NCBI GenBank assembly: GCA_003220225.1
Contig: QHRU01000068.1
Coordinates: forward strand, 1-64,000
Origin: Candidatus Rokuibacteriota bacterium
Lineage (GTDB): Bacteria > Methylomirabilota > Methylomirabilia > Rokubacteriales > CSP1-6
Direction: 5' to 3'
Length of the DNA: 64,000 nt
The position numbers and the translations under genes were made by a program. The notes below the pieces were generated by a model. That model ran no database searches and was not told the DNA's origin. It saw only the letters and a list, made by a program, of their open reading frames with translations. Below, piece after piece: positions 1-64,000 of the stretch; position 1 is the stretch's first letter, and each line of letters starts with the position of its first letter.

Positions 1-9
1 CCGAAGTAA

Positions 10-642
10 TTATTTCCTGCATCTCGGTCCCACCCTCAAACGATACTGCTCGGTCGCCTCCCAGATGTAAATCAGGTTTTGCGTCATGGCGAGAAGTTTC
101 CAATAATTGAAATCCATCTTTGGACAGTCGCTCTTGGGGAAACTTTCGGGAACAGTTTGAAATCTCGCCAGCGCGCCAGACTCTGGCAGAACCTCGTCTA
201 AGAGTTTCTGGCTGCGACTTTTCCAGTCCTCGATCTTCGGTGCGTATCGCGCCACGACAGGGCCACTGTTGCAATGGCCTAGCCTTGGATTCATATAGTC
301 TTGGTCTTGCGCAATTTGATGCAATAGTCCTTGGCCGATTTTGATCTCCCGACCAATGGCGTCCATAACCTCGGCCTTCCTGGTCAGAAAGGCGTCCTTT
401 TGATGCAGGTCGGCGAGTTTTACTCCGGTGACCACGAGCCAAACCGCGAGCGCGCAGAACATGAAGAGCCAGAACGTGAGCGGTTTCGCCTTCCGCACCC
501 ACTCAAACACAGCAAGGCTCGTGAACCAGAACGCCAGAACCATGAGGTGAGGCCCCAATTCCCTGAGCCAGTCCAAGCACGTCATGACAGCCCCCAGGCG
601 ACGATCCGGCGTCGGGGGTGACTGCATCCCGGCTGCCGGCAA
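10..642 (-). CDS. Hypothetical two-pass membrane protein
   Basis: I do not recognise a family for this 210-residue protein. Two adjacent hydrophobic segments lie at about residues 33-49 and 55-74, separated by a short basic loop (VRKAKP), which predicts a membrane hairpin. A soluble, mainly helical domain of about 135 residues follows, with three cysteines (in GHCNSG, KSDCPK and near the C-terminus at PRCRK). The first 19 residues are proline-rich and weakly conserved in character, so translation may begin at the internal Met20 (MTCLDWL). Its base composition looks less GC-rich than its neighbours, which suggests a lineage-specific or acquired gene. It stands alone, followed by about 70 bp before the next gene. 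Confidence 0.6.
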   Translation of the reverse strand: MPAAGMQSPPTPDRRLGAVMTCLDWLRELGPHLMVLAFWFTSLAVFEWVRKAKPLTFWLFMFCALAVWLVVTGVKLADLHQKDAFLTRKAEVMDAIGREIKIGQGLLHQIAQDQDYMNPRLGHCNSGPVVARYAPKIEDWKSRSQKLLDEVLPESGALARFQTVPESFPKSDCPKMDFNYWKLLAMTQNLIYIWEATEQYRLRVGPRCRK

Positions 643-712
643 CAGATATGCGGCCAGTCGCTACCGGACAGAATACCGCCCGATAGATACTGAGCCAAGT
701 ATATCGTTGCCA

Positions 713-1462
713 CTATAGATCGTCGGCGATGAGTCGCCGAGCGGCGGTGAACACGCCCCTCAACATCGGGCGCGTGAGCTTGCCGGTGAACGTGTTCTGC
801 TGGCTCGGGTGATAGCAGGCGAGGAGCGTGACGCCGTCGCCGAGGTCACTGGCGGCGCCGTGGGCGAAGACCGGCCGCGCCGGCGGCGGGGCCTTGCCCA
901 GCGCACGGCGCGCGCGCAGATACGCGTCCCAGCCGATCCGTCCCAGGCCGACGACGACGCGCACGCGGTCGAGCAGGCGCAGCTCCTCCAGCAGATACGG
1001 ACGGCACGCGAGGATCTCGGCGGGCAGCGGCTTGTTGGCGGGCGGCGCGCAGCGGATCGTCGCCGTGATGTAGGCGTCGCGCAGCCGCAGGCCGTCGTCG
1101 GCGCGCATGGACGTCGGCTGGTTGGCGAAGCCCGCGTGATGGAGCGCCTCGAAGAGCCAGTCGCCGCTGCGATCGCCCGTGAACATGCGGCCCGTGCGGT
1201 TGCCGCCGTTGGCCGCGGGCGCGAGGCCGACCAGCAGCAGCCGCGCGCGCGGGTCGCCGAAGCCCGGAAGCGGACGCGCCCAGTAGCGCTGGCCCCGATA
1301 GCGGAGCGGCGGCTCCGCGGCGGCGGCCTCGCGGTGCGCGACGAGTCGCGGGCAGCGTCGGCAGCGCACGATCCGCGCGTTGAGGCGCTCGAGCGCCGTC
1401 GGGCTTTGCAAGGCGGCCGGATTGTGCCACGGTGATTGCCATGGCGCCACCTCACGCCGCAC
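713..1462 (-). CDS. udgB: Type-5 uracil-DNA glycosylase (UdgB family)
   Basis: Removes uracil and other deaminated bases from DNA to start base-excision repair. Family-5 hallmarks are visible: an N-terminal CRRCPRL pair of cysteines with two more cysteines downstream (IRCAPP, ILACRP) that fit the 4Fe-4S ligands of family 4/5 enzymes, the motif-1 block [19 protein letters not shown], and the motif-3 block [13 protein letters not shown]. Family 5 lacks the polar Asp/Asn of other UDGs in motif 1, which fits this sequence. The GTG at 1462 overlaps the divergent asparaginase start. A TTG at about 1411 (232 residues) would avoid the overlap and give a more usual N-terminus, so the start is uncertain. 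Confidence 0.9.
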
Positions 1463-2391
1463 ACGCGCGCGGCCGTCGCGTGCCCTCGATCATCGTCCAC
1501 GGCGGCGCCGGCGCGGCGGTGGCGGACGCCGACGAGTTCCGGCCCGGCATGCGCGCGGCTGTGAGCGCGGGCTGGGCCGTGCTGGCCGGTGGCGGCCGGG
1601 CGCTCGACGCCGTCGAGGCGGCCGTGCGCAGCCTCGAGGACGACGAGCGCTTCAACGCGGGCCGCGGCGCGGTCCTGACCGAGGACGGCACGGTCGAGAT
1701 GGACGCCTCGATCATGGAGGGCGATCGCCTCGGCTGCGGCGCCGTCGGCGCCGTGAGCCGCGTCGCCAATCCCATCACGCTGGCGCGCCGGGTCCTCGAC
1801 GACAGCCGGCACGTCCTGCTGGTCGCCCACGGCGCCCACGCCTTCGCGCGCGCCGCCGGGCTGCCCGAGTGCGATCCGGCGTCACTGATCACCGAGCGCC
1901 AGCGCCGACGGCTCGCCGAGCGTCGCGCCGCGACGCCCGGCAACACGCCGAGCCGTACGCCTGGTGGCGCGCGGTCCGGCACGCTGCCCGGGACGGTCGG
2001 CGCGACGGCGCTCGACCGCCACGGCACGGTGGCCGCCGCGACGTCCACCGGCGGCATGCTCGGCAAGCGGCCGGGCCGCGTGGGCGACAGCGCGCTGATC
2101 GGCTGCGGCACCTACGCCGACAGCTCGCTGGGCGGGGTGTCGTGCACGGGAGACGGCGAAGCGATCATCCGCGTGGTGCTCGCGCGCCGGGCGCTCGAGT
2201 ACCTCAAGGAAGCCGACGACCCCGACTACGCGGCGAAGGTCTCGGTGGACCTGCTCGTGGAAGAGGGCCGCGGCGAGGGCGGCCTCATCGTGGTGGACTG
2301 GCGCGGCCGCATCGGCTACGCGCACTCGACGCCGCTCATGCCCGTGGGCTGGATGACGCCAACGCTCGGCGAGCCGGCGCTGCCGTTCTGA
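1441..2391 (+). CDS. Plant-type L-asparaginase / isoaspartyl aminopeptidase
   Basis: An Ntn-hydrolase that cleaves L-asparagine or isoaspartyl dipeptides. The proenzyme is expected to self-cleave before the nucleophile Thr in GTVGATALD (about residue 185 from the ATG at 1441). The alpha-subunit carries IIVHGGAG and [12 protein letters not shown]; the beta-subunit carries [16 protein letters not shown], which forms the substrate-binding wall. Length (316 residues) is normal. A GTG nine bases upstream (1432) is an alternative start. The stop overlaps the start of the threonine dehydratase gene by one base (TGATG), so the two amino-acid-degrading enzymes are translationally coupled. Confidence 0.9.
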
Positions 2392-3620
2392 TGGACGCTC
2401 TGACCGGCACCGTCGACGTCGCCGCCATCGAGACCGCCCGGCTCCGGCTCCGCGACGCCATCGTCGAGACGCCCTGCGCATACTCGCAGACCCTCTCCGA
2501 GCTCACCCGCGCGCGCTGTTTCGTGAAGCTCGAGAACCTCCAGATGACGGGCTCGTTCAAGGAGCGCGGCGCCGCCAACCTCCTGCTCCAGCTGGGCCCC
2601 GATGCGCGGCGCACGGGCGTCATCGCCGCCAGCGCCGGTAACCACGGTCTCGCCGTCGCGTTCCACGCCGAGCGGCTCGGCATCCCGGCCACGATCGTCA
2701 TGCCCGAGTACGCGCCGCTCATCAAAGTCACGTCGGCGCGACGCTACGGCGCCGAGGTGATCCTGTATGGAAGCAACTACGACGACGCCTACGAGCTGGC
2801 GCGGGCGCTGGGCGCCGAGCGCGGCCAGCTCTTCGTCCATCCGTTCGACGATCCGCGCGTGATCGCCGGCCAGGGCACGCTCGGGCTCGAGCTGCTCGAG
2901 CAGCTGCCCGACGTCGAGGCCGTGCTCGTCCCCGTCGGCGGCGGGGGACTCATCGGCGGTGTGGCGCTGGCCGTCAAGGCCAAGCGGCCCGACATCCGCG
3001 TGATCGGCGTGCAGTCGGCCGCGCTGCCGGCGATGTCGCGCTCGCTCGAGCGCGGCGAGCGGCTGCGCGTGGACGCCGGCGCGACGATCGCCGACGGCAT
3101 CGCCGTGCGCCAGGTCGGCGAGCTGACGCTCGCCCTCGCCCGCCAGTGGGTGGATCGCGTGGTGACGGTGGACGAGGAGGAGCTGGCCAACGCGGTGCTG
3201 CTCCTGCTCGAGATCGAAAAGACGGTCGTCGAGGGCGCGGGCGCCGCGCCGCTGGCCGCCCTGCTCAACCGGGGCCTCGACCTCGAGGGCCGCCGCGTGG
3301 CCCTGGTTCTCTCGGGCGGCAACATCGACGTCACCATGCTCGCGCGGATCATCGAGCGCGGCCTCGTGAAAGACGGCCGCCTCGTCCGCCTGGGGGTCCT
3401 CCTGCGCGACATCCCCGGCGCGCTGGCACGACTCACCGCGGTGATCGCCGAGGAGCGCGCCAACATCCTGCAAATCCTCCACGACCGCGCGTTCTCGCCG
3501 CACGCGGCGATCGGCCAGACGAAGGTCGAGCTGACGCTGGAAACATCCGGCCCCGAGCAGATCGCGGCGGTGAAGCGCCGCCTCGAGGCCTCCGGCTACC
3601 ACGTGGAGGAACGCCAATAG
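2391..3620 (+). CDS. ilvA: Threonine ammonia-lyase with C-terminal ACT domain
   Basis: A PLP enzyme that deaminates threonine to 2-oxobutyrate (isoleucine precursor or catabolic intermediate). The PLP lysine is K57 in GSFKERGAAN, and the phosphate-binding glycine loop is VPVGGGGLIGG. The last 80 or so residues (LGVLLRDIPGALARL onward) form one ACT domain, as in the roughly 400-residue clade of threonine dehydratases rather than the 510-residue IlvA with two ACT-like repeats. The ATG lies in the TGATG overlap with the asparaginase gene. The stop is followed within four bases by a double-hairpin repeat that probably ends transcription. Confidence 0.92.
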   Translation: MDALTGTVDVAAIETARLRLRDAIVETPCAYSQTLSELTRARCFVKLENLQMTGSFKERGAANLLLQLGPDARRTGVIAASAGNHGLAVAFHAERLGIPATIVMPEYAPLIKVTSARRYGAEVILYGSNYDDAYELARALGAERGQLFVHPFDDPRVIAGQGTLGLELLEQLPDVEAVLVPVGGGGLIGGVALAVKAKRPDIRVIGVQSAALPAMSRSLERGERLRVDAGATIADGIAVRQVGELTLALARQWVDRVVTVDEEELANAVLLLLEIEKTVVEGAGAAPLAALLNRGLDLEGRRVALVLSGGNIDVTMLARIIERGLVKDGRLVRLGVLLRDIPGALARLTAVIAEERANILQILHDRAFSPHAAIGQTKVELTLETSGPEQIAAVKRRLEASGYHVEERQ

Positions 3621-3623
3621 AAC

Positions 3624-3717
3624 GTGGGGGCCCCGAGATGGCCCCCACACCCCCAAACTTTCGGAGCGCCCCGGGGAAACCCGTGGCGCTCCTCTATCTC
3701 CCGCTCCTCGATCTCGC
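3624..3717 (+). repeat. Double-hairpin intergenic repeat, copy A
   Basis: Begins three bases after the ilvA stop. Hairpin 1 is GTGGGGGCC / GGCCCCCAC around a CCGAGAT loop. Hairpin 2 is GGAGCGCC / GGCGCTCC with a CCCCGGGGAAACCCGT middle. The same two-hairpin unit occurs at 13530, 23388, 48115 (three in tandem), 57661 and, as hairpin 2 only, 7087. Here it lies between the convergent ilvA and plsC genes, where it can act as a bidirectional terminator. Confidence 0.85.
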
Positions 3718-4329
3718 TCAAGGAGCCAGCGCGCTGGCGATCGCGGCGCGCGCGCGCGCGGCGAGATCGAGCGCGGCCGCGCGCGGCTCCGCCGCCGCGT
3801 TCACGGCGATCGGCGGATGATAGGTGATCGTGATCCGACCGCGGCGCGGCCAGCGTCGGCCCGGCGGCCAGGACTCGTGTCCGCCCGAGATCGTCACCGG
3901 CAGCACCGGCACTCCGAGCGAGGCGGCGAGCCGGAACGCGCCGAGATGGAAGCGGCCGAGCGTGCCGTCCACGCTGCGCCCCCCCTCGGGAAAGATCATC
4001 ACGACGGCGTCCTCGTCCACCAGGCGGCGGCGCGCCGCACGGACCGCGCCCGGGTCGCGCCCGTCGAGATCGACGGGAAACGCGCGCAGCAGGCGGATGA
4101 GGCGACCCAGGAGCGGCACCTGGAACAGGCGCCGCCAGGCCATGTAATAGACGCGGCGGCGGATCGGGATCGTGACGAGCACCGGGTCGGCGAAGGTCTG
4201 GTGGTTGGGGGCCACGACGAGCGGGCCCCGATCGGGGATGTGCTCGGTGCCGCGCAGCTCCAGGCCGAAGTAGAAGCGGGACACGCCGCGGATGAGCGGG
4301 CGGAGGGCGTCGAGGACGGGCGTGCGCAC
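3718..4329 (-). CDS. plsC: 1-acyl-sn-glycerol-3-phosphate acyltransferase (PlsC family)
   Basis: Transfers an acyl chain to lysophosphatidic acid to make phosphatidic acid at the inner membrane. The acyltransferase HX4D box is NHQTFAD (H43, D48) and the phosphate-binding block is FPEGGRS. The arginine/valine-rich PVDLDGRD segment between them also matches the family. At 203 residues it is slightly short but contains the whole catalytic domain; no clear N-terminal transmembrane helix is seen. The start is a GTG. A strong terminator hairpin belonging to the upstream dksA-like gene lies 31 bases before it, so it is probably transcribed on its own. Confidence 0.85.
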   Translation of the reverse strand: MRTPVLDALRPLIRGVSRFYFGLELRGTEHIPDRGPLVVAPNHQTFADPVLVTIPIRRRVYYMAWRRLFQVPLLGRLIRLLRAFPVDLDGRDPGAVRAARRRLVDEDAVVMIFPEGGRSVDGTLGRFHLGAFRLAASLGVPVLPVTISGGHESWPPGRRWPRRGRITITYHPPIAVNAAAEPRAAALDLAARARAAIASALAP

Positions 4330-4359
4330 GCGCCTAGCCTACAAAAGAAATCGGCCAAC

Positions 4360-4394
4360 AAAAAAAGCGGGGCCGGGATCGCTCCCGGCCCCGC
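4360..4394 (-). terminator. Intrinsic terminator of the dksA-like gene
   Basis: On the minus strand a perfect 12-bp GC stem (GCGGGGCCGGGA / TCCCGGCCCCGC) with a four-base loop is followed by a run of seven T. It lies 27 bases past the stop of the DksA/TraR-like gene and is the clearest rho-independent terminator in the window. Confidence 0.92.
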
Positions 4395-4420
4395 GGTCTG
4401 GTTCGCGTTTGGTTGTGGGT

Positions 4421-4822
4421 CTAGTCGTCGTCGACGCCGGCCTCGACCTCGACGGGCTCGAGCTCGAGCTGGCGGCCGCGCCGCTCCAGGCGGTCCTGGC
4501 AACGGACGCACGTTTGAACCTCCGGCAGCGCGCGCAGCCGAGCGGGGGCGATCTTCTCGCTGCACTCCACGCACGTGCCGTACTCACCGTCGTTCAGGCG
4601 GTCGAGCGCGGCGGTGATGCGGTTGACCCGCTCCACCAGCAGCTCGCGCGTGGCGAACCCGATCTCGCGCCGCTCGTTGGCCTGGATCTCGTCCACTTCA
4701 TCGGCGTACGCCCAGTGCTCGCCTGGGCCCAGCAGCTCTTCGAGAGCCGCAGACCCACCCATCTGGCGCAGCCGCCCAACCACTTCCTTCAGGTCCGTCT
4801 CCAGCCGCTTCCGAATGTCCAT
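4421..4822 (-). CDS. DksA/TraR-family zinc-finger protein
   Basis: Predicted RNA-polymerase secondary-channel regulator. The 133 residues consist of a long helical N-terminal part (residues 1-80), then a C4 zinc finger with C84, C87, C105 and C108 in the pattern GTCVECSEKI ... TCVRCQD, and an acidic tail (EPVEVEAGVDDD). DksA proper has the catalytic DxxDxA coiled-coil tip. Here the region around YADEVDEIQANER is acidic but does not clearly match, so this is better called DksA/TraR-like than true DksA. It sits between acsA and plsC and has its own terminator. Confidence 0.8.
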   Translation of the reverse strand: MDIRKRLETDLKEVVGRLRQMGGSAALEELLGPGEHWAYADEVDEIQANERREIGFATRELLVERVNRITAALDRLNDGEYGTCVECSEKIAPARLRALPEVQTCVRCQDRLERRGRQLELEPVEVEAGVDDD

Positions 4823-5057
4823 GGTCTCGCCTCCGTGTGCTTCGGGGCCGCGGTAGGTGCAACCGCTGTGCCGTACCTAAGACGCAGGAGGCACGGAGAG
4901 GATTCATTTGGGAAAACAGCAATGTAAGGTCCGACCACGGCGCGCAGGGGGCCCTTCCCGCGGGCAGAGTGCCCGGAGACCGGACAGTTTCCGTGGCCCA
5001 AGCTGACACAACTGGAACCCCTGGCCGGAGCACCTGGGGGGCGGCAGGTGCCGCCGC

Positions 5058-7010
5058 TCAGCCCTCCTGGTCCTCGTACTTGGTCTTGAGCGAGGCGACC
5101 ACCGCCGGGTCGGCAAGGGTCGTCGTGTCGCCGAGCGCCCGGCCCTCCGCGATGTCGCGCAGCAGCCGGCGCATGATCTTGCCGGAGCGGGTCTTGGGCA
5201 GCTCGGCCGAGAAGATGATGTCGTCGGGCCGCGCCAGCGCCCCGATCTTCTTGGCCACGTGCGACTTGAGCTCGTCCATCAGCGCGGGCGTGCCGTCGAC
5301 GCCACCCTTCACCGTGACGAACGCGGAGATCGCCTGCCCCTTGATGTCGTGGTTCTTGCCGATGACGGCGGCCTCGGCCACGGCCTTGTGATCCACCAGC
5401 GCAGACTCCACCTCCATGGTGGAGACGCGATGCCCGGAGACGTTCATGACGTCGTCCACGCGACCGAGCAGCCAGAAGTAGCCGTCGCGGTCACGCTTGG
5501 CGCCGTCGCCCGTGAAGTAGATGTCGGGGTACTTGGACCAGTACTGCTTCACGTACCGGTCGGGATCGCCCCAGATGCCGCGCAGCATCCCGGGCCACGG
5601 CTTGCGCAGCACGAGATAGCCGGCCTTCGCCGGCTTGCCGGCCTCGTCGAACACCTCGGCGTCGATGCCGGGGAACGGTCGCGTGGCCGAGCCCGGCTTG
5701 AGCGTGGTGACTCCGGGCAGCGGCGTGATGAGGATGTGGCCGGTCTCCGTCTGCCACCACGTGTCCACCACCGGGCAGCGGCCGCCGCCGATGACCTTCC
5801 AGTACCAGACCCACGCCTCGGGATTGATCGGCTCGCCGACGGTGCCGAGCAGGCGCAGGCTCGAGAGGTCGCAGCGCTTCGGGTACTCCTCGCCCCATTT
5901 CATGAACGTGCGGATCGCCGTCGGGGCCGTGTAGCAGATCGTGATGCCGTGCTTCTCGATGATCCGCCAGAAGCGGTCTTTGTCCGGGAAGTCGGGCGTG
6001 CCCTCGTACATGACGGTGGTCGCGCCGTTCGCGAGCGGCCCGTACACGACGTAGGAGTGGCCGGTCACCCAGCCGACGTCCGCGGTGCACCAGTAGACGT
6101 CGTCCTCGTGGATGTCGAAGACCCACTTGTGGGTGGCCGTGATGCCCGTGAGGTAGCCGCCCGTGGTGTGGATGATGCCTTTCGGCTTGCCCGTCGAGCC
6201 CGACGTGTAGAGGAGGTAGAGGAGATCCTCGGAGTCCATCGGCTCGGCGGGGCACCTGGCCTCGACGCCCTTGACGAAGTCGTCCCACCAGATGTCGCGC
6301 CCGGGCTGCATGCTGACGGTCTCGCCCGTCCGCTTGAGGACGATGACGCTCTTCACGCCCGGGCACTCCTTGAGCGCCTCGTCGGTGTTCTTCTTGAGCG
6401 GCACCGTCGAGCCCCGCCGGTAGCCGCCGTCGGCCGTGATCACGAGCGCGGAGTTCGCGTCGTGGATGCGATCGCGCACCGACTCGGGCGAGAAGCCGCC
6501 GAAGATCACCGAGTGCGCGGCGCCGATCCGGGCGCACGCCAGCATGGCGATCGCCACCTCGGGGACCATCGGCATGTAGATGGTGATGCGGTCGCCCTTC
6601 TTCACGCCGTGGCGCTTGAGCGCGGCGGCGAAGCGCTGGACTTCGCGATAGAGATCCCAGTAGGTCAGCGTGCGCGTGTCGCCCGGCTCCCCTTCCCAGA
6701 TCAGGGCGGCCTTGGTGCGATGCGGGCCCTGCACGTGGCGGTCGAGACAGTTGTAGGCGACGTTGAGCTTGCCGCCCACGAACCACTTGGCGTACGGCGG
6801 CTTCCACTCGAGCGCCTTCTTCCACGGCTTGAACCAGGTCAGCTCCTTCGCGCGCTGCTCCCAGAACCGTACGGGGTTCCTCGCCGCCTCGCGGTAGACC
6901 GACTCGCTCTTCACGAGCGCTCGCGCCTTGAAGGCCTTCGGCGGCGGAAACTTCCGGTCTTCCTTGAGGAGCGCCTGGATCGGCTCGTCGCTTTTGGCGG
7001 CCTTGGCCAT
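5058..7010 (-). CDS. acsA: Acetyl-CoA synthetase
   Basis: Activates acetate to acetyl-CoA through an acetyl-adenylate. The AMP-binding core motif is [12 protein letters not shown], the aromatic WWQTETGH block that lines the acetate pocket is present, and the C-terminal lysine whose acetylation controls the enzyme lies in [11 protein letters not shown]. The 650-residue length matches the Acs family. I chose the ATG at 7010 because GAGG lies seven bases upstream of it; an ATG 12 bases earlier is possible. The next gene downstream of it is the DksA-like regulator. The gene upstream on the same strand is separated from it by other genes transcribed away, so acsA likely has its own promoter. Confidence 0.95.
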
Positions 7011-7086
7011 GTAAGACCTCACGCTCGTTGAGATCGCCCGGGAGGGCGGCGCGGTTATTTTCGCTCAGTGGAAAGACCCGATCAAA

Positions 7087-7124
7087 TCGAGGAGCGCCCC
7101 GGGGTCATTCCCCGGGGCGCTCCG
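7087..7124 (-). terminator. Hairpin 2 of the intergenic repeat, solo copy H
   Basis: A near-perfect hairpin GGAGCGCCCCGGGG / CCCCGGGGCGCTCC with a five-base loop lies just after the stop of the MHS transporter gene. It equals the second hairpin of the double-hairpin repeat seen six more times in the window, including the flanking ATCGA. There is no T-run, so it may act as a REP-like RNA stabiliser as much as a terminator. Confidence 0.75.
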
Positions 7125-7150
7125 AAACGCCTGTGGCTGTGCGGCCCCGG

Positions 7151-8521
7151 TCAGGCCTTGGCCTTCGCCCGGGTCGCCTCGATCGCGCCTTCTTCCCAGA
7201 TGCTGTGCTTGCGCGTCTCGGGCATCGTGAAGACCGAGATCAGAAACATGATCGTGGGAATCCCGATCGGATAGAGCAGCGCCCAGAAGAGCGGGTTGCT
7301 GGACCCTGCCTCCACCGCCTTGGCGTAGGCCGCAGTGGTGACGATGGGCACGAGCCCGCCGCCCCAGCCGTTGCCGATGTGATAGGGCACTGACACCGAG
7401 GTGTACCGGATGCGGCCGGGGAAGAACTCGGCCAGGAAGGCGCCGATCGGGCCATACGTCATGCCGACGTAGTTGACGAGGATGGCGACGATGATCACCG
7501 CCATCGTGATGTTCAGGGTCTTGGGGTCGCCGTAGACGCCGAGCGCGCTGTAGAGAGGGTAGTACGTCAGGGCGGCGAGGGCCATACCGCCGAGGATGAT
7601 CGGCTTGCGGCCGATCTTGTCCGAGAGCCAGCCCCAGAAGATCAGCGTCGGAGTCGCGATCAACAGCGCGAGCGCGATGATCCAGCTGGACGTCAGCACG
7701 TCGAGCTTTTTGACCGACTGCAGATAGAAGAGCGCCCAGAACTGGCCGCTGTACCAGACGCAGCCCTGTCCGAGCACGACGACGCTGGCGATGACCACGT
7801 ACTTGAAGTTCGCGCTCATGAAGGCTTCGCGCCACGGGTTGGTCGTGGTCCGGCCCCTGGCCTTCATGTCCTGGAAGATCGGCGTCTCGCCGAGCGAGAG
7901 CCGGATCCAGATGGCGATGGCGACCAGCAGCAGCGAAATGATGAACGGCAGCCGCCAGCCCCAGTCCTGGAACGCGTCGAAGCCCAGGTAGCTCCGGATG
8001 CCGATGATCACTCCCAACGAGACGACGATGCCGAGCGTGGGCGAGGTTTGCAGCCATCCGGTGTAGTAGCCGCGGTGCTCGTCTTCGATGTGCTCGGCCA
8101 CGTAGGTGATGGCGCCGCCATACTCGCCGCCGAGGCACAGACCCTGGATCAGGCGGAGGGCGAAGAGGATGAAGGCCGCGGCCAGACCGATCGACTGATA
8201 TGTGGGAACGAAGCCGATGAGAGCCGTCGCCAGGCCCATGCCAGTCAGCGTGACGATGAACGTGTACTTACGCCCGACTCTGTCGCCGAGCCAGCCGAAG
8301 ACGAACGCCCCCAGCGGGCGGATGAGGAAACCGACCGAGAAGATCGCCACCGTACTCAGGAACGCCGCGACCGGATGACCTTTCTCGAAGAACTTGACGG
8401 CGAGGATCGCGGCGAGGCTGCCGAAGATGTAGAAGTCGTACCACTCGATGATGTTACCGACGGATGCGGCGATGACGACACGGCGGAGCTCTTTGAGCGG
8501 AACCTTCGAAGCTCTAGCCAT
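7151..8521 (-). CDS. MFS transporter, metabolite:H+ symporter (MHS) type
   Basis: A 12-helix proton-coupled importer of 456 residues. The N-terminal NIIEWYDFYIFGSLAA block, the GWLGDRVGRK loop 2-3 signature, the QGLCLGGEYGG segment in helix 4 and the TMPETR ending are typical of the MHS branch (proline/betaine, shikimate, alpha-ketoglutarate and related carboxylate carriers). The substrate cannot be read from the sequence; placement beside acsA and a malic enzyme suggests an organic acid. The ATG at 8521 has GGGGAGG just upstream. It is followed by the solo repeat hairpin. Confidence 0.88.
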   Translation of the reverse strand: MARASKVPLKELRRVVIAASVGNIIEWYDFYIFGSLAAILAVKFFEKGHPVAAFLSTVAIFSVGFLIRPLGAFVFGWLGDRVGRKYTFIVTLTGMGLATALIGFVPTYQSIGLAAAFILFALRLIQGLCLGGEYGGAITYVAEHIEDEHRGYYTGWLQTSPTLGIVVSLGVIIGIRSYLGFDAFQDWGWRLPFIISLLLVAIAIWIRLSLGETPIFQDMKARGRTTTNPWREAFMSANFKYVVIASVVVLGQGCVWYSGQFWALFYLQSVKKLDVLTSSWIIALALLIATPTLIFWGWLSDKIGRKPIILGGMALAALTYYPLYSALGVYGDPKTLNITMAVIIVAILVNYVGMTYGPIGAFLAEFFPGRIRYTSVSVPYHIGNGWGGGLVPIVTTAAYAKAVEAGSSNPLFWALLYPIGIPTIMFLISVFTMPETRKHSIWEEGAIEATRAKAKA

Positions 8522-8730
8522 GGGCCTCCCCTCGTGTAGATCGCATTGTGGTCATCATGCCTGGATGTTCGTGCGTTGCCCTCCGGCGCGCGGCCGGCTT
8601 GAATTGCGGCACAACATACCGGATTTCCGTCCGAGAAGGAAGCATTCCGAGACGGCCAGCGGCGGCCGGGAAGGGTCCGGCGGGAGGGCGATGACGCGGT
8701 GCGCGACTCGCCCGACCGCCGGTCGAGGAC

Positions 8731-10146
8731 TCAGTGCCGCTGCTTGCGCGCCACGCCCGTCTTGATCGCCGCCGCGGCGACCGCCTCCGCCACCGTCGGC
8801 ACGACGCGGGCGTCGAACATCGACGGCGTGATGTATTCGTCGCTCAGCTCGCCCTTGGCCACGATCGAGGCGAGCGCGTGGGCCGCCGCCAGCTTCATCT
8901 CGTCGTTCACCCGCTTGGCGCGGACGTCGAGCATCCCGCGGAAGAAGCCCGGGAAGCAGCACGAGTTGTTGATCTGGTTCGGGTAATCCGAGCGGCCGGT
9001 GGCCATGACCCGCACGAACGCTCCCGCCTCCTCCGGCTGGATCTCCGGCACGGGGTTGGCCATGGCGAACACGATCGGATCGCGGTTCATCGCCTTGATG
9101 TCCTTGAGCGAGACGACGCCCGGGCCCGACAGGCCGATGAAGACGTCGGCGCGCACGAGCGCGTCGCCCGCGGTGCCGCGCAAGGCCTTGGGATTGGTGT
9201 GCCGGGCGAACCACTCCTTCATCGGGTTCATGTTCTCCTTGCGGCCCTTGTAGATCGCGCCCGCGCGGTCACAGCCCACGATGTTCTTCGCCCCCTCCTT
9301 CATGAGGAGCTTGGCCGTCGCGATGCCCGAGGCCCCCGCGCCGGTGATCACGATGCGCGCGTCACCCAGGCGCTTCTTGACGATCTTCAGCGCGTTGATC
9401 AGCGCGGCCAGCACCACCACCGCCGTGCCGTGCTGGTCGTCATGGAACACGGGGATGTCGAGGGCCTTCTGCAGGCGCTCCTCGATCTCGAAGCAGCGTG
9501 GGGCCGAGATGTCTTCCAGGTTGATGCCACCGAAGACCGGCGAGATCGCCTTGACGATGGTCACGATCTCGTCGACGTCCTTGGTGGCCAGGCAGAGCGG
9601 CCACGCGTCGACGCCCGCGAACTCCTTGAAGATGAGGGCCTTGCCCTCCATGACGGGCGCGGCGCCGTTCGGTCCGATGTCGCCGAGGCCGAGCACGGCC
9701 GTGCCGTCGCTGACCACGGCCACCGTGTTCTGCTTCGTCGTCAGCGTGTAGGCCTTGTCGGGATCGTGGTGGATGGCCATGCACACGCGCGCCACGCCCG
9801 GCGTGTACGCCATCGAGAGATCGTCGCGCGTCTTGACCGGGATCTTGCCCTTGATCTCGATCTTGCCGCCGAGGTGCATGAGGAACGTGCGGTCCGAGAC
9901 GTGAACGACCTTGACCCCGTCGATCGCCTTGAGCCGCTCGACCACCTGCTGTCCGTGCGGCTCGTCGCTGGCCTTGAAGGTCAGGTCGCGAACGATCGTC
10001 TTCTTGCGGACCTCCACCAGGTCGATCGCGCCGATGTCGCCGCCGGCCTTGCCGATGGCGGAGGTGACCTTGCCGAGCATGCCGGGCTGGTTCTGGATCT
10101 CGAGCCTGACCGTGAGCGAGTGACTCGCCGTCGGAGCGTTGCCCAT
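8731..10146 (-). CDS. Malic enzyme with N-terminal ACT domain
   Basis: Oxidative decarboxylation of malate to pyruvate with NAD(P)+. Residues 1-85 form an ACT domain (LTVRLEIQNQPGMLGKVTSAI), a likely allosteric amino-acid sensor. The catalytic part follows with SMAYTPGVARVC, VSDGTAVLGLGDIGP, the metal-binding FHDDQHGTAVV and the dinucleotide fold VITGAGASGIA. At 471 residues it lacks the C-terminal phosphotransacetylase-like domain of MaeB. GGGAGG lies ten bases before the ATG. Pairing with a carboxylate transporter and acetyl-CoA synthetase suggests growth on C2/C4 acids. Confidence 0.93.
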   Translation of the reverse strand: MGNAPTASHSLTVRLEIQNQPGMLGKVTSAIGKAGGDIGAIDLVEVRKKTIVRDLTFKASDEPHGQQVVERLKAIDGVKVVHVSDRTFLMHLGGKIEIKGKIPVKTRDDLSMAYTPGVARVCMAIHHDPDKAYTLTTKQNTVAVVSDGTAVLGLGDIGPNGAAPVMEGKALIFKEFAGVDAWPLCLATKDVDEIVTIVKAISPVFGGINLEDISAPRCFEIEERLQKALDIPVFHDDQHGTAVVVLAALINALKIVKKRLGDARIVITGAGASGIATAKLLMKEGAKNIVGCDRAGAIYKGRKENMNPMKEWFARHTNPKALRGTAGDALVRADVFIGLSGPGVVSLKDIKAMNRDPIVFAMANPVPEIQPEEAGAFVRVMATGRSDYPNQINNSCCFPGFFRGMLDVRAKRVNDEMKLAAAHALASIVAKGELSDEYITPSMFDARVVPTVAEAVAAAAIKTGVARKQRH

Positions 10147-10302
10147 CTACCGCCTCCCTGCGTCTGATGCGCGGCGGGCGACGGCCCGCCGAGTGGGCGG
10201 TATTTTACTCCAAGCCGCCGTCCCCCATATGCAATCGTGATCTGCACAACAGCCGAAGGCCGTTCACGATCGTCTCGCGCGTGCTGCACTTCGTGGAGTC
10301 AC

Positions 10303-10491
10303 GACCCGGTGGCGCTCGTCGTCCTGCGGCGCCCGGTGACCCAGCAGGTGCTCATGGCGTTCTGCAGATCCCGGATCGATGGCTCCCGGCTCCCGGTCGC
10401 CCTCGTGGAGGTTCCACGGATGCTCCGCAGCCCGGACGGCAAGATCCTGCGCAAGCACCTCATCGACGAATACAAGGTGGTCGCTCCATAA
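10303..10491 (+). pseudogene. C-terminal remnant of an acyl-CoA synthetase (ANL family)
   Basis: This 62-codon stretch reads like the end of an AMP-forming acyl-CoA synthetase: VALVVLRRPVTQQVLMAFCR matches the hinge-following beta/helix, and VEVPRMLRSPDGKILRKHL matches the A10 motif whose lysine (SPDGK) is catalytic. The main body of the enzyme is absent: upstream the frame enters unrelated sequence and then the malic enzyme promoter region. The typical PRTxSGK is already altered to MLRSPDGK. It overlaps the end of the opposite-strand retropepsin gene. I read it as a decayed gene end, not an expressed protein. Confidence 0.6.
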
Positions 10492-11149
10492 CTGTCGAGG
10501 GCACGGAGACCCAGTTGCCGGCGATCGGCGTCGACGTGACCAGGTATTGGCTGAGGAACGTGTTGCCGAGGATCTCGTCGACTCCGGGGCCCGGGTCGTG
10601 CAGGACGACGGGCACCTCGCGCAGCACGGCGTCGCCCACCAGCGTGGGGCCGACCACGATCACGCTCGAGCCCGTGTCGAGCAGGAAGCGCCCGCGGTGG
10701 CCGTTGACGAGGGCGGGCACGATCCAGACGCCGAGCCCCGACTCCAGCGGCACCAGGACTTCGCCGTCACCGGCCGATGTCGACTGCAACCCGGCCAGGC
10801 CGTCCATGGCCTCGCGGGCGATCGTGGACTGGGGCTCGAGCAGCAGGGTCACCTGGAAGGCGTCCGCGGCGGAGGCGCGCAGGCCGAGCGTGGCCGGCGC
10901 CCGCCCGCGCAGGTAATGCAGCTCCGCGTTCCCCGGCTGCAGGCTCACCGCCTGGCTCCAGAGCCGGAGCGCCTCGGCATAGTCGTGATGCTCCCAGGCG
11001 GTGGCGGCGCGAATGTGCAGATCCGCCGGCGAAAGCGCACCCCCGAAGACCAGCCACTGAAGGACCGGGCATGGCGTTGCGAGCGTGTGAGGGCCCGTAG
11101 TAGGCTCGGCGCAGGCCGTCGGCGCGCGGCGCCGACGCAGGGCCATCAC
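10460..11149 (-). CDS. TPR-like and retropepsin-like aspartic protease domain protein
   Basis: Residues of about 42-115 form TPR-like helices (AATAWEHHDYAEALRLWSQAVSLQPGNAELHYLRG). The C-terminal half contains the single-domain retroviral-type aspartic protease motif FLLDTGSSVIVVG, followed by the family's ILGNTFLSQYLV block. Such proteins act as dimers because each chain gives one catalytic Asp. The usual final beta strand after ILGxxFL (a VTID... hairpin) is poorly conserved, and the last 12 residues run into the antisense acyl-CoA synthetase remnant, so the C-terminus may have been replaced. The N-terminus has no convincing signal peptide. It diverges from the DUF169-UroD gene over 35 bp. 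Confidence 0.65.
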   Translation of the reverse strand: MMALRRRRAPTACAEPTTGPHTLATPCPVLQWLVFGGALSPADLHIRAATAWEHHDYAEALRLWSQAVSLQPGNAELHYLRGRAPATLGLRASAADAFQVTLLLEPQSTIAREAMDGLAGLQSTSAGDGEVLVPLESGLGVWIVPALVNGHRGRFLLDTGSSVIVVGPTLVGDAVLREVPVVLHDPGPGVDEILGNTFLSQYLVTSTPIAGNWVSVPSTVMERPPCIRR

Positions 11150-11184
11150 GAGTCAGAGCAAACCGTTGCAGTCCTGGAGGGTGC

Positions 11185-13032
11185 ATGATCGACGTCAAAA
11201 CGGCGGACCGCGAGCTCCAGACCTACATCCGGCCGCAGACCTTTCCCGTCGCTATCCGGATGCTGCGTCCCGACGAGCCGATCCCCGACCGCGCGCGGCG
11301 ACCCGCCCGGGACTTCAAGAAGCTCTCCATGAACTGCCAGGTCATCGACATGGCCCGGCGCTACGGCTGGACGCTCGTCCTCACGCGTGAGGACTCGATC
11401 TGCTCTCTGGGCATCGCCGCCCTGGGCTTCGAGAAGCCGACGCACCTGCACAACTCGGGCACCCTCTGCGAGGGCATGTACACGGAGACGAAGGAGGCGG
11501 GCCAGCGCTCGGAGACGGCCATCGACCGGTTCAAGGAGGGCGAGTACGGAGCGTTGCTGGTGGCGCCGCTGGACCGGGCCACCTTCGAGCCCGATCTCGT
11601 CTGCGTCTACGCCAATCCCGCCCAGGTGATGCGGCTGACGCAGGCCGCCCTCTGGAAGCGCGGCGGCAAGCTGGCCTCCGCGTTCGGGGGCCGCGTCGTG
11701 TGCGCCGACATCATCGTCACCACCATGCGCACGGACCGGCCGCAGGTGATCCTCCCCTGCTCGGGCGACCGCATCTTCGGCCAGACGCAGGACCACGAGA
11801 TGGCGTTCACGATTCCGTGGTCGCAGATGGAGGAGATCATCGAGGGACTGCGCGGCACTCACGCCGGCGGCATCCGCTATCCGATCACCCAGTTCATGGA
11901 GTACGAGGCGAAGATGCCGCCGAGGTACATGGAAGCGAATCGGGTGTGGGATACGGAAAAAGGCAAGACGGCGTACAGCAATCGGGATCGTGTCGTGGCC
12001 GCCTACAAGCGGTCCTTTGCCGACCGGGTGCCCGTCTACCCGATCGTCGCGTCGTTCGCGGGCACCCTCGACGGGCTCTCGATCGAGGAGTACTGCACGA
12101 ACGTGCCGAAGGCCATCACGGCCATGCTGAACTACTACGAGCGCTACCAGCCGGACGTCGTGCTCGCCTACAACGACCTGGCGAAGGAAGCGGAGGCCTT
12201 CGGCTGCCGCGTGAAGTACTCCGATTACGTCGTGCCGTCGATCGACGAGCACGTCCTCACCGACGACAAGTCACGCCTGGCCACGCTGAAGATGCCGGAC
12301 CCGTACAAGACGGCGCGGCTGCCCGGCTTTCTCGAGCAGTGCGAGGCGCTCGTGAAGGCCAAGCCGCCGACGGCCATCGGCGCGGTGGCGGTGGGGCCGT
12401 GGACGATCGCCATGCTGATCCGCAATCCGGAGACGATGCTGCTCGACACCTTCGAGGCTCCGCAGTTCATCCACGACCTCATGCGGATCACCACGGACTT
12501 CTCCAAGATCTGGGGCGACGCGATCGTGAAGACCGGCATCGGGTTGTCGTTCTCCGAGCCGACGGCCTCGATCAGCCTGGTCTCGCCCGACAACTATCGC
12601 GAGTTCATCGCGCCGTACCACAAGGAGCTGGTGGAGTACTTCAAGGCCCAGAAGGTCGGCGTGACGACCCACATCTGTGGGACGACCTATCCGATCTTCG
12701 AGGACCTGCTGCAGGTCGGTTTCAGCACCATCTCGTTCGACCTCGACCAGCAGGGCGACCCGAAGCTCTACGTCGACCAGCTCGAGCGCTTCGTGCAGGT
12801 GGCCAAGGGCCGGGCGGTGGCCATCGGCAACGTCGACGCCACCAGATTCGAAAAGACGTCGAAGGAAGCCATGTATGCCGACGTGAAGCGATGCATCGAC
12901 ACCGCGGCTCGTCACTCGGCGTTTATTCTTTCGACGTCGTGCGAGATCCCTCCCAAATCAGACCCCGAGATCGTGAAGTGGTTCATGGATGCCGCGCACG
13001 ACTACGGGCGCTACGAGCGGATCTTCGACTGA
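11185..13032 (+). CDS. DUF169 - uroporphyrinogen decarboxylase/MtaA-type methyltransferase fusion
   Basis: A 615-residue two-domain protein. Residues 1 to about 250 resemble DUF169 (COG2043): YIRPQTFPVAIRML, the NCQVIDMARRYGW block and several conserved cysteines. Residues of about 270-615 are a UroD-fold domain, with the zinc-ligand pattern HxC...C of the MtaA/MtbA/CmuA corrinoid:thiol methyltransferases (THICGT at about 493 and STSCEIPP near 585). True UroD lacks this triad and needs arginines not evident here, so heme synthesis is unlikely. I infer a corrinoid-linked methyl transfer role; the substrate is unknown. The ATG has GGAGG seven bases upstream. A DinB gene follows after 13 bp. Confidence 0.82.
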   Translation: MIDVKTADRELQTYIRPQTFPVAIRMLRPDEPIPDRARRPARDFKKLSMNCQVIDMARRYGWTLVLTREDSICSLGIAALGFEKPTHLHNSGTLCEGMYTETKEAGQRSETAIDRFKEGEYGALLVAPLDRATFEPDLVCVYANPAQVMRLTQAALWKRGGKLASAFGGRVVCADIIVTTMRTDRPQVILPCSGDRIFGQTQDHEMAFTIPWSQMEEIIEGLRGTHAGGIRYPITQFMEYEAKMPPRYMEANRVWDTEKGKTAYSNRDRVVAAYKRSFADRVPVYPIVASFAGTLDGLSIEEYCTNVPKAITAMLNYYERYQPDVVLAYNDLAKEAEAFGCRVKYSDYVVPSIDEHVLTDDKSRLATLKMPDPYKTARLPGFLEQCEALVKAKPPTAIGAVAVGPWTIAMLIRNPETMLLDTFEAPQFIHDLMRITTDFSKIWGDAIVKTGIGLSFSEPTASISLVSPDNYREFIAPYHKELVEYFKAQKVGVTTHICGTTYPIFEDLLQVGFSTISFDLDQQGDPKLYVDQLERFVQVAKGRAVAIGNVDATRFEKTSKEAMYADVKRCIDTAARHSAFILSTSCEIPPKSDPEIVKWFMDAAHDYGRYERIFD

Positions 13033-13045
13033 GCGGGCGCGGCCG

Positions 13046-13669
13046 GTGATCGTCGAGCTGATCCGGTCGCTATACCGCTACAACGACTGGGCGAACGGCC
13101 GCATCCTCGACGCGAGCGCGCGGCTGACGTGCGAGCAGCTCCTCGAGGGCGGCGGCGCCAGCTTCGACTCGGTCCGCGACACCCTCGTGCACACCATGGG
13201 CGCCGAGTGGCTGTACCTCGAGCGCTGGCACGGCCGCTCGCCGCGCGCGTCCTTTGCCGCCGCCGACTTCCCCGACCTCGCAACCATCCGCGCGCGCTGG
13301 CAGACCATCGAGCGCGACACGCAGGCGTTCGTGGCGGCGCTGACCGAGGCCGACCTCGCCCGCGTCGTCGAGTACACGAACATGCAGGGCGAGCGCTGGG
13401 CCTACCCGCTCTGGCAGCAGATGATCCACCAGGTGAACCACGCCACCCAGCACCGGAGCGAGGCCGCCGTCATGCTGACGAAGCTCGGGCACTCGCCCGG
13501 CTGGCTCGACCTCCTCTATTTCGTCGATCTCGTGGGGGGCCCCGATATGGCCCCCCACACCCCCCAACGCTCGTCGCGCCCCGGGGAACCCCGGGCGCGC
13601 CTCGATACCCCCCAACGCTCGTCGCGCCCCGGGGAACCCGGGGCGCGCCTGGACTCCGAGTCGAAATGA
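13046..13669 (+). CDS. DinB-family metal-dependent protein with repeat-derived C-terminal tail
   Basis: DinB/YfiT four-helix-bundle proteins bind a divalent metal and often act as thiol-dependent transferases. The bundle is visible from LIRSLYRYNDWANGRIL, with the His triad in DTLVHTMGAEWLY (H49) and IHQVNHATQHRSE (two histidines four apart). The family normally ends near residue 163 (LDLLYFVDL). The remaining 44 residues (GGPDMAPHTPQRSSRPGEP and so on) are encoded entirely by the double-hairpin DNA repeat, which has no stop in this frame. The GTG start at 13046 follows the UroD-like gene by 13 bp; the stop overlaps the next start (ATGA). Confidence 0.82.
   Translation: MIVELIRSLYRYNDWANGRILDASARLTCEQLLEGGGASFDSVRDTLVHTMGAEWLYLERWHGRSPRASFAAADFPDLATIRARWQTIERDTQAFVAALTEADLARVVEYTNMQGERWAYPLWQQMIHQVNHATQHRSEAAVMLTKLGHSPGWLDLLYFVDLVGGPDMAPHTPQRSSRPGEPRARLDTPQRSSRPGEPGARLDSESK
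13530..13659 (+). repeat. Double-hairpin intergenic repeat, copy B (in frame with dinB)
   Basis: One complete unit (GTGGGGGGCC / GGCCCCCCAC, then CGCGCCCCGGGG / CCCCGGGCGCG) followed by a second copy of the hairpin-2 half. It is in the same orientation relative to the gene as other copies, but no stop codon precedes it, so the DinB frame reads through both units. Confidence 0.85.
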
Positions 13670-15921
13670 TTGGAGAAAGCCACGCGCGGCTGGGGGGCGA
13701 GCGGCTCGTCACCGGCGCCGGGCGCTTCGTCGAGGACGTGCGCGTGCCGGGGATGCTGCACGCCGCGGTGCTGCGCTCGCCCCACGCCCACGCGCGCCTG
13801 GCCGGCATCGACGCCAAGCGCGCGCGCGAGCTGCCCGGCGTCCGGCTCGTCCTCACCGCCGCCGACGTGCCCACCGCCGCCATCATCCCCAACCGCGTGC
13901 CGGCCCCCGCCGGCGCCGAGCGCTATCTGCAGCCGGCCGTCGCGCGCGACGTCGTGCGCTACGTCGGCGAGCCGGTGGCGCTCGTGGTCGCCGACGATCC
14001 GTACGTCGCGTGCGACGCGCTCGAGCTCGTCGACGTCGTCTACGCGACGCTGCCCGCGTGCCCGTCGGTGGCTGCCGCGGTGGCGCCCGGGGCGCCGCGG
14101 CTCTTCGCCGGCACCGAGACGAACAACGTCGCCACCATCGCGATGCGCGTGGGGGACGCCGACGCGGCGCTCGCGCGAGCGGCCGTCGTCATCCGCGAGC
14201 GCTTCCGCTATCCGCGCCAGACGGCGGCCGCGCTGGAGACGCGCGGGCTGGTGGCCGTGCCGCCCGATCCGCGCGGCGGCGAGCTGCACCTGATCGGTGC
14301 GACGAAGTGCATCCACATCAATCGCACGATCCTCGCGCCGATCTTCGGCATTCCGCTCGGCGCGCTGCGGCTCACGGAAGTCGACGTGGGCGGGGGCTTC
14401 GGCGTGCGGGGCGAGCTCTACCCGGAGGACATCCTGGTGCCGCTCGCGGCCATGAAGCTCGGCCGGCCCGTGAGGTGGATCGAGAGTCGCCGCGAGAACC
14501 TCATGGCCGCCAACCATGCCCGCGAGGTCGGCTACGAGATCGAGATCGGCTTCGACGCCGACGGGCGCATCCTCGCCATCCGGACGGTGATCCACGCCGA
14601 CATCGGCGCCTACGTGCGCACGGCGGCGCTCGTCCCCGCGGAATTCGGCGCCGCGCTCCTGCCAGGCCCGTACCGCGTGCCGAACTACTCCTGTGATCTC
14701 TGGTCGATCGTGACGAACAAGACCCCGGCGGGGACGCTGCGCTCGCCCGGCCGGCCAGAGTGTAACTTCGTCCGCGAGCGGCTGCTCGACGCGGGCGCCG
14801 CGCGGCTGGGCCTGGATCCGGTCGACATCCGCCGCCGCAACCTCATCCGCGCCGACGCGATGCCCTACGACTGCGGCACGAAGTCGTTCGGGGTAACCAC
14901 GGTCTACGACTCCGGCGATTTCCCGGCGCTCTTCGACGAGCTGTTGCGCCGGCTCGACTACCCGCGCGAGCGCGCCGAGCAGGCGGCGGTGAACGCGCGA
15001 CCCTCGGGGCCGCGCCGGGGGATCGGTCTCGCCGTCTACGTCGAGAAGACGGGGCTCGGCCCGTTCGAGACGACGCACGTCGAAGCGCGCCCGGACGGCC
15101 GCCTGGTCGTCGACACGGGCGCGTCGTCGATGGGCCCCGGGCTCGAGACCGTGCTCGCCCAGATCCTCGGCGAGGCGCTCGGCATTCCGGCCGCGCGCTT
15201 CGACGTGCGCCACGCCGACACGGCCACCGTCGAGAGCGGCGTCGGCACCTACGGCTCGCGCGGCACGCTGACAGCCGGGAACGCCGCGCACCTCGCGGCG
15301 CACAAGCTGATCGCCGAGGCCAGGACGCGCGCCGCCGCCCGCTTCGCCGTGGCCGAGACGAACGTGACGTACGCGCACGGGGCGCTCGAAGCGGGCGGCC
15401 GCCGCGTGACGCTCGCCGAGCTGGCGACCGAGCGGCGTCTGGCCGCGGGCGCGTCGTTCGAGGTGAAGAAGATCACCTACGCGGGCTGCGCAGCGGCGGT
15501 GGTGGTGGACGTGGACCGCGACACGGGCGCCGTGCGGCTGCGCCGCGTGGTCGTCGGCGCCGACGTCGGGCGCGCGGTGAACCCCGCGCTCGTGGACGGC
15601 CAGCTCGTCGGCGGCGTCGCGTTCGGCATCGGCAACACGCTGCTCGAAAGTCTGGAGTATGACGCGCTCGGCCAGCTCGTCTCCGGTACGCTCATGGACT
15701 ACGCGCTGCCGTACGCGACCGACGTGCCGCCCGTCGAGGGCTTCTACCAGGAAGTGCGCGCGACGACCAACCCGCTCGGCCTGCGCGGGCTCGGCGAGTG
15801 CGGCAACCCCGGGCTCGGAGGCGCCATTGCCAACGCCGTCTGCGACGCGCTCGGCGTGCGCGCCGCGTCGTTCACGGAGTTGCCGGTGAGGCCGGAGAGG
15901 GTGTTCGGGCTGGGGCGCTGA
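13666..15921 (+). CDS. Xanthine dehydrogenase-family molybdopterin-binding large subunit (CoxL-like), orphan
   Basis: A 751-residue large subunit of a molybdenum hydroxylase. The N-terminal a/b hammerhead domain (VTGAGRFVEDVRVPGMLHAAVLRS) is followed by the Mo-cofactor domains, with the FGVRGELYPED segment, AGTLRSPGRPE, and the catalytic-glutamate block RGLGECGNPGLGGAIANAV. The CO-dehydrogenase-specific AYxCSFR loop is absent, so this is not a true CO dehydrogenase. No FAD-binding or 2Fe-2S subunit lies nearby; the electron-transfer partners must be elsewhere or missing. The ATG overlaps the DinB stop. A duplicated terminator follows. Confidence 0.88.
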   Translation: MIGESHARLGGERLVTGAGRFVEDVRVPGMLHAAVLRSPHAHARLAGIDAKRARELPGVRLVLTAADVPTAAIIPNRVPAPAGAERYLQPAVARDVVRYVGEPVALVVADDPYVACDALELVDVVYATLPACPSVAAAVAPGAPRLFAGTETNNVATIAMRVGDADAALARAAVVIRERFRYPRQTAAALETRGLVAVPPDPRGGELHLIGATKCIHINRTILAPIFGIPLGALRLTEVDVGGGFGVRGELYPEDILVPLAAMKLGRPVRWIESRRENLMAANHAREVGYEIEIGFDADGRILAIRTVIHADIGAYVRTAALVPAEFGAALLPGPYRVPNYSCDLWSIVTNKTPAGTLRSPGRPECNFVRERLLDAGAARLGLDPVDIRRRNLIRADAMPYDCGTKSFGVTTVYDSGDFPALFDELLRRLDYPRERAEQAAVNARPSGPRRGIGLAVYVEKTGLGPFETTHVEARPDGRLVVDTGASSMGPGLETVLAQILGEALGIPAARFDVRHADTATVESGVGTYGSRGTLTAGNAAHLAAHKLIAEARTRAAARFAVAETNVTYAHGALEAGGRRVTLAELATERRLAAGASFEVKKITYAGCAAAVVVDVDRDTGAVRLRRVVVGADVGRAVNPALVDGQLVGGVAFGIGNTLLESLEYDALGQLVSGTLMDYALPYATDVPPVEGFYQEVRATTNPLGLRGLGECGNPGLGGAIANAVCDALGVRAASFTELPVRPERVFGLGR

Positions 15922-15962
15922 GGTTTCTCGAGGACGGCGTTCTGAGCCTCGCGGGACAAATC

Positions 15963-15997
15963 AAAAGGCCGACCCTGGCGGGTCGGCCCTTGATTTT
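15963..15997. terminator. Bidirectional intrinsic terminator, first copy
   Basis: Nine-bp perfect GC stem at 15967-15988 with a TGGC loop, A-run before and T-rich stretch after; stops the CoxL-like transcript from the left. Confidence 0.85.
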
Positions 15998-16067
15998 GCG
16001 TTGACGCTCGTGCGACCTGGATGCCAAATTTCTAGGCTCGCCTCGCAACCCCCTCGCGGGACAAATC

Positions 16068-16102
16068 AAAAGGCCGACCCTGGCGGGTCGGCCCTTGATT
16101 TT
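16068..16102. terminator. Bidirectional intrinsic terminator, second copy
   Basis: Identical hairpin at 16072-16093, 105 bp after the first; on the minus strand it follows the RRM gene stop by about 70 bases. Confidence 0.85.
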
Positions 16103-16140
16103 GCGTTGACGCTCGTGCGACCTGGATGCCAAATTTCTAT

Positions 16141-16174
16141 GCTCGCCTCAGCGCCAGAGGCGCTTCGGCTCGCA
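16141..16174 (-). repeat. Short stop-associated hairpin element
   Basis: Thirty-four bases immediately after the RRM stop: starts TGCGAGCCG and ends GAGGCGAGC on the minus strand, with an AGCGCC/GGCGCT hairpin between. An equal-length element with the same ends but another hairpin follows the fabH stop at 62859-62892. Confidence 0.65.
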
Positions 16175-16555
16175 CTACCATTTCACCGGCTTGCTGGGCC
16201 GGTGGGCATAGCCGCTCTCGCGGCCGCCGCCGCCGCCCGGACGCCCGCCGCCGGGACGACCCCCGCCGCCGGGACGACCGCCGCCGCCGCCCCCGCCCGT
16301 GCGCGGGGCCTGCGGGTTGGATACCTCGACGGTGATACGACGCCCGTCGAGCTCGCGGCCGTTGAGCTGCGAGATCGCGTTCTGCGCCTCCTCCGCCGTT
16401 CCCATCTCGACGAACCCGAACCCGCGCGACTGGCCCGAGAACCGGTCCGTGATGACGGTGGCTGACAGCACGTTGCCGCTCTGCGCGAAGAATTCGCGCA
16501 ACCCTTCACTGGTGGTGGAATAGGCGAGACCGCCGACGTACAGCTTGGACGCCAT
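16175..16555 (-). CDS. Glycine-rich RRM RNA-binding protein
   Basis: A single RNA recognition motif occupies residues 1-80: RNP2 is LYVGGL and RNP1 is RGFGFVEM, both with the aromatic residues that stack on RNA. A low-complexity Gly/Arg/Pro tail (repeats of GGGRPGG) follows, then a basic end (HRPSKPVKW). At 126 residues it matches the bacterial Rbp family, often cold-induced in cyanobacteria and proteobacteria, probably acting as an RNA chaperone. It is monocistronic, with a 5' region of about 150 bp and the duplicated terminator behind it. Confidence 0.93.
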   Translation of the reverse strand: MASKLYVGGLAYSTTSEGLREFFAQSGNVLSATVITDRFSGQSRGFGFVEMGTAEEAQNAISQLNGRELDGRRITVEVSNPQAPRTGGGGGGGRPGGGGRPGGGRPGGGGGRESGYAHRPSKPVKW

Positions 16556-16708
16556 AGGACATTCCCCCGAACTCTCTTCCGCTGTCGTGCTCGCCCCGCG
16601 AACCGGAAGAGTCCGTTCTCGTCGGGGGCGAGGTCGGCCGATAGCGGCCGACAGTCAAAATCTTACACGCACTTCGCGGCCGCGCAACCTCCGGGAGCGC
16701 GGGTGGTC

Positions 16709-16921
16709 TCAGTAGGTGATCGCGGGCGACGTCGGCGGCGGCGTCTCGTCGATTTCCGGCGCGTTCGGCAGGCTCGGATCCTCACCGCGGCCGGTGACGA
16801 TGTCGGCGACCGACGCCGGCCGCCGCGGATGCGCGCGACGGCGCGCGCCGGCCGACAGCTCGAGCGCCGTGATCAGCAGGCCGAGGATCAGCGCCACCGC
16901 GAGGAGCCAGCGGATGAGCAT
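16709..16921 (-). CDS. Small single-pass membrane protein, unknown function
   Basis: Seventy residues: an N-terminal hydrophobic helix (LLAVALILGLLITALEL, about residues 6-22), a basic stretch (ARRRAHPRRP) and a proline/acid-rich tail ending PPPTSPAITY. I recognise no family. The ATG overlaps the stop of the receiver-domain gene (TGATG), so the two are translationally coupled and may act together. Confidence 0.55.
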   Translation of the reverse strand: MLIRWLLAVALILGLLITALELSAGARRRAHPRRPASVADIVTGRGEDPSLPNAPEIDETPPPTSPAITY

Positions 16922-17274
16922 CAGAGGCCCGGAACCTTCTCGACGAGCTCCTCGACCGTCACGGGCTTGGTGAGCACGCGGAAGCCCGCGAGCTCGAGCG
17001 CGACCCGGGTGTCGAGGGACGTCTCCGGCCGAACGGCAACGACGAGCGGCACGCGGGGCGCGACGCGCTCGAAGAGGGTTGCCAGCTCACGCGGCGTCAG
17101 CCGCAGCGTGGCGACGTCGACGAGCACGAGGTCCACCACCGTCTCGAGCAGCAGGCGGACGCCCTCGCACACGTTGCCGGCGAAGACGACGCCGATCCCG
17201 CGCTTCAGACAGGCGAGGCCGAGCGTACGCGTCGTCGTCGCGGCGTCCTGGTCGATCACGAGCACTCGATTCAT
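16921..17274 (-). CDS. Stand-alone receiver-like protein
   Basis: A 117-residue CheY-like fold: VLVIDQD keeps one acidic-pocket Asp after strand 1, VDLVLVDVATL carries the likely phospho-acceptor Asp, and VLTKPVTVEEL keeps the conserved Lys-Pro. The switch Thr/Ser position after strand 4 is hydrophobic (LVVAVRPE), and the loop after the phospho-Asp (ATLRLTP) is unlike the usual MPxMDG, so its activity may be altered. I chose the ATG at 17274 because GAGGTG lies directly upstream; an in-frame ATG 18 bases earlier is weaker. It is coupled to a small membrane protein and lies near an NtrC-type regulator. Confidence 0.7.
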   Translation of the reverse strand: MNRVLVIDQDAATTTRTLGLACLKRGIGVVFAGNVCEGVRLLLETVVDLVLVDVATLRLTPRELATLFERVAPRVPLVVAVRPETSLDTRVALELAGFRVLTKPVTVEELVEKVPGL

Positions 17275-17434
17275 CGGCACCTCTTTCATTTCGATGATGC
17301 TGCCGAAGCCATGGAAGAGCAAGCAATGAGGGGGCCACACCGGGCGCGCGACACCCGCGTGATTTGTGGCGGGCGCGCGCCACGAGCCGCCACGGGGTCG
17401 GGCATTCCGCCCGAACGCGCGCGCGAACGCGACG

Positions 17435-18793
17435 CTAGCGGAACTCCTCGGGCCGAATCTGGTACCCGTTGATCTTGCGGTAGAGCGTCTTCGGATCGAT
17501 GGCGAGGAGCGCGGCGGCCTTGCCGCGATGGCCAGCCACCTGGCGCAGCGTGGCCACGATGTGCTGGCGCTCCATCGTCTCGAGGCTGCCGCCGGCGACC
17601 CCGGGCGCGGGCGGCGGCGCCGCCGCCCCGAGCACCTCGGGCGGCAGGTCGTCCGGCTGGATCTCGTCGCGGCGCGAGAGGATCACCGCGCGCTCGATGG
17701 CGTGGAGCAGCTCACGCACGTTGCCGGGCCACGCGTAGGCTTCGAGCGCCGCCAGCGCCGCCGGGCCCAGGCGCTTGGCGCCGTAGGCCGCGTTGGCCTC
17801 GACGAAGTGCTGCGCGAGCAGCGCGACGTCCTCCGGCCGTTCGCGCAGCGGCGGCAGCGTGACGGTGATCGTGTTGATCCGGTAATAGAGGTCCTGGCGG
17901 AAGTCGCCGGTCTTCAACGCCTCGGCGAGGTCGCGATTGGTGGCGGCGACGATGCGCACGTCCACCGCGTGCGGCCGCGTGGAGCCGACGCGGAAGAACA
18001 TCCCCGTCTCCAGCGCGCGCAGCAGCTTCACCTGGCTGTCGGGCTCCATCTCGCCGATCTCGTCGAGGAAGAGCGTGCCGCCGTCGGCGAGGTCGATGAG
18101 CCCCGGCTTGGAGGCAATGGCACCGGTGAAGGCGCCCTTCTCGTGGCCGAACAGCTCGGACTCGAGCACGTCGCGCGGCAGCGCGCCGCAGTGGATCGGC
18201 ACGAACGGGCGCTCCGCGCGCGCCGAGCGCTCGTGGATGGCGCGCGCCACGAGCTCCTTGCCGGTCCCGCTCTCGCCCAGCACGAGCACCGACGAGTCCG
18301 TGGGCGCCACGCGCTCGACGACCCGCAGCACCTCGTGCATGCGCGGGCTCTTGGTGTGGATGCCGCTGAAGGGCGCGGCGCCGGGCGCGTGCGCGCGAAG
18401 CGCCTGGTTGTCGCGCAGGAGCTGGCCCTTCTCGGCGGCCTTGCGCACGACGATGTCGAGCTCCTCGATCTTCGTCGGCTTCGTGAGGTAGTCGTACGCG
18501 CCGAGCTTCATCGCCTCCACGGCGGTGGCGACCTCCTGAAAGCCCGTCATCACGATCACCTGGGGATGCTCGGGGAACGCGCCGAGCTCGCGCAGGACCT
18601 CGATCCCCTCCTTGCGCGGCATCTTCATGTCCAGGATGACGACGTCGTACGCGCGCTCGCGCAGCCGCGCCAGCGCCGCCTCACCGTCGCCCACGCCCTC
18701 GACCTCGTGGCCCTTGCGTCCCAGCTCGCGCACGAGCAGTTCGCGCAGCCGGCTCTCGTCATCGGCGACCAGCACGCGGAGCGCGCGGCTCAT
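17435..18793 (-). CDS. Sigma-54-dependent response regulator (NtrC family)
   Basis: A 452-residue transcription activator for RpoN promoters. The receiver domain (1-120) has the acidic pair in VADDES, the phospho-Asp in VVILDMKMP and TKPTK. The AAA+ domain carries Walker A GESGTGKE, the sigma-54-contacting GAFTGA loop, Walker B GGTLFLDEIGEM and the arginine-finger region. The Fis-type helix-turn-helix is at the end (RGKAAALLAIDPKTLYRKI). The ATG overlaps the kinase stop (ATGA), so it is the cognate partner of the upstream histidine kinase. Confidence 0.95.
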   Translation of the reverse strand: MSRALRVLVADDESRLRELLVRELGRKGHEVEGVGDGEAALARLRERAYDVVILDMKMPRKEGIEVLRELGAFPEHPQVIVMTGFQEVATAVEAMKLGAYDYLTKPTKIEELDIVVRKAAEKGQLLRDNQALRAHAPGAAPFSGIHTKSPRMHEVLRVVERVAPTDSSVLVLGESGTGKELVARAIHERSARAERPFVPIHCGALPRDVLESELFGHEKGAFTGAIASKPGLIDLADGGTLFLDEIGEMEPDSQVKLLRALETGMFFRVGSTRPHAVDVRIVAATNRDLAEALKTGDFRQDLYYRINTITVTLPPLRERPEDVALLAQHFVEANAAYGAKRLGPAALAALEAYAWPGNVRELLHAIERAVILSRRDEIQPDDLPPEVLGAAAPPPAPGVAGGSLETMERQHIVATLRQVAGHRGKAAALLAIDPKTLYRKINGYQIRPEEFR

Positions 18794-21789
18794 TCATGCC
18801 CCCCCTGTGGGTACGGAGCCTCCTGGAGCTGCGCCGGCACCACGATGCGGAACACGCTGCCCTTGCCGGGCCGGCTCTGGACCTCGATCCGGCCGCCGTG
18901 GTCGGCCACGATGCCCTGCGCGATGGCGAGACCGAGGCCGGTGCCCTGTCCCGGCGGCTTGGTCGTGAAGAACGGATCGAAGATCCGGCCGAGGATCTCC
19001 TCGGGCACGCCCGGTCCCTCGTCCTCGAACTCCACCTCGACCTCGTCGCGGATGGCGCGCGTCCGGACGGTGAGGCGACCGCGCCCGTCCATCGCCTCCA
19101 GCCCGTTCGAGGCGACGCCGAGGAACACCTGGCGGAACTGGCCCTCGTTGATGAGGGCCGGCGGCAGCTCGGGCGCCGGCTCGGTGACGAAGCGGCTGCC
19201 TGCGAAGCGTGACTGGTGCGAGAGCAGCTCGATGGTCTTGGCCACGACGGCGTTGAGGTCGGTGGGCGCGCGGCGGTCGCCGGGCTCACGCACGAACTGG
19301 AGCAGGCTCCCGGTGATCTCCTTGCAGCGGAACGCTTCTTCTTCGATGAGCGTCAGGTAGCCGCGGAAGTCCGCGAGCTCCGGCCGGTCGGCGAGCCCGC
19401 TCTCGGTGAGCCGCGCGGACAACGCCTCGGCGCAGCCGGCGATGGTGGCCAGCGGATTGTTCAGCTCGTGGGCGACGCCGGAGGCGAGGCGGCCGGCCGT
19501 GCTGAGCCGCTCGGTCAGGAGCATCTGGCGCTCGAGCTGCTTGGCGCGCGTCACATCCGCCACCAGGAGCACGAGGTGGGCGGCCGCACCGGCCAGCGGC
19601 GCCACCGTGAGCCGGAGCACACGCACGTCGCCGCCGACGGCCAGCTCGTGCTCCATGGTCTCGACGCGCTGGCTCGCGACGGCGGCGCGCAGGAATGCTT
19701 CCACCTCGGCCGCGCGCGCGGGCGGCAGCAGGGCCGGGAATGGCTTGCCCGTCGGCGCCTCGCCGAGCGCGCCGGCGCCCGCGCGGTTGGCGCGCACGAT
19801 GGCGAGGCCGGCGTCGAGGACGAAGACGCCGAGCGGCAGCGTCTCGAGCACGACCTCGACGAAGCGCTTCTGCTGGTCCAGCTCGCGCGTGCGGTCGGCC
19901 ACGCGCGCCTCCAGGCGCTCGTAGAGGCGCGCATGCTCCATGGCGATGGCCGCCTGGTCGGCGAGCGCCTGCAGCAGCTCCTCCTCCGCCGGCGTGAACT
20001 CGTGGACGTCGCGGCGGAAGACGAGGATGGCGCCGATGGCGCGGTCGCCCACGCGCAGCGGCGCCGCCAGCAACGAGCGCAGCCCCTGCGCGCGCGTCAG
20101 CTCCGGGTATCGGTGGCGCGGGTCGTTCCAGAGGTCGGCGCTCTGCATCGGGCGGCGCTCCGCCACCGCCCGCCCCGTGATGCCCTCGCCCTCGTGAATG
20201 CGGACGGTCGAGACCAGCTCCTCCGGCAGGTCGAGGCTGGCCACCGACGAGAGCACACCCTGCTCGTTACGCATCATGATGCCGCACGAGGAGACGCCGA
20301 GCACGGCCCTCGCCTGCTCCATGATGACGTGGATCGTGCGCTCGAGGTCGAGGCTCGCGGTGACCGCGCGCCCGGCCTCCAGCAGGGCCCGCATCTCGCG
20401 CGTGCGGTGCACGCTCTCCTCGAAGAGCTGCGCGTTCTGGATCGCGATGCCGGCCTGCTCGGCGAAGGCTTCCAGCACGCGCTGGTGGTGGGCGGAGAAG
20501 GCGGCCTGGCGCGTCGAGAACGCCGAGATCACGCCGAGCAGCGTGCCCCCGACGCGCAGCGGCACGCACAGCATCGAGCGGATGCCCTCGCGCTCGTCCA
20601 CGTCGCGCCGCGCGGAACGCGGGTCGCGCCGGACGTCGTCCACGCGGATCGGCTGCCCCGTCTCGGCGCAGCGGCCCATGAGCCCCTCGCCCATCGGCAA
20701 TGCCAGCGCGCCCCACTCCTCGCTCTTGTAGCCGTGGGCCGCCGCGTGCACGAGGCGCGTGCGCGTGGCGTCGAGCAGGCCGATGCCGCAGCCCGTGCTG
20801 CCGATGAGCGCGGTCACCGAGCCGCTGATGCGGTCGAGGACGGAGGCGACGTCGAGCCGCCCGGTGATGAGATGGCTCGTCGTGTAGAGGGCAGCCAGCT
20901 CCTCGGCGCGCCGGCGGCTCTCGTCGAGCAGGCGCCGCTGCGCGATGGCGGAGGCCAGCGGCTGCGCGAGCTCCGCCGCGCTCTCGGCGTCGGCGGCTCC
21001 GAAGGCGGCCGGGCGCGCGGCGACCAGGCTCACCGCGCCGAACACGCCGCCCTGGGTGACGAGCGGGACGAGCAGGGCCGACCGCCAGCCGCGCGCGCCG
21101 AGGGTGACGCGGCTCGCCGCCGGCACCGACGCCGCCGCGAGGTCGTCCACGCGGACGGCGGAGCCCGAGGCGACGACGCGCTCGAGCAGCGTGCGCTCGA
21201 GCGGCAGCCGCAGGTCGCGCGCGATCCGACCCGGCACCGTGCGCGCCGTCACGTCGAGCACCTCGAACTCTCCACGCTCGGCGTCGAGCAACAACGCCGC
21301 GACCGAGTCGAAGTCCACGAGGCGCGCCAGGCCCTCGGCGAAGGCGCTCAGGACCTCGTCGAGCGAGTCGCTCGAGCCGAGCAGGCGCGTGATCTCGGTC
21401 AGCATCGTCGTGCGCAGCGTGCGGCGCTGCAGGCCCCAGACCTGTTCGATCGCCGCGCCCAGCTCACGCCCGAAGCCCGGTGGCAGCGCCGTGCGCTTCA
21501 GCGCTCGTGCGCGGCCGAGCAGGACCAGTCGGCCGACGGGCCGAGCGGGCGCGCCGAGCGGGATCTGGAGAACGTGTCGCGTCGACGCGCCGGCCAGCAG
21601 GTCGCGCGTCAGGTTTCGGGGTCCCGCGGTGGCGGCGATCGGCGTGGCGTGAGGCGGGTTGAAGACCAGCGCGCCACCGGCGGCCCCGGTCAGCGCGACG
21701 AGCCGCCGGAGCGTACGCGCGAGCCCTTCCTCGAGCAAGGCGCCGGCGGCCAGCGAGGTCAGCAGGGCAGGGAACGCGCTCGTCGTCAC
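18790..21789 (-). CDS. Soluble multi-GAF/PAS sensor histidine kinase
   Basis: A 999-residue kinase without a transmembrane segment, so it senses a cytoplasmic signal. After a divergent N-terminal region come three GAF-like domains (around residues 130-285, 300-455 and 470-630; for example TTSHLITGRLDVASVLDRI and GIMMRNEQG), then a PAS domain with ETLPLGVFVLDAGLAIVRAN, the HisKA H-box SGVAHELNNPLATIAG (His about 773) and a full ATPase domain (DEGPGVPEE, TTKPPGQGTGLGLAIAQGI). Frame openness extends far upstream, but the GTG at 21789, overlapping the deacylase stop as GTGA, is the natural start. Confidence 0.92.
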   Translation of the reverse strand: MTTSAFPALLTSLAAGALLEEGLARTLRRLVALTGAAGGALVFNPPHATPIAATAGPRNLTRDLLAGASTRHVLQIPLGAPARPVGRLVLLGRARALKRTALPPGFGRELGAAIEQVWGLQRRTLRTTMLTEITRLLGSSDSLDEVLSAFAEGLARLVDFDSVAALLLDAERGEFEVLDVTARTVPGRIARDLRLPLERTLLERVVASGSAVRVDDLAAASVPAASRVTLGARGWRSALLVPLVTQGGVFGAVSLVAARPAAFGAADAESAAELAQPLASAIAQRRLLDESRRRAEELAALYTTSHLITGRLDVASVLDRISGSVTALIGSTGCGIGLLDATRTRLVHAAAHGYKSEEWGALALPMGEGLMGRCAETGQPIRVDDVRRDPRSARRDVDEREGIRSMLCVPLRVGGTLLGVISAFSTRQAAFSAHHQRVLEAFAEQAGIAIQNAQLFEESVHRTREMRALLEAGRAVTASLDLERTIHVIMEQARAVLGVSSCGIMMRNEQGVLSSVASLDLPEELVSTVRIHEGEGITGRAVAERRPMQSADLWNDPRHRYPELTRAQGLRSLLAAPLRVGDRAIGAILVFRRDVHEFTPAEEELLQALADQAAIAMEHARLYERLEARVADRTRELDQQKRFVEVVLETLPLGVFVLDAGLAIVRANRAGAGALGEAPTGKPFPALLPPARAAEVEAFLRAAVASQRVETMEHELAVGGDVRVLRLTVAPLAGAAAHLVLLVADVTRAKQLERQMLLTERLSTAGRLASGVAHELNNPLATIAGCAEALSARLTESGLADRPELADFRGYLTLIEEEAFRCKEITGSLLQFVREPGDRRAPTDLNAVVAKTIELLSHQSRFAGSRFVTEPAPELPPALINEGQFRQVFLGVASNGLEAMDGRGRLTVRTRAIRDEVEVEFEDEGPGVPEEILGRIFDPFFTTKPPGQGTGLGLAIAQGIVADHGGRIEVQSRPGKGSVFRIVVPAQLQEAPYPQGGHE

Positions 21790-23378
21790 GGCGGCGTCAG
21801 GACCTTCCCCGGCAGGCTGCCGGTGTGCTCGCCGTGCTTGACGACGAAGCGGCCGTTCACCACGACGTGCTCGATGCCCTCGGGATAGCGGTGCGGGTCC
21901 TCGTAGGTCGCGCGGTCCGCCACGCGCCTGGCGTCGAAGACGACGAGGTCGGCGCGCGCGCCGGGCCGCACGACGCCGCGGTCGCGCAGGCCGAGGCGCG
22001 CGGCCGGCAGCCCGGTCATCTTGTGCACGGCCGTGGCCAGGGGGAACGTGCGCTGCTCGCGCGCGTATTCGCCGAGCACGCGCGGGAAGGTGCCGTAGGA
22101 GCGCGGGTGCGGCTTGCCCTCGCCGAGCGGGCCGTACGGCGCCAGCGAGCTGCCGTCGGAGCCGATCATCACGTGCGGGTGGACCAGCGCAGTGCGCAGG
22201 TCCGCCTCGTCCAGCTGGAAGAGGATCATGTAGGCCTTCCCGGCCTCCTCCACGATCAGCTCCAGGGCCGCATCGATCGGGTCGATGCCGCGGATGCGCC
22301 CGATCTCCGACAGGCGCTTGCCCTCGGCGTCTTTGCGCTTCGCGCAGTAGGAGATCATCACGTTCTCCCAGCCGACGCGGTTCACCAGGCTTTCCGCCGA
22401 GGGCGATTCCACGGCGGCGCGCACGCGCGCGCGCTCCGCCGGGTCCGTCAGGCGCTTCAGCATCGCGTCGATCCCGCCCTCGAGCGCCCAGTCCGGCAGG
22501 AGCGTGCGCAGCGTCGTGCTGGAGGCGGTGTACGGGTAGACGTCCGCCCGCACGTCGAGGCCCTCGGCGCGGGCGGCGTCGATCAGGGCCAGCGCGCGCG
22601 ACACGTTGCCCCAGTTCGGCCGCCCGGCCGCCTTCACGTGGCTCACCTGTACGGGCAACTCGCCCTCGCGGCCGACGCTGATGGCCTCCCTGATGGCGTC
22701 GAGCAGCGTCGCGCCCTCGCCGCGGATGTGGCTCGCGTAGAACCCGCGATAGCGCGCGGCGGCGCGCGCGACGGCGACGATCTCGGCCGTCTCCGAGTAC
22801 GAGCCGGGCGCGTAGATCAGCCCCGTGGAGAGCCCCCACGCGCCGTCCTCCATCGCGTCGGTCATCAGGCGCTGCATTCGCGTCAGCTCGCCCGAGGTCG
22901 GCGAGCGGCGCGCGAAGCCCATGGCCGCGATGCGCAGCGTGCCGTGGCCGACGAGGTGCACGACGTTGAGCGCGGTGCCGTCGGCGTCGAAGGCGCGCAG
23001 GTAGTCGCCGAAGCTCGGCCACTCGAACGTCATCCCCTTCGGCACGTAGAGCGCGAAGCCACGGAGCTCCTCGCGGAACTCGGGGGACACCGGAGCCGGC
23101 GAGAAGCCGCAGTTGCCGACCACCTCGGTGGTCACGCCCTGGCGGATCTTGGACTCGGCTCGCCGATTCGCCCACAGGCGCCAGTCCGAGTGCGAGTGCA
23201 TGTCGATGAAGCCGGGCGTGAGGACCTTGCCCGTCGCGTTGAGCGTGGTACCCGCGTGCTCGCGGCTGAGGTCGCCGACGACGGTGATCGTCTCGTCGGT
23301 CACGCCGACGTCGACGCGCGAGCCGGAGGCGCCGGTGCCGTCGATGACGGTGGCGCCCTCGATCTTGAGGTCGAGCAT
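21786..23378 (-). CDS. N-acyl-D-amino-acid deacylase (D-aminoacylase family)
   Basis: An amidohydrolase of 530 residues that removes acyl groups from N-acyl-D-amino acids or related D-peptides. Seen: LTPGFIDMHSHSDW (metal histidines), the VVGNCGFSPAP block whose Cys is a zinc ligand in this family, YASHIRGEG, QVSHVKAAG and the late catalytic Asp in VMIGSDGSSLAP. The ATG at 23378 is preferred because everything upstream in frame is the double-hairpin repeat. Together with the adjacent amidase it suggests turnover of D-amino-acid or cell-wall derivatives, co-transcribed with the downstream two-component system. Confidence 0.88.
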   Translation of the reverse strand: MLDLKIEGATVIDGTGASGSRVDVGVTDETITVVGDLSREHAGTTLNATGKVLTPGFIDMHSHSDWRLWANRRAESKIRQGVTTEVVGNCGFSPAPVSPEFREELRGFALYVPKGMTFEWPSFGDYLRAFDADGTALNVVHLVGHGTLRIAAMGFARRSPTSGELTRMQRLMTDAMEDGAWGLSTGLIYAPGSYSETAEIVAVARAAARYRGFYASHIRGEGATLLDAIREAISVGREGELPVQVSHVKAAGRPNWGNVSRALALIDAARAEGLDVRADVYPYTASSTTLRTLLPDWALEGGIDAMLKRLTDPAERARVRAAVESPSAESLVNRVGWENVMISYCAKRKDAEGKRLSEIGRIRGIDPIDAALELIVEEAGKAYMILFQLDEADLRTALVHPHVMIGSDGSSLAPYGPLGEGKPHPRSYGTFPRVLGEYAREQRTFPLATAVHKMTGLPAARLGLRDRGVVRPGARADLVVFDARRVADRATYEDPHRYPEGIEHVVVNGRFVVKHGEHTGSLPGKVLTPP

Positions 23379-23387
23379 CAGCTGTAG

Positions 23388-23514
23388 GTGGGGGGCCCCG
23401 AAATGGCCCGCCCATTGACGTGAGGGGCCCCGAGATGGCCCCTCACACTCCCCAGCGTTCGTCGCGCCCCGGCGAAGCCGTGGCGCTCCTCTAAAGCCGT
23501 GACGCGCCTCGATC
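23388..23514 (+). repeat. Double-hairpin intergenic repeat, copy C (degenerate)
   Basis: Hairpin 1 is present twice (GTGGGGGGCC... and GTGAGGGGCC...GGCCCCTCAC), and hairpin 2 is eroded (CGCGCCCCGGCGAAGCCGTGGCGC). It lies between the amidase stop and the deacylase start, on the strand opposite to both genes, and so interrupts an otherwise tightly packed operon. Confidence 0.75.
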
Positions 23515-23526
23515 TCGAGTCGCCGA

Positions 23527-24831
23527 TCATCGGGGCAGCGGCGGCGGCGCCGCCGGACCGAGCGTGCGCTCACACCACACGGCGGCGCCGAGCAGCCGCG
23601 TGTCGGCGCCGGGCGCCTGGGCGAGTTGCAGGGCGAACGGCAGCCCCGCGCCCGACACCCCCGAGGGCAACGAGATCGACGGCGCGCCGATGGTCGACCA
23701 CGGCTGGCAGAGCGAGGCGTCGCCCGTCCAGGCCAGGCCCGCGGGCGCGGCGGCCGGCGCCGTCGGCGACAGCAGCGCGTCGTGCTGCGCCAGGAGCGGC
23801 ACGATCTCCTCGCGGAAGCGCGCGCGCGTGCGATTCGCCGCCACGTACTCGATGCCCGGCCGCTTGAGGCCGCGCGCGATCATCTCGGCCATGCCGCGGC
23901 CGTAGTCGCTCGCGTGCTCGGCGAACGCGGGCTCGTGATAGGCCGCCGCCTCGGTCTCGAGGATGACCAGGGCGGCCTCCGCGAGGTTCGCGAACGACGG
24001 CGGCAGGCGCACCTCCTCGACACGCGCTCCCGCGGTCGCCAGCCGCGCGATCACGCCCTCGAGGTGCTTGAGCAACTCGGGCTCGGCGCGATCGAACAGC
24101 TCGCGCGCGACGGCGAGCCGCGGCGCCTCGAGGGGCTCCGGCGCCAGTGAGCGTCCGGCCATGACGCTCAGGACGAGTGCTGCGTCCTCCACCGAGCGCG
24201 CGAGCGGGCCGATGTGATCGAGCGAGTAGCCGAGCGGCACGACACCGTCGAGCGGGACGAGGCCATTCGTGCCCTTGAGGCCGACGATGCCGGTGTAGGC
24301 GGCGGGCCTCAGGATCGAGCCCACCGTCTGCGAGCCGAGCGCCACCGGCACCGTGCGCGCCGCCACCGCCGCCGCGGAGCCGGACGACGAGCCGCCGGGC
24401 GTGTGCGCGGGATTCCACGGGTTGGCCGTCGGCGCCGGGTCGCGATAGGCGAACTGCGTCGTGTGCGTCTTGCCGAGCACGATGGCGCCGGCCGCGCGCA
24501 GCCGTGCGACGCAGGTCGCGTCCCGCGTGGGGCGCGTGTGGGCAAAGGCGCGCGCGCCCGCCGTCGTCGGCATGCCCGCGACGTCGATGATGTCCTTGAC
24601 GCCGATCGGCACGCCATGCAGCACGCCGAGCGTGGCGCCGGGACGCACGGCGGCGTCGGCGGCGCGCGCGGCGGCCCGCGCGCCCGTCTCATCGAGGTGG
24701 ATCCACGCCTTGATCGCGGGATCGACGGCACGGATGCGGTCGAGGCACGCCTCCACGAGGGCGGCCGCCGTCACCTCACCCGAGCGGACGGCGGCCGCGG
24801 CGGCCCGCACCCCGAGCTCAGTGGAGCGCAT
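23527..24831 (-). CDS. Amidase (amidase signature family)
   Basis: Hydrolyses a carboxamide; the natural substrate is not evident. The Ser-cisSer-Lys triad is complete: Lys in GVPIGVKDIIDVAG (about residue 79), cis-Ser in the Gly/Ser-rich GGSSSGSAAAVAA, and the nucleophile Ser in GSQTVGSILRPAA, where GSDTGGSI is usual. The 434-residue length is normal. A transamidosome role (GatA) is unlikely because no gatB or gatC is near. The start overlaps the end of the HMT-MTHFR gene by 14 bases; the next gene downstream in the operon is a D-aminoacylase-type deacylase. Confidence 0.88.
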   Translation of the reverse strand: MRSTELGVRAAAAAVRSGEVTAAALVEACLDRIRAVDPAIKAWIHLDETGARAAARAADAAVRPGATLGVLHGVPIGVKDIIDVAGMPTTAGARAFAHTRPTRDATCVARLRAAGAIVLGKTHTTQFAYRDPAPTANPWNPAHTPGGSSSGSAAAVAARTVPVALGSQTVGSILRPAAYTGIVGLKGTNGLVPLDGVVPLGYSLDHIGPLARSVEDAALVLSVMAGRSLAPEPLEAPRLAVARELFDRAEPELLKHLEGVIARLATAGARVEEVRLPPSFANLAEAALVILETEAAAYHEPAFAEHASDYGRGMAEMIARGLKRPGIEYVAANRTRARFREEIVPLLAQHDALLSPTAPAAAPAGLAWTGDASLCQPWSTIGAPSISLPSGVSGAGLPFALQLAQAPGADTRLLGAAVWCERTLGPAAPPPLPR

Positions 24832-26668
24832 CGAGCACCTCCGCCACCACCTCGAACCGTCCGAACGAGGGCATCAGGTACGCCCCGGCGTGGCGACGCC
24901 GCACCTCGGCGACCAGCGCCTGCGCCATTTCGATCCCGGCGCGCAGCGCGGATTCGCCGGCGTCGCGCAGCCGCGCGCGGACGGCATCGGGCACCGTGAT
25001 GCCTGGCACCTCGTTGTGCAGGAACTCGGCGTGGCGGGACGAGTGCAGCGGCAGGATCCCGACGAGCACCGGCACCGGGATGCGCCCCGCGCGCGCGAGG
25101 AAGCGCTCGAGCGCCTCGAGGTCGTACACGGGCTGCGTCTGGAGCCAGGAGGCGCCCGCCTCGATCTTGCGGTGCATGCGCTCGAGCTCGCGGTCGGGGT
25201 CCTCGGCGGCCGGGTTGAGCGCGGCGCCGATGCAGAAGGCGGTGGGATCGCCGATCGAGCTGCCGGTGGCGTCGAGCCCCTCGTTCATGCGGCGCAGGAT
25301 ACCGATGAGACCCACGCCGTCGACGTCGAAGACGGCCGTCGCGTTGGCGTAGTCGCCCGTGCGCGGTGGATCGCCGGTCATGGCCAGGATGTTGCGGATG
25401 TCGAGCGCGTGCGCGCCCAGCAGGTCCGCCTGGATCCCCATGAGATTCCGGTCGCGACACGTGAAGTGCATGTTGATGTCGAGCCCCGTGTGATCGCGGA
25501 TCAGGAGCGCCGTTGCTAGAACCGACATGCGCACGCGGCCGAGCGAGCCGTCGTTGATGTCCACGATCTCGACGCCCTTCTCCTTGAGGAGCTTGGCGCC
25601 CTGCACGAGCTTGTCGACCGTGTGGCCGCGCGGGGGATCGAGCTCCACCGTCACCACGAACTCGCGCGCCGCGAGCCTGCGCTGAAGCGGCGTGGGCGGC
25701 AGCGTGCGGGCAATGCCGGACGTCTCGGCGACGGCCGGGCGCGTCGTCGCCGGGGCGCGGGCCGCGACCCGGCGCGGACCCGGCAGCAGCCGGTCCAGCG
25801 TGGCGCGCATGGCCGCCGTGTGTTGCGGCGTCGTGCCGCAGCAGCCGCCGACGAGGCGGGCTCCCGCGTCCACCATCCGGCCGGCGTAGTCCGCCATGTA
25901 GGCGGGCGACGACAAATAGATGAGACGCTCGCCGATGCGGCTCGGCAGGCCGGCGTTGGGCTGGATCGCCAGGGGCAGCCCGCCCGCCTCGGGCACCATG
26001 CGCTCCAGCACGTCGTAGAGCGTGGAGGAGCCGACCGAGCAGTTGGCGCCGAGGGCCTGCGCGCCGAGCGCGCGGAGCGTGCGCGCCACCTCGGCGGGCG
26101 GGCGCCCCATGAACGTCACGCCCTCGTCGGTGAACGCCATCTGCGCGATCACGGGCAGGTCGGTGATGGCGCGAATCGCCCCCACCGCCAGGGCGATCTC
26201 GGCGAGGTCCGAGAAGGTCTCGACGACGAACGCATCCACGCCGCCCTCGAGCAGCGCCTCCGCCTGCTCGCGGAACGCCTCGCGGGCCTCGTCGGCGGTC
26301 ACGGCGCCGAGCGGCTCCAGGTACTTGCCGAGCGGTCCGATCGAGCCCAGCACCCACACGTCGCGCCCGGCCGACTCGCGCACGTCGCGCGCCAGCCGCG
26401 CGCCGCGCCGGTTGATCTCGCGCACCTGCGCCTCGACGCCGTGCACGGCGAGCTTGAAGCGGTTGGCGCCGAACGTGTTCGTCTCGATCGCGTCGGCGCC
26501 GGCGGCGATGTAGTCGGCGTGCACGGCCTGGACGACGCGCAGGTTGTTGAGGTTGAGGACGTCGAAGCAGCCGTCCAGCGGCACGCCGCGCGCGTAGAGC
26601 ATGGTGCCCATGGCGCCGTCGCAGAGGACCGGCCCCTCGGCGAGGCGCTCGCTAAACGCGTGCGGCAT
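24818..26668 (-). CDS. Bifunctional homocysteine S-methyltransferase / methylenetetrahydrofolate reductase
   Basis: Residues 1 to about 290 form a homocysteine S-methyltransferase domain (DGAMGTMLYARG, ETNTFGANR; zinc cysteines in LGANCSVG and VGGCCGTTP). Residues of about 325-616 form the FAD-dependent MTHFR domain (FVVTVELDPPRG, CRDRNLMGIQ, ILAMTGDPP, WLQTQPVYD). This is the YitJ-like architecture. No cobalamin-binding domain is present, so it resembles a zinc methyltransferase that takes methyl from S-methylmethionine or from another protein. Its start overlaps the shikimate kinase end by 17 bases. Confidence 0.93.
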   Translation of the reverse strand: MPHAFSERLAEGPVLCDGAMGTMLYARGVPLDGCFDVLNLNNLRVVQAVHADYIAAGADAIETNTFGANRFKLAVHGVEAQVREINRRGARLARDVRESAGRDVWVLGSIGPLGKYLEPLGAVTADEAREAFREQAEALLEGGVDAFVVETFSDLAEIALAVGAIRAITDLPVIAQMAFTDEGVTFMGRPPAEVARTLRALGAQALGANCSVGSSTLYDVLERMVPEAGGLPLAIQPNAGLPSRIGERLIYLSSPAYMADYAGRMVDAGARLVGGCCGTTPQHTAAMRATLDRLLPGPRRVAARAPATTRPAVAETSGIARTLPPTPLQRRLAAREFVVTVELDPPRGHTVDKLVQGAKLLKEKGVEIVDINDGSLGRVRMSVLATALLIRDHTGLDINMHFTCRDRNLMGIQADLLGAHALDIRNILAMTGDPPRTGDYANATAVFDVDGVGLIGILRRMNEGLDATGSSIGDPTAFCIGAALNPAAEDPDRELERMHRKIEAGASWLQTQPVYDLEALERFLARAGRIPVPVLVGILPLHSSRHAEFLHNEVPGITVPDAVRARLRDAGESALRAGIEMAQALVAEVRRRHAGAYLMPSFGRFEVVAEVLDALH

Positions 26669-27173
26669 GCGTCTGCCTCAGCGCCGCGAGCACGCGCGCG
26701 ACCACCTGGTCGACGCCGAGCCCGGTCGTGTCCACCGTGACGTGGGCGCGCGCGTAGTAGGGTTCGCGCGCGCGGTACAGCGCCTCGATCTCCGTGGGCG
26801 AGCGCTCGAGCATGGGGCGGCCGCCGATGCGCTCCGCGCGCGTGAGCAGCTCACCCAGATCGCCGCGCAGCCACACGACGGTGCCGAGCGCGCGCAGCGC
26901 CTCGATGCGGTCGTCGCGGCACGGCAGCCCGCCGCCCGTGGCGATCACGTCGCCGGACTTGAGGGCGAGCGCGGCGAGCGCCTCGCCCTCGAGACGGCGG
27001 AACGCGTCCTCGCCGTCCTGGCGGAAGATGTCGGGGATCGAGCGGCCGTCGCGCGAGACGATCATGTCGTCGGTCTCGACGAAGCATCGGCCGAGGCGGC
27101 GCGCGAGCAGGCGCCCGCAGACCGACTTCCCCGCCCCCATGAACCCCACGATGACGACGTTGTCGCCCGCCAT
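26652..27173 (-). CDS. aroK: Shikimate kinase
   Basis: Phosphorylates shikimate at the 3-hydroxyl in aromatic amino-acid synthesis. A 173-residue P-loop kinase with Walker A GFMGAGKS, the shikimate-contacting DxD in ETDDMI, the FRxxE motif (DAFRRLEGEAL), and the GGG block ATGGGLPCRDD. I chose the ATG at 27173, nine bases after an AGG. An ATG nine bases earlier has no spacing to it. It is the first gene of a six-gene run ending in a two-component system and has a tandem 23-bp repeat directly upstream. Confidence 0.92.
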   Translation of the reverse strand: MAGDNVVIVGFMGAGKSVCGRLLARRLGRCFVETDDMIVSRDGRSIPDIFRQDGEDAFRRLEGEALAALALKSGDVIATGGGLPCRDDRIEALRALGTVVWLRGDLGELLTRAERIGGRPMLERSPTEIEALYRAREPYYARAHVTVDTTGLGVDQVVARVLAALRQTHAARV

Positions 27174-27191
27174 GTCACGCATCCTATCATC

Positions 27192-27329
27192 GTAGATGCG
27201 CAACTCCGTCGCACGTAGATGCGCAACTCCGTCGCACGTAGATGCGCAACTCCGTCGCACGTAGATGCGCAACTCCGTCGCACGTAGATGCGCAACTCCG
27301 TCGCACGTCGGTGCGCGACTCCCTCGCCC
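27192..27329. repeat. Tandem 23-bp repeat upstream of aroK
   Basis: Five perfect head-to-tail copies of a 23-bp unit beginning GTAGATGCGCAACTCC and ending GTCGCAC run from 27192 to 27306, followed by one degenerate copy to 27329. There are no spacers, so it is not CRISPR. It fills the gap between aroK and the molybdenum hydroxylase stop, in the region where the aroK operon promoter is expected. Confidence 0.95.
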
Positions 27330-27372
27330 CACCCGGCCACCCGCGGCGACGCGGGCGGCCGGGTGCGCGCGT

Positions 27373-29544
27373 TCAGGTTCGGGCGCGCAGGGCCGCCAGC
27401 ACGCGGTCGGGAAGCAGCGGCACCTGCCGCACGCGGGCGCCCGTGGCGGCGAAGATGGCGTTGCTGAGCGCCGGCGCCACCGTCGTCGTGCCGGGCTCGC
27501 CCAGGCCCGTCGGATACTCCGTCGAGGGCACGATGTGAACTTCGACGACCGGCACCTCGTCCATCCTGAGCACCTGGTAGTCGTGGAAGTTCGACTGGAC
27601 GAGCGTCCCGTTGGCCACCGTCCCCCGCTCCTTGAGCGCGTTGCTGACGCCGAAGAGGATGGAGCCCTCGATCTGCGAGCGAGCCCCGTCGGGGTTGACG
27701 ACGATCCCGCAGTCCACTGCACAGACGATCTTCTCCACCTGGACCTTGCCGGTGGCGGGATCCACGCGCGCCTGGACCACCGAGGCGGTCCAGGTCGGCG
27801 TCTTCTTCTCCTGGGCGCTGACGCAGGCGATGCCCCGGCCGGTGTTCGGGGGCAGCGGCGTTCCCCAGCCCGCCTGGTCGGCGGCGAGCCGGAGCACGCG
27901 CGCGAGCCGGGGCGCGCTGCCGAGCATCGAGAGCCGATACTGCAGCGGATCGACGCCGGCCAGCTTCGCCAGCTCGTCCATGAACGTCTCGACCGCGAAG
28001 AACGTGTAATTCGGCGCCACGGCGCGCACGTAGCCGACAGGGATGCCGGTCTCCACCGGGACGGCGCGCACGAGCTGGTTGGGGATATCGTAGACGTGGT
28101 CGGCGCCGTTGAGCGCAAACTGGTCCAGCCCCTTCTTGTCGACGAAGTCCGGTCCCCACCGCTTGCCCGGGTGCGAGGCCACCAGCGTGTTCTCCCAGGC
28201 GACGACCTTGCCGTCGCCGGCGAGCGCCGCCTTCACGACCTGCAGGGTGGCCGAGCGATAGAAGTCGCGCTTGAGGTCCTCCTCGCGCGAGCGGATCAGC
28301 TTCACGGGGCGCTTCACCTCGCGGGCGATGAGCGCGGTCTCGACCATGATGTCGGGCTCGAGCCGACGCCCGAAACCGCCGCCGAGGTAGTGCTGATGGA
28401 TGCGGATCTTGGAGGCGTCCACGCCGAGCGTCGCGGCCAGCGTGCCCACCGCGAACGTCTGGAACTGGCTGCCGGTGTAGACGTCGTAGGCGCCGTCGGC
28501 GAACCGCACGACGCAGTTCATCGGCTCCATCTGCATGTGGGCCACGTAGTCCGTGGTGTACGTCGCCTCGTGGCGCCGGGCGGCGCCGCTCATGGCGGCC
28601 CTGACGTCGCCCTGCTCGTGCCACGCCGCCGCGTTGGGGTCGTCCTTGGCCTGCGCGAACTTGGCGAAGATCGACTCGGTGCTCACGCTGGCGTTCGGTC
28701 CCGGGTCCCACGTGACCTTGAGGGCGTCGCGCGCCTTCACCGCGGCCTCGTACGACGTGGCCACCACCGCCACCAGCTGCGGCAGCGTGACGGTCGCGAC
28801 GTAGCCCTTCACCCGCTTCGCCGCGCTGTCGTCCACGGCCGTGCGGTTGGCGCCCTCGCGCACGGGCGGATAGACCACCTTGGCGTACACCATGTTCGGC
28901 AGGAACGTGTCCATGCCGAACTTCGCCTTGCCATTGACCTTGTCGGGGATGTCGAGCCGCGGGATCCACTGCCCCACCACGCGGTAGTCGGCCGGCTTCT
29001 TGAGCGTGATCTGCTTGAGCTCGTCCTCGGTGAAGGTCTTCGTGATCGGGACCTTGGCGACGATCTCGCCGTACCGGAGCGAGCGCCCGGTCGGAAGGTG
29101 GCGCACCACGCCGCGCTCGGCCACGCAGTCCGCCGCGCTCGCGTTCCACGACTTCGCGGCGGCGTCGATCAGCGCCAGGCGCGCGGCAGCCCCCGCGCGC
29201 GACAGCGTGTCGAACGTCCAGTTCACCGACCAGCTGCCGCCGGTCAGCATCAGTCCGAACTTGGGATCGTTCGTCGGATAATCGACGCGGACGTCCTTCC
29301 AGTCCGCCTCGAGCTCCTCGGCGACGATCTGCGCCAGCGCGGTGCCGACCCCCTGCCCCATCTCGGCCTTGGTGATGTGCACGGTGACGAGGCCGTCGGG
29401 CGTGATGGTCAGCGCGGCGCTCGGGTCATAGGCGGCGGCGCCGGCGGCATCGCCGGGGCCGACGAGCGGAAAACGAATCGTGAGGGCGGCGCCGGCCGCG
29501 GCGGCCGACGCGAGGAACGCGCGTCGCGTCACCCGGCTTTTCAT
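27373..29544 (-). CDS. Tat-exported molybdenum hydroxylase large subunit (isoquinoline 1-oxidoreductase beta-type)
   Basis: A 723-residue Mo-cofactor subunit of the IorB-like branch. It begins with a twin-arginine signal ([16 protein letters not shown]), so it is folded before export to the periplasm. Mo-domain blocks include [32 protein letters not shown] and a late [18 protein letters not shown] carrying the catalytic Glu. Unlike the orphan subunit at 13666, it has a 2Fe-2S partner gene directly upstream with an ATGA overlap. No FAD subunit is expected for this branch; electrons usually go to cytochromes. The substrate (aldehyde or N-heterocycle) is not known. Confidence 0.93.
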
Positions 29545-29999
29545 GACCGCACCCCCTGCGCGGCGCGCTTGATCGCGCGCTTGATGCGCGGATACGTCGC
29601 GCACCGGCAGATGTTGCCCGACATGGCCGTCACGATGTCCTGGTCGCTCGGATTCGGATTGCGGGCCAGGAGCGCCGCCGCGGCCATGAGCTGGCCGGAC
29701 TGGCAGTACCCGCACTGAGGCACCTGCTCGGCGATCCAGGCGACTTGCAGCGGATGCCGGCCGGCCGGGTCCAGGCCCTCGATGGTCGTGATCTTCTTGC
29801 CCGCGGCCTGCGCCACCGTCGTCTGGCACGAACGCACGGCCCGGCCGTCGAGATGCACCGTGCACGCTCCGCACTGCGCGACGCCGCAGCCGAACTTCGT
29901 GCCGGTGAGCTGGAGCCGCTCGCGGATCACCCACAGGAGCGGCGTACCCGGGTCCACGTCGACCGTGTGGGACTTGCCGTTGATCAACAATGTCGCCAT
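29541..29999 (-). CDS. (2Fe-2S)-binding small subunit of molybdenum hydroxylase
   Basis: Carries the two iron-sulfur clusters of the oxidoreductase. The N-terminal plant-ferredoxin-like cluster is [15 protein letters not shown] with a further Cys in VRSCQTT; the C-terminal helical cluster is CGYCQSGQ plus [11 protein letters not shown]. The 152-residue length is typical. It has no signal peptide of its own and would be carried through the Tat system with the large subunit. Gene order small-then-large with an ATGA overlap matches iorAB-like operons. Confidence 0.95.
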
Positions 30000-30067
30000 G
30001 ACGCCTCCTGCGCGTTGGAGGAAGGGCAGCTATTTGGTGGCGGGGAGCCTACCACGAAACAGCCCGG

Positions 30068-30229
30068 TCGGGGCCGGCGCGCGCGGGGCACGGCGGGGTC
30101 GTGCGAGACCCGTGTTTCGGGTACTGCGTCGGATCCGGCTGTGAATCGGTGCTCGTCGACAGGCGCAACCCATCGTCGATTTGCGTGGTCGAGCACGATT
30201 CCGCCGTGCCCCGCGCGCGCCGGCCCCGA
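30068..30229 (+). repeat. Conserved-core, variable-arm hairpin element, copy 1
   Basis: Two arms of about 42 nt (30068-30110 and 30188-30229) are near-perfect inverted repeats, for example GGGGCCGGCGCGCGCGGGGC against its complement. They enclose a core that starts CCCGTGTTTCGGGTA and ends TCGATTTGCGTGGTC. In the element's sense direction two positions pair as G.U. The core recurs at 58777 and 59019 with arms of different sequence. It lies between the AI-2E permease stop and the 2Fe-2S gene start; no open reading frame is supported inside. Confidence 0.85.
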
Positions 30230-30248
30230 GCGACCCGCCCCGCGCCGC

Positions 30249-31262
30249 TCAGCTGCGGCGCGGCTCGACCCAGAGGGTGCGCACGACCTCCCAGGCGCCG
30301 GCCAGGAATGGCACCGCGACGAGGCCGCCGACGAGGCCGCCGAGTTGGAAGCCGGCGAGCAGCGCGACGAGGACGGCGAGCGCGTGCAGGCCGGTGGCGC
30401 GGCCCACGAAGTACGGCGCGAGCAGCTTGCCCTCGATCGTCTGGCACAGGACCATCACGGGCAGCGTGATCCCGGCCCGGACGACGCCGTCGTTGAGTGC
30501 GGACAGCGTGGCGAGAACGGTCGCGATCGTGGCGCCCACGAAGGGCACGACGTTGAGGACGGCGGCGAGGGCGCCGATGAGCAGCGCGTACTTGACGCCG
30601 AGAAGCGCCAGCGCGACGGCGATGAGCACGCCGACGAAGAAGCTCGACACGATCTGGCCGCGCACATAGCCGCCGATACGGTTGAGCACGGCGGGCGCCA
30701 GCCGCGTCGCCGTCGCGCGGTGCTCGCGCGGCAAGAGCGCCAGCAGCGTGTGGCCGATCTCGCGCGTGTCGATCACGAGGTAGGCGGCGATGACGAGGAC
30801 GGCCAGCAGCTCGAACACGGCGCCGACGACGCCGGTGGTGAGGCGCATCGCGTTGCCGAGCAGGATCCCCGCGATCCCTTCGACCTTGTCGGCCTTGGGC
30901 GCCGGCAGCGACGCCCCCCACTGCCCGAGCCAGTAGTCGACGATGCCCAGCCACCCGCGCACGTTCTCGACGAGCCTGGGGAGCTGGTCCATGAACTGCC
31001 CCCACTGCTCGCTGAGCGCCGGCCACAGGAGGCGGCCCATCAGCGAGAACACGCCGGCGGCCACGACGTAGACGCCGAGCACGACCAGGCCGCGCGGCAC
31101 ATGCCAGCGCTCGCCCGCGCGCGCCGCCGGCAGGATGGCCGCGGCGATGATGAGCGCGACGAAGCCCAGGATCCAGACCTGCCAGGTCGCGACGAACAGC
31201 CAGACGGCGGCCGCGACCCCGAGCACCTGGACGATCATCGGCCACGGCAGGCGGGAGCTCAC
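30249..31262 (-). CDS. AI-2E/PerM-family membrane transporter
   Basis: A 337-residue polytopic protein of the AI-2 exporter superfamily (YdiK/PerM/TqsA). About seven or eight hydrophobic helices are seen: a cluster of three at the N-terminus, a long amphipathic central region (residues 80-150, WGQFMDQLPRLVENVRGWL), then four or five helices. The conserved signature region is YVRGQIVSSFFVGVL followed by NVVPFVGATIATV, and the late PYFVGRATGLHALAVLVAL is also typical. The transported compound varies in this family (autoinducer-2, Na+/Li+ exchange) and cannot be inferred here. It follows the corrinoid module by 18 bases on the same strand. Confidence 0.85.
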   Translation of the reverse strand: MSSRLPWPMIVQVLGVAAAVWLFVATWQVWILGFVALIIAAAILPAARAGERWHVPRGLVVLGVYVVAAGVFSLMGRLLWPALSEQWGQFMDQLPRLVENVRGWLGIVDYWLGQWGASLPAPKADKVEGIAGILLGNAMRLTTGVVGAVFELLAVLVIAAYLVIDTREIGHTLLALLPREHRATATRLAPAVLNRIGGYVRGQIVSSFFVGVLIAVALALLGVKYALLIGALAAVLNVVPFVGATIATVLATLSALNDGVVRAGITLPVMVLCQTIEGKLLAPYFVGRATGLHALAVLVALLAGFQLGGLVGGLVAVPFLAGAWEVVRTLWVEPRRS

Positions 31263-31280
31263 GGCCTCATCATACGTGGC

Positions 31281-31997
31281 TCAGCGATGGACGGTGCGGC
31301 GGGCGGGCGTCCGGCGATACGCGCAATCGCGCATCCAGCAGCGCGCGCACTGGCTGAAGTAGTGATCCACGCGCGCGCGCGCGCCGGCGCCGACGAGCAG
31401 CGAGATCGACTTGCCCGGCGTCATGAAGCACGCCGCGTTCAGCGTCACGCCCACCGGCGAGCCGGGACACAGCCGGAACAGCGTGTGCTGCTCGGCGACA
31501 TCCCAGTCCGCGTAGCCGGGGCTGATGCGGTTCGTCACGGCGAGCCCCGCCGCGAGGCCCTGCTGGCAGAGGACGTCGTTCAGGTACTCGGCCAGGCTCT
31601 CGACCGCGCCCGAGCCGACGCTGTCGAGCATCGAGGCCAGCGGCAGCTCGCGCGACTCCCAGAGCGCGGCCACGCGCCGCTCGAGCGCATCGCCGATCGT
31701 GACCACCGCGGCCGCGACGTATTCGACCTCGCCCCAGCGCTCGCCCGCCAGCGGAATCGTCAGCACCTCACCGCCGGCCTCGAGCGTGTCGGGGCCGCGC
31801 GCCTCCACCGGCAGCCAGCGGACGACGGCGCGCGGGAGCATGAGCCGCGTGCCCTCCGCGAGCGCGTCGTCGAAGAGCGCGCGGACGTCCGGCGTGGGCG
31901 CGTCGACGCCCTTCTTGTAGCCCTGGAAGCGGAGGACCTCGTCGGGATCGATGGCGAGCGGCAGGTCGGCGAGGACCTGGACGCCGAGGGGCAGCAC
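31281..31997 (-). CDS. Methionine-synthase activation-domain-like protein
   Basis: A stand-alone protein of about 238 residues that resembles the reactivation (AdoMet-binding) domain of MetH: the key block TNRISPGYADWD corresponds to the RxxPGYxxxP motif that binds AdoMet, and an upstream ALWESRELPLASML helix fits the domain. It adds a C-terminal cysteine set, CARCWMRDCAYRR, not found in MetH, that could bind a metal or cluster. It would reduce and remethylate an inactive Co(II) corrinoid on the neighbouring corrinoid protein. The GTG at 31997 is my choice; the frame stays open upstream through a 48-bp duplication. Confidence 0.78.
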   Translation of the reverse strand: MLPLGVQVLADLPLAIDPDEVLRFQGYKKGVDAPTPDVRALFDDALAEGTRLMLPRAVVRWLPVEARGPDTLEAGGEVLTIPLAGERWGEVEYVAAAVVTIGDALERRVAALWESRELPLASMLDSVGSGAVESLAEYLNDVLCQQGLAAGLAVTNRISPGYADWDVAEQHTLFRLCPGSPVGVTLNAACFMTPGKSISLLVGAGARARVDHYFSQCARCWMRDCAYRRTPARRTVHR

Positions 31998-32004
31998 TAC
32001 TTCT

Positions 32005-32114
32005 TGCGGCGTCGCACGCCCCACACAGGCTAGCCTCGCGCGCCGGGCGCGCTGCGGCGTCGCACGCCCCACACAGGCTAGCCTCGCGCGCCGGGCGCGC
32101 TGCGGCGTCGCACG
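32005..32114. repeat. 48-bp tandem duplication at a gene junction
   Basis: A 48-bp unit (begins TGCGGCGTCGCACGCC) is present at 32005-32052 and 32053-32100, perfectly repeated, with the first 14 bases again at 32101. It covers the last codons and stop of the homocysteine methyltransferase gene. The length is a multiple of three, so it leaves open the frame that leads into the activation-domain gene. Confidence 0.92.
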
Positions 32115-33007
32115 ACCTCGGCGATGAGGCGGATGTGCTCGGCGTTGGAGCCGCAGCACGCGCCGACGATGTTGCACCCGGCGTCGAGCAGCGCGGGATA
32201 CTCGCGCGCCATCGCCTCGGGGCCCAGCTCGTACGTCACCGTGTCGCCCGTGGTGATCGGCAGCCCCGCGTTCGGATACGCGACGAGCGGCGCGTCGGTG
32301 ACCTGCCGCATCTCGCGGATGATCACGATGGCGCGATCGGGACCGCGCCCGCAGTTCATGCCGACGACGTCGGCGCCGGCGGCCAGGAGGTTCTTGGCGA
32401 CCTCCGCCGGGCTCTCGCCCCACATCGTCCGGTCGCGGTCGTGCAGGTCCTCGAACTGGAAGAACATCGTCGCCATCACGGGCAGGTCGGTCACCGCCTT
32501 GCACGCGCGGATGGCCGCCGTCGCCTCCTGCGGAAACATCATCGTCTCGACGGCAAACAGATCCACGCCGCCTTCCGCGAGCGCCGCGGCCTGCTCCCGG
32601 AACGTCTCCTCGTACTCCTCGTCGGTCACGCCCGCGTCCAGCGCGTAATCCTGGGGGAGTCGGCTCGTGGGGCCGATGGAGCCCGCGACGAAGCCGCGCG
32701 CGGGCGCGACCTTGCGCGCGAGCCGCGCCCCCTCGACGTTCAGCTCACGCGTGCGGTCGCCCAGCGCGTACTCGTTGAGCTTGAGCCGCGCGCCGCCGAA
32801 CGTGTTGGTCTCGACGATGTCGCTGCCCGCGTCGAAATAGCCCTTGTGGATGCCGGCCACGACGTCGGCGTGGGTGTCGTTCCACAGCTCGGGGCACGCG
32901 CCGTTGAGCAGGCCGGCCGCGAACAGCATGGTGCCGTAGCCGCCGTCGAAGACGAGCGTGTCTCCGGCCTTGACGCGCTCCACGACCTCCCAGCCGCGCG
33001 ACTTCAT
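32078..33007 (-). CDS. Homocysteine S-methyltransferase domain protein (MetH module I-like)
   Basis: A 309-residue zinc-dependent methyltransferase barrel: FDGGYGTMLFAAGLL, ETNTFGGARLKL, zinc cysteines in GMNCGRGPD and GACCGSNAEH. It corresponds to the first module of cobalamin-dependent methionine synthase. Here the corrinoid domain is a separate gene directly upstream (ATGA overlap) and the reactivation domain a separate gene downstream; a pterin-binding module (MetH domain II) is absent. The methyl donor is therefore unclear. The last ten residues fall in the tandem 48-bp duplication, so the C-terminus is recently altered. Confidence 0.9.
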   Translation of the reverse strand: MKSRGWEVVERVKAGDTLVFDGGYGTMLFAAGLLNGACPELWNDTHADVVAGIHKGYFDAGSDIVETNTFGGARLKLNEYALGDRTRELNVEGARLARKVAPARGFVAGSIGPTSRLPQDYALDAGVTDEEYEETFREQAAALAEGGVDLFAVETMMFPQEATAAIRACKAVTDLPVMATMFFQFEDLHDRDRTMWGESPAEVAKNLLAAGADVVGMNCGRGPDRAIVIIREMRQVTDAPLVAYPNAGLPITTGDTVTYELGPEAMAREYPALLDAGCNIVGACCGSNAEHIRLIAEVVRRRSAPGARG

Positions 33008-33666
33008 GCCGAGACCGCCACCCCGAGCAGCATCTTCGCCTTCACCACGGCCAGCGTCGAGTCCCTGGCGTAGCCGTCGGCGCCGATTTCGTCGCAGAAG
33101 GCCTGGCTCACGGGGGCGCCGCCCACCATGACCTTCACGCGCTCGCGCAGGCCCGCCTTGATCAGCGCGTCGATCGTCCGCTTCATGCCGGGCATCGTCG
33201 TGGTCATCAGCGCGGAGATCCCGACGATGTTGGCGTGGTGCTCCTCCACCGCGGCCACGAACTTCTCGGGCGCCACGTCACGGCCGAGGTTCACGACCTT
33301 GAAGCCGGCGCCCTCGAGCATCATGGCGACCAGATTCTTGCCGATGTCGTGCAGGTCGCCCTGCGCGGTGCCGATCACGACGATGCCGTGGTAGTCGTCG
33401 CCCTTGGCGGCGGCGGTGATGAGCGGCTTGAGGAGATCGAGCCCGGCGTACATCGCGCGCGCGGAGAGCAGCACCTGGGGGACGTAGTACTCGTTGCGAC
33501 GGAACTTCTCGCCGACGACATCCATACCCGGGATGAGGCCCTTGAAGATGAGGTCCTTGGGGTCCATGGAGAGGGCGAGCCCTTCGCGCGTCTTGGCGGC
33601 CACGGTGTCCCTGTCGCCGATGATCAGCGCCCGCGACATCTTCGGATAGTCGAACGGCTCGCTCAT
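33004..33666 (-). CDS. Corrinoid (cobalamin-binding) protein, MtaC/MtbC-like
   Basis: A 220-residue methyl carrier. The N-terminal half is the helical cap (SRALIIGDRDTVAAKTREGL ... RRNEYYVPQVLLSARAM). The C-terminal Rossmann half holds the B12 signature GDLHDIGKN, whose His is the lower axial cobalt ligand, followed by VVNLGRDVAPEKFV and VMVGGAPVS. The architecture equals MetH modules 3a/3b and methylamine/methanol corrinoid proteins. It is the first gene of the three-gene corrinoid module; an 11-residue receiver-like start (MSEPFDYPKMS) precedes the cap. Confidence 0.95.
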   Translation of the reverse strand: MSEPFDYPKMSRALIIGDRDTVAAKTREGLALSMDPKDLIFKGLIPGMDVVGEKFRRNEYYVPQVLLSARAMYAGLDLLKPLITAAAKGDDYHGIVVIGTAQGDLHDIGKNLVAMMLEGAGFKVVNLGRDVAPEKFVAAVEEHHANIVGISALMTTTMPGMKRTIDALIKAGLRERVKVMVGGAPVSQAFCDEIGADGYARDSTLAVVKAKMLLGVAVSA

Positions 33667-33728
33667 GCCCCTCCCGCGCGCATCGTCGTGTTCAGCCGAG
33701 TTCTAACACGGGGCCGCGGGCGCGGCAA

Positions 33729-35555
33729 TCACTTCGCGCGGGTGCTCAGGTACTCGGCGACCGTCGGTGCCCACTCAGGGTCGAGCGACGTGGGCAGGAC
33801 GGCGTAGATCTTCACCGGCTGGCTCTTGCCCTTCACGGTGACGTCACCGAGCTCCTTGGTCACGAACTGGTCCTTCACCAGCACGTAGGTGGACTCGCTG
33901 ATGATGATGTTGCTCTTGTAGTCCTTGGTGATCGACTCCAGGCGCGCGCCGAGGTTGATGGTGTCGCCGATGGCCGTGTACTGCAAGAGCTGCCTGGAGC
34001 CCAGCGTGCCCACCACTGCCTCGCCCGTGTTGATCCCGACGCCGTTGCGGATGGCGATGCCGAGCTTCTCCTCCCAGCGCTTGGATACGGCCAGCGTCCG
34101 CTCCTGGAACTCGAGCGCCGTGCGTACGGCCTTGACAGCGTGCTCGGGATCCTCGAGCGGGACGTTGTAGAGCGCCATCACGCAGTCGCCGATGAATTTG
34201 TCGATCGCACCGTCGTGTTTGTAGACGATCTCGGTCATCTCCGTCAGGTACTCGCGCAATATCTCTTCCACCTGCTCCGGCTGTAGCTGCTCGGAGAGCG
34301 AGGTGAAGCCGCGGATGTCGGAAAAGAGCACGGTCACCAGGCGCCGGCTCGTGGTGAGGCTGCCCTCATCCTTGTGGCGGACGACTTCTTTCACGACGGC
34401 CGGCGAGAAGAACCGCGACAGCTGCCGCCGCTCGCGCTGCTCGCGCACGAAGTGCTCGACGACGGTGCCGCCGTAGCCGAGCACGAGGGCCCACGTGCCC
34501 GCCATCCCGCGCATCCACACGTCCATCAGGACGAAGCCGGCGTAGGCCGCGAGCGTGAGGATCAGCCAGAGTCCCGTCGCCGCCAGCAGCGCGCGGAACG
34601 CGTGCAGGCGCACGACGAGGGCACATCCGAGGAAGCCGGCCACCACCGCCAGAGCGGTAGACACGGGTTGCGGCACTTCGCGGATCGGGTTGCCGCGCAC
34701 CAGCGTCTCGAGCGCGTTGGCGTGGATCTCGACGCCCGGCATGTCGCCGGCGGGCGCGAACGCCGTCGGGAACTGGTCGTGCAGGATCGGACTCGTGGGT
34801 CCGATGAGGACGATCTTGTCCTTCCAGTGCTCCGACGGGATCTCACCGCGCACGACCCTATGGTAGGAGACCCACGGATAGGTGGTTCGACCGCCTCGAA
34901 AGTTGATGAGGATCGACGGCGACGTCGGAAGCGGGGCCACCGGAAAGCCGGACTTGGCAAGCAGCCTGTGGAGCGTCGTGTCGAACGCGGGCATCGGCGC
35001 CAGCTGCTCCGGCGTCACCATGAGCGGCACCCGGCGGACGTCGCCATCGGCGTCGGCATGCATGTTGACGGGCGCGACGGCCGCCGCACCCCGCCGGAGC
35101 ACCAGAATGGGGAAGTTGAAGGTCTCGCGCCTGGTGTACGGCTGGATGTCCTTCGTGTATGCGGCGCCGAGCACCACGTTGCCCGCGAACGCGATCGCCT
35201 TGCCGAACGCATCGTCGTCTTTGGGGCCGCGCGAAGAGGGTGCATCGAAGATCAGGTCGATGCCGATCAGTCGCGGCTTGCCGGCCGCCAACTGCATCAG
35301 CAGCTCGGCGTGACGCGCGCGGGCGAACGGCCACTGCTCGTTCATCTCGGTGAAGGTGGACTCGTCGATCGTCACGATCACGATCTGCGGCATCGGCTCG
35401 CGGCTGCCGCGCAACTCGAAAAGCTGGGCGAGCGACCAATGCTCCTGGGCGTCGAGCAGACCGAACTGCACGAGGACGACGACGGCGACGCCCGCCAGGA
35501 TGCCGGCCAGATGCTTGCGGCCGATCCTACGGATCCGGGACCACGAAACCTTCAT
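33729..35555 (-). CDS. CHASE2-domain class III adenylate cyclase
   Basis: A membrane-bound signal-to-cAMP converter of 608 residues. One N-terminal helix (GILAGVAVVVLVQFGLL) is followed by an extracytoplasmic CHASE2 domain (residues of about 30-290, IVIVTIDESTF, IGIDLIFDAP, DKIVLIGPTS), two or three more helices (ALAVVAGFLGCALVV, ALLAATGLWLILTLAAYAGFVL), then the catalytic domain with metal Asp in VTVLFSDIRGFT and DKFIGDCVMALYN, and the NTGEAVVGTLGS block. I chose the ATG at 35555; a TTG nine bases earlier is open. It diverges from a cAMP phosphodiesterase gene over 31 bp. Confidence 0.93.
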   Translation of the reverse strand: MKVSWSRIRRIGRKHLAGILAGVAVVVLVQFGLLDAQEHWSLAQLFELRGSREPMPQIVIVTIDESTFTEMNEQWPFARARHAELLMQLAAGKPRLIGIDLIFDAPSSRGPKDDDAFGKAIAFAGNVVLGAAYTKDIQPYTRRETFNFPILVLRRGAAAVAPVNMHADADGDVRRVPLMVTPEQLAPMPAFDTTLHRLLAKSGFPVAPLPTSPSILINFRGGRTTYPWVSYHRVVRGEIPSEHWKDKIVLIGPTSPILHDQFPTAFAPAGDMPGVEIHANALETLVRGNPIREVPQPVSTALAVVAGFLGCALVVRLHAFRALLAATGLWLILTLAAYAGFVLMDVWMRGMAGTWALVLGYGGTVVEHFVREQRERRQLSRFFSPAVVKEVVRHKDEGSLTTSRRLVTVLFSDIRGFTSLSEQLQPEQVEEILREYLTEMTEIVYKHDGAIDKFIGDCVMALYNVPLEDPEHAVKAVRTALEFQERTLAVSKRWEEKLGIAIRNGVGINTGEAVVGTLGSRQLLQYTAIGDTINLGARLESITKDYKSNIIISESTYVLVKDQFVTKELGDVTVKGKSQPVKIYAVLPTSLDPEWAPTVAEYLSTRAK

Positions 35556-35586
35556 CTTCGACAATGTATGCTAGTCTAGGCTGGGA

Positions 35587-36348
35587 ATGAAGATACGAGT
35601 GCTCGGCGCCTATGGAGCCGAAGGACTCGGTCAGCGTCCCACGTCCTTCCTCGTCAACGACCGAATCCTGATCGACGCGGGCACGGTTGGTGGTGCGCTG
35701 ACCATGCCCGAGCAGACCCACATCGAGCACGCGCTCATCACGCACTCCCACCTCGATCACGTCGCCGGCCTCGCCTTCCTCACCGAGACGCTCGCGTTCT
35801 CGGAGACGCGCGTGCCGCTGACGGTGGCGAGCCTCGAGCCCGTGGTGAACGCGCTGCGGGCGAGCGTCTTCAACAACGTGACGTGGCCGGACTTCGCGCA
35901 GATTCCTCCGGACGCGCCGGTGATGAAGTACCGGACGCTGGTGGAGGACGCCGAGCAGCGCGTGGGCGACGCGTGGGTGACGCCGGTGCCGGTGAACCAC
36001 ACGGTGCCGACGACGGGCTTCATCGTCCACGACGGCGGCACCGGGTTCATCTTCTCCGGCGACACGGGCCCCACGGAGGCGTTGTGGAAGGCGGCCCGCG
36101 GCCTGCGCGGCCTGCGCGCGGCTTTCGTGGAGTGCGCGTTCCCGAACCGGATGGCGAAGCTGGCGGAGGTGGCGCGGCACATGACGCCCGACCTGCTCCG
36201 CCGCGAGCTCGACAAGCTGCCGCCCGACCTTCCCGTCTGGATCTATCACATCAAGCCGCAGTTCTACGACGAGATCGTCGACGAGCTGTCGCGCGTCGAC
36301 GCCGGTCACATCATCGTCCTCGAGCAGGACAAGACCTACACGCTGTAG
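35587..36348 (+). CDS. Class II cAMP phosphodiesterase-like MBL-fold hydrolase
   Basis: A 253-residue metallo-beta-lactamase-fold enzyme. The metal motif is THSHLDHVAGL (HxHxDH); further ligands lie in VPVNHTVPT, FIFSGDTGP and IYHIKPQF. The N-terminal KIRVLGAYGAEG and the absence of other domains fit the class II (PDE1/CpdP) cyclic-nucleotide phosphodiesterases. It would hydrolyse cAMP to AMP. It is transcribed away from the adenylate cyclase gene through a shared 31-bp region, so each promoter must lie partly inside the other gene's start region; this supports a make-and-break pair. Confidence 0.85.
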   Translation: MKIRVLGAYGAEGLGQRPTSFLVNDRILIDAGTVGGALTMPEQTHIEHALITHSHLDHVAGLAFLTETLAFSETRVPLTVASLEPVVNALRASVFNNVTWPDFAQIPPDAPVMKYRTLVEDAEQRVGDAWVTPVPVNHTVPTTGFIVHDGGTGFIFSGDTGPTEALWKAARGLRGLRAAFVECAFPNRMAKLAEVARHMTPDLLRRELDKLPPDLPVWIYHIKPQFYDEIVDELSRVDAGHIIVLEQDKTYTL

Positions 36349-37446
36349 TCAGGCGCGCGACGCGTCGGGCACCAGCACCACCGTCTCGCTCGACAGCTCG
36401 ACGCGCACGCGCTCGCCGAGGCGGAAGATGCGTCCCTCGTGCTGCGACGGCAGCTCCACGCGCACCGGCGTCACCGCGCCGATGTCGACCTCGTAGAGCT
36501 GGCGCGCCCCCTCGAACACGCGCAGGCTGACCGTGCCCGGCAGGCCGGGCCCACGGCCCATGGCGGCGTCGGTCATCGACAGCAGCTCCGGCCGCAGCAC
36601 GAGGAGTCCGCGGCCGCCCTCGCGATACTCGCCCACGCCCGCCACCGGCACGCGGTGGCCCGCCTCCGTCTCGACCACCACGCCGAGGTCGCGCACCTCG
36701 ACGACGCGCACGGGCAGGAAGTTGGCGGGACCGAGCGCCTCGGCCACCACGCGCGTGCGCGGGTGCTGGTACACCTCCGACGGCTCGCCCAGCTGCGCCA
36801 CCTGGCCGTCGGACAGCACGGCGAGCCGGTCGGACAGCGCCAGCGCGTCGGCGGCGTCGCGCGTGGCGTGGATCGTCGTGACCGCGAGGTCGCGATGCAG
36901 CTTGGCCAGCTCGATCCGCAGCGTCTTGCGCGTCAACGGATCGAGATGGGCAAGCGGCTCGTCCAGCAGCAGCACGCGCGGCTCCGGAGCGAGCGCGCGC
37001 GCCAGCGCCAGCCGGCGCCGCTGCTCGAGCGTGAGCTCGGGCGGGCGGCCGTCGGGCACGTCGGCGAGCCCGAGGCGCGTGAGGACGGTCTCCACGCGCC
37101 GCTGGACGTCGCCGGCGCTCAGGCGCTGCTGCTCGAGCCCGAACGCGATGTGCTCGCGCACGCTCATGTGCCGCCAGAGCGCGCCCTCCTGGAAGACGTA
37201 GCCGATCGAGCGCGCGGCGGGGGCGAGGCCGCCGAGGTCCTGCCCGTCCACCACCACGCGGCCGGCGGTGGGGGTCATGAAGCCCGCGACGGCGCGCAGG
37301 ACGTCGGTCTTGCCGGAGTGCGGCGGGCCGAGGAACGTGAAGAACTCGCCGTAACGGACGTGGACGCTGATGCCCCCGAGCCCCGGCGGCACGCCGCCGC
37401 GCGTGGCCAGCGCGTCGAGCCGGATGTCGACGAGCGGCCGGCTCAT
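36349..37446 (-). CDS. ABC transporter ATPase-like protein with altered signature and switch residues
   Basis: A 365-residue protein with the PotA/MalK layout: an ATPase domain (1-235) plus a C-terminal TOBE/OB part. Walker A is intact (GPPHSGKT), as are the Q-loop (FQEGALW) and Walker B with its Glu (VLLLDEPLAHLD). But the signature motif LSGGQ is replaced by LTLEQ (PPELTLEQRRRLALARAL), and the H-loop histidine (normally THDQ) is Arg (HATRDAADAL). The protein may bind but poorly hydrolyse ATP. No permease gene is near; the start overlaps the stop of an MFS gene (ATGA). Confidence 0.8.
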   Translation of the reverse strand: MSRPLVDIRLDALATRGGVPPGLGGISVHVRYGEFFTFLGPPHSGKTDVLRAVAGFMTPTAGRVVVDGQDLGGLAPAARSIGYVFQEGALWRHMSVREHIAFGLEQQRLSAGDVQRRVETVLTRLGLADVPDGRPPELTLEQRRRLALARALAPEPRVLLLDEPLAHLDPLTRKTLRIELAKLHRDLAVTTIHATRDAADALALSDRLAVLSDGQVAQLGEPSEVYQHPRTRVVAEALGPANFLPVRVVEVRDLGVVVETEAGHRVPVAGVGEYREGGRGLLVLRPELLSMTDAAMGRGPGLPGTVSLRVFEGARQLYEVDIGAVTPVRVELPSQHEGRIFRLGERVRVELSSETVVLVPDASRA

Positions 37447-38597
37447 GCGCGCCGCGGGCTCGCGCCGCGCGCGAGCGGCACGCAGGCGAGCCCGATGAGC
37501 GCCAGCGACGCGTAGAGCACGCCCGGCAGGGACCAGGCCAGCAGCGTGGTGGCAAGCACCGGTCCCACGAAGGCGGCGCCGATCCGCGCGGAGTTCACCA
37601 CGCCGATCGCCACGCCGCCCGCCGACTGCGCGATCCGCGCCACGGCGAGCGGGAACACCGGCGCGATGCACGCGACTTGCAGGAAGCGCAGCGCGCCGTA
37701 GACCCACACGCTCCGCACCGCCGCCAGCGCGACGACGAAGATCGACGAGAGCACGAGGAGCCCTGGGATCAGCCGCCGCTCGGGCACGAGCTCGGCCAGC
37801 CGCGCCGCGAGCACCGAGCCGAGGGCGGCGGCGACGGCCGAAGCGAAGATCACGAGGCCGCCGACCTCTAACGTGCGGTCGTCGGCGACCCCGAGGTCGG
37901 AGAGCACCCGCGGCAGGATCGAGGTGAGGAAGAAGATCTGCGTCGAGCCGCCGAGCACGATGCCGGCCACCGCGAAGACGTCACGCCAGTTCGGCCGCGC
38001 CGCGCTCGGCCCCGGCGCCGCGCCGTCCTTCTGATCGGGCACGCCCCAGCGGACGAGCGCGCCGCAGCCGAAGAGGATCACGGCGCCGAGCACGAACGAC
38101 GCGCGAAAGCCGAGCCGCGCGGCGGCGATGGCGCCGACGAGCGGGCCGATCACCTGCCCGATCGTCATGCCCGACTGGATCGCCGCCACCTGACGGCGCA
38201 CGTCGCGCGGATCGTCGGAGCGGCCGGCGCTGACGAAGGCGAACGTGGAGGCGGCGCCGGTGATGCCGAGCACGATGCGGCACAGGAACAGCTCGATCAG
38301 CGTGCGCGCGGCGGCCGTGCCGAGGAAGGCGAGACCCTGGGTCACCTGGACCATCGCGTAGAGCGTCTTGGGGTTGCCGCGCTCGGCCCAGCGGCCCCAG
38401 AGCGGCGCCGTGACCACCGTGGCGAGCGGCGTGATGCCCATGATCCAGCCCGTCCACGTGAGCGTGCCCGCGGCGTCCGACGTCGAGATGCGCTGGATGT
38501 GGAACGGCAGGCTGATGTAGACGAACGACCACGAGAACGAGCCGAAGAACATGGCGAGCGGCAGGATCTGCCGCTCGTCAAATCGCGCCGAGCTCAC
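37443..38597 (-). CDS. MFS transporter
   Basis: About 384 residues with 12 hydrophobic segments. The loop 2-3 motif APLWGRWAERGNPK and the repeat-2 partner AARLAELVPERR are MFS signatures, and RIVLGITGAAST fits helix 4. Multidrug/sugar-efflux-like MFS proteins are the nearest type, but the substrate cannot be named. I place the start at the GTG at 38597 (VSSARFDERQ); a TTG at 38618 is an alternative. The ABC ATPase-like gene follows with a four-base overlap, an odd pairing since MFS carriers do not use ATPases. Confidence 0.82.
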   Translation of the reverse strand: MSSARFDERQILPLAMFFGSFSWSFVYISLPFHIQRISTSDAAGTLTWTGWIMGITPLATVVTAPLWGRWAERGNPKTLYAMVQVTQGLAFLGTAAARTLIELFLCRIVLGITGAASTFAFVSAGRSDDPRDVRRQVAAIQSGMTIGQVIGPLVGAIAAARLGFRASFVLGAVILFGCGALVRWGVPDQKDGAAPGPSAARPNWRDVFAVAGIVLGGSTQIFFLTSILPRVLSDLGVADDRTLEVGGLVIFASAVAAALGSVLAARLAELVPERRLIPGLLVLSSIFVVALAAVRSVWVYGALRFLQVACIAPVFPLAVARIAQSAGGVAIGVVNSARIGAAFVGPVLATTLLAWSLPGVLYASLALIGLACVPLARGASPRRA

Positions 38598-38792
38598 CGC
38601 ACCACAGTACCACCACAATGTTGGCCGGTTGACGTCGGACGTGACGCACCGTCGGACGATCGACGCGCGCCCGGCGCCGCCTCACGCAATTTCGCGCTAT
38701 GACGGCGCGGCACTCCGCTTGCTCGCACCGCCCGTAGCGATTTTGACATCGGACCGAATCGTTCTCCTCATCTCGACGGGAGCCACCGAAGC

Positions 38793-39059
38793 ATGGACGC
38801 GCCCTACCATCTGATCGGCCAGTTCCTGAGAGAACATCCGGACTTCTTCTGCGTCGACTGTCTCGCCGCCGCCATCAAGGCGCCGCCGGGCCAGGTCAGC
38901 ATGGCCACCCAGCGACTGCTGGCGGGCGAGGCGGCGTTCGCCTCGCGTCTGGACGTCTGCTCGCGCTGCGCGCGCCGACCGCTTGGCACCGACAATGCGA
39001 CTGTGATCTGTCCCTACTTCTTCTGTCCGGGGCACGTCTCCCAGCCGCCGGCGTGGTGA
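38793..39059 (+). CDS. Small cysteine-rich protein, possible zinc-ribbon/winged-helix
   Basis: Eighty-eight residues of unknown function. The N-terminal two-thirds look like a helix-turn-helix (IGQFLREHPDFFCVDCLAAAIKAPPGQVSMATQRLLAG). It carries paired cysteines FCVDC and VCSRC, plus two in ICPYFFCPGH, which together could bind one or two zinc ions. The ATG follows a GGGAG at about 12 bases. It is isolated between the MFS gene and the receiver/zinc-tail regulator gene on the other strand. Its regulator-like size and the signalling genes next to it suggest a transcription or signalling role, but that is inference. Confidence 0.6.
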   Translation: MDAPYHLIGQFLREHPDFFCVDCLAAAIKAPPGQVSMATQRLLAGEAAFASRLDVCSRCARRPLGTDNATVICPYFFCPGHVSQPPAW

Positions 39060-39347
39060 TTCTGCGCGCAGCTGCGGCACCACTGAACCGTTGTCACGCA
39101 CCTTGGGCACGGCCTCGGTTTGTTCAGACGGTCTTCCTCGAAGGCGCGGCATGGTTGGCGCCCTTGCGAGTACGGACTGATCGGGTTGGGCATGGGGTCT
39201 CCTCGAAGACTGCCGTGAGCGCGTCAAAGTCGCCTGCGAAGTAGGCGAAGGAGCGCAGTCTCAGTCATCATCGCGCGGGAGCCACCCGGTGGCGCCATTG
39301 GACCTTCGTCCAACGTCAAGGCTGCTGAGACCGAGCGAGACAAACCG

Positions 39348-39905
39348 TCAGCGCGGCTGAACGATGACCCGTTGCTTACGCCGCTGCAGCCAGCATTCGG
39401 GGTGAAAGAGCGCGCGCTTGTATCCGACGGCCCGGGCGAGATCGGGTATGACCTGATCGCAGGCGGCGCAGGGTTGCCCCGGGCCATCGAACGGCGTCGA
39501 CGTCCGTCGCTCGTTGCGAAACGGCACGACGACGCCGGGGCAGGACCCCTGGCTCGCGGCGGCCACCGCGCGAGCGAGGTCGTCGGCCTCGACGGGTTTC
39601 CTGAGATAGTCGAACGCGCCGGCCTTCAACGCCACCCGCCGGGCCGGGCCGTCGCCCGAGTCACCCAGCATGACGACCGCGATCGACGTGTCCAGCTCGT
39701 GCAGCTGACGCATCACCTCGAGCCCGGTGCGGTCACAGAGCTCGACGTCGAGGATGACGACGTCCGGCCGGCTGAGGGACGCCAGCATCAAGCCGTCGCC
39801 GCCGTGCAGCGCCAGCTCGACGGTGTACCCGAGGCCGGCGAGCCCATCGTGAAGCGACTGAGCCAGTGCCGCATCGCTCTCGACGATCAGGATCGCGCCG
39901 CTCAT
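39348..39905 (-). CDS. Response regulator with C-terminal cysteine/histidine (zinc-like) tail
   Basis: Residues 1-118 form a receiver domain: ILIVESDAAL, phospho-Asp in VVILDVELCDRTG, and the conserved Lys-Pro in YLRKPVEADDL. The switch Thr position is replaced (VVMLGDS). A tail of about 65 residues has no DNA-binding fold; instead it holds CAACDQVIP and ALFHPECWLQ, a CxxC...HxxC pattern that could bind zinc, and a basic end (RRKQRVIVQPR). The cyclic output is unknown. It lies 158 bp downstream of a second receiver gene on the same strand. Confidence 0.75.
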   Translation of the reverse strand: MSGAILIVESDAALAQSLHDGLAGLGYTVELALHGGDGLMLASLSRPDVVILDVELCDRTGLEVMRQLHELDTSIAVVMLGDSGDGPARRVALKAGAFDYLRKPVEADDLARAVAAASQGSCPGVVVPFRNERRTSTPFDGPGQPCAACDQVIPDLARAVGYKRALFHPECWLQRRKQRVIVQPR

Positions 39906-40063
39906 GAGGACCCCCTGTTGCGCGACGTAAAGAGCAATGACGGTGCCGAACGGGGTGGCTACGTAAACGCGCGATTGTTCGGGCGACGGCCCCGGCGTCG
40001 TGAGGCCGGCGATGCGAAGTTCATCCGACGATGTGGCACACCCCGGTCAGGAAAAGGCCGCTC

Positions 40064-40456
40064 TCAGCGTCGTGAGTGGGACCGGCGCAGGCTCGCAGCA
40101 ATGAGGTGATCGAGATACCTGAGATCGAACGGCTTCGGCACATAGCCGAAGGCTCCGTTCTGAATCGCCTCGACGGTCACCGGCAGCTCTGCGTTTCCCG
40201 TCACCATGATGACCGCGATAGACGAGTCGATTTTCACGATCGCTTTCAGGGCTTCGACGCCGTTCATGCGCGGCATGTTGACATCCAGGAGCACGACGTC
40301 CGGACGCCGCTGCGAGATGGCGATGAGCGCATCGACCCCATCCGTCGCTGTCTCGACGTCGAACTTGGACGCGAGAAAGTACGCCAGGAGCATATCGAGG
40401 AGGTCAGGCTCGTCGTCAACAATCAGGATGCGGGTGGCGGTCGGCGGCGTGTTCAT
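40064..40456 (-). CDS. Single-domain response regulator
   Basis: A 130-residue CheY-like receiver with the full set: DDE in ILIVDDEPD, phospho-Asp in VVLLDVNMPRMNG, Thr in VIMVTGNAE and Lys in YVPKPFDLRYL. A short basic tail (RRSHSRR) follows. No output domain. The start overlaps the stop of the GAF-protein gene (ATGA), so they form one operon. It probably passes a phosphate to or from a kinase located elsewhere. Confidence 0.9.
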   Translation of the reverse strand: MNTPPTATRILIVDDEPDLLDMLLAYFLASKFDVETATDGVDALIAISQRRPDVVLLDVNMPRMNGVEALKAIVKIDSSIAVIMVTGNAELPVTVEAIQNGAFGYVPKPFDLRYLDHLIAASLRRSHSRR

Positions 40457-40953
40457 GCTTGACGGTACGCCGTTCGTAGCGGCTCCGATTCGGGGGAGAG
40501 GAGCTCGAGGACGGCCACTTCGGCGTCACGCGAAAATGTCACGATCTCGCCGGATTCGTCCGTCGCGTTGATGAGCTGTAACACCCCATCAATCGGACAC
40601 TGAAGAGGCACGACCAGCATCGACGTCGTCCGGAAGCCGGTCGTGCGGTCGATACGCGGATTGAAGGAATATGGTTTGTCGAGCGGAATCGCGTAGGCGT
40701 CAGAGATGTTCAACGTGGTTCGCTTGACCGCGACATACGCGGCGATGCTGCGTTCGGTCCACGGCAGGGGCGTTCGTGTCAGTAGCTCGGCAGAGCCCGC
40801 GTGCCCGACCGTCCGGGCGAGCTCGTCATTTTGCGTCACGAGGAATCGGAGGCCATCAGCTTCTTGCTGATAGACGGTGCCGGCCTGGGCCCGTGTGCAG
40901 CGGCGGGCGGCGCTCAGCAGGTTGAGAAGGGTTGCAAGGGTCTCTACGTTCAT
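40453..40953 (-). CDS. GAF-domain sensor protein
   Basis: A 166-residue protein that is almost one GAF domain: it opens with a helix (ETLATLLNLLSAARRCTRAQAGTVYQ) and continues with the ISDAYAIP, RIDRTTGFRTTSMLVVPL and GVLQLINATDESG segments seen in cyclic-nucleotide-type GAF domains. No kinase or cyclase domain follows. I chose the ATG at 40953; the open frame further upstream does not look coding. It is coupled to the single-domain receiver. Given the adenylate cyclase at 33.7-35.6 kb, cAMP binding is a reasonable guess but not shown. Confidence 0.8.
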   Translation of the reverse strand: MNVETLATLLNLLSAARRCTRAQAGTVYQQEADGLRFLVTQNDELARTVGHAGSAELLTRTPLPWTERSIAAYVAVKRTTLNISDAYAIPLDKPYSFNPRIDRTTGFRTTSMLVVPLQCPIDGVLQLINATDESGEIVTFSRDAEVAVLELLSPESEPLRTAYRQA

Positions 40954-41220
40954 GAGCCCCCAAGGGGGTTGCCGCCGGCCGACAGGGTGCTCGGGGACCT
41001 TGGCCGATAAGGCGATCCGGGTATTCGGGCAGCAACGGCGGTGCCACGCGGCTGACCTCACTTCGAGGGCGCTAAACATCCGTCGCAAAAGCCGCCGTGC
41101 GCTTCCCCTGTCACGCCTGGCGGACAATCCTCACTCAGGCAGGCAGGTCGATCTCGGCAAGGAATCGATCAGCGGCGACTCAGGCCGATCAGGCCCGCCA
41201 GGGGTACACTCGCTCCGGCG

Positions 41221-41634
41221 ATGACGAGGGTCACCCCCCTGGCCTTCAGTTCCCGGTGGGCGCGCTACACGAGCGCCGTGGCCATCGTCGTCATCGTCGT
41301 GGGGATCAGAGCCTACGTGATTCCGGGCTGGAGCCTCTCACACCCGTATTTGCTCTTCTACCCCGCCATCATGCTTGCCGGCTGGCTCGGCGGCTTCGGG
41401 CCGGGTGTGTTGGCCACCATCCTGGCTGCCCTCTCGCTGGCGTTCCTCTGGCTGCCGCCGCTCTACTCTCTCCGCATCCAGCGCGTCGAGGACGCCAGCG
41501 GCTTGATGGTGTTCGTGGCCATCGGGTTCGCGATCAGCTTCCTCAACGAGGCACGCTTGCAGGCCGAGCGCCGCGCCGAGGCGGCGGAGGCGGAGATGCG
41601 GCGCGGGGAGGAGCGGCGCACGCGGCCCCCGTAG
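41221..41634 (+). CDS. DUF4118 membrane segment protein (isolated sensor module)
   Basis: A 137-residue protein: three or four hydrophobic helices (SAVAIVVIVVGIRAYVIPGW, LLFYPAIMLAGWLGGF, VLATILAALSLAFLWL, LMVFVAIGFAISFLN) match the DUF4118 region that precedes kinase domains in KdpD-type and other sensor kinases. A charged coiled coil (EARLQAERRAEAAEAEMRR) follows, where a PAS or HisKA domain would begin, and then the frame stops. It is either a truncated kinase or a genuine small membrane protein. Nothing kinase-like follows in any frame. Confidence 0.7.
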   Translation: MTRVTPLAFSSRWARYTSAVAIVVIVVGIRAYVIPGWSLSHPYLLFYPAIMLAGWLGGFGPGVLATILAALSLAFLWLPPLYSLRIQRVEDASGLMVFVAIGFAISFLNEARLQAERRAEAAEAEMRRGEERRTRPP

Positions 41635-41639
41635 CGGCC

Positions 41640-41936
41640 TCAGTTCACGTTAACTTCCACGTCCATGGTCGTCAGCCATTCGAGCACCAGCTGCCATGAG
41701 CGGGGATCGTGTCTTCGCCAGCGGATGATCGCTTCTGCTGGGATTGCCACGACGCGAAGGGGTCGCCAGCGAACAGCCTCCACCAGGTTCGCGAGATCTG
41801 TTGGGCCGCCCCGGAGTTGGTGGATGAGGTTCTCCGTGGGCTCGTCTATCGTCACGAGCTGAGGACCCGTGAAGGAACGAATCACGACATCTGCGGACAC
41901 TGGATTCGCGTAAGCGTAAGCAGATTCCGTCGCCAT
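41640..41936 (-). CDS. Hypothetical protein
   Basis: A possible 98-residue soluble protein, convergent with the DUF4118 gene (5 bp between stops). No domain recognised. The sequence has a plausible alternating fold (VVIRSFTGPQLVTIDEP, RPLRVVAIPAEAI, WQLVLEWLTTMDVEVNV), and the bases here are less GC-rich than the surroundings. The start may be this ATG or a GTG further upstream. Kept because both its composition and amino-acid content look coding, with low confidence. Confidence 0.4.
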   Translation of the reverse strand: MATESAYAYANPVSADVVIRSFTGPQLVTIDEPTENLIHQLRGGPTDLANLVEAVRWRPLRVVAIPAEAIIRWRRHDPRSWQLVLEWLTTMDVEVNVN

Positions 41937-42268
41937 AGCCCTCGTGCCTCCCACGGTCGTAGGGGCAAGCCGCGTGCCGAAGGTCGCTGCTTCGGGATTT
42001 CAGAGCGGGTTCAGTCACTTACACGCCAGGCCACGCCGTCGTTTGGCAACTTCCTGTCCTCCCGGGCTGGTGGAAAAGCGTCCGCCGCGGTCAACGTGCT
42101 GGGCTTTCAAGAGGGGCGTGAGTTCGCCGCCAACGCTGAGGCCGTGCGCGTGCAAACTCTTGCGCGCCGCCGCTTGCGGACGGCGGCGCGCCCTGGGAGA
42201 CTCGTCGCCGCTGAGGCGAGCGTGAAAATCGGACGGCGAGGATCTTGACACCAAGGAGGACCACGCAC
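41937..42268. other. Intergenic region with a strong hairpin
   Basis: About 330 bp without a supported gene, between a minus-strand hypothetical gene and the esterase. It contains one strong palindrome at 42162-42191, GCGCGCCGCCG / CGGCGGCGCGC with an eight-base loop and no T-run. The clear ribosome-binding site AAGGAGGA at 42252-42259 serves the esterase ATG. Open frames here are short and not family-like. Confidence 0.5.
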
Positions 42269-43192
42269 ATGAGGTTCAGCCGGCTTGGACCACTCGTAGT
42301 CGCGGCACTGGTCCTCTGCGGCCTGAGCGCCACCGCGAGCGCTCAGAGCCGGGTGGACACCAATGTGGTGTATGGGATGTACTCGGGCGCGGCGTTGTTG
42401 CTGGACGTCCACTATCCGGCGCGGCCGAATGGCTTCGGCATCATCTTCATCCCCGGCAGCGGCTGGTCCGCGCCGCTGGGTTACGCGGCGGCGCCGCTGA
42501 AGGAATCCAACCAGGTCGAGATGTACGTGCCGTCGCTCACCCAGGCGGGATACACCGTCTTCGCTATCACCCATCGCGCCACTCCGACATTCCGCTATCC
42601 CGCGCCTCTCGAAGACGCGCAGCGCTCCGTGCGCTTCATCAGACACAATGCCGCGAAGTATGGAATCAATCCCGCGCGCATCGGCGGCGCCGGAGGCTCA
42701 TCGGGTGGCCATCTGGTGAGCATGCTGGGGACCATCGGCGGACCGGGGGACGCGAGCGATACCGATCCCGTCAACCGTGAAAGCGCCAGGCTCCAGTGCA
42801 TCGTGGCGCGAGCGGCCCCGCTCGATCTCCTGCGGATGAGCCCCAGCATCGCCAAGGAAGCCGTCGCGCTGCTCCTGGGCGTGAGGGTGATCGAGGCCAC
42901 GCCGAAGACCTCGGTAGAGTACAAGACCGCGTGGGCCGCGTCGCCGATCAACCACGTATCTCCGGAGGCGGCGCCGTCTCTGCTCATTCACGGCGACGTG
43001 GACCAGACCGTTCCGTTCCACCAGTCCGAGATGATGGAAGCCGCCCTGAAGAAAGCAGGCGTGCCGGTGAAGCTGCTGCGCATCGCGGGCGGAGACCATG
43101 GTCCGACGTTTCCGGGCGCGACGAATCCTCCCGACTACAAGGCGGAGATGGTGAAGTGGTTCGACACCTATCTCCGCAAGGCTGGACCTTAG
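42269..43192 (+). CDS. Secreted alpha/beta-hydrolase (esterase/carboxylesterase)
   Basis: A 307-residue hydrolase with an N-terminal signal peptide (LGPLVVAALVLCGLSATASAQS, cut after AQS). The nucleophile Ser sits in GAGGSSGGHLVS, the acid in LLIHGDVDQTVPF and the His in AGGDHGPTFPG. The early IIFIPGSGW segment is the oxyanion region. Such proteins act on small esters outside the cytoplasm. The ATG has an excellent AAGGAGGA nine bases upstream, which rules out the longer open frame from 42245. It has no operon partner. Confidence 0.88.
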   Translation: MRFSRLGPLVVAALVLCGLSATASAQSRVDTNVVYGMYSGAALLLDVHYPARPNGFGIIFIPGSGWSAPLGYAAAPLKESNQVEMYVPSLTQAGYTVFAITHRATPTFRYPAPLEDAQRSVRFIRHNAAKYGINPARIGGAGGSSGGHLVSMLGTIGGPGDASDTDPVNRESARLQCIVARAAPLDLLRMSPSIAKEAVALLLGVRVIEATPKTSVEYKTAWAASPINHVSPEAAPSLLIHGDVDQTVPFHQSEMMEAALKKAGVPVKLLRIAGGDHGPTFPGATNPPDYKAEMVKWFDTYLRKAGP

Positions 43193-43300
43193 TCGCCAGC
43201 TACGTGCTTATCGCGGGCGGCAGGAGGCAGAAGCCCTGGCTCTCGAGCGGCTGCGGGATCCGGTGCTCAGGCGGATTCAGCCCGCGCCGCGGCGGCTGAG

Positions 43301-43462
43301 TTATTGTCCCCGGTACCGGCACAGACCGCTGTACCACATGCCGCCGGCGTACGCGCATCGCTCTTCGTCGGAAGGCAGTGAGCCCGGCTGCGCCAGCCTC
43401 GCGCAGCCGGCGAGCATCGAGAGCCCGCACAGCAGGGCCAGTACCGTCGCGGCGATCCTCAC
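43301..43462 (-). CDS. Small lipoprotein
   Basis: Fifty-three residues from a GTG at 43462: a hydrophobic signal (VRIAATVLALLCGLS) leads to the lipobox MLAGC, followed by a mature part of about 35 residues with the motif DEERCAYAGGMWYSGLCRYRG, where two cysteines may form a disulfide. Similar tiny lipoproteins with a C-x2-AGGxW-x3-C core occur in many proteobacteria; function unknown. A longer open frame upstream is not signal-like, which favours this start. Confidence 0.65.
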   Translation of the reverse strand: MRIAATVLALLCGLSMLAGCARLAQPGSLPSDEERCAYAGGMWYSGLCRYRGQ

Positions 43463-43574
43463 GGTCCGCTGTCCGCGATAATCAGACTCGATCGGCAGGG
43501 CTTGCCTCGGCCACAGGAGGCCACAGATGCGGCGGTGGGCGACACCCATTTGCGCGGACGTCTCAGCTCTGGCA

Positions 43575-43961
43575 TCAATGGAGGTACTCCGCAAACCGCG
43601 TCACGAGGTCGGTGAATTCTGAGAGAAAGAAGTACGGCGCCATCACCTGCAACGTGAAGTAACGCTTGTCGAAGGCCTGTGGCACCGCGGCGGCTCCGAG
43701 ATATTTGCCGGTGCGCAGTTCCATGTTTCCCACCACGCCACCGCGCTGCGGTCCGATGGTTTCGCGAGCGTGCTGCCATTCGCCGGTCTTGAGTGGCTCG
43801 TGAACCATGAAGCGGCGCGTACGCGCTTCGAAGTGAATCGTGGTTTCTGCGTAAAGGCGCTCGAGAGGACGAACCTCATCAGAGCCACGTGCGTGACCAA
43901 CGCGGGCGACCGGCACGAACATCGTCGCCGCCATCCCCGCAATGAAAGCGCGGCGATCCAT
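43575..43961 (-). CDS. Small exported protein with Tat-like signal, unknown function
   Basis: A 128-residue protein opening DRRAFIAGMAATMFVPVARVGHA, a signal that looks twin-arginine-like. The mature part includes IHFEARTRRFMVHEPLKTGEW and ends in ...TDLVTRFAEYLH. No family recognised. Its start ATG overlaps the stop of the DUF534 substrate-binding-protein remnant (TGATGG). The MDRRAFI start also resembles that of intact DUF534 proteins, so the signal region itself could derive from a duplicated neighbour. Confidence 0.55.
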   Translation of the reverse strand: MDRRAFIAGMAATMFVPVARVGHARGSDEVRPLERLYAETTIHFEARTRRFMVHEPLKTGEWQHARETIGPQRGGVVGNMELRTGKYLGAAAVPQAFDKRYFTLQVMAPYFFLSEFTDLVTRFAEYLH

Positions 43962-44077
43962 CACTCGATCACCTGATCAGCCCGCGCCAGTACCGACGGC
44001 GGGATCGTCAGGCCGAGGGCCTTGGCGGTCTTGAGGTTGATGACCAGCTCGAATTTCCTCGGCTCCTCTGTCGGCTA
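43961..44077 (-). pseudogene. C-terminal remnant of an ABC substrate-binding protein (DUF534 family)
   Basis: Thirty-seven codons read [18 protein letters not shown] followed by [19 protein letters not shown] and a stop, which is the highly conserved C-terminus of DUF534 ABC transporter substrate-binding proteins (usually about 320 residues). An in-frame TAG stands directly before it and no other part of the gene is present. It lies between the AhpD-like gene and the small exported protein, both on the same strand. Confidence 0.8.
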
Positions 44078-44085
44078 ACTGCGCG

Positions 44086-44631
44086 TCAGCGCGGGAGGAT
44101 GCAGAAGCCCTGGCTCTCGATGCCGAGCGCGACGTTGAACTTGCTGCGGAAGTTCTCGAGGGCGGCGGCCGCGGTCAGCTCGACCACCTGCGCTTCCGAG
44201 AAGTGGCGGCGGGCCTCCGCGAACAGCTCGTCGGTGACCTTCTGGCCCGTGATCGTCATGGCTTCCGCGAAAGCGAGCGCCGCGCGCTCCGGCGCCGAGT
44301 AGTGGCGGCTCGTCGCGAACGAGGCGACCTCGCGGATCTTGTCCTCCGACGCGCCCTCCCGCAGACCGCGGGATGAGTTGATGTCGACTCAGAACGGGCA
44401 GCCGTTGATGAGCGAGACGCGGAGATAGACGAGCGCGAGCAATTCCTTGCCGAGCAGCCCCGAGCGGTCCACGGCCGCCGACAGCGCCTTGGCGGCCCGC
44501 ATGACGCCCGGCGTGTGAGCCTGGACCTTCGTGGTGTTGAAGACGGCGCCGAAGGTCGCCTCCTCCTTCGCGAACGTCTCCTTCAGAATCGGATCATCGC
44601 CGGGATCGGTGATCTCGCGGACTCGAGGCAC
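44086..44631 (-). CDS. AhpD-like/carboxymuconolactone decarboxylase-family protein, probable selenoprotein (CxxU)
   Basis: Conceptually 181 residues from a GTG at 44631. The CMD/AhpD core has the redox motif as LINGCPF-UGA-VDINSSRG, where homologues have GCPFC: the UGA codon at 44391-44389 is residue 81. After it the frame stays open for 100 codons and keeps the family sequence (GASEDKIREVASF, SAPERAALAFAEAMT, ARRHFSEAQVVELT, LGIESQG). A hairpin that fits a bacterial SECIS lies 21 nt after the UGA. I therefore read the codon as selenocysteine, giving a CPFU peroxidase-type site; a nonsense mutation is the alternative. It follows the M28 peptidase gene by 21 bp. Confidence 0.72.
44357..44373 (-). 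promoter_or_regulatory. Candidate bacterial SECIS hairpin
   Basis: On the transcript a six-pair stem UCCCGC/GCGGGA closes a five-base loop GGUCU. The loop starts 21 nt after the in-frame UGA, and its first base is G. As I recall the bSECIS model (UGA-to-loop 16-37 nt, upper stem 4-16 bp, G in the first two loop bases), all three conditions are met. The stem lies inside the coding sequence, where bacterial SECIS elements must be. Confidence 0.65.
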
Positions 44632-44652
44632 GGCGCGATTATACCTCTGTCA

Positions 44653-45570
44653 TCAGCGTGTCCCCGCAGCCTGGGTGGTCAGATATTGCTCGATCGAGGG
44701 CAGTGCGTCGAGCAGCACGTTGCCGACGACGGCCAGGCTCTGCGCGGAGACCTTGTCGAGCGTGTCGTCGGCCGTGTGCCACGGTGGATAGTCGAAGTCG
44801 ATCAGCAACGCGGCGGGCACGCCCGCCTTCAGGAACGGCACGTGGTCGTCCTCCACCGGCAGCGGGTCGTTCAGGAAGTGCCTGGAGTAACCGAGCCGCG
44901 CCGCGCTCGCCCAGAGGATGTCGGTCAGCCATAGCGTGGAGTACGTGTCGCGACGGATGTTGAGGTCGCGGTCGCCGATCATGTCCACCAGCACCAGCGC
45001 GCGCGGCAACCGGCCCGTGCGCGCGAGCTCGGCCGCGAGGTGCCGGGAGCCGTACAGACTGTCGGTGGCCGTCCACGACTCGAACGCCTCCTCGCCGTCG
45101 AACCACACCAGCCACAGCGTGTACTCGCGCGGCGCCTTCGCCAGCCGGCGCGCCAGCTCGATGAGCAGCGCCGCGCTGGAACCGCCGTCGTTGGCGCCCA
45201 CGAAGCGGAACGACTTGAAGAGCTTGGTGTCGTAGTGGCCGGCGAGCACGACGACGTCAGTGCGACGTCCCGGCAGGCGTGCCACGACGTTGGCCATGCG
45301 CAGGCGTCCCTGCGGCGTGGCGGCCTCGAACGTCCGCACCTCGGCCTCGACGCCGGCCTTCCGGAGCTCGCCGACGATGTAGGTGCGCGCTCGCTCGCCG
45401 CCGGGTGAGCCGGCCACGCGCGGCCCGATGGCCACCAGCCGTTCGACGTGACGGAGCGCGGCGGCGCCGTCCACCCGGACGGCCGGCGCCTGGGCGGCGC
45501 CCGGCTGCGCGCCGCCGGCGAGCACCGTGAGGACCAGCGTCAGCGCGAGCGTCGTCACGCGGGCGCTCAT
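44653..45570 (-). CDS. Secreted M28-family metallopeptidase / glutaminyl-cyclase-like
   Basis: A 305-residue zinc hydrolase with a signal peptide (TLALTLVLTVLAGGAQPGAAQA). Metal-binding and catalytic positions of clan MH are seen: the first His/Asp in VVLAGHYDTK, the bridging Asp in VGANDGGSSAALLIELA, the Glu pair in VWFDGEEAFESW, Asp in LVLVDMIGD and the late His in YPPWHTADDTLDKV. The short length without a PA domain and the FDGEEA and PPWHT blocks favour the glutaminyl-peptide cyclotransferase-like subfamily over aminopeptidases. The AhpD-like gene follows by 21 bp. Confidence 0.88.
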   Translation of the reverse strand: MSARVTTLALTLVLTVLAGGAQPGAAQAPAVRVDGAAALRHVERLVAIGPRVAGSPGGERARTYIVGELRKAGVEAEVRTFEAATPQGRLRMANVVARLPGRRTDVVVLAGHYDTKLFKSFRFVGANDGGSSAALLIELARRLAKAPREYTLWLVWFDGEEAFESWTATDSLYGSRHLAAELARTGRLPRALVLVDMIGDRDLNIRRDTYSTLWLTDILWASAARLGYSRHFLNDPLPVEDDHVPFLKAGVPAALLIDFDYPPWHTADDTLDKVSAQSLAVVGNVLLDALPSIEQYLTTQAAGTR

Positions 45571-45587
45571 TGAGGCCCCCCTGGAGG

Positions 45588-46421
45588 CTATCGCCGTCCC
45601 GGCGCCGGCTTGACGCCGGCGGCGCCGAAGTACTGCATGGTCAGCACGAAGTTGCCCTCGGCGCGCAGCGCGTTGAACCCGTCGAGCCAGCGCTCGGCGG
45701 TCGGCGCGTCCACGATGCCGAAGCGCACGGCGTTCTCGGCGCGCCGCCCCAGGAAGTTGCGCGAGAACTGGGTCAGCGTCGTGTCCTGGTAGACGTCGGC
45801 GATCATCTTGACGTCGGCCAGTCCCGACGCGCGCAGCAGCGCGCCCAGCCGGCGACCGCTGTGCGGCTCCGCGTAGATGCGCGCGGCGACGCCGTCGAAG
45901 ATCTTCGCGGTGAGCTCGCGGTCCGGATGCGTGGCGCCGATCAACCCGAAGTCCTGGTCTTGCAGCCCAACGCGGCCCCCGGGACGCGTGACGCGGGTCA
46001 TCTCCTTCACCACGCGCAACGGATCCTCGACGTGCAGGATCACGGTGATCGCCAGCGCCACGTCGAAGCGGCCATCCCCGAACGGCAGTCGGCTTCCGTC
46101 CGCGCGTCGAAACACGATGCGGCCGCCCGGCGCGCCGCGCGACAACGAGCGCGCCCGCGCGAGGAGGGTCGCGCTCGTGTCCACTGCGCTCACGCGGCCG
46201 CGGCGGCCGACGAGGGCGGCGAGATCGCGCACGACGACGCCGGTGCCGCAGCCGACCTCCAGCACGCGGTCGCCCGCGCCCACGGGCACCCAGCGCAGGA
46301 AGCGGCGGCGGAGACGGATCTGGCTCGGCGTGCGGCCGCGCACCTCGAGCGCCGCGGCCATCGTCTCGGCCGTCGGCTGGGCGTCGACGGCGCGCCAGGG
46401 ATCAGGATAGAGGCTAGCCAA
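45588..46421 (-). CDS. Class I SAM-dependent methyltransferase
   Basis: A 277-residue methyltransferase. Motif I is VLEVGCGTGVVVRDLA, motif II acid in VSAVDTSATLLARAR, post-I FRRADGSRLPFGDGRFDVALAITV and motif IV VKEMTRVTRPGGRVGLQDQD. This resembles UbiE/arsenite methyltransferase-like enzymes acting on small molecules; the substrate cannot be told. The TTG start overlaps the stop of the upstream TRASH-domain gene by eight bases, and a later ATG (MAAALEVRG) is an alternative. Confidence 0.85.
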   Translation of the reverse strand: MASLYPDPWRAVDAQPTAETMAAALEVRGRTPSQIRLRRRFLRWVPVGAGDRVLEVGCGTGVVVRDLAALVGRRGRVSAVDTSATLLARARSLSRGAPGGRIVFRRADGSRLPFGDGRFDVALAITVILHVEDPLRVVKEMTRVTRPGGRVGLQDQDFGLIGATHPDRELTAKIFDGVAARIYAEPHSGRRLGALLRASGLADVKMIADVYQDTTLTQFSRNFLGRRAENAVRFGIVDAPTAERWLDGFNALRAEGNFVLTMQYFGAAGVKPAPGRR

Positions 46422-46647
46422 CGTAGCGGCGCGCGCACTCCTCGCTGCAGAAGTACGGCGCGTCGGTGGCGCCGCGGCCGCGCACCGCTCGCGAGCGCAC
46501 GACGTACGTCTGGCAGACGGGATCCTTCACCAGCTCGTCGCTGAGCGCGACGGGAGGCCGCGGACCTCTCGCGAGCGGACGGCGCAGGAGGGGCAGGAGC
46601 ACGGTGAGCACGAGCACCGCCACGGCGAGCAGCAGAACGACGCGCAC
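46414..46647 (-). CDS. Small membrane-anchored TRASH/YHS-like zinc-finger protein
   Basis: Seventy-seven residues: a hydrophobic N-terminal helix (VVLLLAVAVLVLTVLLPLL) and a metal-binding domain with KDPVCQTYV and APYFCSEECARRYV. This Cys arrangement is that of TRASH-like domains (the PP0621 type), which probably bind a metal ion near the membrane. It overlaps the methyltransferase gene and is preceded by another small gene on the same strand by four bases. Confidence 0.78.
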   Translation of the reverse strand: MRVVLLLAVAVLVLTVLLPLLRRPLARGPRPPVALSDELVKDPVCQTYVVRSRAVRGRGATDAPYFCSEECARRYVG

Positions 46648-46651
46648 GACG

Positions 46652-46879
46652 TTACCGCTCCGGCTTGATCGAGAGGGCCCGAAGGAATTCCTTGTCCTGC
46701 GCGGTCAGCTCGGACGAGAACCCGCGGCTCTTGGCGCCCGCGAAGAAGATACCGGTGTCGGCGCCGCGCCGGAGGATCTCCTGGACGGCGTCGCGCGCGG
46801 CGTCGGTGGCCGTCAGCGAGGCCTCGATCGTCTGCACGAGGCGCTTGAAGAGTCCGTCGAGATGACGCTCTCTGGCCAT
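46652..46879 (-). CDS. Small hypothetical protein
   Basis: Seventy-five residues, soluble and mostly helical (LDGLFKRLVQTIEASLTATDAARDAVQEILRRG), with a conserved-looking GFSSELTAQDKEFLRALSI end. I recognise no named domain. It is the first gene of a short minus-strand run (small protein, TRASH protein, methyltransferase) and diverges from the Nudix gene over 26 bp, which must contain parts of both promoters. Confidence 0.65.
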   Translation of the reverse strand: MARERHLDGLFKRLVQTIEASLTATDAARDAVQEILRRGADTGIFFAGAKSRGFSSELTAQDKEFLRALSIKPER

Positions 46880-46905
46880 CAGACCCTTACGATAACATAC
46901 GGCGC

Positions 46906-47445
46906 GTGCGCGCTCCCTGGACCCCGCTCGCGTCGTCGATCCGCTGGTCGCGGGGCAAGCTCGCGCTGCGCGAGGACGGCTGGCGGCTGCCCGACGGCAC
47001 CGAGCGCGCGTACCCCGTGCTGGCCGTCGGCGTCACCGTCGGCGTGCTCGGCTTCGTCGAGCCCGAGCGGGTGGTGCTCGTGCGCCAGTTCCGTCACCTG
47101 GCGCGCGCGCAGTCGTGGGAGCTGCCGGGCGGCGGCGCGCTGGCCGGCGAGGCGCCCGAGGCCGCCGCGCAGCGCGAGCTGCGCGAGGAGGGCGGCTACC
47201 GCGCCGAGCGGCTGGTGTTCCTCACGCGCTTCTGGCCGTCCAACGCCTACCTCGACGAAGTCGCGTGGTGCTACGTTGCGCACGGCCTGACGCCCGATCC
47301 CCTGCCCGCCGACGACGACGAGTTCCTCGAGCGCTCGGTGGTGCCGGTGGCGGAGGCGGTCCGCATGGCGTTGGACGGGGAGATTACGGAATCGGTTTCC
47401 AAGGTGACGCTGCTCCAATACGCGCTGGCCCGTGAGCGGCACTGA
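46906..47445 (+). CDS. Nudix hydrolase (ADP-ribose pyrophosphatase type)
   Basis: A 179-residue Nudix protein. The Nudix box is complete, GGGALAGEAPEAAAQRELRE followed by EGGY, with all metal-binding glutamates. The flanking pattern (VVLVRQFRHLARAQSWELPGG before, FWPSNAYLDEVAWCYVA after) is typical of NudF-like ADP-sugar pyrophosphatases. It likely clears ADP-ribose or related nucleotide sugars. GTG start. The HAD hydrolase gene overlaps its end by 14 bases. Confidence 0.9.
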   Translation: MRAPWTPLASSIRWSRGKLALREDGWRLPDGTERAYPVLAVGVTVGVLGFVEPERVVLVRQFRHLARAQSWELPGGGALAGEAPEAAAQRELREEGGYRAERLVFLTRFWPSNAYLDEVAWCYVAHGLTPDPLPADDDEFLERSVVPVAEAVRMALDGEITESVSKVTLLQYALARERH

Positions 47446-48109
47446 CGACCCGCGCGCCGCGATCGACGCCGTCATCTTCGACATGGACGGCGTGCTCGCG
47501 GATTCCGAGCCCCTGCACCAGCACGCCATCCGGCTGCTGCTGGCCGAGTACGGCGTCGACTGGATGCCCGACGGCCGCGATCCCACCGTCGGCCTCACGT
47601 CGCTCGAGTCGTTCGCGATCATCTGTGAGCGACACGCCCTCCGACACGACCCGCGGCATCTCGACGCGCTCTACACCGCACGCGTGCTGCCGCTGCTGCG
47701 TGAGCGCGTGACGCCACTGCCTGGCGTGCCCGACGTGCCGCGGGCGCTGGCCGCGCGCGGCCTGCGCCTGGGCCTCGCGTCGTCGTCGGGGCCGGCGGTC
47801 ATCGAGACGACGCTCACGGCGCTCGGGGTGCGGCCGCTCTTCGAGGCGGTCGTCTCCGGCGTCGAGGTCGCGCGCGGCAAGCCGGCGCCGGACGTGTTCC
47901 TCGAGACGGCCAGGCGACTCGGGGTGACGCCCGGGGCGTGCGTGGTGGTGGAGGACTCGGCGCGCGGCGTGAGCGCGGCGCGGGCCGCGGGGATGCGATG
48001 CGTCGCGATTCCGTGCAACGAGACGCGTCACCACGATTTCCGCGACGCCACGCTGGTGCTCCCCGCCCTCCCGGACCTGCTCACTTGCCTGCTGTTCGCT
48101 GAACGGTAG
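47432..48109 (+). CDS. HAD-family hydrolase (beta-phosphoglucomutase/phosphatase-like)
   Basis: A 225-residue HAD phosphohydrolase. Motif I is VIFDMDGVLADSEPLHQ (nucleophile and acid Asp), motif II LGLASSSGPA, motif III Lys in VARGKPAPDVFLETA and motif IV VVVEDSARGVSAARAAGM. The helical cap inserted after motif I is the subclass of beta-phosphoglucomutase and GS1-like phosphatases. Coupling to the Nudix gene suggests removal of phosphate from the Nudix product. GTG start. Three tandem repeat units follow the stop. Confidence 0.9.
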   Translation: MSGTDDPRAAIDAVIFDMDGVLADSEPLHQHAIRLLLAEYGVDWMPDGRDPTVGLTSLESFAIICERHALRHDPRHLDALYTARVLPLLRERVTPLPGVPDVPRALAARGLRLGLASSSGPAVIETTLTALGVRPLFEAVVSGVEVARGKPAPDVFLETARRLGVTPGACVVVEDSARGVSAARAAGMRCVAIPCNETRHHDFRDATLVLPALPDLLTCLLFAER

Positions 48110-48114
48110 CGCGA

Positions 48115-48369
48115 CATCGAGGGGCGCCCCGGGTTCCCCGGGGCGCTCCGAGCGTCGGGGGGTGTGGGGGCCATGTCGGGGCCCCCACCTTCAATAAGCG
48201 CGAGATCGAGGAGCGCCACAGGTTCCCCGGGGCGCCCCGAGCGTCGGGGGGTGTGGGGGCCATCTCGGAGCCCCCACCTTCAATAAGCGCGAGCTCGAGG
48301 AGCGCCCCGGGTTCCCCGGGGCGCTCCGAGCGTGGGGGGTGTGGGGGCCATCTCGGGGCCCCCACCTTC
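48115..48369 (-). repeat. Double-hairpin intergenic repeat, copies D-F in tandem
   Basis: Three units of about 88 bp, each with hairpin 2 (GGAGCGCCCC type) and hairpin 1 (GTGGGGGCC / GGCCCCCAC). The last unit, next to the SDR gene, starts right after its TGA. The other two copy that junction, since each begins with TTATTGAAGG, the same bases as the end of the SDR gene. They fill the gap between the convergent HAD and SDR genes. Confidence 0.9.
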
Positions 48370-49117
48370 AATAGGTCGCGCGGCCGCCCGAGAGGTCGTA
48401 GACCGCGCCCGTCGAGAACGAGCACTCGTCGGAGGACAGCCACGAGACGAGCGCGGCGACTTCCTCCGGCTTCCCCACGCGTCCCATCGGGATCTTGGCG
48501 ACGAGCATGTCGACCGTCGAGCGCTCCATCTGCTGGAGCAGCTCGGTGCCGATCACCGCCGGCGCGACCGCGTTGACGAGAATCCCCTGCGTCGCGACTT
48601 CCTTGGCGAGCGCCTTCGTGAGCCCGATGACCCCCGCCTTGGCCGTGGAGTACGGCACGAGCGTGGGGTTGCCCTCCTTGCCGGCGATGGAGGCGATGTT
48701 GACGATGCGCCCGCTCCTGCGGGGCCGCATCAGCTTCACCGCGGCGCGGCAGACGAGGAACACGCTGGTGAGATCGACGGCGATGACCTGCTGCCAGTCC
48801 TCGTCGGTCAGCTCCCACGTCGGAAACGAGCGGCCCGTGATGCCGGCGTTGTTGACGACGACGTCGAGCCGGTCGTGCCACTCGTGCGCGGCACGCACGG
48901 CGCGCTCGACGTCCGCCGTGCGCGTGACGTCGGCCACGATCGCCCGCGCCTCGGGGCCGAGGCGCTTGGCGGCGCCCTCCACGGCCGCCGCGTCGCGGTC
49001 GAGCATCACCACGCGCGCCCCGTCGGCGAGCAGGCGCTCGCTGATCGCGAGGCCGATGCCGCGGCCCGCGCCCGTCACCAGCGCGGTGCGGCCGTCGAGG
49101 CGGGTCGCCGGGGTCAT
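48368..49117 (-). CDS. Short-chain dehydrogenase/reductase
   Basis: A 249-residue classical SDR: cofactor motif TGAGRGIG, NNAG in VVNNAGITG, catalytic Ser in VNIASIAG, YSTAK (Tyr and Lys) and the C-terminal VYDLSGG. The acidic residue after strand 2 (MLDRDA) favours NAD+. It is the last gene of the seven-gene operon, with its start overlapping the stop of the PLP enzyme (ATGA). The substrate is unknown; FabG-like similarity is general. Confidence 0.88.
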   Translation of the reverse strand: MTPATRLDGRTALVTGAGRGIGLAISERLLADGARVVMLDRDAAAVEGAAKRLGPEARAIVADVTRTADVERAVRAAHEWHDRLDVVVNNAGITGRSFPTWELTDEDWQQVIAVDLTSVFLVCRAAVKLMRPRRSGRIVNIASIAGKEGNPTLVPYSTAKAGVIGLTKALAKEVATQGILVNAVAPAVIGTELLQQMERSTVDMLVAKIPMGRVGKPEEVAALVSWLSSDECSFSTGAVYDLSGGRATY

Positions 49118-50232
49118 CCGAGCGCCTGGGTGAAGTCCTCGATCAGATCGTCGGGGTGCTCGAGGCCGATCGACACGCGCAGCAGGTTGGCGGGCGTGGT
49201 CGTACCGGGGCCCTCGATCGACGCGCGGTGCTCGACGAGGCTCTCGGTGCCGCCGAAGCTCGTCGCCCGCGTGAAGACGCGCATCTTCGCGGCCACGGCC
49301 ATGGCCGCCTCCGCGCCGCCCTTGACCTGAACCGAGAGCATGCCGCCGAACATCGCCATCTGGCGCCGGGCGATCTCGTGTCCGGGATTGTCCGGCAGCC
49401 CGGGATAGTGCACGCGCTCGACGCGCGGGTGGCCGGCCAGGAAGGTCGCGACCTTCAGCGCGTGCTCGGACTGCGCCCGCACCCGGTACGGCAGCGTGCG
49501 GATGCCGCGGAGCACGAGCCAGCAGTCGAACGGCGACGGCACGGCCCCGCCCGCCGTCTGCAGCGTGCGCAGCCGGTCGAAGAGCGGGCCGCGCTCGCGG
49601 GCCACCACGATGCCGCCGAGCACGTCGGAGTGGCCGCCGAGGTACTTGGTGGTGGCGTGCACGATCAGGTCGGCGCCGAGCTTGAACGGCGACGAGAGGA
49701 TCGGCGTGGCCGTGGTGTTGTCGACCACGTAGTGAGCGCCGGCCGCGCGCGCGATGGCGCCGATCCGGGCGAGGTCGCTCACTTTCCACAGCGGGTTGGA
49801 CGGCGACTCCGCCCACACGAGCTTCGTCGTCGGCCGCACGGCCTTCTCGACGGCGCCGAGGTCGGTCATGTCGACGAACGTCGTCGCGAGCCCCCAGCCG
49901 GCGTAGACCTCGCGCAGGAGCTTGCCCGTGCCGTAGTACGCGTCCATCGGCGCGACGACGTGGTCGCCGGGGGCCAGCGACTGGAAGACGGCGGCGGTCG
50001 CCGCCGAGGCCGACGAGAACGCCACCGCCCCCACGCCGCCCTCCAGCGCGATCAGGCACGCCTCGAGCGCGGCGCGATTGGGCGCGCTGCTGCGCGAGTA
50101 GATGTGCCCGCGCGGGAACGAGCCGTCGGGCTCGCGCTCGAACGTCGTGGACGGATGAATGGCGGGCGTCACGGCGCCGGTGCCGGGATCCACCTCGGCG
50201 CCCGCGTGCACGGCGACGGTCTCGATCCTCAT
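49114..50232 (-). CDS. Cystathionine gamma-synthase/lyase-family PLP enzyme
   Basis: A 372-residue member of the Cys/Met metabolism PLP family. Seen: the N-terminal ETVAVHAGAEVDPGTGAV, PAIHPSTTFER, the PLP-phosphate Ser/Gly region SSASAATAAVF, the cofactor Asp in YVVDNTTATP, the PLP lysine in HATTKYLGGHSD and the substrate-carboxylate Arg in LLRVSIGLEHPDDL. Gamma-synthase, gamma-lyase and O-acetylhomoserine sulfhydrylase cannot be separated by eye. In this operon it is more likely catabolic (gamma-lyase type) than biosynthetic. The ABC ATPase gene ends four bases before it. Confidence 0.88.
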   Translation of the reverse strand: MRIETVAVHAGAEVDPGTGAVTPAIHPSTTFEREPDGSFPRGHIYSRSSAPNRAALEACLIALEGGVGAVAFSSASAATAAVFQSLAPGDHVVAPMDAYYGTGKLLREVYAGWGLATTFVDMTDLGAVEKAVRPTTKLVWAESPSNPLWKVSDLARIGAIARAAGAHYVVDNTTATPILSSPFKLGADLIVHATTKYLGGHSDVLGGIVVARERGPLFDRLRTLQTAGGAVPSPFDCWLVLRGIRTLPYRVRAQSEHALKVATFLAGHPRVERVHYPGLPDNPGHEIARRQMAMFGGMLSVQVKGGAEAAMAVAAKMRVFTRATSFGGTESLVEHRASIEGPGTTTPANLLRVSIGLEHPDDLIEDFTQALG

Positions 50233-50236
50233 GACG

Positions 50237-51343
50237 TCACTCCCTGTCGGCGGAGCCGACCACTCCCTCGTCGGCGGCGCCGTCTCCGGGGCGCAGCACG
50301 ACGCCGTCTTCGGGCTGCCAGGCCAGCGCCACGCGCGTCTTGCGCGGCAGCGCGGCGGCCTGCCCGTGCGGCACGTCCACCCAGAACGGGCGCCCCTGCA
50401 CGCTGATCTGCAGACGCACGATGGCGCCGAGGAACGTGACGACGTCCACCACGCCGTCGAGCCGGTTGCGGCCGTTGGCGGGCGCCGGGTCGGAGAGCAC
50501 GCTCAGCTTCTCCGGGCGCACGGCCAGCGTCACCGCGGCGCCGTCGGCGACGCCGTCGCACGCCGCGCGCAGCCGGCGGCCCTCCCACTCGAGCACGCCG
50601 TCGGCTGCGGACACCACGCGGCACGGCACGAGGTTCGAGATGCCGATGAAGTCGGCGACGAAATCCGTGCGCGGGCGGCCGTAGACCTCCTCGGGACGGC
50701 CGAGCTGCTCGATGCGGCCGCCGCGCATGACGGCCAGCCGGTCGGCGAGCGACAGCGCCTCCTCCTGGTCGTGGGTCACGTAGAGCGTGGTGACGCCGAG
50801 GTCCTGCTGGATCTTGCGGATCTCCGCCCGCAGCCGCAGCCGGATCTTGGCGTCCAGCGCCGAGAGCGGCTCGTCCAGCAACAGGATTTCCGGCCGCCGC
50901 GCGAGCGCGCGCGCCAGCGCGACGCGCTGCTGCTGGCCGCCCGAGAGCTGGTTGGCGTATCGGCCGCCGAGGCCGCCCAGGTGCATGAGGGCCAGCAGCT
51001 CCTCGACGCGGTCGCGGATGCGCGGCTGGGGCCAGCGCGCGACGCGCAGACCGAAGGCGATGTTCTCGGCCACGGTCATGGTCGGGAACAGCGCGTAGGA
51101 CTGGAACACGATGCCGACGCCGCGCCGGGCCGGCGGCACGTCGTTGACGACGCGGTCGTCGAAGCGCACCTCGCCCGCGTCGGGTCGCTCGAAGCCGGCC
51201 ACCAGGCGCAGCGTGGTCGTCTTGCCGCACCCCGAGCCCCCCACCAGCGCGACGAGCTCTCCCGGGGCGATCTCCAGGGAGAGCCCGTCGACGGCGGTGC
51301 TCGTGCCGAAGCGCTTGCTGACGTCACGCAGCGTGATGCGCAT
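50237..51343 (-). CDS. ABC transporter ATP-binding protein (PotA/FbpC type)
   Basis: Powers the importer encoded upstream. All catalytic motifs are intact: Walker A GGSGCGKTT, Q-loop VFQSYALFP, signature LSGGQQQR, Walker B LLLDEPLSALD and switch His in YVTHDQEEAL. A TOBE domain follows (WEGRRLRAACDG, VRPEKLSVL). The 368-residue length and the DQEEALSLADRLAVM block fit the spermidine/putrescine, iron(III) and 2-aminoethylphosphonate importer group. It lies 75 bp after the substrate-binding-protein gene. Confidence 0.93.
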   Translation of the reverse strand: MRITLRDVSKRFGTSTAVDGLSLEIAPGELVALVGGSGCGKTTTLRLVAGFERPDAGEVRFDDRVVNDVPPARRGVGIVFQSYALFPTMTVAENIAFGLRVARWPQPRIRDRVEELLALMHLGGLGGRYANQLSGGQQQRVALARALARRPEILLLDEPLSALDAKIRLRLRAEIRKIQQDLGVTTLYVTHDQEEALSLADRLAVMRGGRIEQLGRPEEVYGRPRTDFVADFIGISNLVPCRVVSAADGVLEWEGRRLRAACDGVADGAAVTLAVRPEKLSVLSDPAPANGRNRLDGVVDVVTFLGAIVRLQISVQGRPFWVDVPHGQAAALPRKTRVALAWQPEDGVVLRPGDGAADEGVVGSADRE

Positions 51344-51418
51344 GACTTCTTTATTTCGCCGTCGGGGCGCCTGCGCAGGGCTCCGGCGCCCGACGTTCTG
51401 CCATCAGAACCCGCTGAC

Positions 51419-52429
51419 TCATTTCGAGTACTTCTCCTGCCAGCGCTTCACGAGCCGCTCCTTGTACTGCGGGTCGCCCGCCTTCACGAAGTCGAGATCG
51501 ATGAGCTTCATCTCGGTGATCTTGGGACCGCTCACCGGCACGTCCGAGCGCGTGATGCCGGTGCCGCGCCATTCGGCGTAGGAGGCCATCGCGGACTTGG
51601 CCACCGCCCAGTCGAGGAAGCGCCGGGCGTTCTGCGGATTCTTCGCGCCCTTGACGAGGCCGTTGGCCTCGAACGTCCACGGCACGCCGTCGGACGGCCA
51701 GATCACGTCGATCGGCGCGCCCTGCTTCTTGGCGACCTCGACCTCATAGGCCAACGCCACGCCGATCGGCGTCTCGCCGGACGCCGCCATGCGGCCCGGC
51801 GCGCCGCCCGACTTGGTCACCTGCGACAGGTTCTTGTCGAGCGCGTCGTAGTACTGCCACATCCGGTCCTCGCCGAGGCGCGCGGCGTGGCTGGCGAGCA
51901 GCAGATACGCGGTGCCAGACGTGGACGGATTCGACATCACGACGTGGCCCTTGTACTTCGGGTCGATGAGGTCGGCCCAGGACCGGGGCGGCGGCAGCTT
52001 CAGCTCGGCCATCTTCTTCTGGTTGACGGCGAAGGCGACGGTCAGCAGCGTCACGCCCTGCCACATGTTGTCCGGGTGCTTGAAGCGCGCCGGGATCGCG
52101 CTCGCCTCCCTGGCCGCGTACGGCTCGAGCAGGCCCTTGCTGGCCGCGCCCGTCATGTAGTCGTTGAAGACACCCCACACGACGTCGGCCTGCGGGTTGG
52201 CCTTCTCGGCCTCGAGCCGCGCGATGGTCGGCCCAGTAGAGCCGCGGATGTACGAGGCGTTGGCGGCGAGATCGGGCAGATCTTTCTTGAACTGCTCCCA
52301 GAAGGTCTTCAGCTCGTTCTCCTCGTAGGCCGTGTAGACGACGAGGCGGTCCTCGGCGGTGTCGGCCGGCGGCGCGGCCAAGGGCAGCGCGAGGACGCCG
52401 GCGAGCAGCAGTAGAAGCAGTCGGCGCAT
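51419..52429 (-). CDS. ABC transporter extracellular substrate-binding protein
   Basis: A 336-residue periplasmic binding protein with a signal peptide (RRLLLLLLAGVLALPLAAPPADTA). The fold is that of iron/AEP/thiamine-type class II binding proteins (LVVYTAYEENELKTFWEQF, ADVVWGVFNDY, PRSWADLIDPKYKGHVVMSNP, GVALAYEVEVAKKQGAPIDVIWP). The paired tyrosines that bind Fe(III) in FbpA are not evident, so an organic substrate such as 2-aminoethylphosphonate or a polyamine fits better. I chose the second Met (MRRLLLL), which gives the signal directly. The permease gene ends 28 bp before it. Confidence 0.88.
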   Translation of the reverse strand: MRRLLLLLLAGVLALPLAAPPADTAEDRLVVYTAYEENELKTFWEQFKKDLPDLAANASYIRGSTGPTIARLEAEKANPQADVVWGVFNDYMTGAASKGLLEPYAAREASAIPARFKHPDNMWQGVTLLTVAFAVNQKKMAELKLPPPRSWADLIDPKYKGHVVMSNPSTSGTAYLLLASHAARLGEDRMWQYYDALDKNLSQVTKSGGAPGRMAASGETPIGVALAYEVEVAKKQGAPIDVIWPSDGVPWTFEANGLVKGAKNPQNARRFLDWAVAKSAMASYAEWRGTGITRSDVPVSGPKITEMKLIDLDFVKAGDPQYKERLVKRWQEKYSK

Positions 52430-52457
52430 GAACGTCTCCTTTCTCACGACGTCGTTC

Positions 52458-54122
52458 TCACGGCTTGAGGATGGCCACGCGGTCGCCGCCGACCAGCGCG
52501 CGCAGCAGCAGCACGGCGCCGATGACGATGGCGAGGATGATGGTGCCGAGCGCGCAGGCGACGCCGGGATAGCCGTTCTCGACTTGCGCGAGGATCGCCA
52601 CCGAGCCCAGGTTGAAGCCGGGATAGATGAGGAAGATCACCGCGCTGACCGTGACCATCCCATTGACGAAGAAGTAGATGAAGATGGAGAACGCCGTCCC
52701 CGTCAGGAGCGGCAGGATGACGCGAGTGAACGTACGAACGGTCCCGGCGCCAAGAGAGACCGCGGCCTCTTCGATGGCGGGATCGATTTGCTTGAGGGTG
52801 TTGATGGCGGCCAGCACGGCCACCGGGAACTTCCAGAAGACCACCGACGTGACGAGGATCCACACGGTGCCCGTCAGCAGGAGGGGCGGCACGTTGAAGG
52901 CCAGGATGTAGCCGACCCCGATCACGGTGCCGGGCAACGCCGCCGGCAGCAGGCTCAGCGCCTCGATCGCGCGCGCGCCGGGCGGCCGCCGGCGCTCGAT
53001 CACGTACGCGGTGAGCAGGGCCAGCGTGGTGCCGATGATGCCGGAAAGCAGCGCCAGCTTCATGCTGTTGACGATCGGCCACGCGCCCTCCGCCGTCGAG
53101 CGGAAGCCGTAGTGCGCGAGCGAGAGCGACCAGTCCGTGCCCCAGAGCCGCACGAGGGAGCCGAGCGGGATGAGCGCGTAGATGGCGGCGATCCCCAGCG
53201 CGATCGCGACCGACAGCGCGAAGAGCGGCCAGCGCACGGCCGGCGGCGTGGGCCGCAGCGTCGTGCGCGCGCCCGCGGAGAGCGTGACGTACGAGCGTCG
53301 GCCGACCACGTACGTATTCGCGACGTAGGCGGCCAGGCACGGCACCAGCAGCACCATGCTCATCACGGCGGCGGCCGGGAAGTCGTTCATGCCGATCACC
53401 TGGGCGTAGATCTCGGTGGCCAGCACGTTGTAGCGGCCGCCGATCAGGATCGGATTGCCGAAGTCCGTCATGCACAGGATGAACACGATGAGCGCCGCCG
53501 AGGCCAGGCCCGGCCGCGCGAGGGCGAGCGTCACGCGGCCGAGCGTGGTCAGCATGCCGGCGCCGAGGTTCTCCGCCGCCTCCTCCAGGCTCGCGTCGAT
53601 GTTGCCGAGCACGTTCGCGAGCAGGATGTAGGCCTGCGGCAGGAACGTGAAGACCTGCGCGACGACGATGCCGTGGAACCCGTAGATCGACCAGTCGAGG
53701 CCGAGCGCGCGCGTGATCACGCCGTTGCGGCCGAACAACAGGATGAACGCGAGCGAGACGAGGAAGGGCGGCGAGATCAGCGGCAGCAGGCTCATCAGCG
53801 AGACGAAGCGCTTGCCGGGCACCGTCGTGCGCGTCACCGCGTAGGCGAGGACGAGGGCCACGGCCACCGTGATGAGCGTGGAGACGGCGGACACCAGGAG
53901 GCTGTTGACGAGGATCCTGAGCAGCCGCCACGTGCTGAAGAAGGCCGCGTACTGGCCGAGCCCGAGCGGCCCCGCGACGCTCATCGAGAGCACGCGCACC
54001 CCCGGCCAGACGACGAAGACGAGCAGCAACGCGAGGACGGCGGCCGCGGTGACGCCGAGCACCGGGTCCACCCGCGCCAGCCGCGAGAGCGGCGGGGCCG
54101 GCGCGCGGGCGACGGTCGCCAT
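52458..54122 (-). CDS. ABC transporter permease, fused two-domain (FbpB type)
   Basis: A 554-residue protein carrying two permease domains in tandem, about 12 helices. Each domain has the cytoplasmic EAA loop: first EEAAENLGAGMLTTLGRVTL, second EEAAVSLGAGTVRTFTRVIL. A duplicated permease fits the FbpB/PhnV-like Fe(III), AEP and thiamine importers and explains why only one permease gene is present. The start lies two bases after the SDR stop, so it is co-transcribed with that gene. Confidence 0.92.
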   Translation of the reverse strand: MATVARAPAPPLSRLARVDPVLGVTAAAVLALLLVFVVWPGVRVLSMSVAGPLGLGQYAAFFSTWRLLRILVNSLLVSAVSTLITVAVALVLAYAVTRTTVPGKRFVSLMSLLPLISPPFLVSLAFILLFGRNGVITRALGLDWSIYGFHGIVVAQVFTFLPQAYILLANVLGNIDASLEEAAENLGAGMLTTLGRVTLALARPGLASAALIVFILCMTDFGNPILIGGRYNVLATEIYAQVIGMNDFPAAAVMSMVLLVPCLAAYVANTYVVGRRSYVTLSAGARTTLRPTPPAVRWPLFALSVAIALGIAAIYALIPLGSLVRLWGTDWSLSLAHYGFRSTAEGAWPIVNSMKLALLSGIIGTTLALLTAYVIERRRPPGARAIEALSLLPAALPGTVIGVGYILAFNVPPLLLTGTVWILVTSVVFWKFPVAVLAAINTLKQIDPAIEEAAVSLGAGTVRTFTRVILPLLTGTAFSIFIYFFVNGMVTVSAVIFLIYPGFNLGSVAILAQVENGYPGVACALGTIILAIVIGAVLLLRALVGGDRVAILKP

Positions 54123-54124
54123 CC

Positions 54125-54889
54125 TCAGCCGGCCGTGAAGCCGCCGTCGACGACCAGCTCGGCGCCGGTCATGAACGAGGACTCGTCGCTGGCCAGGAAC
54201 AGCGCCACGTAGGCGATCTCGCGCGGCTGGGCGATGCGACCGAGCGGGATGCCCGTCTCGAACTCCTTGCGGATCGCGTCGGTGAGGTACGGCGCCTGGA
54301 GCGGCGTGTCCACGATGCCCGGGTGGATCACGTTGCAGCGGATCCTGTCCCGGGCGAACTGGATGGCGAGCGACTTCGTCAGGGAGATGAGGGCACCCTT
54401 GGCCGCGGTGTACGCGTCCTGGGCGCGCGTGAAGCCGGCGAGCGCCGAGACCGAGCCCATCATGATGATCGAGCCGCCGCCGGCCTTCTGCAGCTGGGGG
54501 ATGCCGTGCTTGCTGACCCAGAACACCGATTTGAGGTTGATGGCCATCACGCGGTCCCACCATTTCTCGTCGGTCTCCAGCACCGAGCGGTCGCGGTCCT
54601 TCCACAGCACGCCCGCGTTGTTGTAGAGGACGTGCAGCGCGCCGAACTTCCGGACGCCGTCGGCGATCATCCGCTGGACGTCGGCCTCCACGGCGACGTC
54701 GCCCGTGACCGCCAGCCCCTGCCCGCCCGCCGCCTCCAGCTTCTTGACGGTCTCGGCGGCCGCCGCGCCGTCGATGTCGGCCACCACGACGCGCGCGCCC
54801 TCCTCGGCGAACAGCACCGCCGCCTCCCGCCCCATCCCCGCGCCCGCCCCCGTGATGAACGCAACTTTCCCGCGCAGCCGCTCACCCAT
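54125..54889 (-). CDS. Short-chain dehydrogenase/reductase
   Basis: A 254-residue classical SDR: TGAGAGMGREAAVLF cofactor loop, Asp in VVADIDGAAA (NAD preference), NNAGVLW, Ser in MMGSVSALAG, YTAAK and the C-terminal GAELVVDGGFTAG. The sequence is clearly different from the SDR at the other end of the operon, so the two probably act on different steps of one pathway. An ATG nine bases upstream (54898) is also open. It follows the glutamine-synthetase-like gene by about 45 bp. Confidence 0.9.
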   Translation of the reverse strand: MGERLRGKVAFITGAGAGMGREAAVLFAEEGARVVVADIDGAAAAETVKKLEAAGGQGLAVTGDVAVEADVQRMIADGVRKFGALHVLYNNAGVLWKDRDRSVLETDEKWWDRVMAINLKSVFWVSKHGIPQLQKAGGGSIIMMGSVSALAGFTRAQDAYTAAKGALISLTKSLAIQFARDRIRCNVIHPGIVDTPLQAPYLTDAIRKEFETGIPLGRIAQPREIAYVALFLASDESSFMTGAELVVDGGFTAG

Positions 54890-54934
54890 TCCGCCCACCG
54901 TCCATCGGAGCGATCAAAACGATCATCGCTCCGC

Positions 54935-56314
54935 CTAGATTCGCTCGAAGTTGCGGATCAGCTCCCAGTCCGTTACGGCCTGGTCGAACGCCTGCTGCTC
55001 GAGCCGCGCAGCATGCAGATAGTGATCGACGACCCGGTCGCCAAGCGCCGCGCGCGCGACCTTGGACCGCTCCAGCTCGCCGATGGCCTCGCGCAGCGTC
55101 TTCGGCACCTGCGGCAGGGTGGCGTCCTGGTACGCGTTGCCCTCGTACGTCTTGGGCGGCTTCAGCTTGCTCGCGATTCCGTGCAGGCCGGCCGCGATCG
55201 TCGCCGCGAACGCGAGGTACGGATTGGCGTCGGCGCCGGGGATGCGGTTCTCGACGCGGAAGGCCGCGCCCTCGCCGCAGAGCCGGAAGCCGCACGTGCG
55301 GTTGTCCCAGCCCACCACGATCCGGGTCGGCGCGAACGAGCCCGCCTGGTAGCGCTTGTAGGAGTTCACGCCCGGCGCGTAGAAGTATCCGAGCTCGCGC
55401 GCCATGGCCATCTGGCCGGCCAGCCACTGGCCGAAGAGCGGCGTCCACGAGCGGCCGTTGCCCCGGGCGCGTCCGGTGGGGGCGAAGAGCGCCTTCTTGC
55501 CCGCGCGGTCCCAGAGCGAGCTGTGCAGGTGGAACGACGAGCCGGCGGCGCTCATGTCGTATTTCGCCATGAAGGTGAGCGAGCAATGCTGGAGGTGCGC
55601 GATCTCCTTGGCCCCGTGCTTGTAGAGCGTGGTGCGGTCCGCCATCTCGAGCGCCTCGGCGTAGACGAGGTTGATCTCCTCCTGGCCGCGGCCCCACTCG
55701 CCCTTGGACGTCTCCACCGGCACGTCGGCCGCCTCCATCCCGTTGCGGATGGCGCGGACGAGCGGCTCCTCCTTCGTCGTCTGCAAGATGTGATAGTCCT
55801 CGAGATAGTCCGACACCGGCGTCAAGTTCTGGTAACGTTTTGCCCTCGCCTGCTCGAACGTCTCGCGGAAGCAGTAGAGCTCGAGCTCGGCCGCCGTCTT
55901 CACGAGGTAGCCCTGCGCGGCCGCGCGGGCGACCTGGCGCTTGAGCACCCAGCGCGGCGCCTCCTCGATCGGCGCGCCGTCGTCGTCGTACACGTCGCAG
56001 AACACGAGCGCCGTCTTCGGCAGCCACGGGATCACGCGCAGGGTGGCGAGGTCGGGGACCATCTTCATGTCGCCGTAGCCGCGCTCCCACGAGGTGAGCG
56101 TGAAGCCCGCCTGCGGCTCCATCTCCATGTCCACCGTCAGGAGGTAGATGCACGCGTGGACGCCGTCGGCAAGGACGTGGTCGACGAAGTAGCGACCCAC
56201 TATCCGCTTGCCCATGAGCCGACCGTAGTGATCGGGGACGACGGTGAGCACCGTGTCGATCTCGCCCTTGCGAACGAGCGCTTCGAGACTGCGGGCGTCG
56301 AGCCGGCCGGGCAT
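54935..56314 (-). CDS. Glutamine synthetase-family ligase (GlnT/PuuA-like)
   Basis: A 459-residue ATP-dependent ligase joining glutamate to ammonia or an amine. Metal and substrate blocks of the family are present: AAELELYCFRE (Glu ligands), SKGEWGRGQEEINL, GSSFHLHSSLWDR, the Arg in NRIPGADANPYLAFAA and the N-terminal beta-grasp region. The type I regulatory adenylylation Tyr loop is not recognisable. Sequence style and operon setting fit gamma-glutamylpolyamine or gamma-glutamylamide synthetases that open amine catabolism, and not the housekeeping GlnA. It is the first gene of the operon and diverges from the UMF1-type MFS gene over 17 bp. Confidence 0.88.
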   Translation of the reverse strand: MPGRLDARSLEALVRKGEIDTVLTVVPDHYGRLMGKRIVGRYFVDHVLADGVHACIYLLTVDMEMEPQAGFTLTSWERGYGDMKMVPDLATLRVIPWLPKTALVFCDVYDDDGAPIEEAPRWVLKRQVARAAAQGYLVKTAAELELYCFRETFEQARAKRYQNLTPVSDYLEDYHILQTTKEEPLVRAIRNGMEAADVPVETSKGEWGRGQEEINLVYAEALEMADRTTLYKHGAKEIAHLQHCSLTFMAKYDMSAAGSSFHLHSSLWDRAGKKALFAPTGRARGNGRSWTPLFGQWLAGQMAMARELGYFYAPGVNSYKRYQAGSFAPTRIVVGWDNRTCGFRLCGEGAAFRVENRIPGADANPYLAFAATIAAGLHGIASKLKPPKTYEGNAYQDATLPQVPKTLREAIGELERSKVARAALGDRVVDHYLHAARLEQQAFDQAVTDWELIRNFERI

Positions 56315-56331
56315 GTCGCGGATAGTAGCGC

Positions 56332-57630
56332 ATGGGCGGAGGCCGTGTCATCCTGCTCGCCGTGCCGGCATCCGCGCGTCGCACGATCGTAGCGTGGACG
56401 CTCTACGACTTCGCCAACTCCGCCTTCGCCGCCGTCGTGCTCTCGACCGTCTATCCCGCCTACTACGCCAACGTCGTGGTCGGCAACGCGGACGGCCGCG
56501 GCGACTTCTGGTGGGGCGCCGCCGTCTCCACGGCCATGGTGATCGGCGCCCTGACCTCGCCGCCGCTCGGCGGCATCGCCGACCACGCGGGGGCGCGCTG
56601 GAATTTCTTCGTCGGCTTCAGCGTGGTCTCGATCGCCGCCACCGCGCTCATGGCCACCGTCGGGCCCGGCCGGGTGTGGTGGGGATGGGTGCTCGCGGTC
56701 GTCGGGATCGTCACCTACGAGGCCGCCTTCGTCTACTACAACTCCTACCTGCCGCGGATCGCGCCGCCCGAGCGGATCGGCCGCGTGTCAGCGGCGGGGT
56801 TCGCGGTCGGCTACGCGGGCTCGCTCGTGGCGTTCGCGGCCGCGTACCCGTTCGCGGCCGCCCACGCGTACGGGGGCTGCTTCGTGGCCGCGGCCGCCCT
56901 CTTCGCCGTCTTCTCGATCCCCGCCTTCGTCATCTTGCCCGCCGACGCGCGCCACCCGATGCGGCTCGCGACGGCGGCGACGCGTGGCGTCGGCGAGACG
57001 CTGGTGACGCTGCGCGAGATCCTGCGCGATCCGGCGCGCGCGCAGATGCGGCGCTTCCTCACCGCGTATCTCGTCTACGAGGACGGGGTGAACACCGTGG
57101 TCACCTTCGCGGGCGTGTTCGCGGCCAAGACGCTCGGCTTCACGTTCACCGAGATCATCGCCCTCTTCATGCTGGTGCAGGTCACCGCGCTGCTCGGCTC
57201 GGCGGCGTGGGCGCGGCCGACCGACTCGCGCGGCCCGCGCTTCGTGGTTGGCGTCAACCTCGTGCAGTGGGCGCTGGTGACCATCGCCGCGTTCTTCGTC
57301 GTCACCAAGGACCACTTCTGGGTCGTCGCGATCCTCGCCGGCACCGGCCTCGGAGCCGTCCAGGCCGCGAGCCGCACGTTCATGGCCACCCTGGTGCCCC
57401 CGGGCCGGGAGGCAGAGTTCTTCGGTTTCTACTCGCTGGTGGGCAAGACGGGCGCGATCTTCGGGCCCCTCGTGTTCGGCGGCGTGTCGTGGCTGCTGTC
57501 CGGCAACCAGCGCGCCGCGATCGTCTCGGTGGGGCTCTTCTTCGTCGTCGGGCTCGCGCTGCTGGGCCGCGTCAGCGCCGGCGGGCCGACGGCGGTCGCG
57601 CGCGAGCTCCGCGCCGCCGCTGACCCGTGA
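56332..57630 (+). CDS. MFS transporter, UMF1 (Atg22-like) family
   Basis: A 432-residue, 12-helix protein. The N-terminal WTLYDFANSAFAAVVLSTVYP is diagnostic of the UMF1/Atg22 group, as are the PPLGGIADHAG loop and YNSYLPRIAPPE. Late helices include QAASRTFMATLVPPG and FGFYSLVGKTGAIFGP. Atg22 exports amino acids from fungal vacuoles; bacterial members are uncharacterised but likely act as exporters. The divergent amine-catabolic operon suggests a related metabolite. ATG at 56332; a downstream GTG is a weaker alternative. Confidence 0.9.
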   Translation: MGGGRVILLAVPASARRTIVAWTLYDFANSAFAAVVLSTVYPAYYANVVVGNADGRGDFWWGAAVSTAMVIGALTSPPLGGIADHAGARWNFFVGFSVVSIAATALMATVGPGRVWWGWVLAVVGIVTYEAAFVYYNSYLPRIAPPERIGRVSAAGFAVGYAGSLVAFAAAYPFAAAHAYGGCFVAAAALFAVFSIPAFVILPADARHPMRLATAATRGVGETLVTLREILRDPARAQMRRFLTAYLVYEDGVNTVVTFAGVFAAKTLGFTFTEIIALFMLVQVTALLGSAAWARPTDSRGPRFVVGVNLVQWALVTIAAFFVVTKDHFWVVAILAGTGLGAVQAASRTFMATLVPPGREAEFFGFYSLVGKTGAIFGPLVFGGVSWLLSGNQRAAIVSVGLFFVVGLALLGRVSAGGPTAVARELRAAADP

Positions 57631-57660
57631 CTACTCAGAGGCGGTGAACGAGTCGCAGAA

Positions 57661-57735
57661 TCGAGGAGCGCCACGGCTTGACCGGGGCGCTTCCGAGCGT
57701 TGGGGGGTATGGGGGGCCATGTCGGGGCCCCCACG
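57661..57735 (-). repeat. Double-hairpin intergenic repeat, copy G
   Basis: Begins three bases after the stop of the M50 protease gene on the minus strand (TAG, GAC, then GTGGGGGCCCCGACATGG) and continues with hairpin 2 (slightly eroded). It separates the convergent MFS and M50 genes. Confidence 0.85.
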
Positions 57736-57737
57736 TC

Positions 57738-58733
57738 CTAATCGGCCCGGATGAGGACGGGCGGCAGCATCAGCGCGAGCAGCACGAGACAGGCGATGCC
57801 CACCACGCGCCGCCCGGGCGTCAGCGGCTCGAGCGGGTCCAGCACCGGGCCGTGCCCGTAGCCGAGCGCGAAGCGGATCAGCGCGGCCAGCACGAGCCAG
57901 TTCGCGCCCGGGATCAGCGACGTCCACTCCGGCCGCGCGACGTACAACACGGCGGCGACCGCCACGCCGAGCGTGATCAGCGCGGCGACCGTGAGACGGC
58001 CGAGCCTTCCGTGATGGCGCGGGAACAGCGCGTAGCCGATGCGGCCGCCGTCGAGCTGGCCGGCCGGCAACAGGTTCAGCGCCGTCACGAGGAACCCGAA
58101 CCACGCGGCGTCGGCCATCGGGTGCGTGGACACGAGCATGCCGTCCGGCAGCGTGCCGAAGCGCAGCCACACGAGCGCGCGCGTGAGCACCGACTCGCCG
58201 AACACGAGGTGCGGGCCGGGCGGCGCCGGCACGATCGTCGACCAGACGAGGCCGAGCAGGGCCGCCGGCAGGGCCACCGCGAGCCCGGCGAGCGGGCCGG
58301 CGGCCGCGATGTCGAAGAGCGCGTTGCGGTCGCGCACGGAGGAGCGCATGCGGATGATGGCGCCGAGGGTGCCGGCCATGAAGATCGCCGGCGGCGCCGG
58401 GATGAAGAAGGGCAGACTGACGGCGGCGCCCCGCGCGCGCGCCGTGAAGTAGTGGCCGAACTCGTGGACGACGAGGATGCCGAGCAGGGTCGCCGCGAAC
58501 GGCACCCCGCTCAGCATCCACGTGAGCGGCTCGCGCGACGCGCGATACGCGTCGAAGGTCGGCGAACCCGAGAACATCGTCCCCGCCAGCAGCGTGGTGA
58601 AGCAAGTCAGGACGAAGAGCACGACGTTCCAGACCGGGCCGCGCTCGCGGCGACGGGGCGGCGCGGGCGGACGCGCGAGCGTGTAGCCGTTGGTCGTCGT
58701 GAACGGATCGGCGGCCAGCGGACGCTCGGTCAT
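57738..58733 (-). CDS. Site-2 protease family (M50) membrane metalloprotease
   Basis: A 331-residue intramembrane zinc protease. HExxH is LLGILVVHEFGHYFTA (helix 2), and the third ligand is in NLLPAGQLDGGRIGYA. The region of six or seven helices without a PDZ domain resembles the FtsH-like/EGY1 group of M50 proteins (plant EGY and cyanobacterial homologues) more than RseP. The proline/arginine-rich N-terminus (RPPAPPRRRERG) is cytoplasmic. Target unknown; regulated cleavage of a membrane-bound anti-sigma factor is common in the family. Confidence 0.88.
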   Translation of the reverse strand: MTERPLAADPFTTTNGYTLARPPAPPRRRERGPVWNVVLFVLTCFTTLLAGTMFSGSPTFDAYRASREPLTWMLSGVPFAATLLGILVVHEFGHYFTARARGAAVSLPFFIPAPPAIFMAGTLGAIIRMRSSVRDRNALFDIAAAGPLAGLAVALPAALLGLVWSTIVPAPPGPHLVFGESVLTRALVWLRFGTLPDGMLVSTHPMADAAWFGFLVTALNLLPAGQLDGGRIGYALFPRHHGRLGRLTVAALITLGVAVAAVLYVARPEWTSLIPGANWLVLAALIRFALGYGHGPVLDPLEPLTPGRRVVGIACLVLLALMLPPVLIRAD

Positions 58734-58776
58734 GGCATCAGCGTATCACGCGGCTGTACTCGCGTCGGCGGGCGGT

Positions 58777-58940
58777 GGCGCCGGCAACGGCGCGCCGGCG
58801 GGGGCGGGGCCTCCGAGACCACGCAAATCGACGATGGGCTGCGCCTGTACGCGTGCACCGATTCCGAGCCGGATCCGACGCATTACCCGAAACACGGGTC
58901 TCGGAGACCCCGCCCCCGCCGCCACGCCGTCGCCGGCGTC
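58777..58940 (-). repeat. Conserved-core, variable-arm hairpin element, copy 2
   Basis: Same core as copy 1, read on the minus strand (CCCGTGTTTCGGGTAATGCG ... TCGATTTGCGTGGTC). Its arms are of another sequence, roughly GGCGGGGGCGGGGTCTCC paired with its complement, 44 nt each. In the sense direction four arm positions pair as U.G or G.U, and two are true mismatches. It lies upstream of the M50 gene start. Confidence 0.82.
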
Positions 58941-59018
58941 GGCGTTCCATCGACCGAGCGTGGCGCGGCACGCTGACGCCACGTGACTCGCGCGAGCCTC
59001 GGGCGAAGACGGCCGCGC

Positions 59019-59166
59019 GTGGACCGCGCCGGGGGGTGTGCCCCTCTGCGACCCGTGGCTTCTGGGTATTGCGTCGGTTCCGGCTGGTCATCGTGGCCCC
59101 ATGACAGGCGCAACGCACTGTCGATTTGCGTGGTCGCGGAGGGGCACGCCCCCCGGCGCGGTCCGC
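59019..59166 (+). repeat. Conserved-core, variable-arm hairpin element, copy 3
   Basis: Core is diverged but clear (GACCCGTGGCTTCTGGGTAT ... TCGATTTGCGTGGTC). The arms are a third, unrelated sequence (GGACCGCGCCGGGGGG...), about 36 nt each and complementary except for three positions. All three pair as U.G in the sense direction. The right arm ends on the first base of the opposite-strand RNase III-like stop codon. Confidence 0.85.
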
Positions 59167-59630
59167 TACGTCGCGTCTTTCGCGAGCCGGTCGACGGCGC
59201 GGCGGACGGCGTCGAGGCCGGCCTCGAGATACAAGACGCCCAGCACGGCCTCGAGCGTCGTCGCGAGGATCGACTCGCGTGCCCGCCCACCCGTCTGGTC
59301 CTCGCCGCGTCCTAGCCGGACGAGGTCGCCGAGCCCCAGCGTGGTCGCCCAGCGCGCGAGGTTCGCGCCGGAGACGAGGGCAGCCCGCGCCGGTGTCAGC
59401 AGGCCCACCGCGGCGCCGGGCTCCCGCGCGAGCAGCCGCTCGGCGACGACGAGCCCGAGCGCGGCGTCCCCGACGAAGGCAAGACCGTCCTGCGCGACCA
59501 GCGGCGGGTGCTCGTTGACGTACGAGGCGTGGGTGAGCGCGCGCACGAGCAGGCCGTGATCGGCGAACCGGTGGCCGAGCGCCGCTTCCAGGGCGGCGAC
59601 CGGCGCGGCGGGCAGCGGAGAGGGTATCAG
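59166..59630 (-). CDS. RNase III-domain protein lacking catalytic residues and dsRBD
   Basis: About 154 residues forming one RNase III fold, in the usual place after fabF. The signature that reads NERLEFLGD in active enzymes is QDGLAFVGD here: the metal-binding Glu (E41 in E. coli) is Ala, E38 is Asp, while D45 is kept. Near the C-terminus LADTVEALIGA is [12 protein letters not shown]114 is Thr, E117 is kept. The dsRNA-binding domain is absent. No ATG, GTG or TTG fits the start; a CTG overlapping the fabF stop (CTGA) is the best candidate, so the start is uncertain. It may be an RNA-binding or decayed protein. Confidence 0.7.
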
Positions 59631-60895
59631 GCCCGGTACTTGCGGAAGGCCAGCGTCGCGTTGGTGCCGCCGAAGCCGAAGGCGTTCGACAGCGCCGTCT
59701 CGACGTCCTGCTTGCGCGCCTGGTTCGGGATGTAGTCGAGGTCGCAGTCGGGATCGGGCGTCTCGTAGTTGATCGTGGGCGGCAGCAGGCCGTGGTGCAG
59801 CGCGAGCACGGTCGCGATGGCCTCGATACCGCCGGCGGCGCCGAGCAGGTGCCCGGTCATCGACTTGGTGGACGACACGGCCAGCTTCCGCGCGTGCTCG
59901 CCGAAGACCCGCTTGATGGCGAGCGTCTCGAACTTGTCGTTGTAGGGCGTCGAGGTGCCGTGCGCGTTGATGTAGTCGATGTCGGAGGGCGAGAGGCGCG
60001 CGTCCTGCAGCGCGCCGGCCATCGCGCGCGCGGCGCCGTCGCCCTCGGGATCGGGCGCCGTCATGTGATGCGCGTCGCCCGTCATCCCGTACCCCACGAT
60101 CTCGCCGTAGATCCGGGCGTCGCGCCCGCGCGCGTGCTCGAGCGACTCCAGCACGAGGACGCCCCCGCCCTCGCCGCACACGAAGCCGTCGCGCCCGGCG
60201 TCGAACGGCCGCGACGCCTTCTGCGGCTCGTCGTTGCGCGTCGACATCGCCTTCATCGAGCAGAAGCCCGCGATGGTCAGCGGCACCACGATGGCCTCCG
60301 CGCCGCCCGCGATCATCACGTCGGCGTCGCCGCGCTGGATCAGGCGGAAGGCGTCGCCGAGCGCGTGGTTGCCGGTGGCGCAGGCGGTGACCACGGCGGA
60401 GTTTGGCCCCTTGGCGCCGAAGCGCATCGAGACGAGCCCGGACGCCATGTTGACGATCAGCATCGGGATGAAGAACGGCGAGACGCGGTCGGGGCCCTTC
60501 TCGATGAGCATCTTGTGCGCGTCGAGGAGCGAGGAGATGCCGCCGATGCCCGAGCCGATGAGCACGCCGAAGCGCGTGCCGTCCAGCCTGGCCGGGTCGA
60601 GGCCGGAGTCCTCGACGGCCATGACGGAGCACGCCATCGCGTACTTGAGGTACGGGTCGAGCCGGCGCGCGTCCTTCTTGTCGACGTACTTCAGCTCGTC
60701 GAAATTGCGGACCTCGCCGGCGATGCGCGTGACGAACTGGAACTCGCCGCTCGCCGTCTTGGTCTGCGCGTCGAACTTCGTGATCGGGCCGATGCCGGAC
60801 TTGCCCTGCGTCAGCGCGGACCAGAACTCGGTGACGTCGTTGCCAAGGGGCGTGAGCGCGCCCATGCCCGTGACGACGACGCGGCGGGGTTCCAC
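59627..60895 (-). CDS. fabF: 3-oxoacyl-[ACP] synthase II
   Basis: Elongating condensing enzyme of type II fatty-acid synthesis. The catalytic triad is Cys172 in [16 protein letters not shown], His in [11 protein letters not shown] and His in [13 protein letters not shown]; the C-terminal FGFGGTNA is typical. The 422-residue length is normal. It follows acpP by four bases in the plsX-fabH-fabD-fabG-acpP-fabF run, and the RNase III-like gene follows. Confidence 0.97.
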
Positions 60896-60899
60896 GGCT

Positions 60900-61136
60900 C
60901 TACGAGTTGTCCTTGATGTACTGGATGGCGTCGCCGACGGTCACGATCTTCTCGGCGTCCTCGTCCGGGATCTGGATGTCGAAGTGCTCCTCCAGGGCCA
61001 TGACGAGCTCGACGGTATCGAGGGAGTCGGCGCCCAGGTCTTCGATGAACTTCGCGGCCGGAGTGACGTCGTCCTCCTCCACCCCGAGCTGCTCGATGAT
61101 GATCTCCTTCACCTTGTCCTCGACTGACTTCGCCAT
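60900..61136 (-). CDS. acpP: Acyl carrier protein
   Basis: A 78-residue acidic four-helix protein. The phosphopantetheine Ser is S38 in [18 protein letters not shown] chose the ATG at 61136 ([12 protein letters not shown]) because it gives the standard N-terminus and has GGAGGGGG just upstream; the longer frame start has no support. It carries growing acyl chains for the fab enzymes encoded on both sides. Confidence 0.97.
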
Positions 61137-61171
61137 GAACCCCCTCCGGATGGGGAAGTTGACACCGTGGC

Positions 61172-61918
61172 TCACATGTAGAGGCCGCCGTTGACGTGGA
61201 AGACCTGCCCTGTCACGTAGGCAGCCCCGTCTCCGGCCAGGAATCCTACCATTTCCGCCACCTCACGGGCGGTTCCGATGCGCTTGAGCGGCACCTGCGC
61301 CAGCAGCGCGTCGCGGGCGTCCGCCGGCAGCGCGGCGGCCATGTCGGTCTCGACGAGCCCGGGCGCCACCGCGTTCACCAGAATGCCCCAGTGCGCCAGC
61401 TCGCGCGCGGTCGCTTTCGTCAGCCCGATCAGCCCCGCTTTGGCCGCCGAGTAGTTCGCCTGGCCGGCGTTGCCCATGGCGCCGGCGGTGGAGGCGATGT
61501 TGATGATGCGCCCGCCGGTCTTCCTGCGCACCATCGCCTTGCTGGCGGCGCGGATCATGAGGAAGGCGCCCTTGAGATTGGTCTCCAGCACGCGGTCCCA
61601 GTCCTCGTCCTTCATCCTGATGACGAGACCGTCGCGCGTGATGCCCGCGTTGTTGACGAGCACGTCGAGGTGCCCGAAGCGCTCGCGGGCCATCTCCACC
61701 AGCCGGTCGGCGCCCTCGCGCCTGGCCGCGTCCGCCACCAGTCCCCCCACCGGCGCGCCGTCGCGGGCGAGCTCCTTCAGCGCGATGTTCAGCCGGTCGG
61801 CGTCGCGGCCCGAGATGACCACGCTGGCGCCGTGCTCGAGCATCCAGGCGGCGATGGCGAGACCGATGCCGCGCGTGCCGCCGGTGACGACCGCGACCTT
61901 GCCGGTCAGATCGCTCAC
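61172..61918 (-). CDS. fabG: 3-oxoacyl-[ACP] reductase
   Basis: A 248-residue [11 protein letters not shown] cofactor loop, [10 protein letters not shown], Ser in [19 protein letters not shown] and the C-terminal [12 protein letters not shown], all FabG-specific. It uses NADPH (ISGRDADRL keeps the basic residue). The GTG start overlaps the fabD stop (GTGA), so it is coupled to that gene, and position before acpP is canonical. Confidence 0.96.
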
Positions 61919-62841
61919 CTGACTGCCGCCACGGCTTTGTCGAGGCCCGGGGGATCTTCGACGGCGAAGCCGCGCGCGTCCTCGACGATGCGCCGGGTCA
62001 GCGCCGTCAGCACGCGGCCGGGACCGACCTCCACGAACGCGGTGGCGCCCTCGGCGGCGAGACGCTGCACGCATTCCGTCCAGCGCACGGGACTCGCGAC
62101 CTGGCGCAGGAGGAACGGCACGACGTCCTTGGCCGCGCGCGTGACGCCGGCGTCCACGTTGCGGACGACGGGGATCGCCGGGTCGCTCACCGCGAGGCCG
62201 GCGAGCGCCTGGCCGAGCCGCTCGGCGGCCGGCGTCATCAGCGAGCAGTGGAACGGCGCGCTCACGGGCAGGAGCACGCTCTTGCGCCCGCCGCGCTCCG
62301 CGGCCAGGGCCACCGCCCGCTCGACGGCGGGCCGGTCGCCGGCGATGACGATCTGCTGCGCGGAGTTCACGTTGGCGACCTCGACCACCTGCCCCTGCGC
62401 GGCGTCGCGCGTCACGGCCTCGACCACGTCCAGCGGCAGGCCCATGATGGCGGCCATGGCGCCGGTGCCGACGGGCACCGCCTCCTGCATGAACTCGCCA
62501 CGCTTGCGCACGACGCTGATCGCGTCACGCAAGCGCATCGCTCCGGCCACCACGAGCGCGGAGTATTCCCCGAGGCTGTGGCCGGCGGCCAGCGCGGGAC
62601 GGAGGCCGCGCTCGGCGCAGGCGGCGGCCGCGGCGACGCTCGCCGTGAGGACGGCCGGCTGCGTGTTGGCCGTCAGCGCCAGCTCGCTCTCCGGCCCCTC
62701 GAACATCACGCGGCGCAGGTCGAAGCCGAGGGCGGCGTTGGCTTCCTCGAAGACGGCGCGCGCGCCGGCGGAGGCGTCGTGGAACGCCTTGCCCATGCCG
62801 ACAGACTGCGAACCCTGGCCCGGGAAGAGGAACGCGATCAT
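61915..62841 (-). CDS. fabD: Malonyl-CoA:ACP transacylase
   Basis: A 308-residue acyltransferase. The nucleophile is S89 in GHSLGEYSALV, the catalytic His in APFHCSLM, and the N-terminal FPGQGSQ and the Arg-containing RKRGEFMQEA helix (malonyl carboxylate binding) are present. It loads malonyl groups onto AcpP. It lies about 50 bp after fabH, with a stop-associated hairpin element between. Confidence 0.96.
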   Translation of the reverse strand: MIAFLFPGQGSQSVGMGKAFHDASAGARAVFEEANAALGFDLRRVMFEGPESELALTANTQPAVLTASVAAAAACAERGLRPALAAGHSLGEYSALVVAGAMRLRDAISVVRKRGEFMQEAVPVGTGAMAAIMGLPLDVVEAVTRDAAQGQVVEVANVNSAQQIVIAGDRPAVERAVALAAERGGRKSVLLPVSAPFHCSLMTPAAERLGQALAGLAVSDPAIPVVRNVDAGVTRAAKDVVPFLLRQVASPVRWTECVQRLAAEGATAFVEVGPGRVLTALTRRIVEDARGFAVEDPPGLDKAVAAVR

Positions 62842-62858
62842 CGTTCGATCATTTCACC

Positions 62859-62892
62859 GCTCGCCTCGCCGGAGGCACCGGCTCGGCTCGCA
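62859..62892 (-). repeat. Short stop-associated hairpin element (fabH-fabD gap)
   Basis: Thirty-four bases right after the fabH TAG, with the same ends (TGCGAGCCG, GAGGCGAGC) as the element after the RRM gene, but an internal GCCGG/CCGGC hairpin of different sequence. Both genes end in a TGG-TAG. Confidence 0.65.
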
Positions 62893-63873
62893 CTACCATC
62901 GCATCAAAGCGGTGCCCCACGCGAAGCCGCCGCCGAAGGCCGCGATCAGGATCAAGTCCCCTTTCTTGATGCGCCCGGTGGCCAGCGCCTCCTCCAGCGC
63001 CACGTACACCGACGCGGCGCCCGTGTTGCCGTAGCGGTCCACGTTGACGAAGACGCGCTCCATCGGCAGGCTCACGCGCTTGGCCGCCGCCTCGATGATG
63101 CGGAGGTTCGCCTGGTGCGGGATGAAGAGCGTCACGTCGGCGGCGGTGAGCCCGTTGCGGGTGAGGATCCGTTCGGTGCACTCGGCGAACATGCGCACGG
63201 CGACCTTGAAGACCTCGGCGCCCTTCATCTTCGCGTAGTGCATGCGCTTGTCGATCGTCTCGTGGGTGGCCGGGTAGCGGGAGCCGCCGCCCGGCATGTA
63301 GAGGAGGTCCCAGTACTGGCCGTCGGAATAGAGGTCGAAATCGATGAGCCCGCTCTCGTCGGTGGAGGGCTCGAGCACGGCGGCGCCGGCGGCGTCGGCC
63401 AGCAGCACGCAGGTGCCGCGGTCGGTGAAGTCGGTGATCTTCGACAGCGTCTCCGCCCCCACGCACAGCACGCGGCGGTACTTGCCCGTCTGGATGAACT
63501 GCGCGCCGATGGACAGGCTGTAGACGGAGCCCGCGCAGGCGGCCAGCATGTCGATCGAGCCGATGCGCTTGCAGCCGAGGCGGTGCTGGAGGATGTTGCC
63601 GACGGTCGGGAAGATCATGTCGGGCGTCGTGGTGCCGACCGCGATGAACTCGATGTCCTCGGGCACCAGGTTGGCCCGCTCGATGGCCTGCTGCGCCGCT
63701 TTGAGCGCGAGGTCGGACGTCGCCTCGGTCTCGTCCGCGATGTGCCGCTCCCGGATGCCGCTGCGCTGGACGATCCACTCGTCGTCGGTCTCGACCATCT
63801 TCTCGAGGTCGGCGTTGGTGAGGATGCGCTTGGGCGCATACGCGCCCACTCCGACGATCTTCGCCCGCGTCAT
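62893..63873 (-). CDS. fabH: 3-oxoacyl-[ACP] synthase III
   Basis: Starts fatty-acid synthesis by condensing acetyl-CoA (or a branched primer) with malonyl-ACP. The triad is Cys113 in DMLAACAGSVYSL, His in FIPHQANLRII and Asn in DRYGNTGAAS. The 326-residue length is normal. The ATG overlaps the plsX stop. Primer preference cannot be read from the sequence. Confidence 0.96.
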   Translation of the reverse strand: MTRAKIVGVGAYAPKRILTNADLEKMVETDDEWIVQRSGIRERHIADETEATSDLALKAAQQAIERANLVPEDIEFIAVGTTTPDMIFPTVGNILQHRLGCKRIGSIDMLAACAGSVYSLSIGAQFIQTGKYRRVLCVGAETLSKITDFTDRGTCVLLADAAGAAVLEPSTDESGLIDFDLYSDGQYWDLLYMPGGGSRYPATHETIDKRMHYAKMKGAEVFKVAVRMFAECTERILTRNGLTAADVTLFIPHQANLRIIEAAAKRVSLPMERVFVNVDRYGNTGAASVYVALEEALATGRIKKGDLILIAAFGGGFAWGTALMRW

Positions 63874-64000
63874 TCGCGGCCTCCCTCCCGGCCCCCGCGC
63901 GCGACCTCCGCCTCCAGCGCGGCCCGAATGTGCTCGTTGAGGCCCTTCTTCGCCCATTCCCCGGCCACGCGCACGGCGTTCTTGATGGCCTTCGCCGGTG
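63870..64000 (-). CDS. plsX: Phosphate acyltransferase PlsX, C-terminal part
   Basis: The window ends inside this gene; only the last 42 codons are present. They read AIKNAVRVAGEWAKKGLNEH followed by an acidic/arginine-rich end, which is the C-terminal helix pair of PlsX (the AIKNAI motif). The stop overlaps the fabH start (ATGA). PlsX makes acyl-phosphate from acyl-ACP for phospholipid synthesis and commonly leads the fab operon, which supports the call despite the short visible part. Confidence 0.85.
   Translation of the reverse strand, partial: PAKAIKNAVRVAGEWAKKGLNEHIRAALEAEVARGGREGGRE

Follow-up and report, generated by a model that had tools for sequence, protein, structure and literature searches.

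An in-frame UGA predicted to encode selenocysteine in a CMD/AhpD-family gene of a Rokubacteria genome

A gene of the CMD/AhpD family, located on the minus strand of a 64,000-nucleotide stretch of Rokubacteria DNA (hereafter called the window), contains a single in-frame TGA, and the question raised by this locus is whether that codon ends the protein, is read as selenocysteine (Sec), or has been given another meaning in this organism. The coding sequence (44631..44086, minus strand) runs from a GTG start at 44631 to a TGA stop at 44088..44086 and yields 181 residues including Sec81, an assignment based on the translation, the PF02627 match and the orthologues. The in-frame TGA (44391..44389, minus strand) is codon 81, and translation and orthologues place Sec at the second position of a CxxU motif in the context LINGCPF-U-VDINSS. 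An earlier note on this DNA had located the UGA at the second redox-cysteine position, without naming the strand, and had described the frame as staying open for 100 codons of family-typical sequence. Both observations hold: exactly 100 open codons follow the UGA, and the PF02627 CMD match (residues 41-124, E = 8.4e-15; 55 bits for the coding sequence against a Pfam gathering score of 23) spans the site. GC content by codon position was of the coding type on either side of the UGA, at 0.66/0.45/0.89 upstream and 0.65/0.48/0.95 downstream. When the entire window was scanned blind for TGAs that might be read through, with coding-type GC3 required both before and after the TGA, three sites came out and this UGA ranked first, which argues against a chance occurrence. 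The two other sites were set aside, as the one at 31283 resembles a pair of adjacent genes fused across a stop and the one at 9902 is a read-through candidate without a hairpin.

Translation Table 11 reads TGA as a stop, and a nonsense mutation or a sequencing error, leaving an 80-residue fragment or a pseudogene, would be one account of the locus. The orthologues, however, rule out a plain stop or pseudogene for practical purposes. The TGA at codon 81 was invariant in 21 aligned orthologues, and on 32 named contigs from four phyla the site was U in 32 out of 32 and Cys in none. The closest of these contigs belonged to Candidatus Rokubacteria (Methylomirabilota). A search of the phylum gave matches in 44 of 95 genomes, and each match that covered the site carried one TGA. 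Full-length orthologues with the TGA were found in about 43 Rokubacteria genomes and, elsewhere, on single contigs from Nitrospinae, Tectomicrobia and an Arabian Sea alphaproteobacterium. No Cys-form orthologue was present among the full-length orthologues from the 95 genomes and the named-contig scan, through which Cys orthologues outside Methylomirabilota were sought. The only stop-free match in the phylum search (L041, G025:C52) has the stretch around the Sec site deleted; about 50 residues including the site are missing and the frame is shifted, by either gene decay or assembly error. Orthology is supported by conserved gene order, since most Rokubacteria share the arrangement NUDIX, methyltransferase, M28 peptidase, CMD. 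In the window an M28-type peptidase ORF (44653..45570) lies directly upstream of the CMD gene, with a SAM methyltransferase ORF (45588..46421) beyond it, both on the minus strand and both assigned to a family by inspection.

The earlier note had also argued that a random nonsense mutation would not be expected at this position, a view that agrees with the top rank in the blind scan and with the TGA in every orthologue covering the site, and it had proposed that selection after the UGA be measured. Against a same-genus relative, dN/dS was 0.17 before the UGA and 0.21 after it. The median over 210 pairs was 0.235 before and 0.33 after, although pairwise values are rough at the divergence of these orthologues. 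Judged from these ratios, which are well below 1, the sequence downstream of the UGA is under purifying selection. A true stop is also at odds with the CMD domain that crosses the site, with the conservation of rare codons in the SECIS element described below, and with the complete Sec machinery of the genome, and we consider it extremely improbable, even though the hairpin is statistically weak in this single gene.

The soil/groundwater genome that carries the window (6.03 Mb in 167 contigs, 97% complete) contains all four of the genes selA, selB, selC and selD that had been proposed as a check. The tRNA-Sec (selC) is canonical, with anticodon TCA, and scored 69.7 bits over the Rfam cut-off. 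The selB gene (372 bits) lies on the same contig as the tRNA-Sec and is adjoined by selA. The selD gene (335 bits; L126, G000:C159:12780-13730) itself has an in-frame TGA and is predicted to encode a selenoprotein as well, with the motif SCAGUASK. One in-frame TGA in several genes might also be expected if this organism had reassigned or suppressed UGA, reading it for instance as Trp. TGA nevertheless terminates many ORFs normally, the CMD gene included, and the in-frame TGAs occur where homologues carry a redox Cys and never Trp. A reassigned code was rejected on the basis of the tRNA-Sec with its TCA anticodon and of TGA as a normal terminator, and we give it next to no chance. On the comparative evidence, the in-frame UGA almost certainly encodes selenocysteine, and the locus is very probably a real selenoprotein gene, with a UGA that is translated and maintained by selection.

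Bacterial SECIS elements are hairpins directly 3' of the UGA, with a loop about 16-37 nt away and a G in the first two loop bases. The hairpin UCCCGC-GGUCU-GCGGGA (44373..44357, minus strand) has a loop that starts 21 nt after the UGA and begins with GG. The six-pair stem, GGUCU loop and 21-nt spacing that had been described were therefore recovered at this position, but the significance attributed to them in the single sequence was not. The hairpin of the CMD gene alone is unremarkable, as 24% of synonymous recodings equal it and the 60-nt fold gave z = -0.37, and on these grounds single-sequence significance was dropped as the main evidence. For a 33-nt stretch with the hairpin at its centre, chosen after the hairpin had been seen, the fold reached z = -2.0.

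Support for the element comes from the relatives, most of which have the hairpin GCAUCC-CGUG-GGAUGC with its loop 18 nt after the UGA. Across divergent representatives the stem is spelled by codons that are otherwise rare in the gene. Among 19 representatives less than 80% identical, and with the rest of the gene as background, the stem codons were GCA in 15 of 17 (background 4.5%), TCC in 19 of 19 (13.5%) and GGG in 18 of 19 (27%), and the SECIS codon CGT was found in 11 of 19 (5%). Compensatory stem pairs were seen as U-A/C-G, in which a silent Asn base is linked to a Gln/Arg change, and as G-C/U-A. The stem covariation score was reached by three out of 500 shuffles, which were uncorrected for relatedness. 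Examination of this region for a bacterial SECIS, as had been advised, thus gave a conserved position, codon-level selection and compensatory change among relatives, and the sequence evidence, weak in one gene, is decisive when taken across them. In the genus of the window the SECIS has been shifted by 3 nt and rebuilt, with SSRGL in place of ASRGM (ASRGMQ to SSRGLR). Nine other CMD genes of the same genome have a Sec codon, and in eight of them a correctly spaced hairpin reaches about -10 kcal/mol or better. By the strict rule there is no hairpin in the ninth (C1:17329); GGC-C-CUC-GGUCA-GAG-A-GCC, with one mismatch, is visible there by eye. In the proposed mechanism, SelB loaded with Sec-tRNA-Sec would bind the hairpin that closely follows the UGA and insert selenocysteine at residue 81.

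The start of the gene has a further conserved feature. A TATAAT -10 box (44638..44643, minus strand) lies 6 nt before the start codon, from which a leaderless transcript is predicted. Of 44 orthologues, 26 have a TATAAT-like box that precedes the start codon by 5-6 nt, in nearly all cases by 6, and 12 others have a Shine-Dalgarno sequence in its place. The conserved box suggests a leaderless selenoprotein mRNA, and a switch in the mode of initiation is predicted among the orthologues. Among the literature matches listed, none stood out as dealing with leaderless mRNAs for bacterial selenoproteins.

Structural prediction with AlphaFold2 gave an all-helical model with a mean confidence (pLDDT) of 92.8 and a confident CMD fold. 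Sec81 is near a helix start in this model, three residues after Cys78 (codon 44398..44400, minus strand), so that the prediction shows both the all-helical fold of the CMD/AhpD superfamily and a redox motif placed where a helix begins. The best PDB matches overall were PA0269, Atu0492 and the debrominase Bmp8, with PA0269 at the top (1.6 A over 138 columns). PA0269 (2O4D/2IJC) and Atu0492 (2GMY), at about 30% identity, share the fold, with a TM to target of 0.85-0.89, and the position of the CxxC/CxxU motif; they are, however, Cys enzymes, and the CMD selenoprotein has extra N-terminal helices. The CxxC/CxxU motif of AhpD-type alkylhydroperoxidases is represented by CPFU. The proton relay of PA0269 and Mycobacterium tuberculosis AhpD consists of Glu, Cys, His/Tyr, Cys and His (PMC3141380). 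The relay Glu at -12 is absent among the orthologues, which have Ala, Pro, Ser, Asn or Asp, and the relay His at +4 from the second Cys position is replaced by an invariant Asn (Asn85; codon 44377..44379, minus strand). Where PA0269 has Glu36 and His55, the CMD selenoprotein has Ala/Pro and Asn. Because these two residues are missing, alkylhydroperoxidase activity is not to be assumed, and peroxidase activity is uncertain. The description 'AhpD-like' in the earlier note consequently stands for the fold and the motif and fails for the relay.

Sec81 would most likely act as the nucleophile, attacking a substrate that is either a peroxide or some other oxidised or electrophilic compound. Cys78, the predicted resolving cysteine of CPFU, may then resolve the intermediate as a selenenylsulphide, which a thiol donor would reduce. 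The protein might instead be a selenoprotein with a reaction other than that of a peroxidase, such as Bmp8-like reductive dehalogenation or thiol-disulphide exchange. Besides the residues found at -12 and +4, this is suggested by the full-length homology to Bmp8 (6OHI; residues 10-170, 2.7e-15), which has its CxxC in the same place and also lacks both relay residues (Trp and Phe, from reading the alignment). Bmp8 differs in being a Cys enzyme, shows about 27% identity when the structures are aligned, and was solved in complex with tribromopyrrole. A selenol requires less help to ionise, and loss of the relay is for that reason also compatible with a peroxidase; moreover, PA0269-like AhpD proteins score better by both sequence and fold, and no halogen-related neighbour was seen. 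A non-peroxidase reaction is accordingly possible but on the unlikely side. Whichever substrate is used, we hold with high confidence that the gene product is a thiol/selenol redox enzyme of the CMD/AhpD superfamily, its chemistry, substrate and reductant being predicted.

The genome has 19 PF02627 matches, nine of them with a TGA, and a tenth Sec gene (C148) came from a protein search, so that the count is at least ten (G000 contigs C128, C162, C57, C51, C1, C148, C97, C108, C28 and C96). Nine are CxxU and one is NxxU. No CxxC-type CMD was found among the PF02627 matches of the genome, the remaining matches lacking the motif altogether. Cys forms of CMD are present in its relatives. A superfamily tree, with several long branches and an arbitrary root, requires at least five Cys/Sec changes, and the subfamily of the CMD gene was all Sec. 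Some other Sec paralogues retain both relay residues (NGCEYUTRAH), and paralogues of the PYUMDIR type (SPYUMDIRHAVG; L153, L156, L157, L160, L163, L167, also L044 and L045) have lost the first Cys of CxxU and kept Sec. From the comparison of these two motifs with CPFU, Sec appears to be the residue that persists, within these Sec proteins, where the relay or the first Cys has been lost, and the group without the first Cys points to Sec as the key residue. A paralogue in a same-genus genome (L042, G002:C518) reads GCPCSMD where its relative has GCPFUMD, and has apparently lost Sec and acquired a Cys at the preceding position. It is conceivable, though rather doubtful, that Sec displaced Cys in the redox-active CMD proteins of this lineage and that the AhpD relay was lost in the subfamily because the selenol ionises unaided, opening the way to a non-peroxide reaction.

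CxxU selenoproteins named AhpD-like 1 (COG2128) and AhpD-like 2 (pfam02627) were listed in 2008 from the Global Ocean Sampling set, and the pfam02627 CxxU selenoproteins were commoner in non-marine samples (PMC2398784). A 2026 review lists a CMD-like PF02627 CxxU family and names as the reported record holder a Methylomirabilota MAG, for which 63 selenoproteins had been predicted (PMC13188914). The CMD gene resembles all of these in belonging to the CMD superfamily with Sec second in CxxU, but AhpD-like 1 and 2 were named from marine or metagenomic reads and are likened to it by description and not by sequence. The best NCBIfam match was NF053654, YciW-related (seleno)protein (GroundWater_YciW; residues 10-175, E = 5.1e-42), which NCBI itself marks as a (seleno)protein; at 143.6 bits the CMD gene falls short of its cut-off of 310 for equivalog membership. 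Since CxxU selenoproteins of the CMD/AhpD type have been described and Methylomirabilota are reported to be selenoprotein-rich, the CMD selenoprotein belongs to an already known kind, and the suggestion that a soil-type, GC-rich genome would extend the range carries little weight. More unusual are the set of at least ten CMD genes with Sec and none of the CxxC type in the genome, and the conserved -10 box 6 nt before the start.

The CMD selenoprotein, which an ordinary gene caller would truncate at residue 80, is confirmed as such by analysis of the raw sequence. With ten or more CMD genes that contain Sec and none of the CxxC type, this one Rokubacteria genome has an unusually large set. With Cys or Sec, with or without the proton relay, and with or without the resolving Cys, the CMD family forms a natural series in which to study the advantage that selenium gives to an enzyme.
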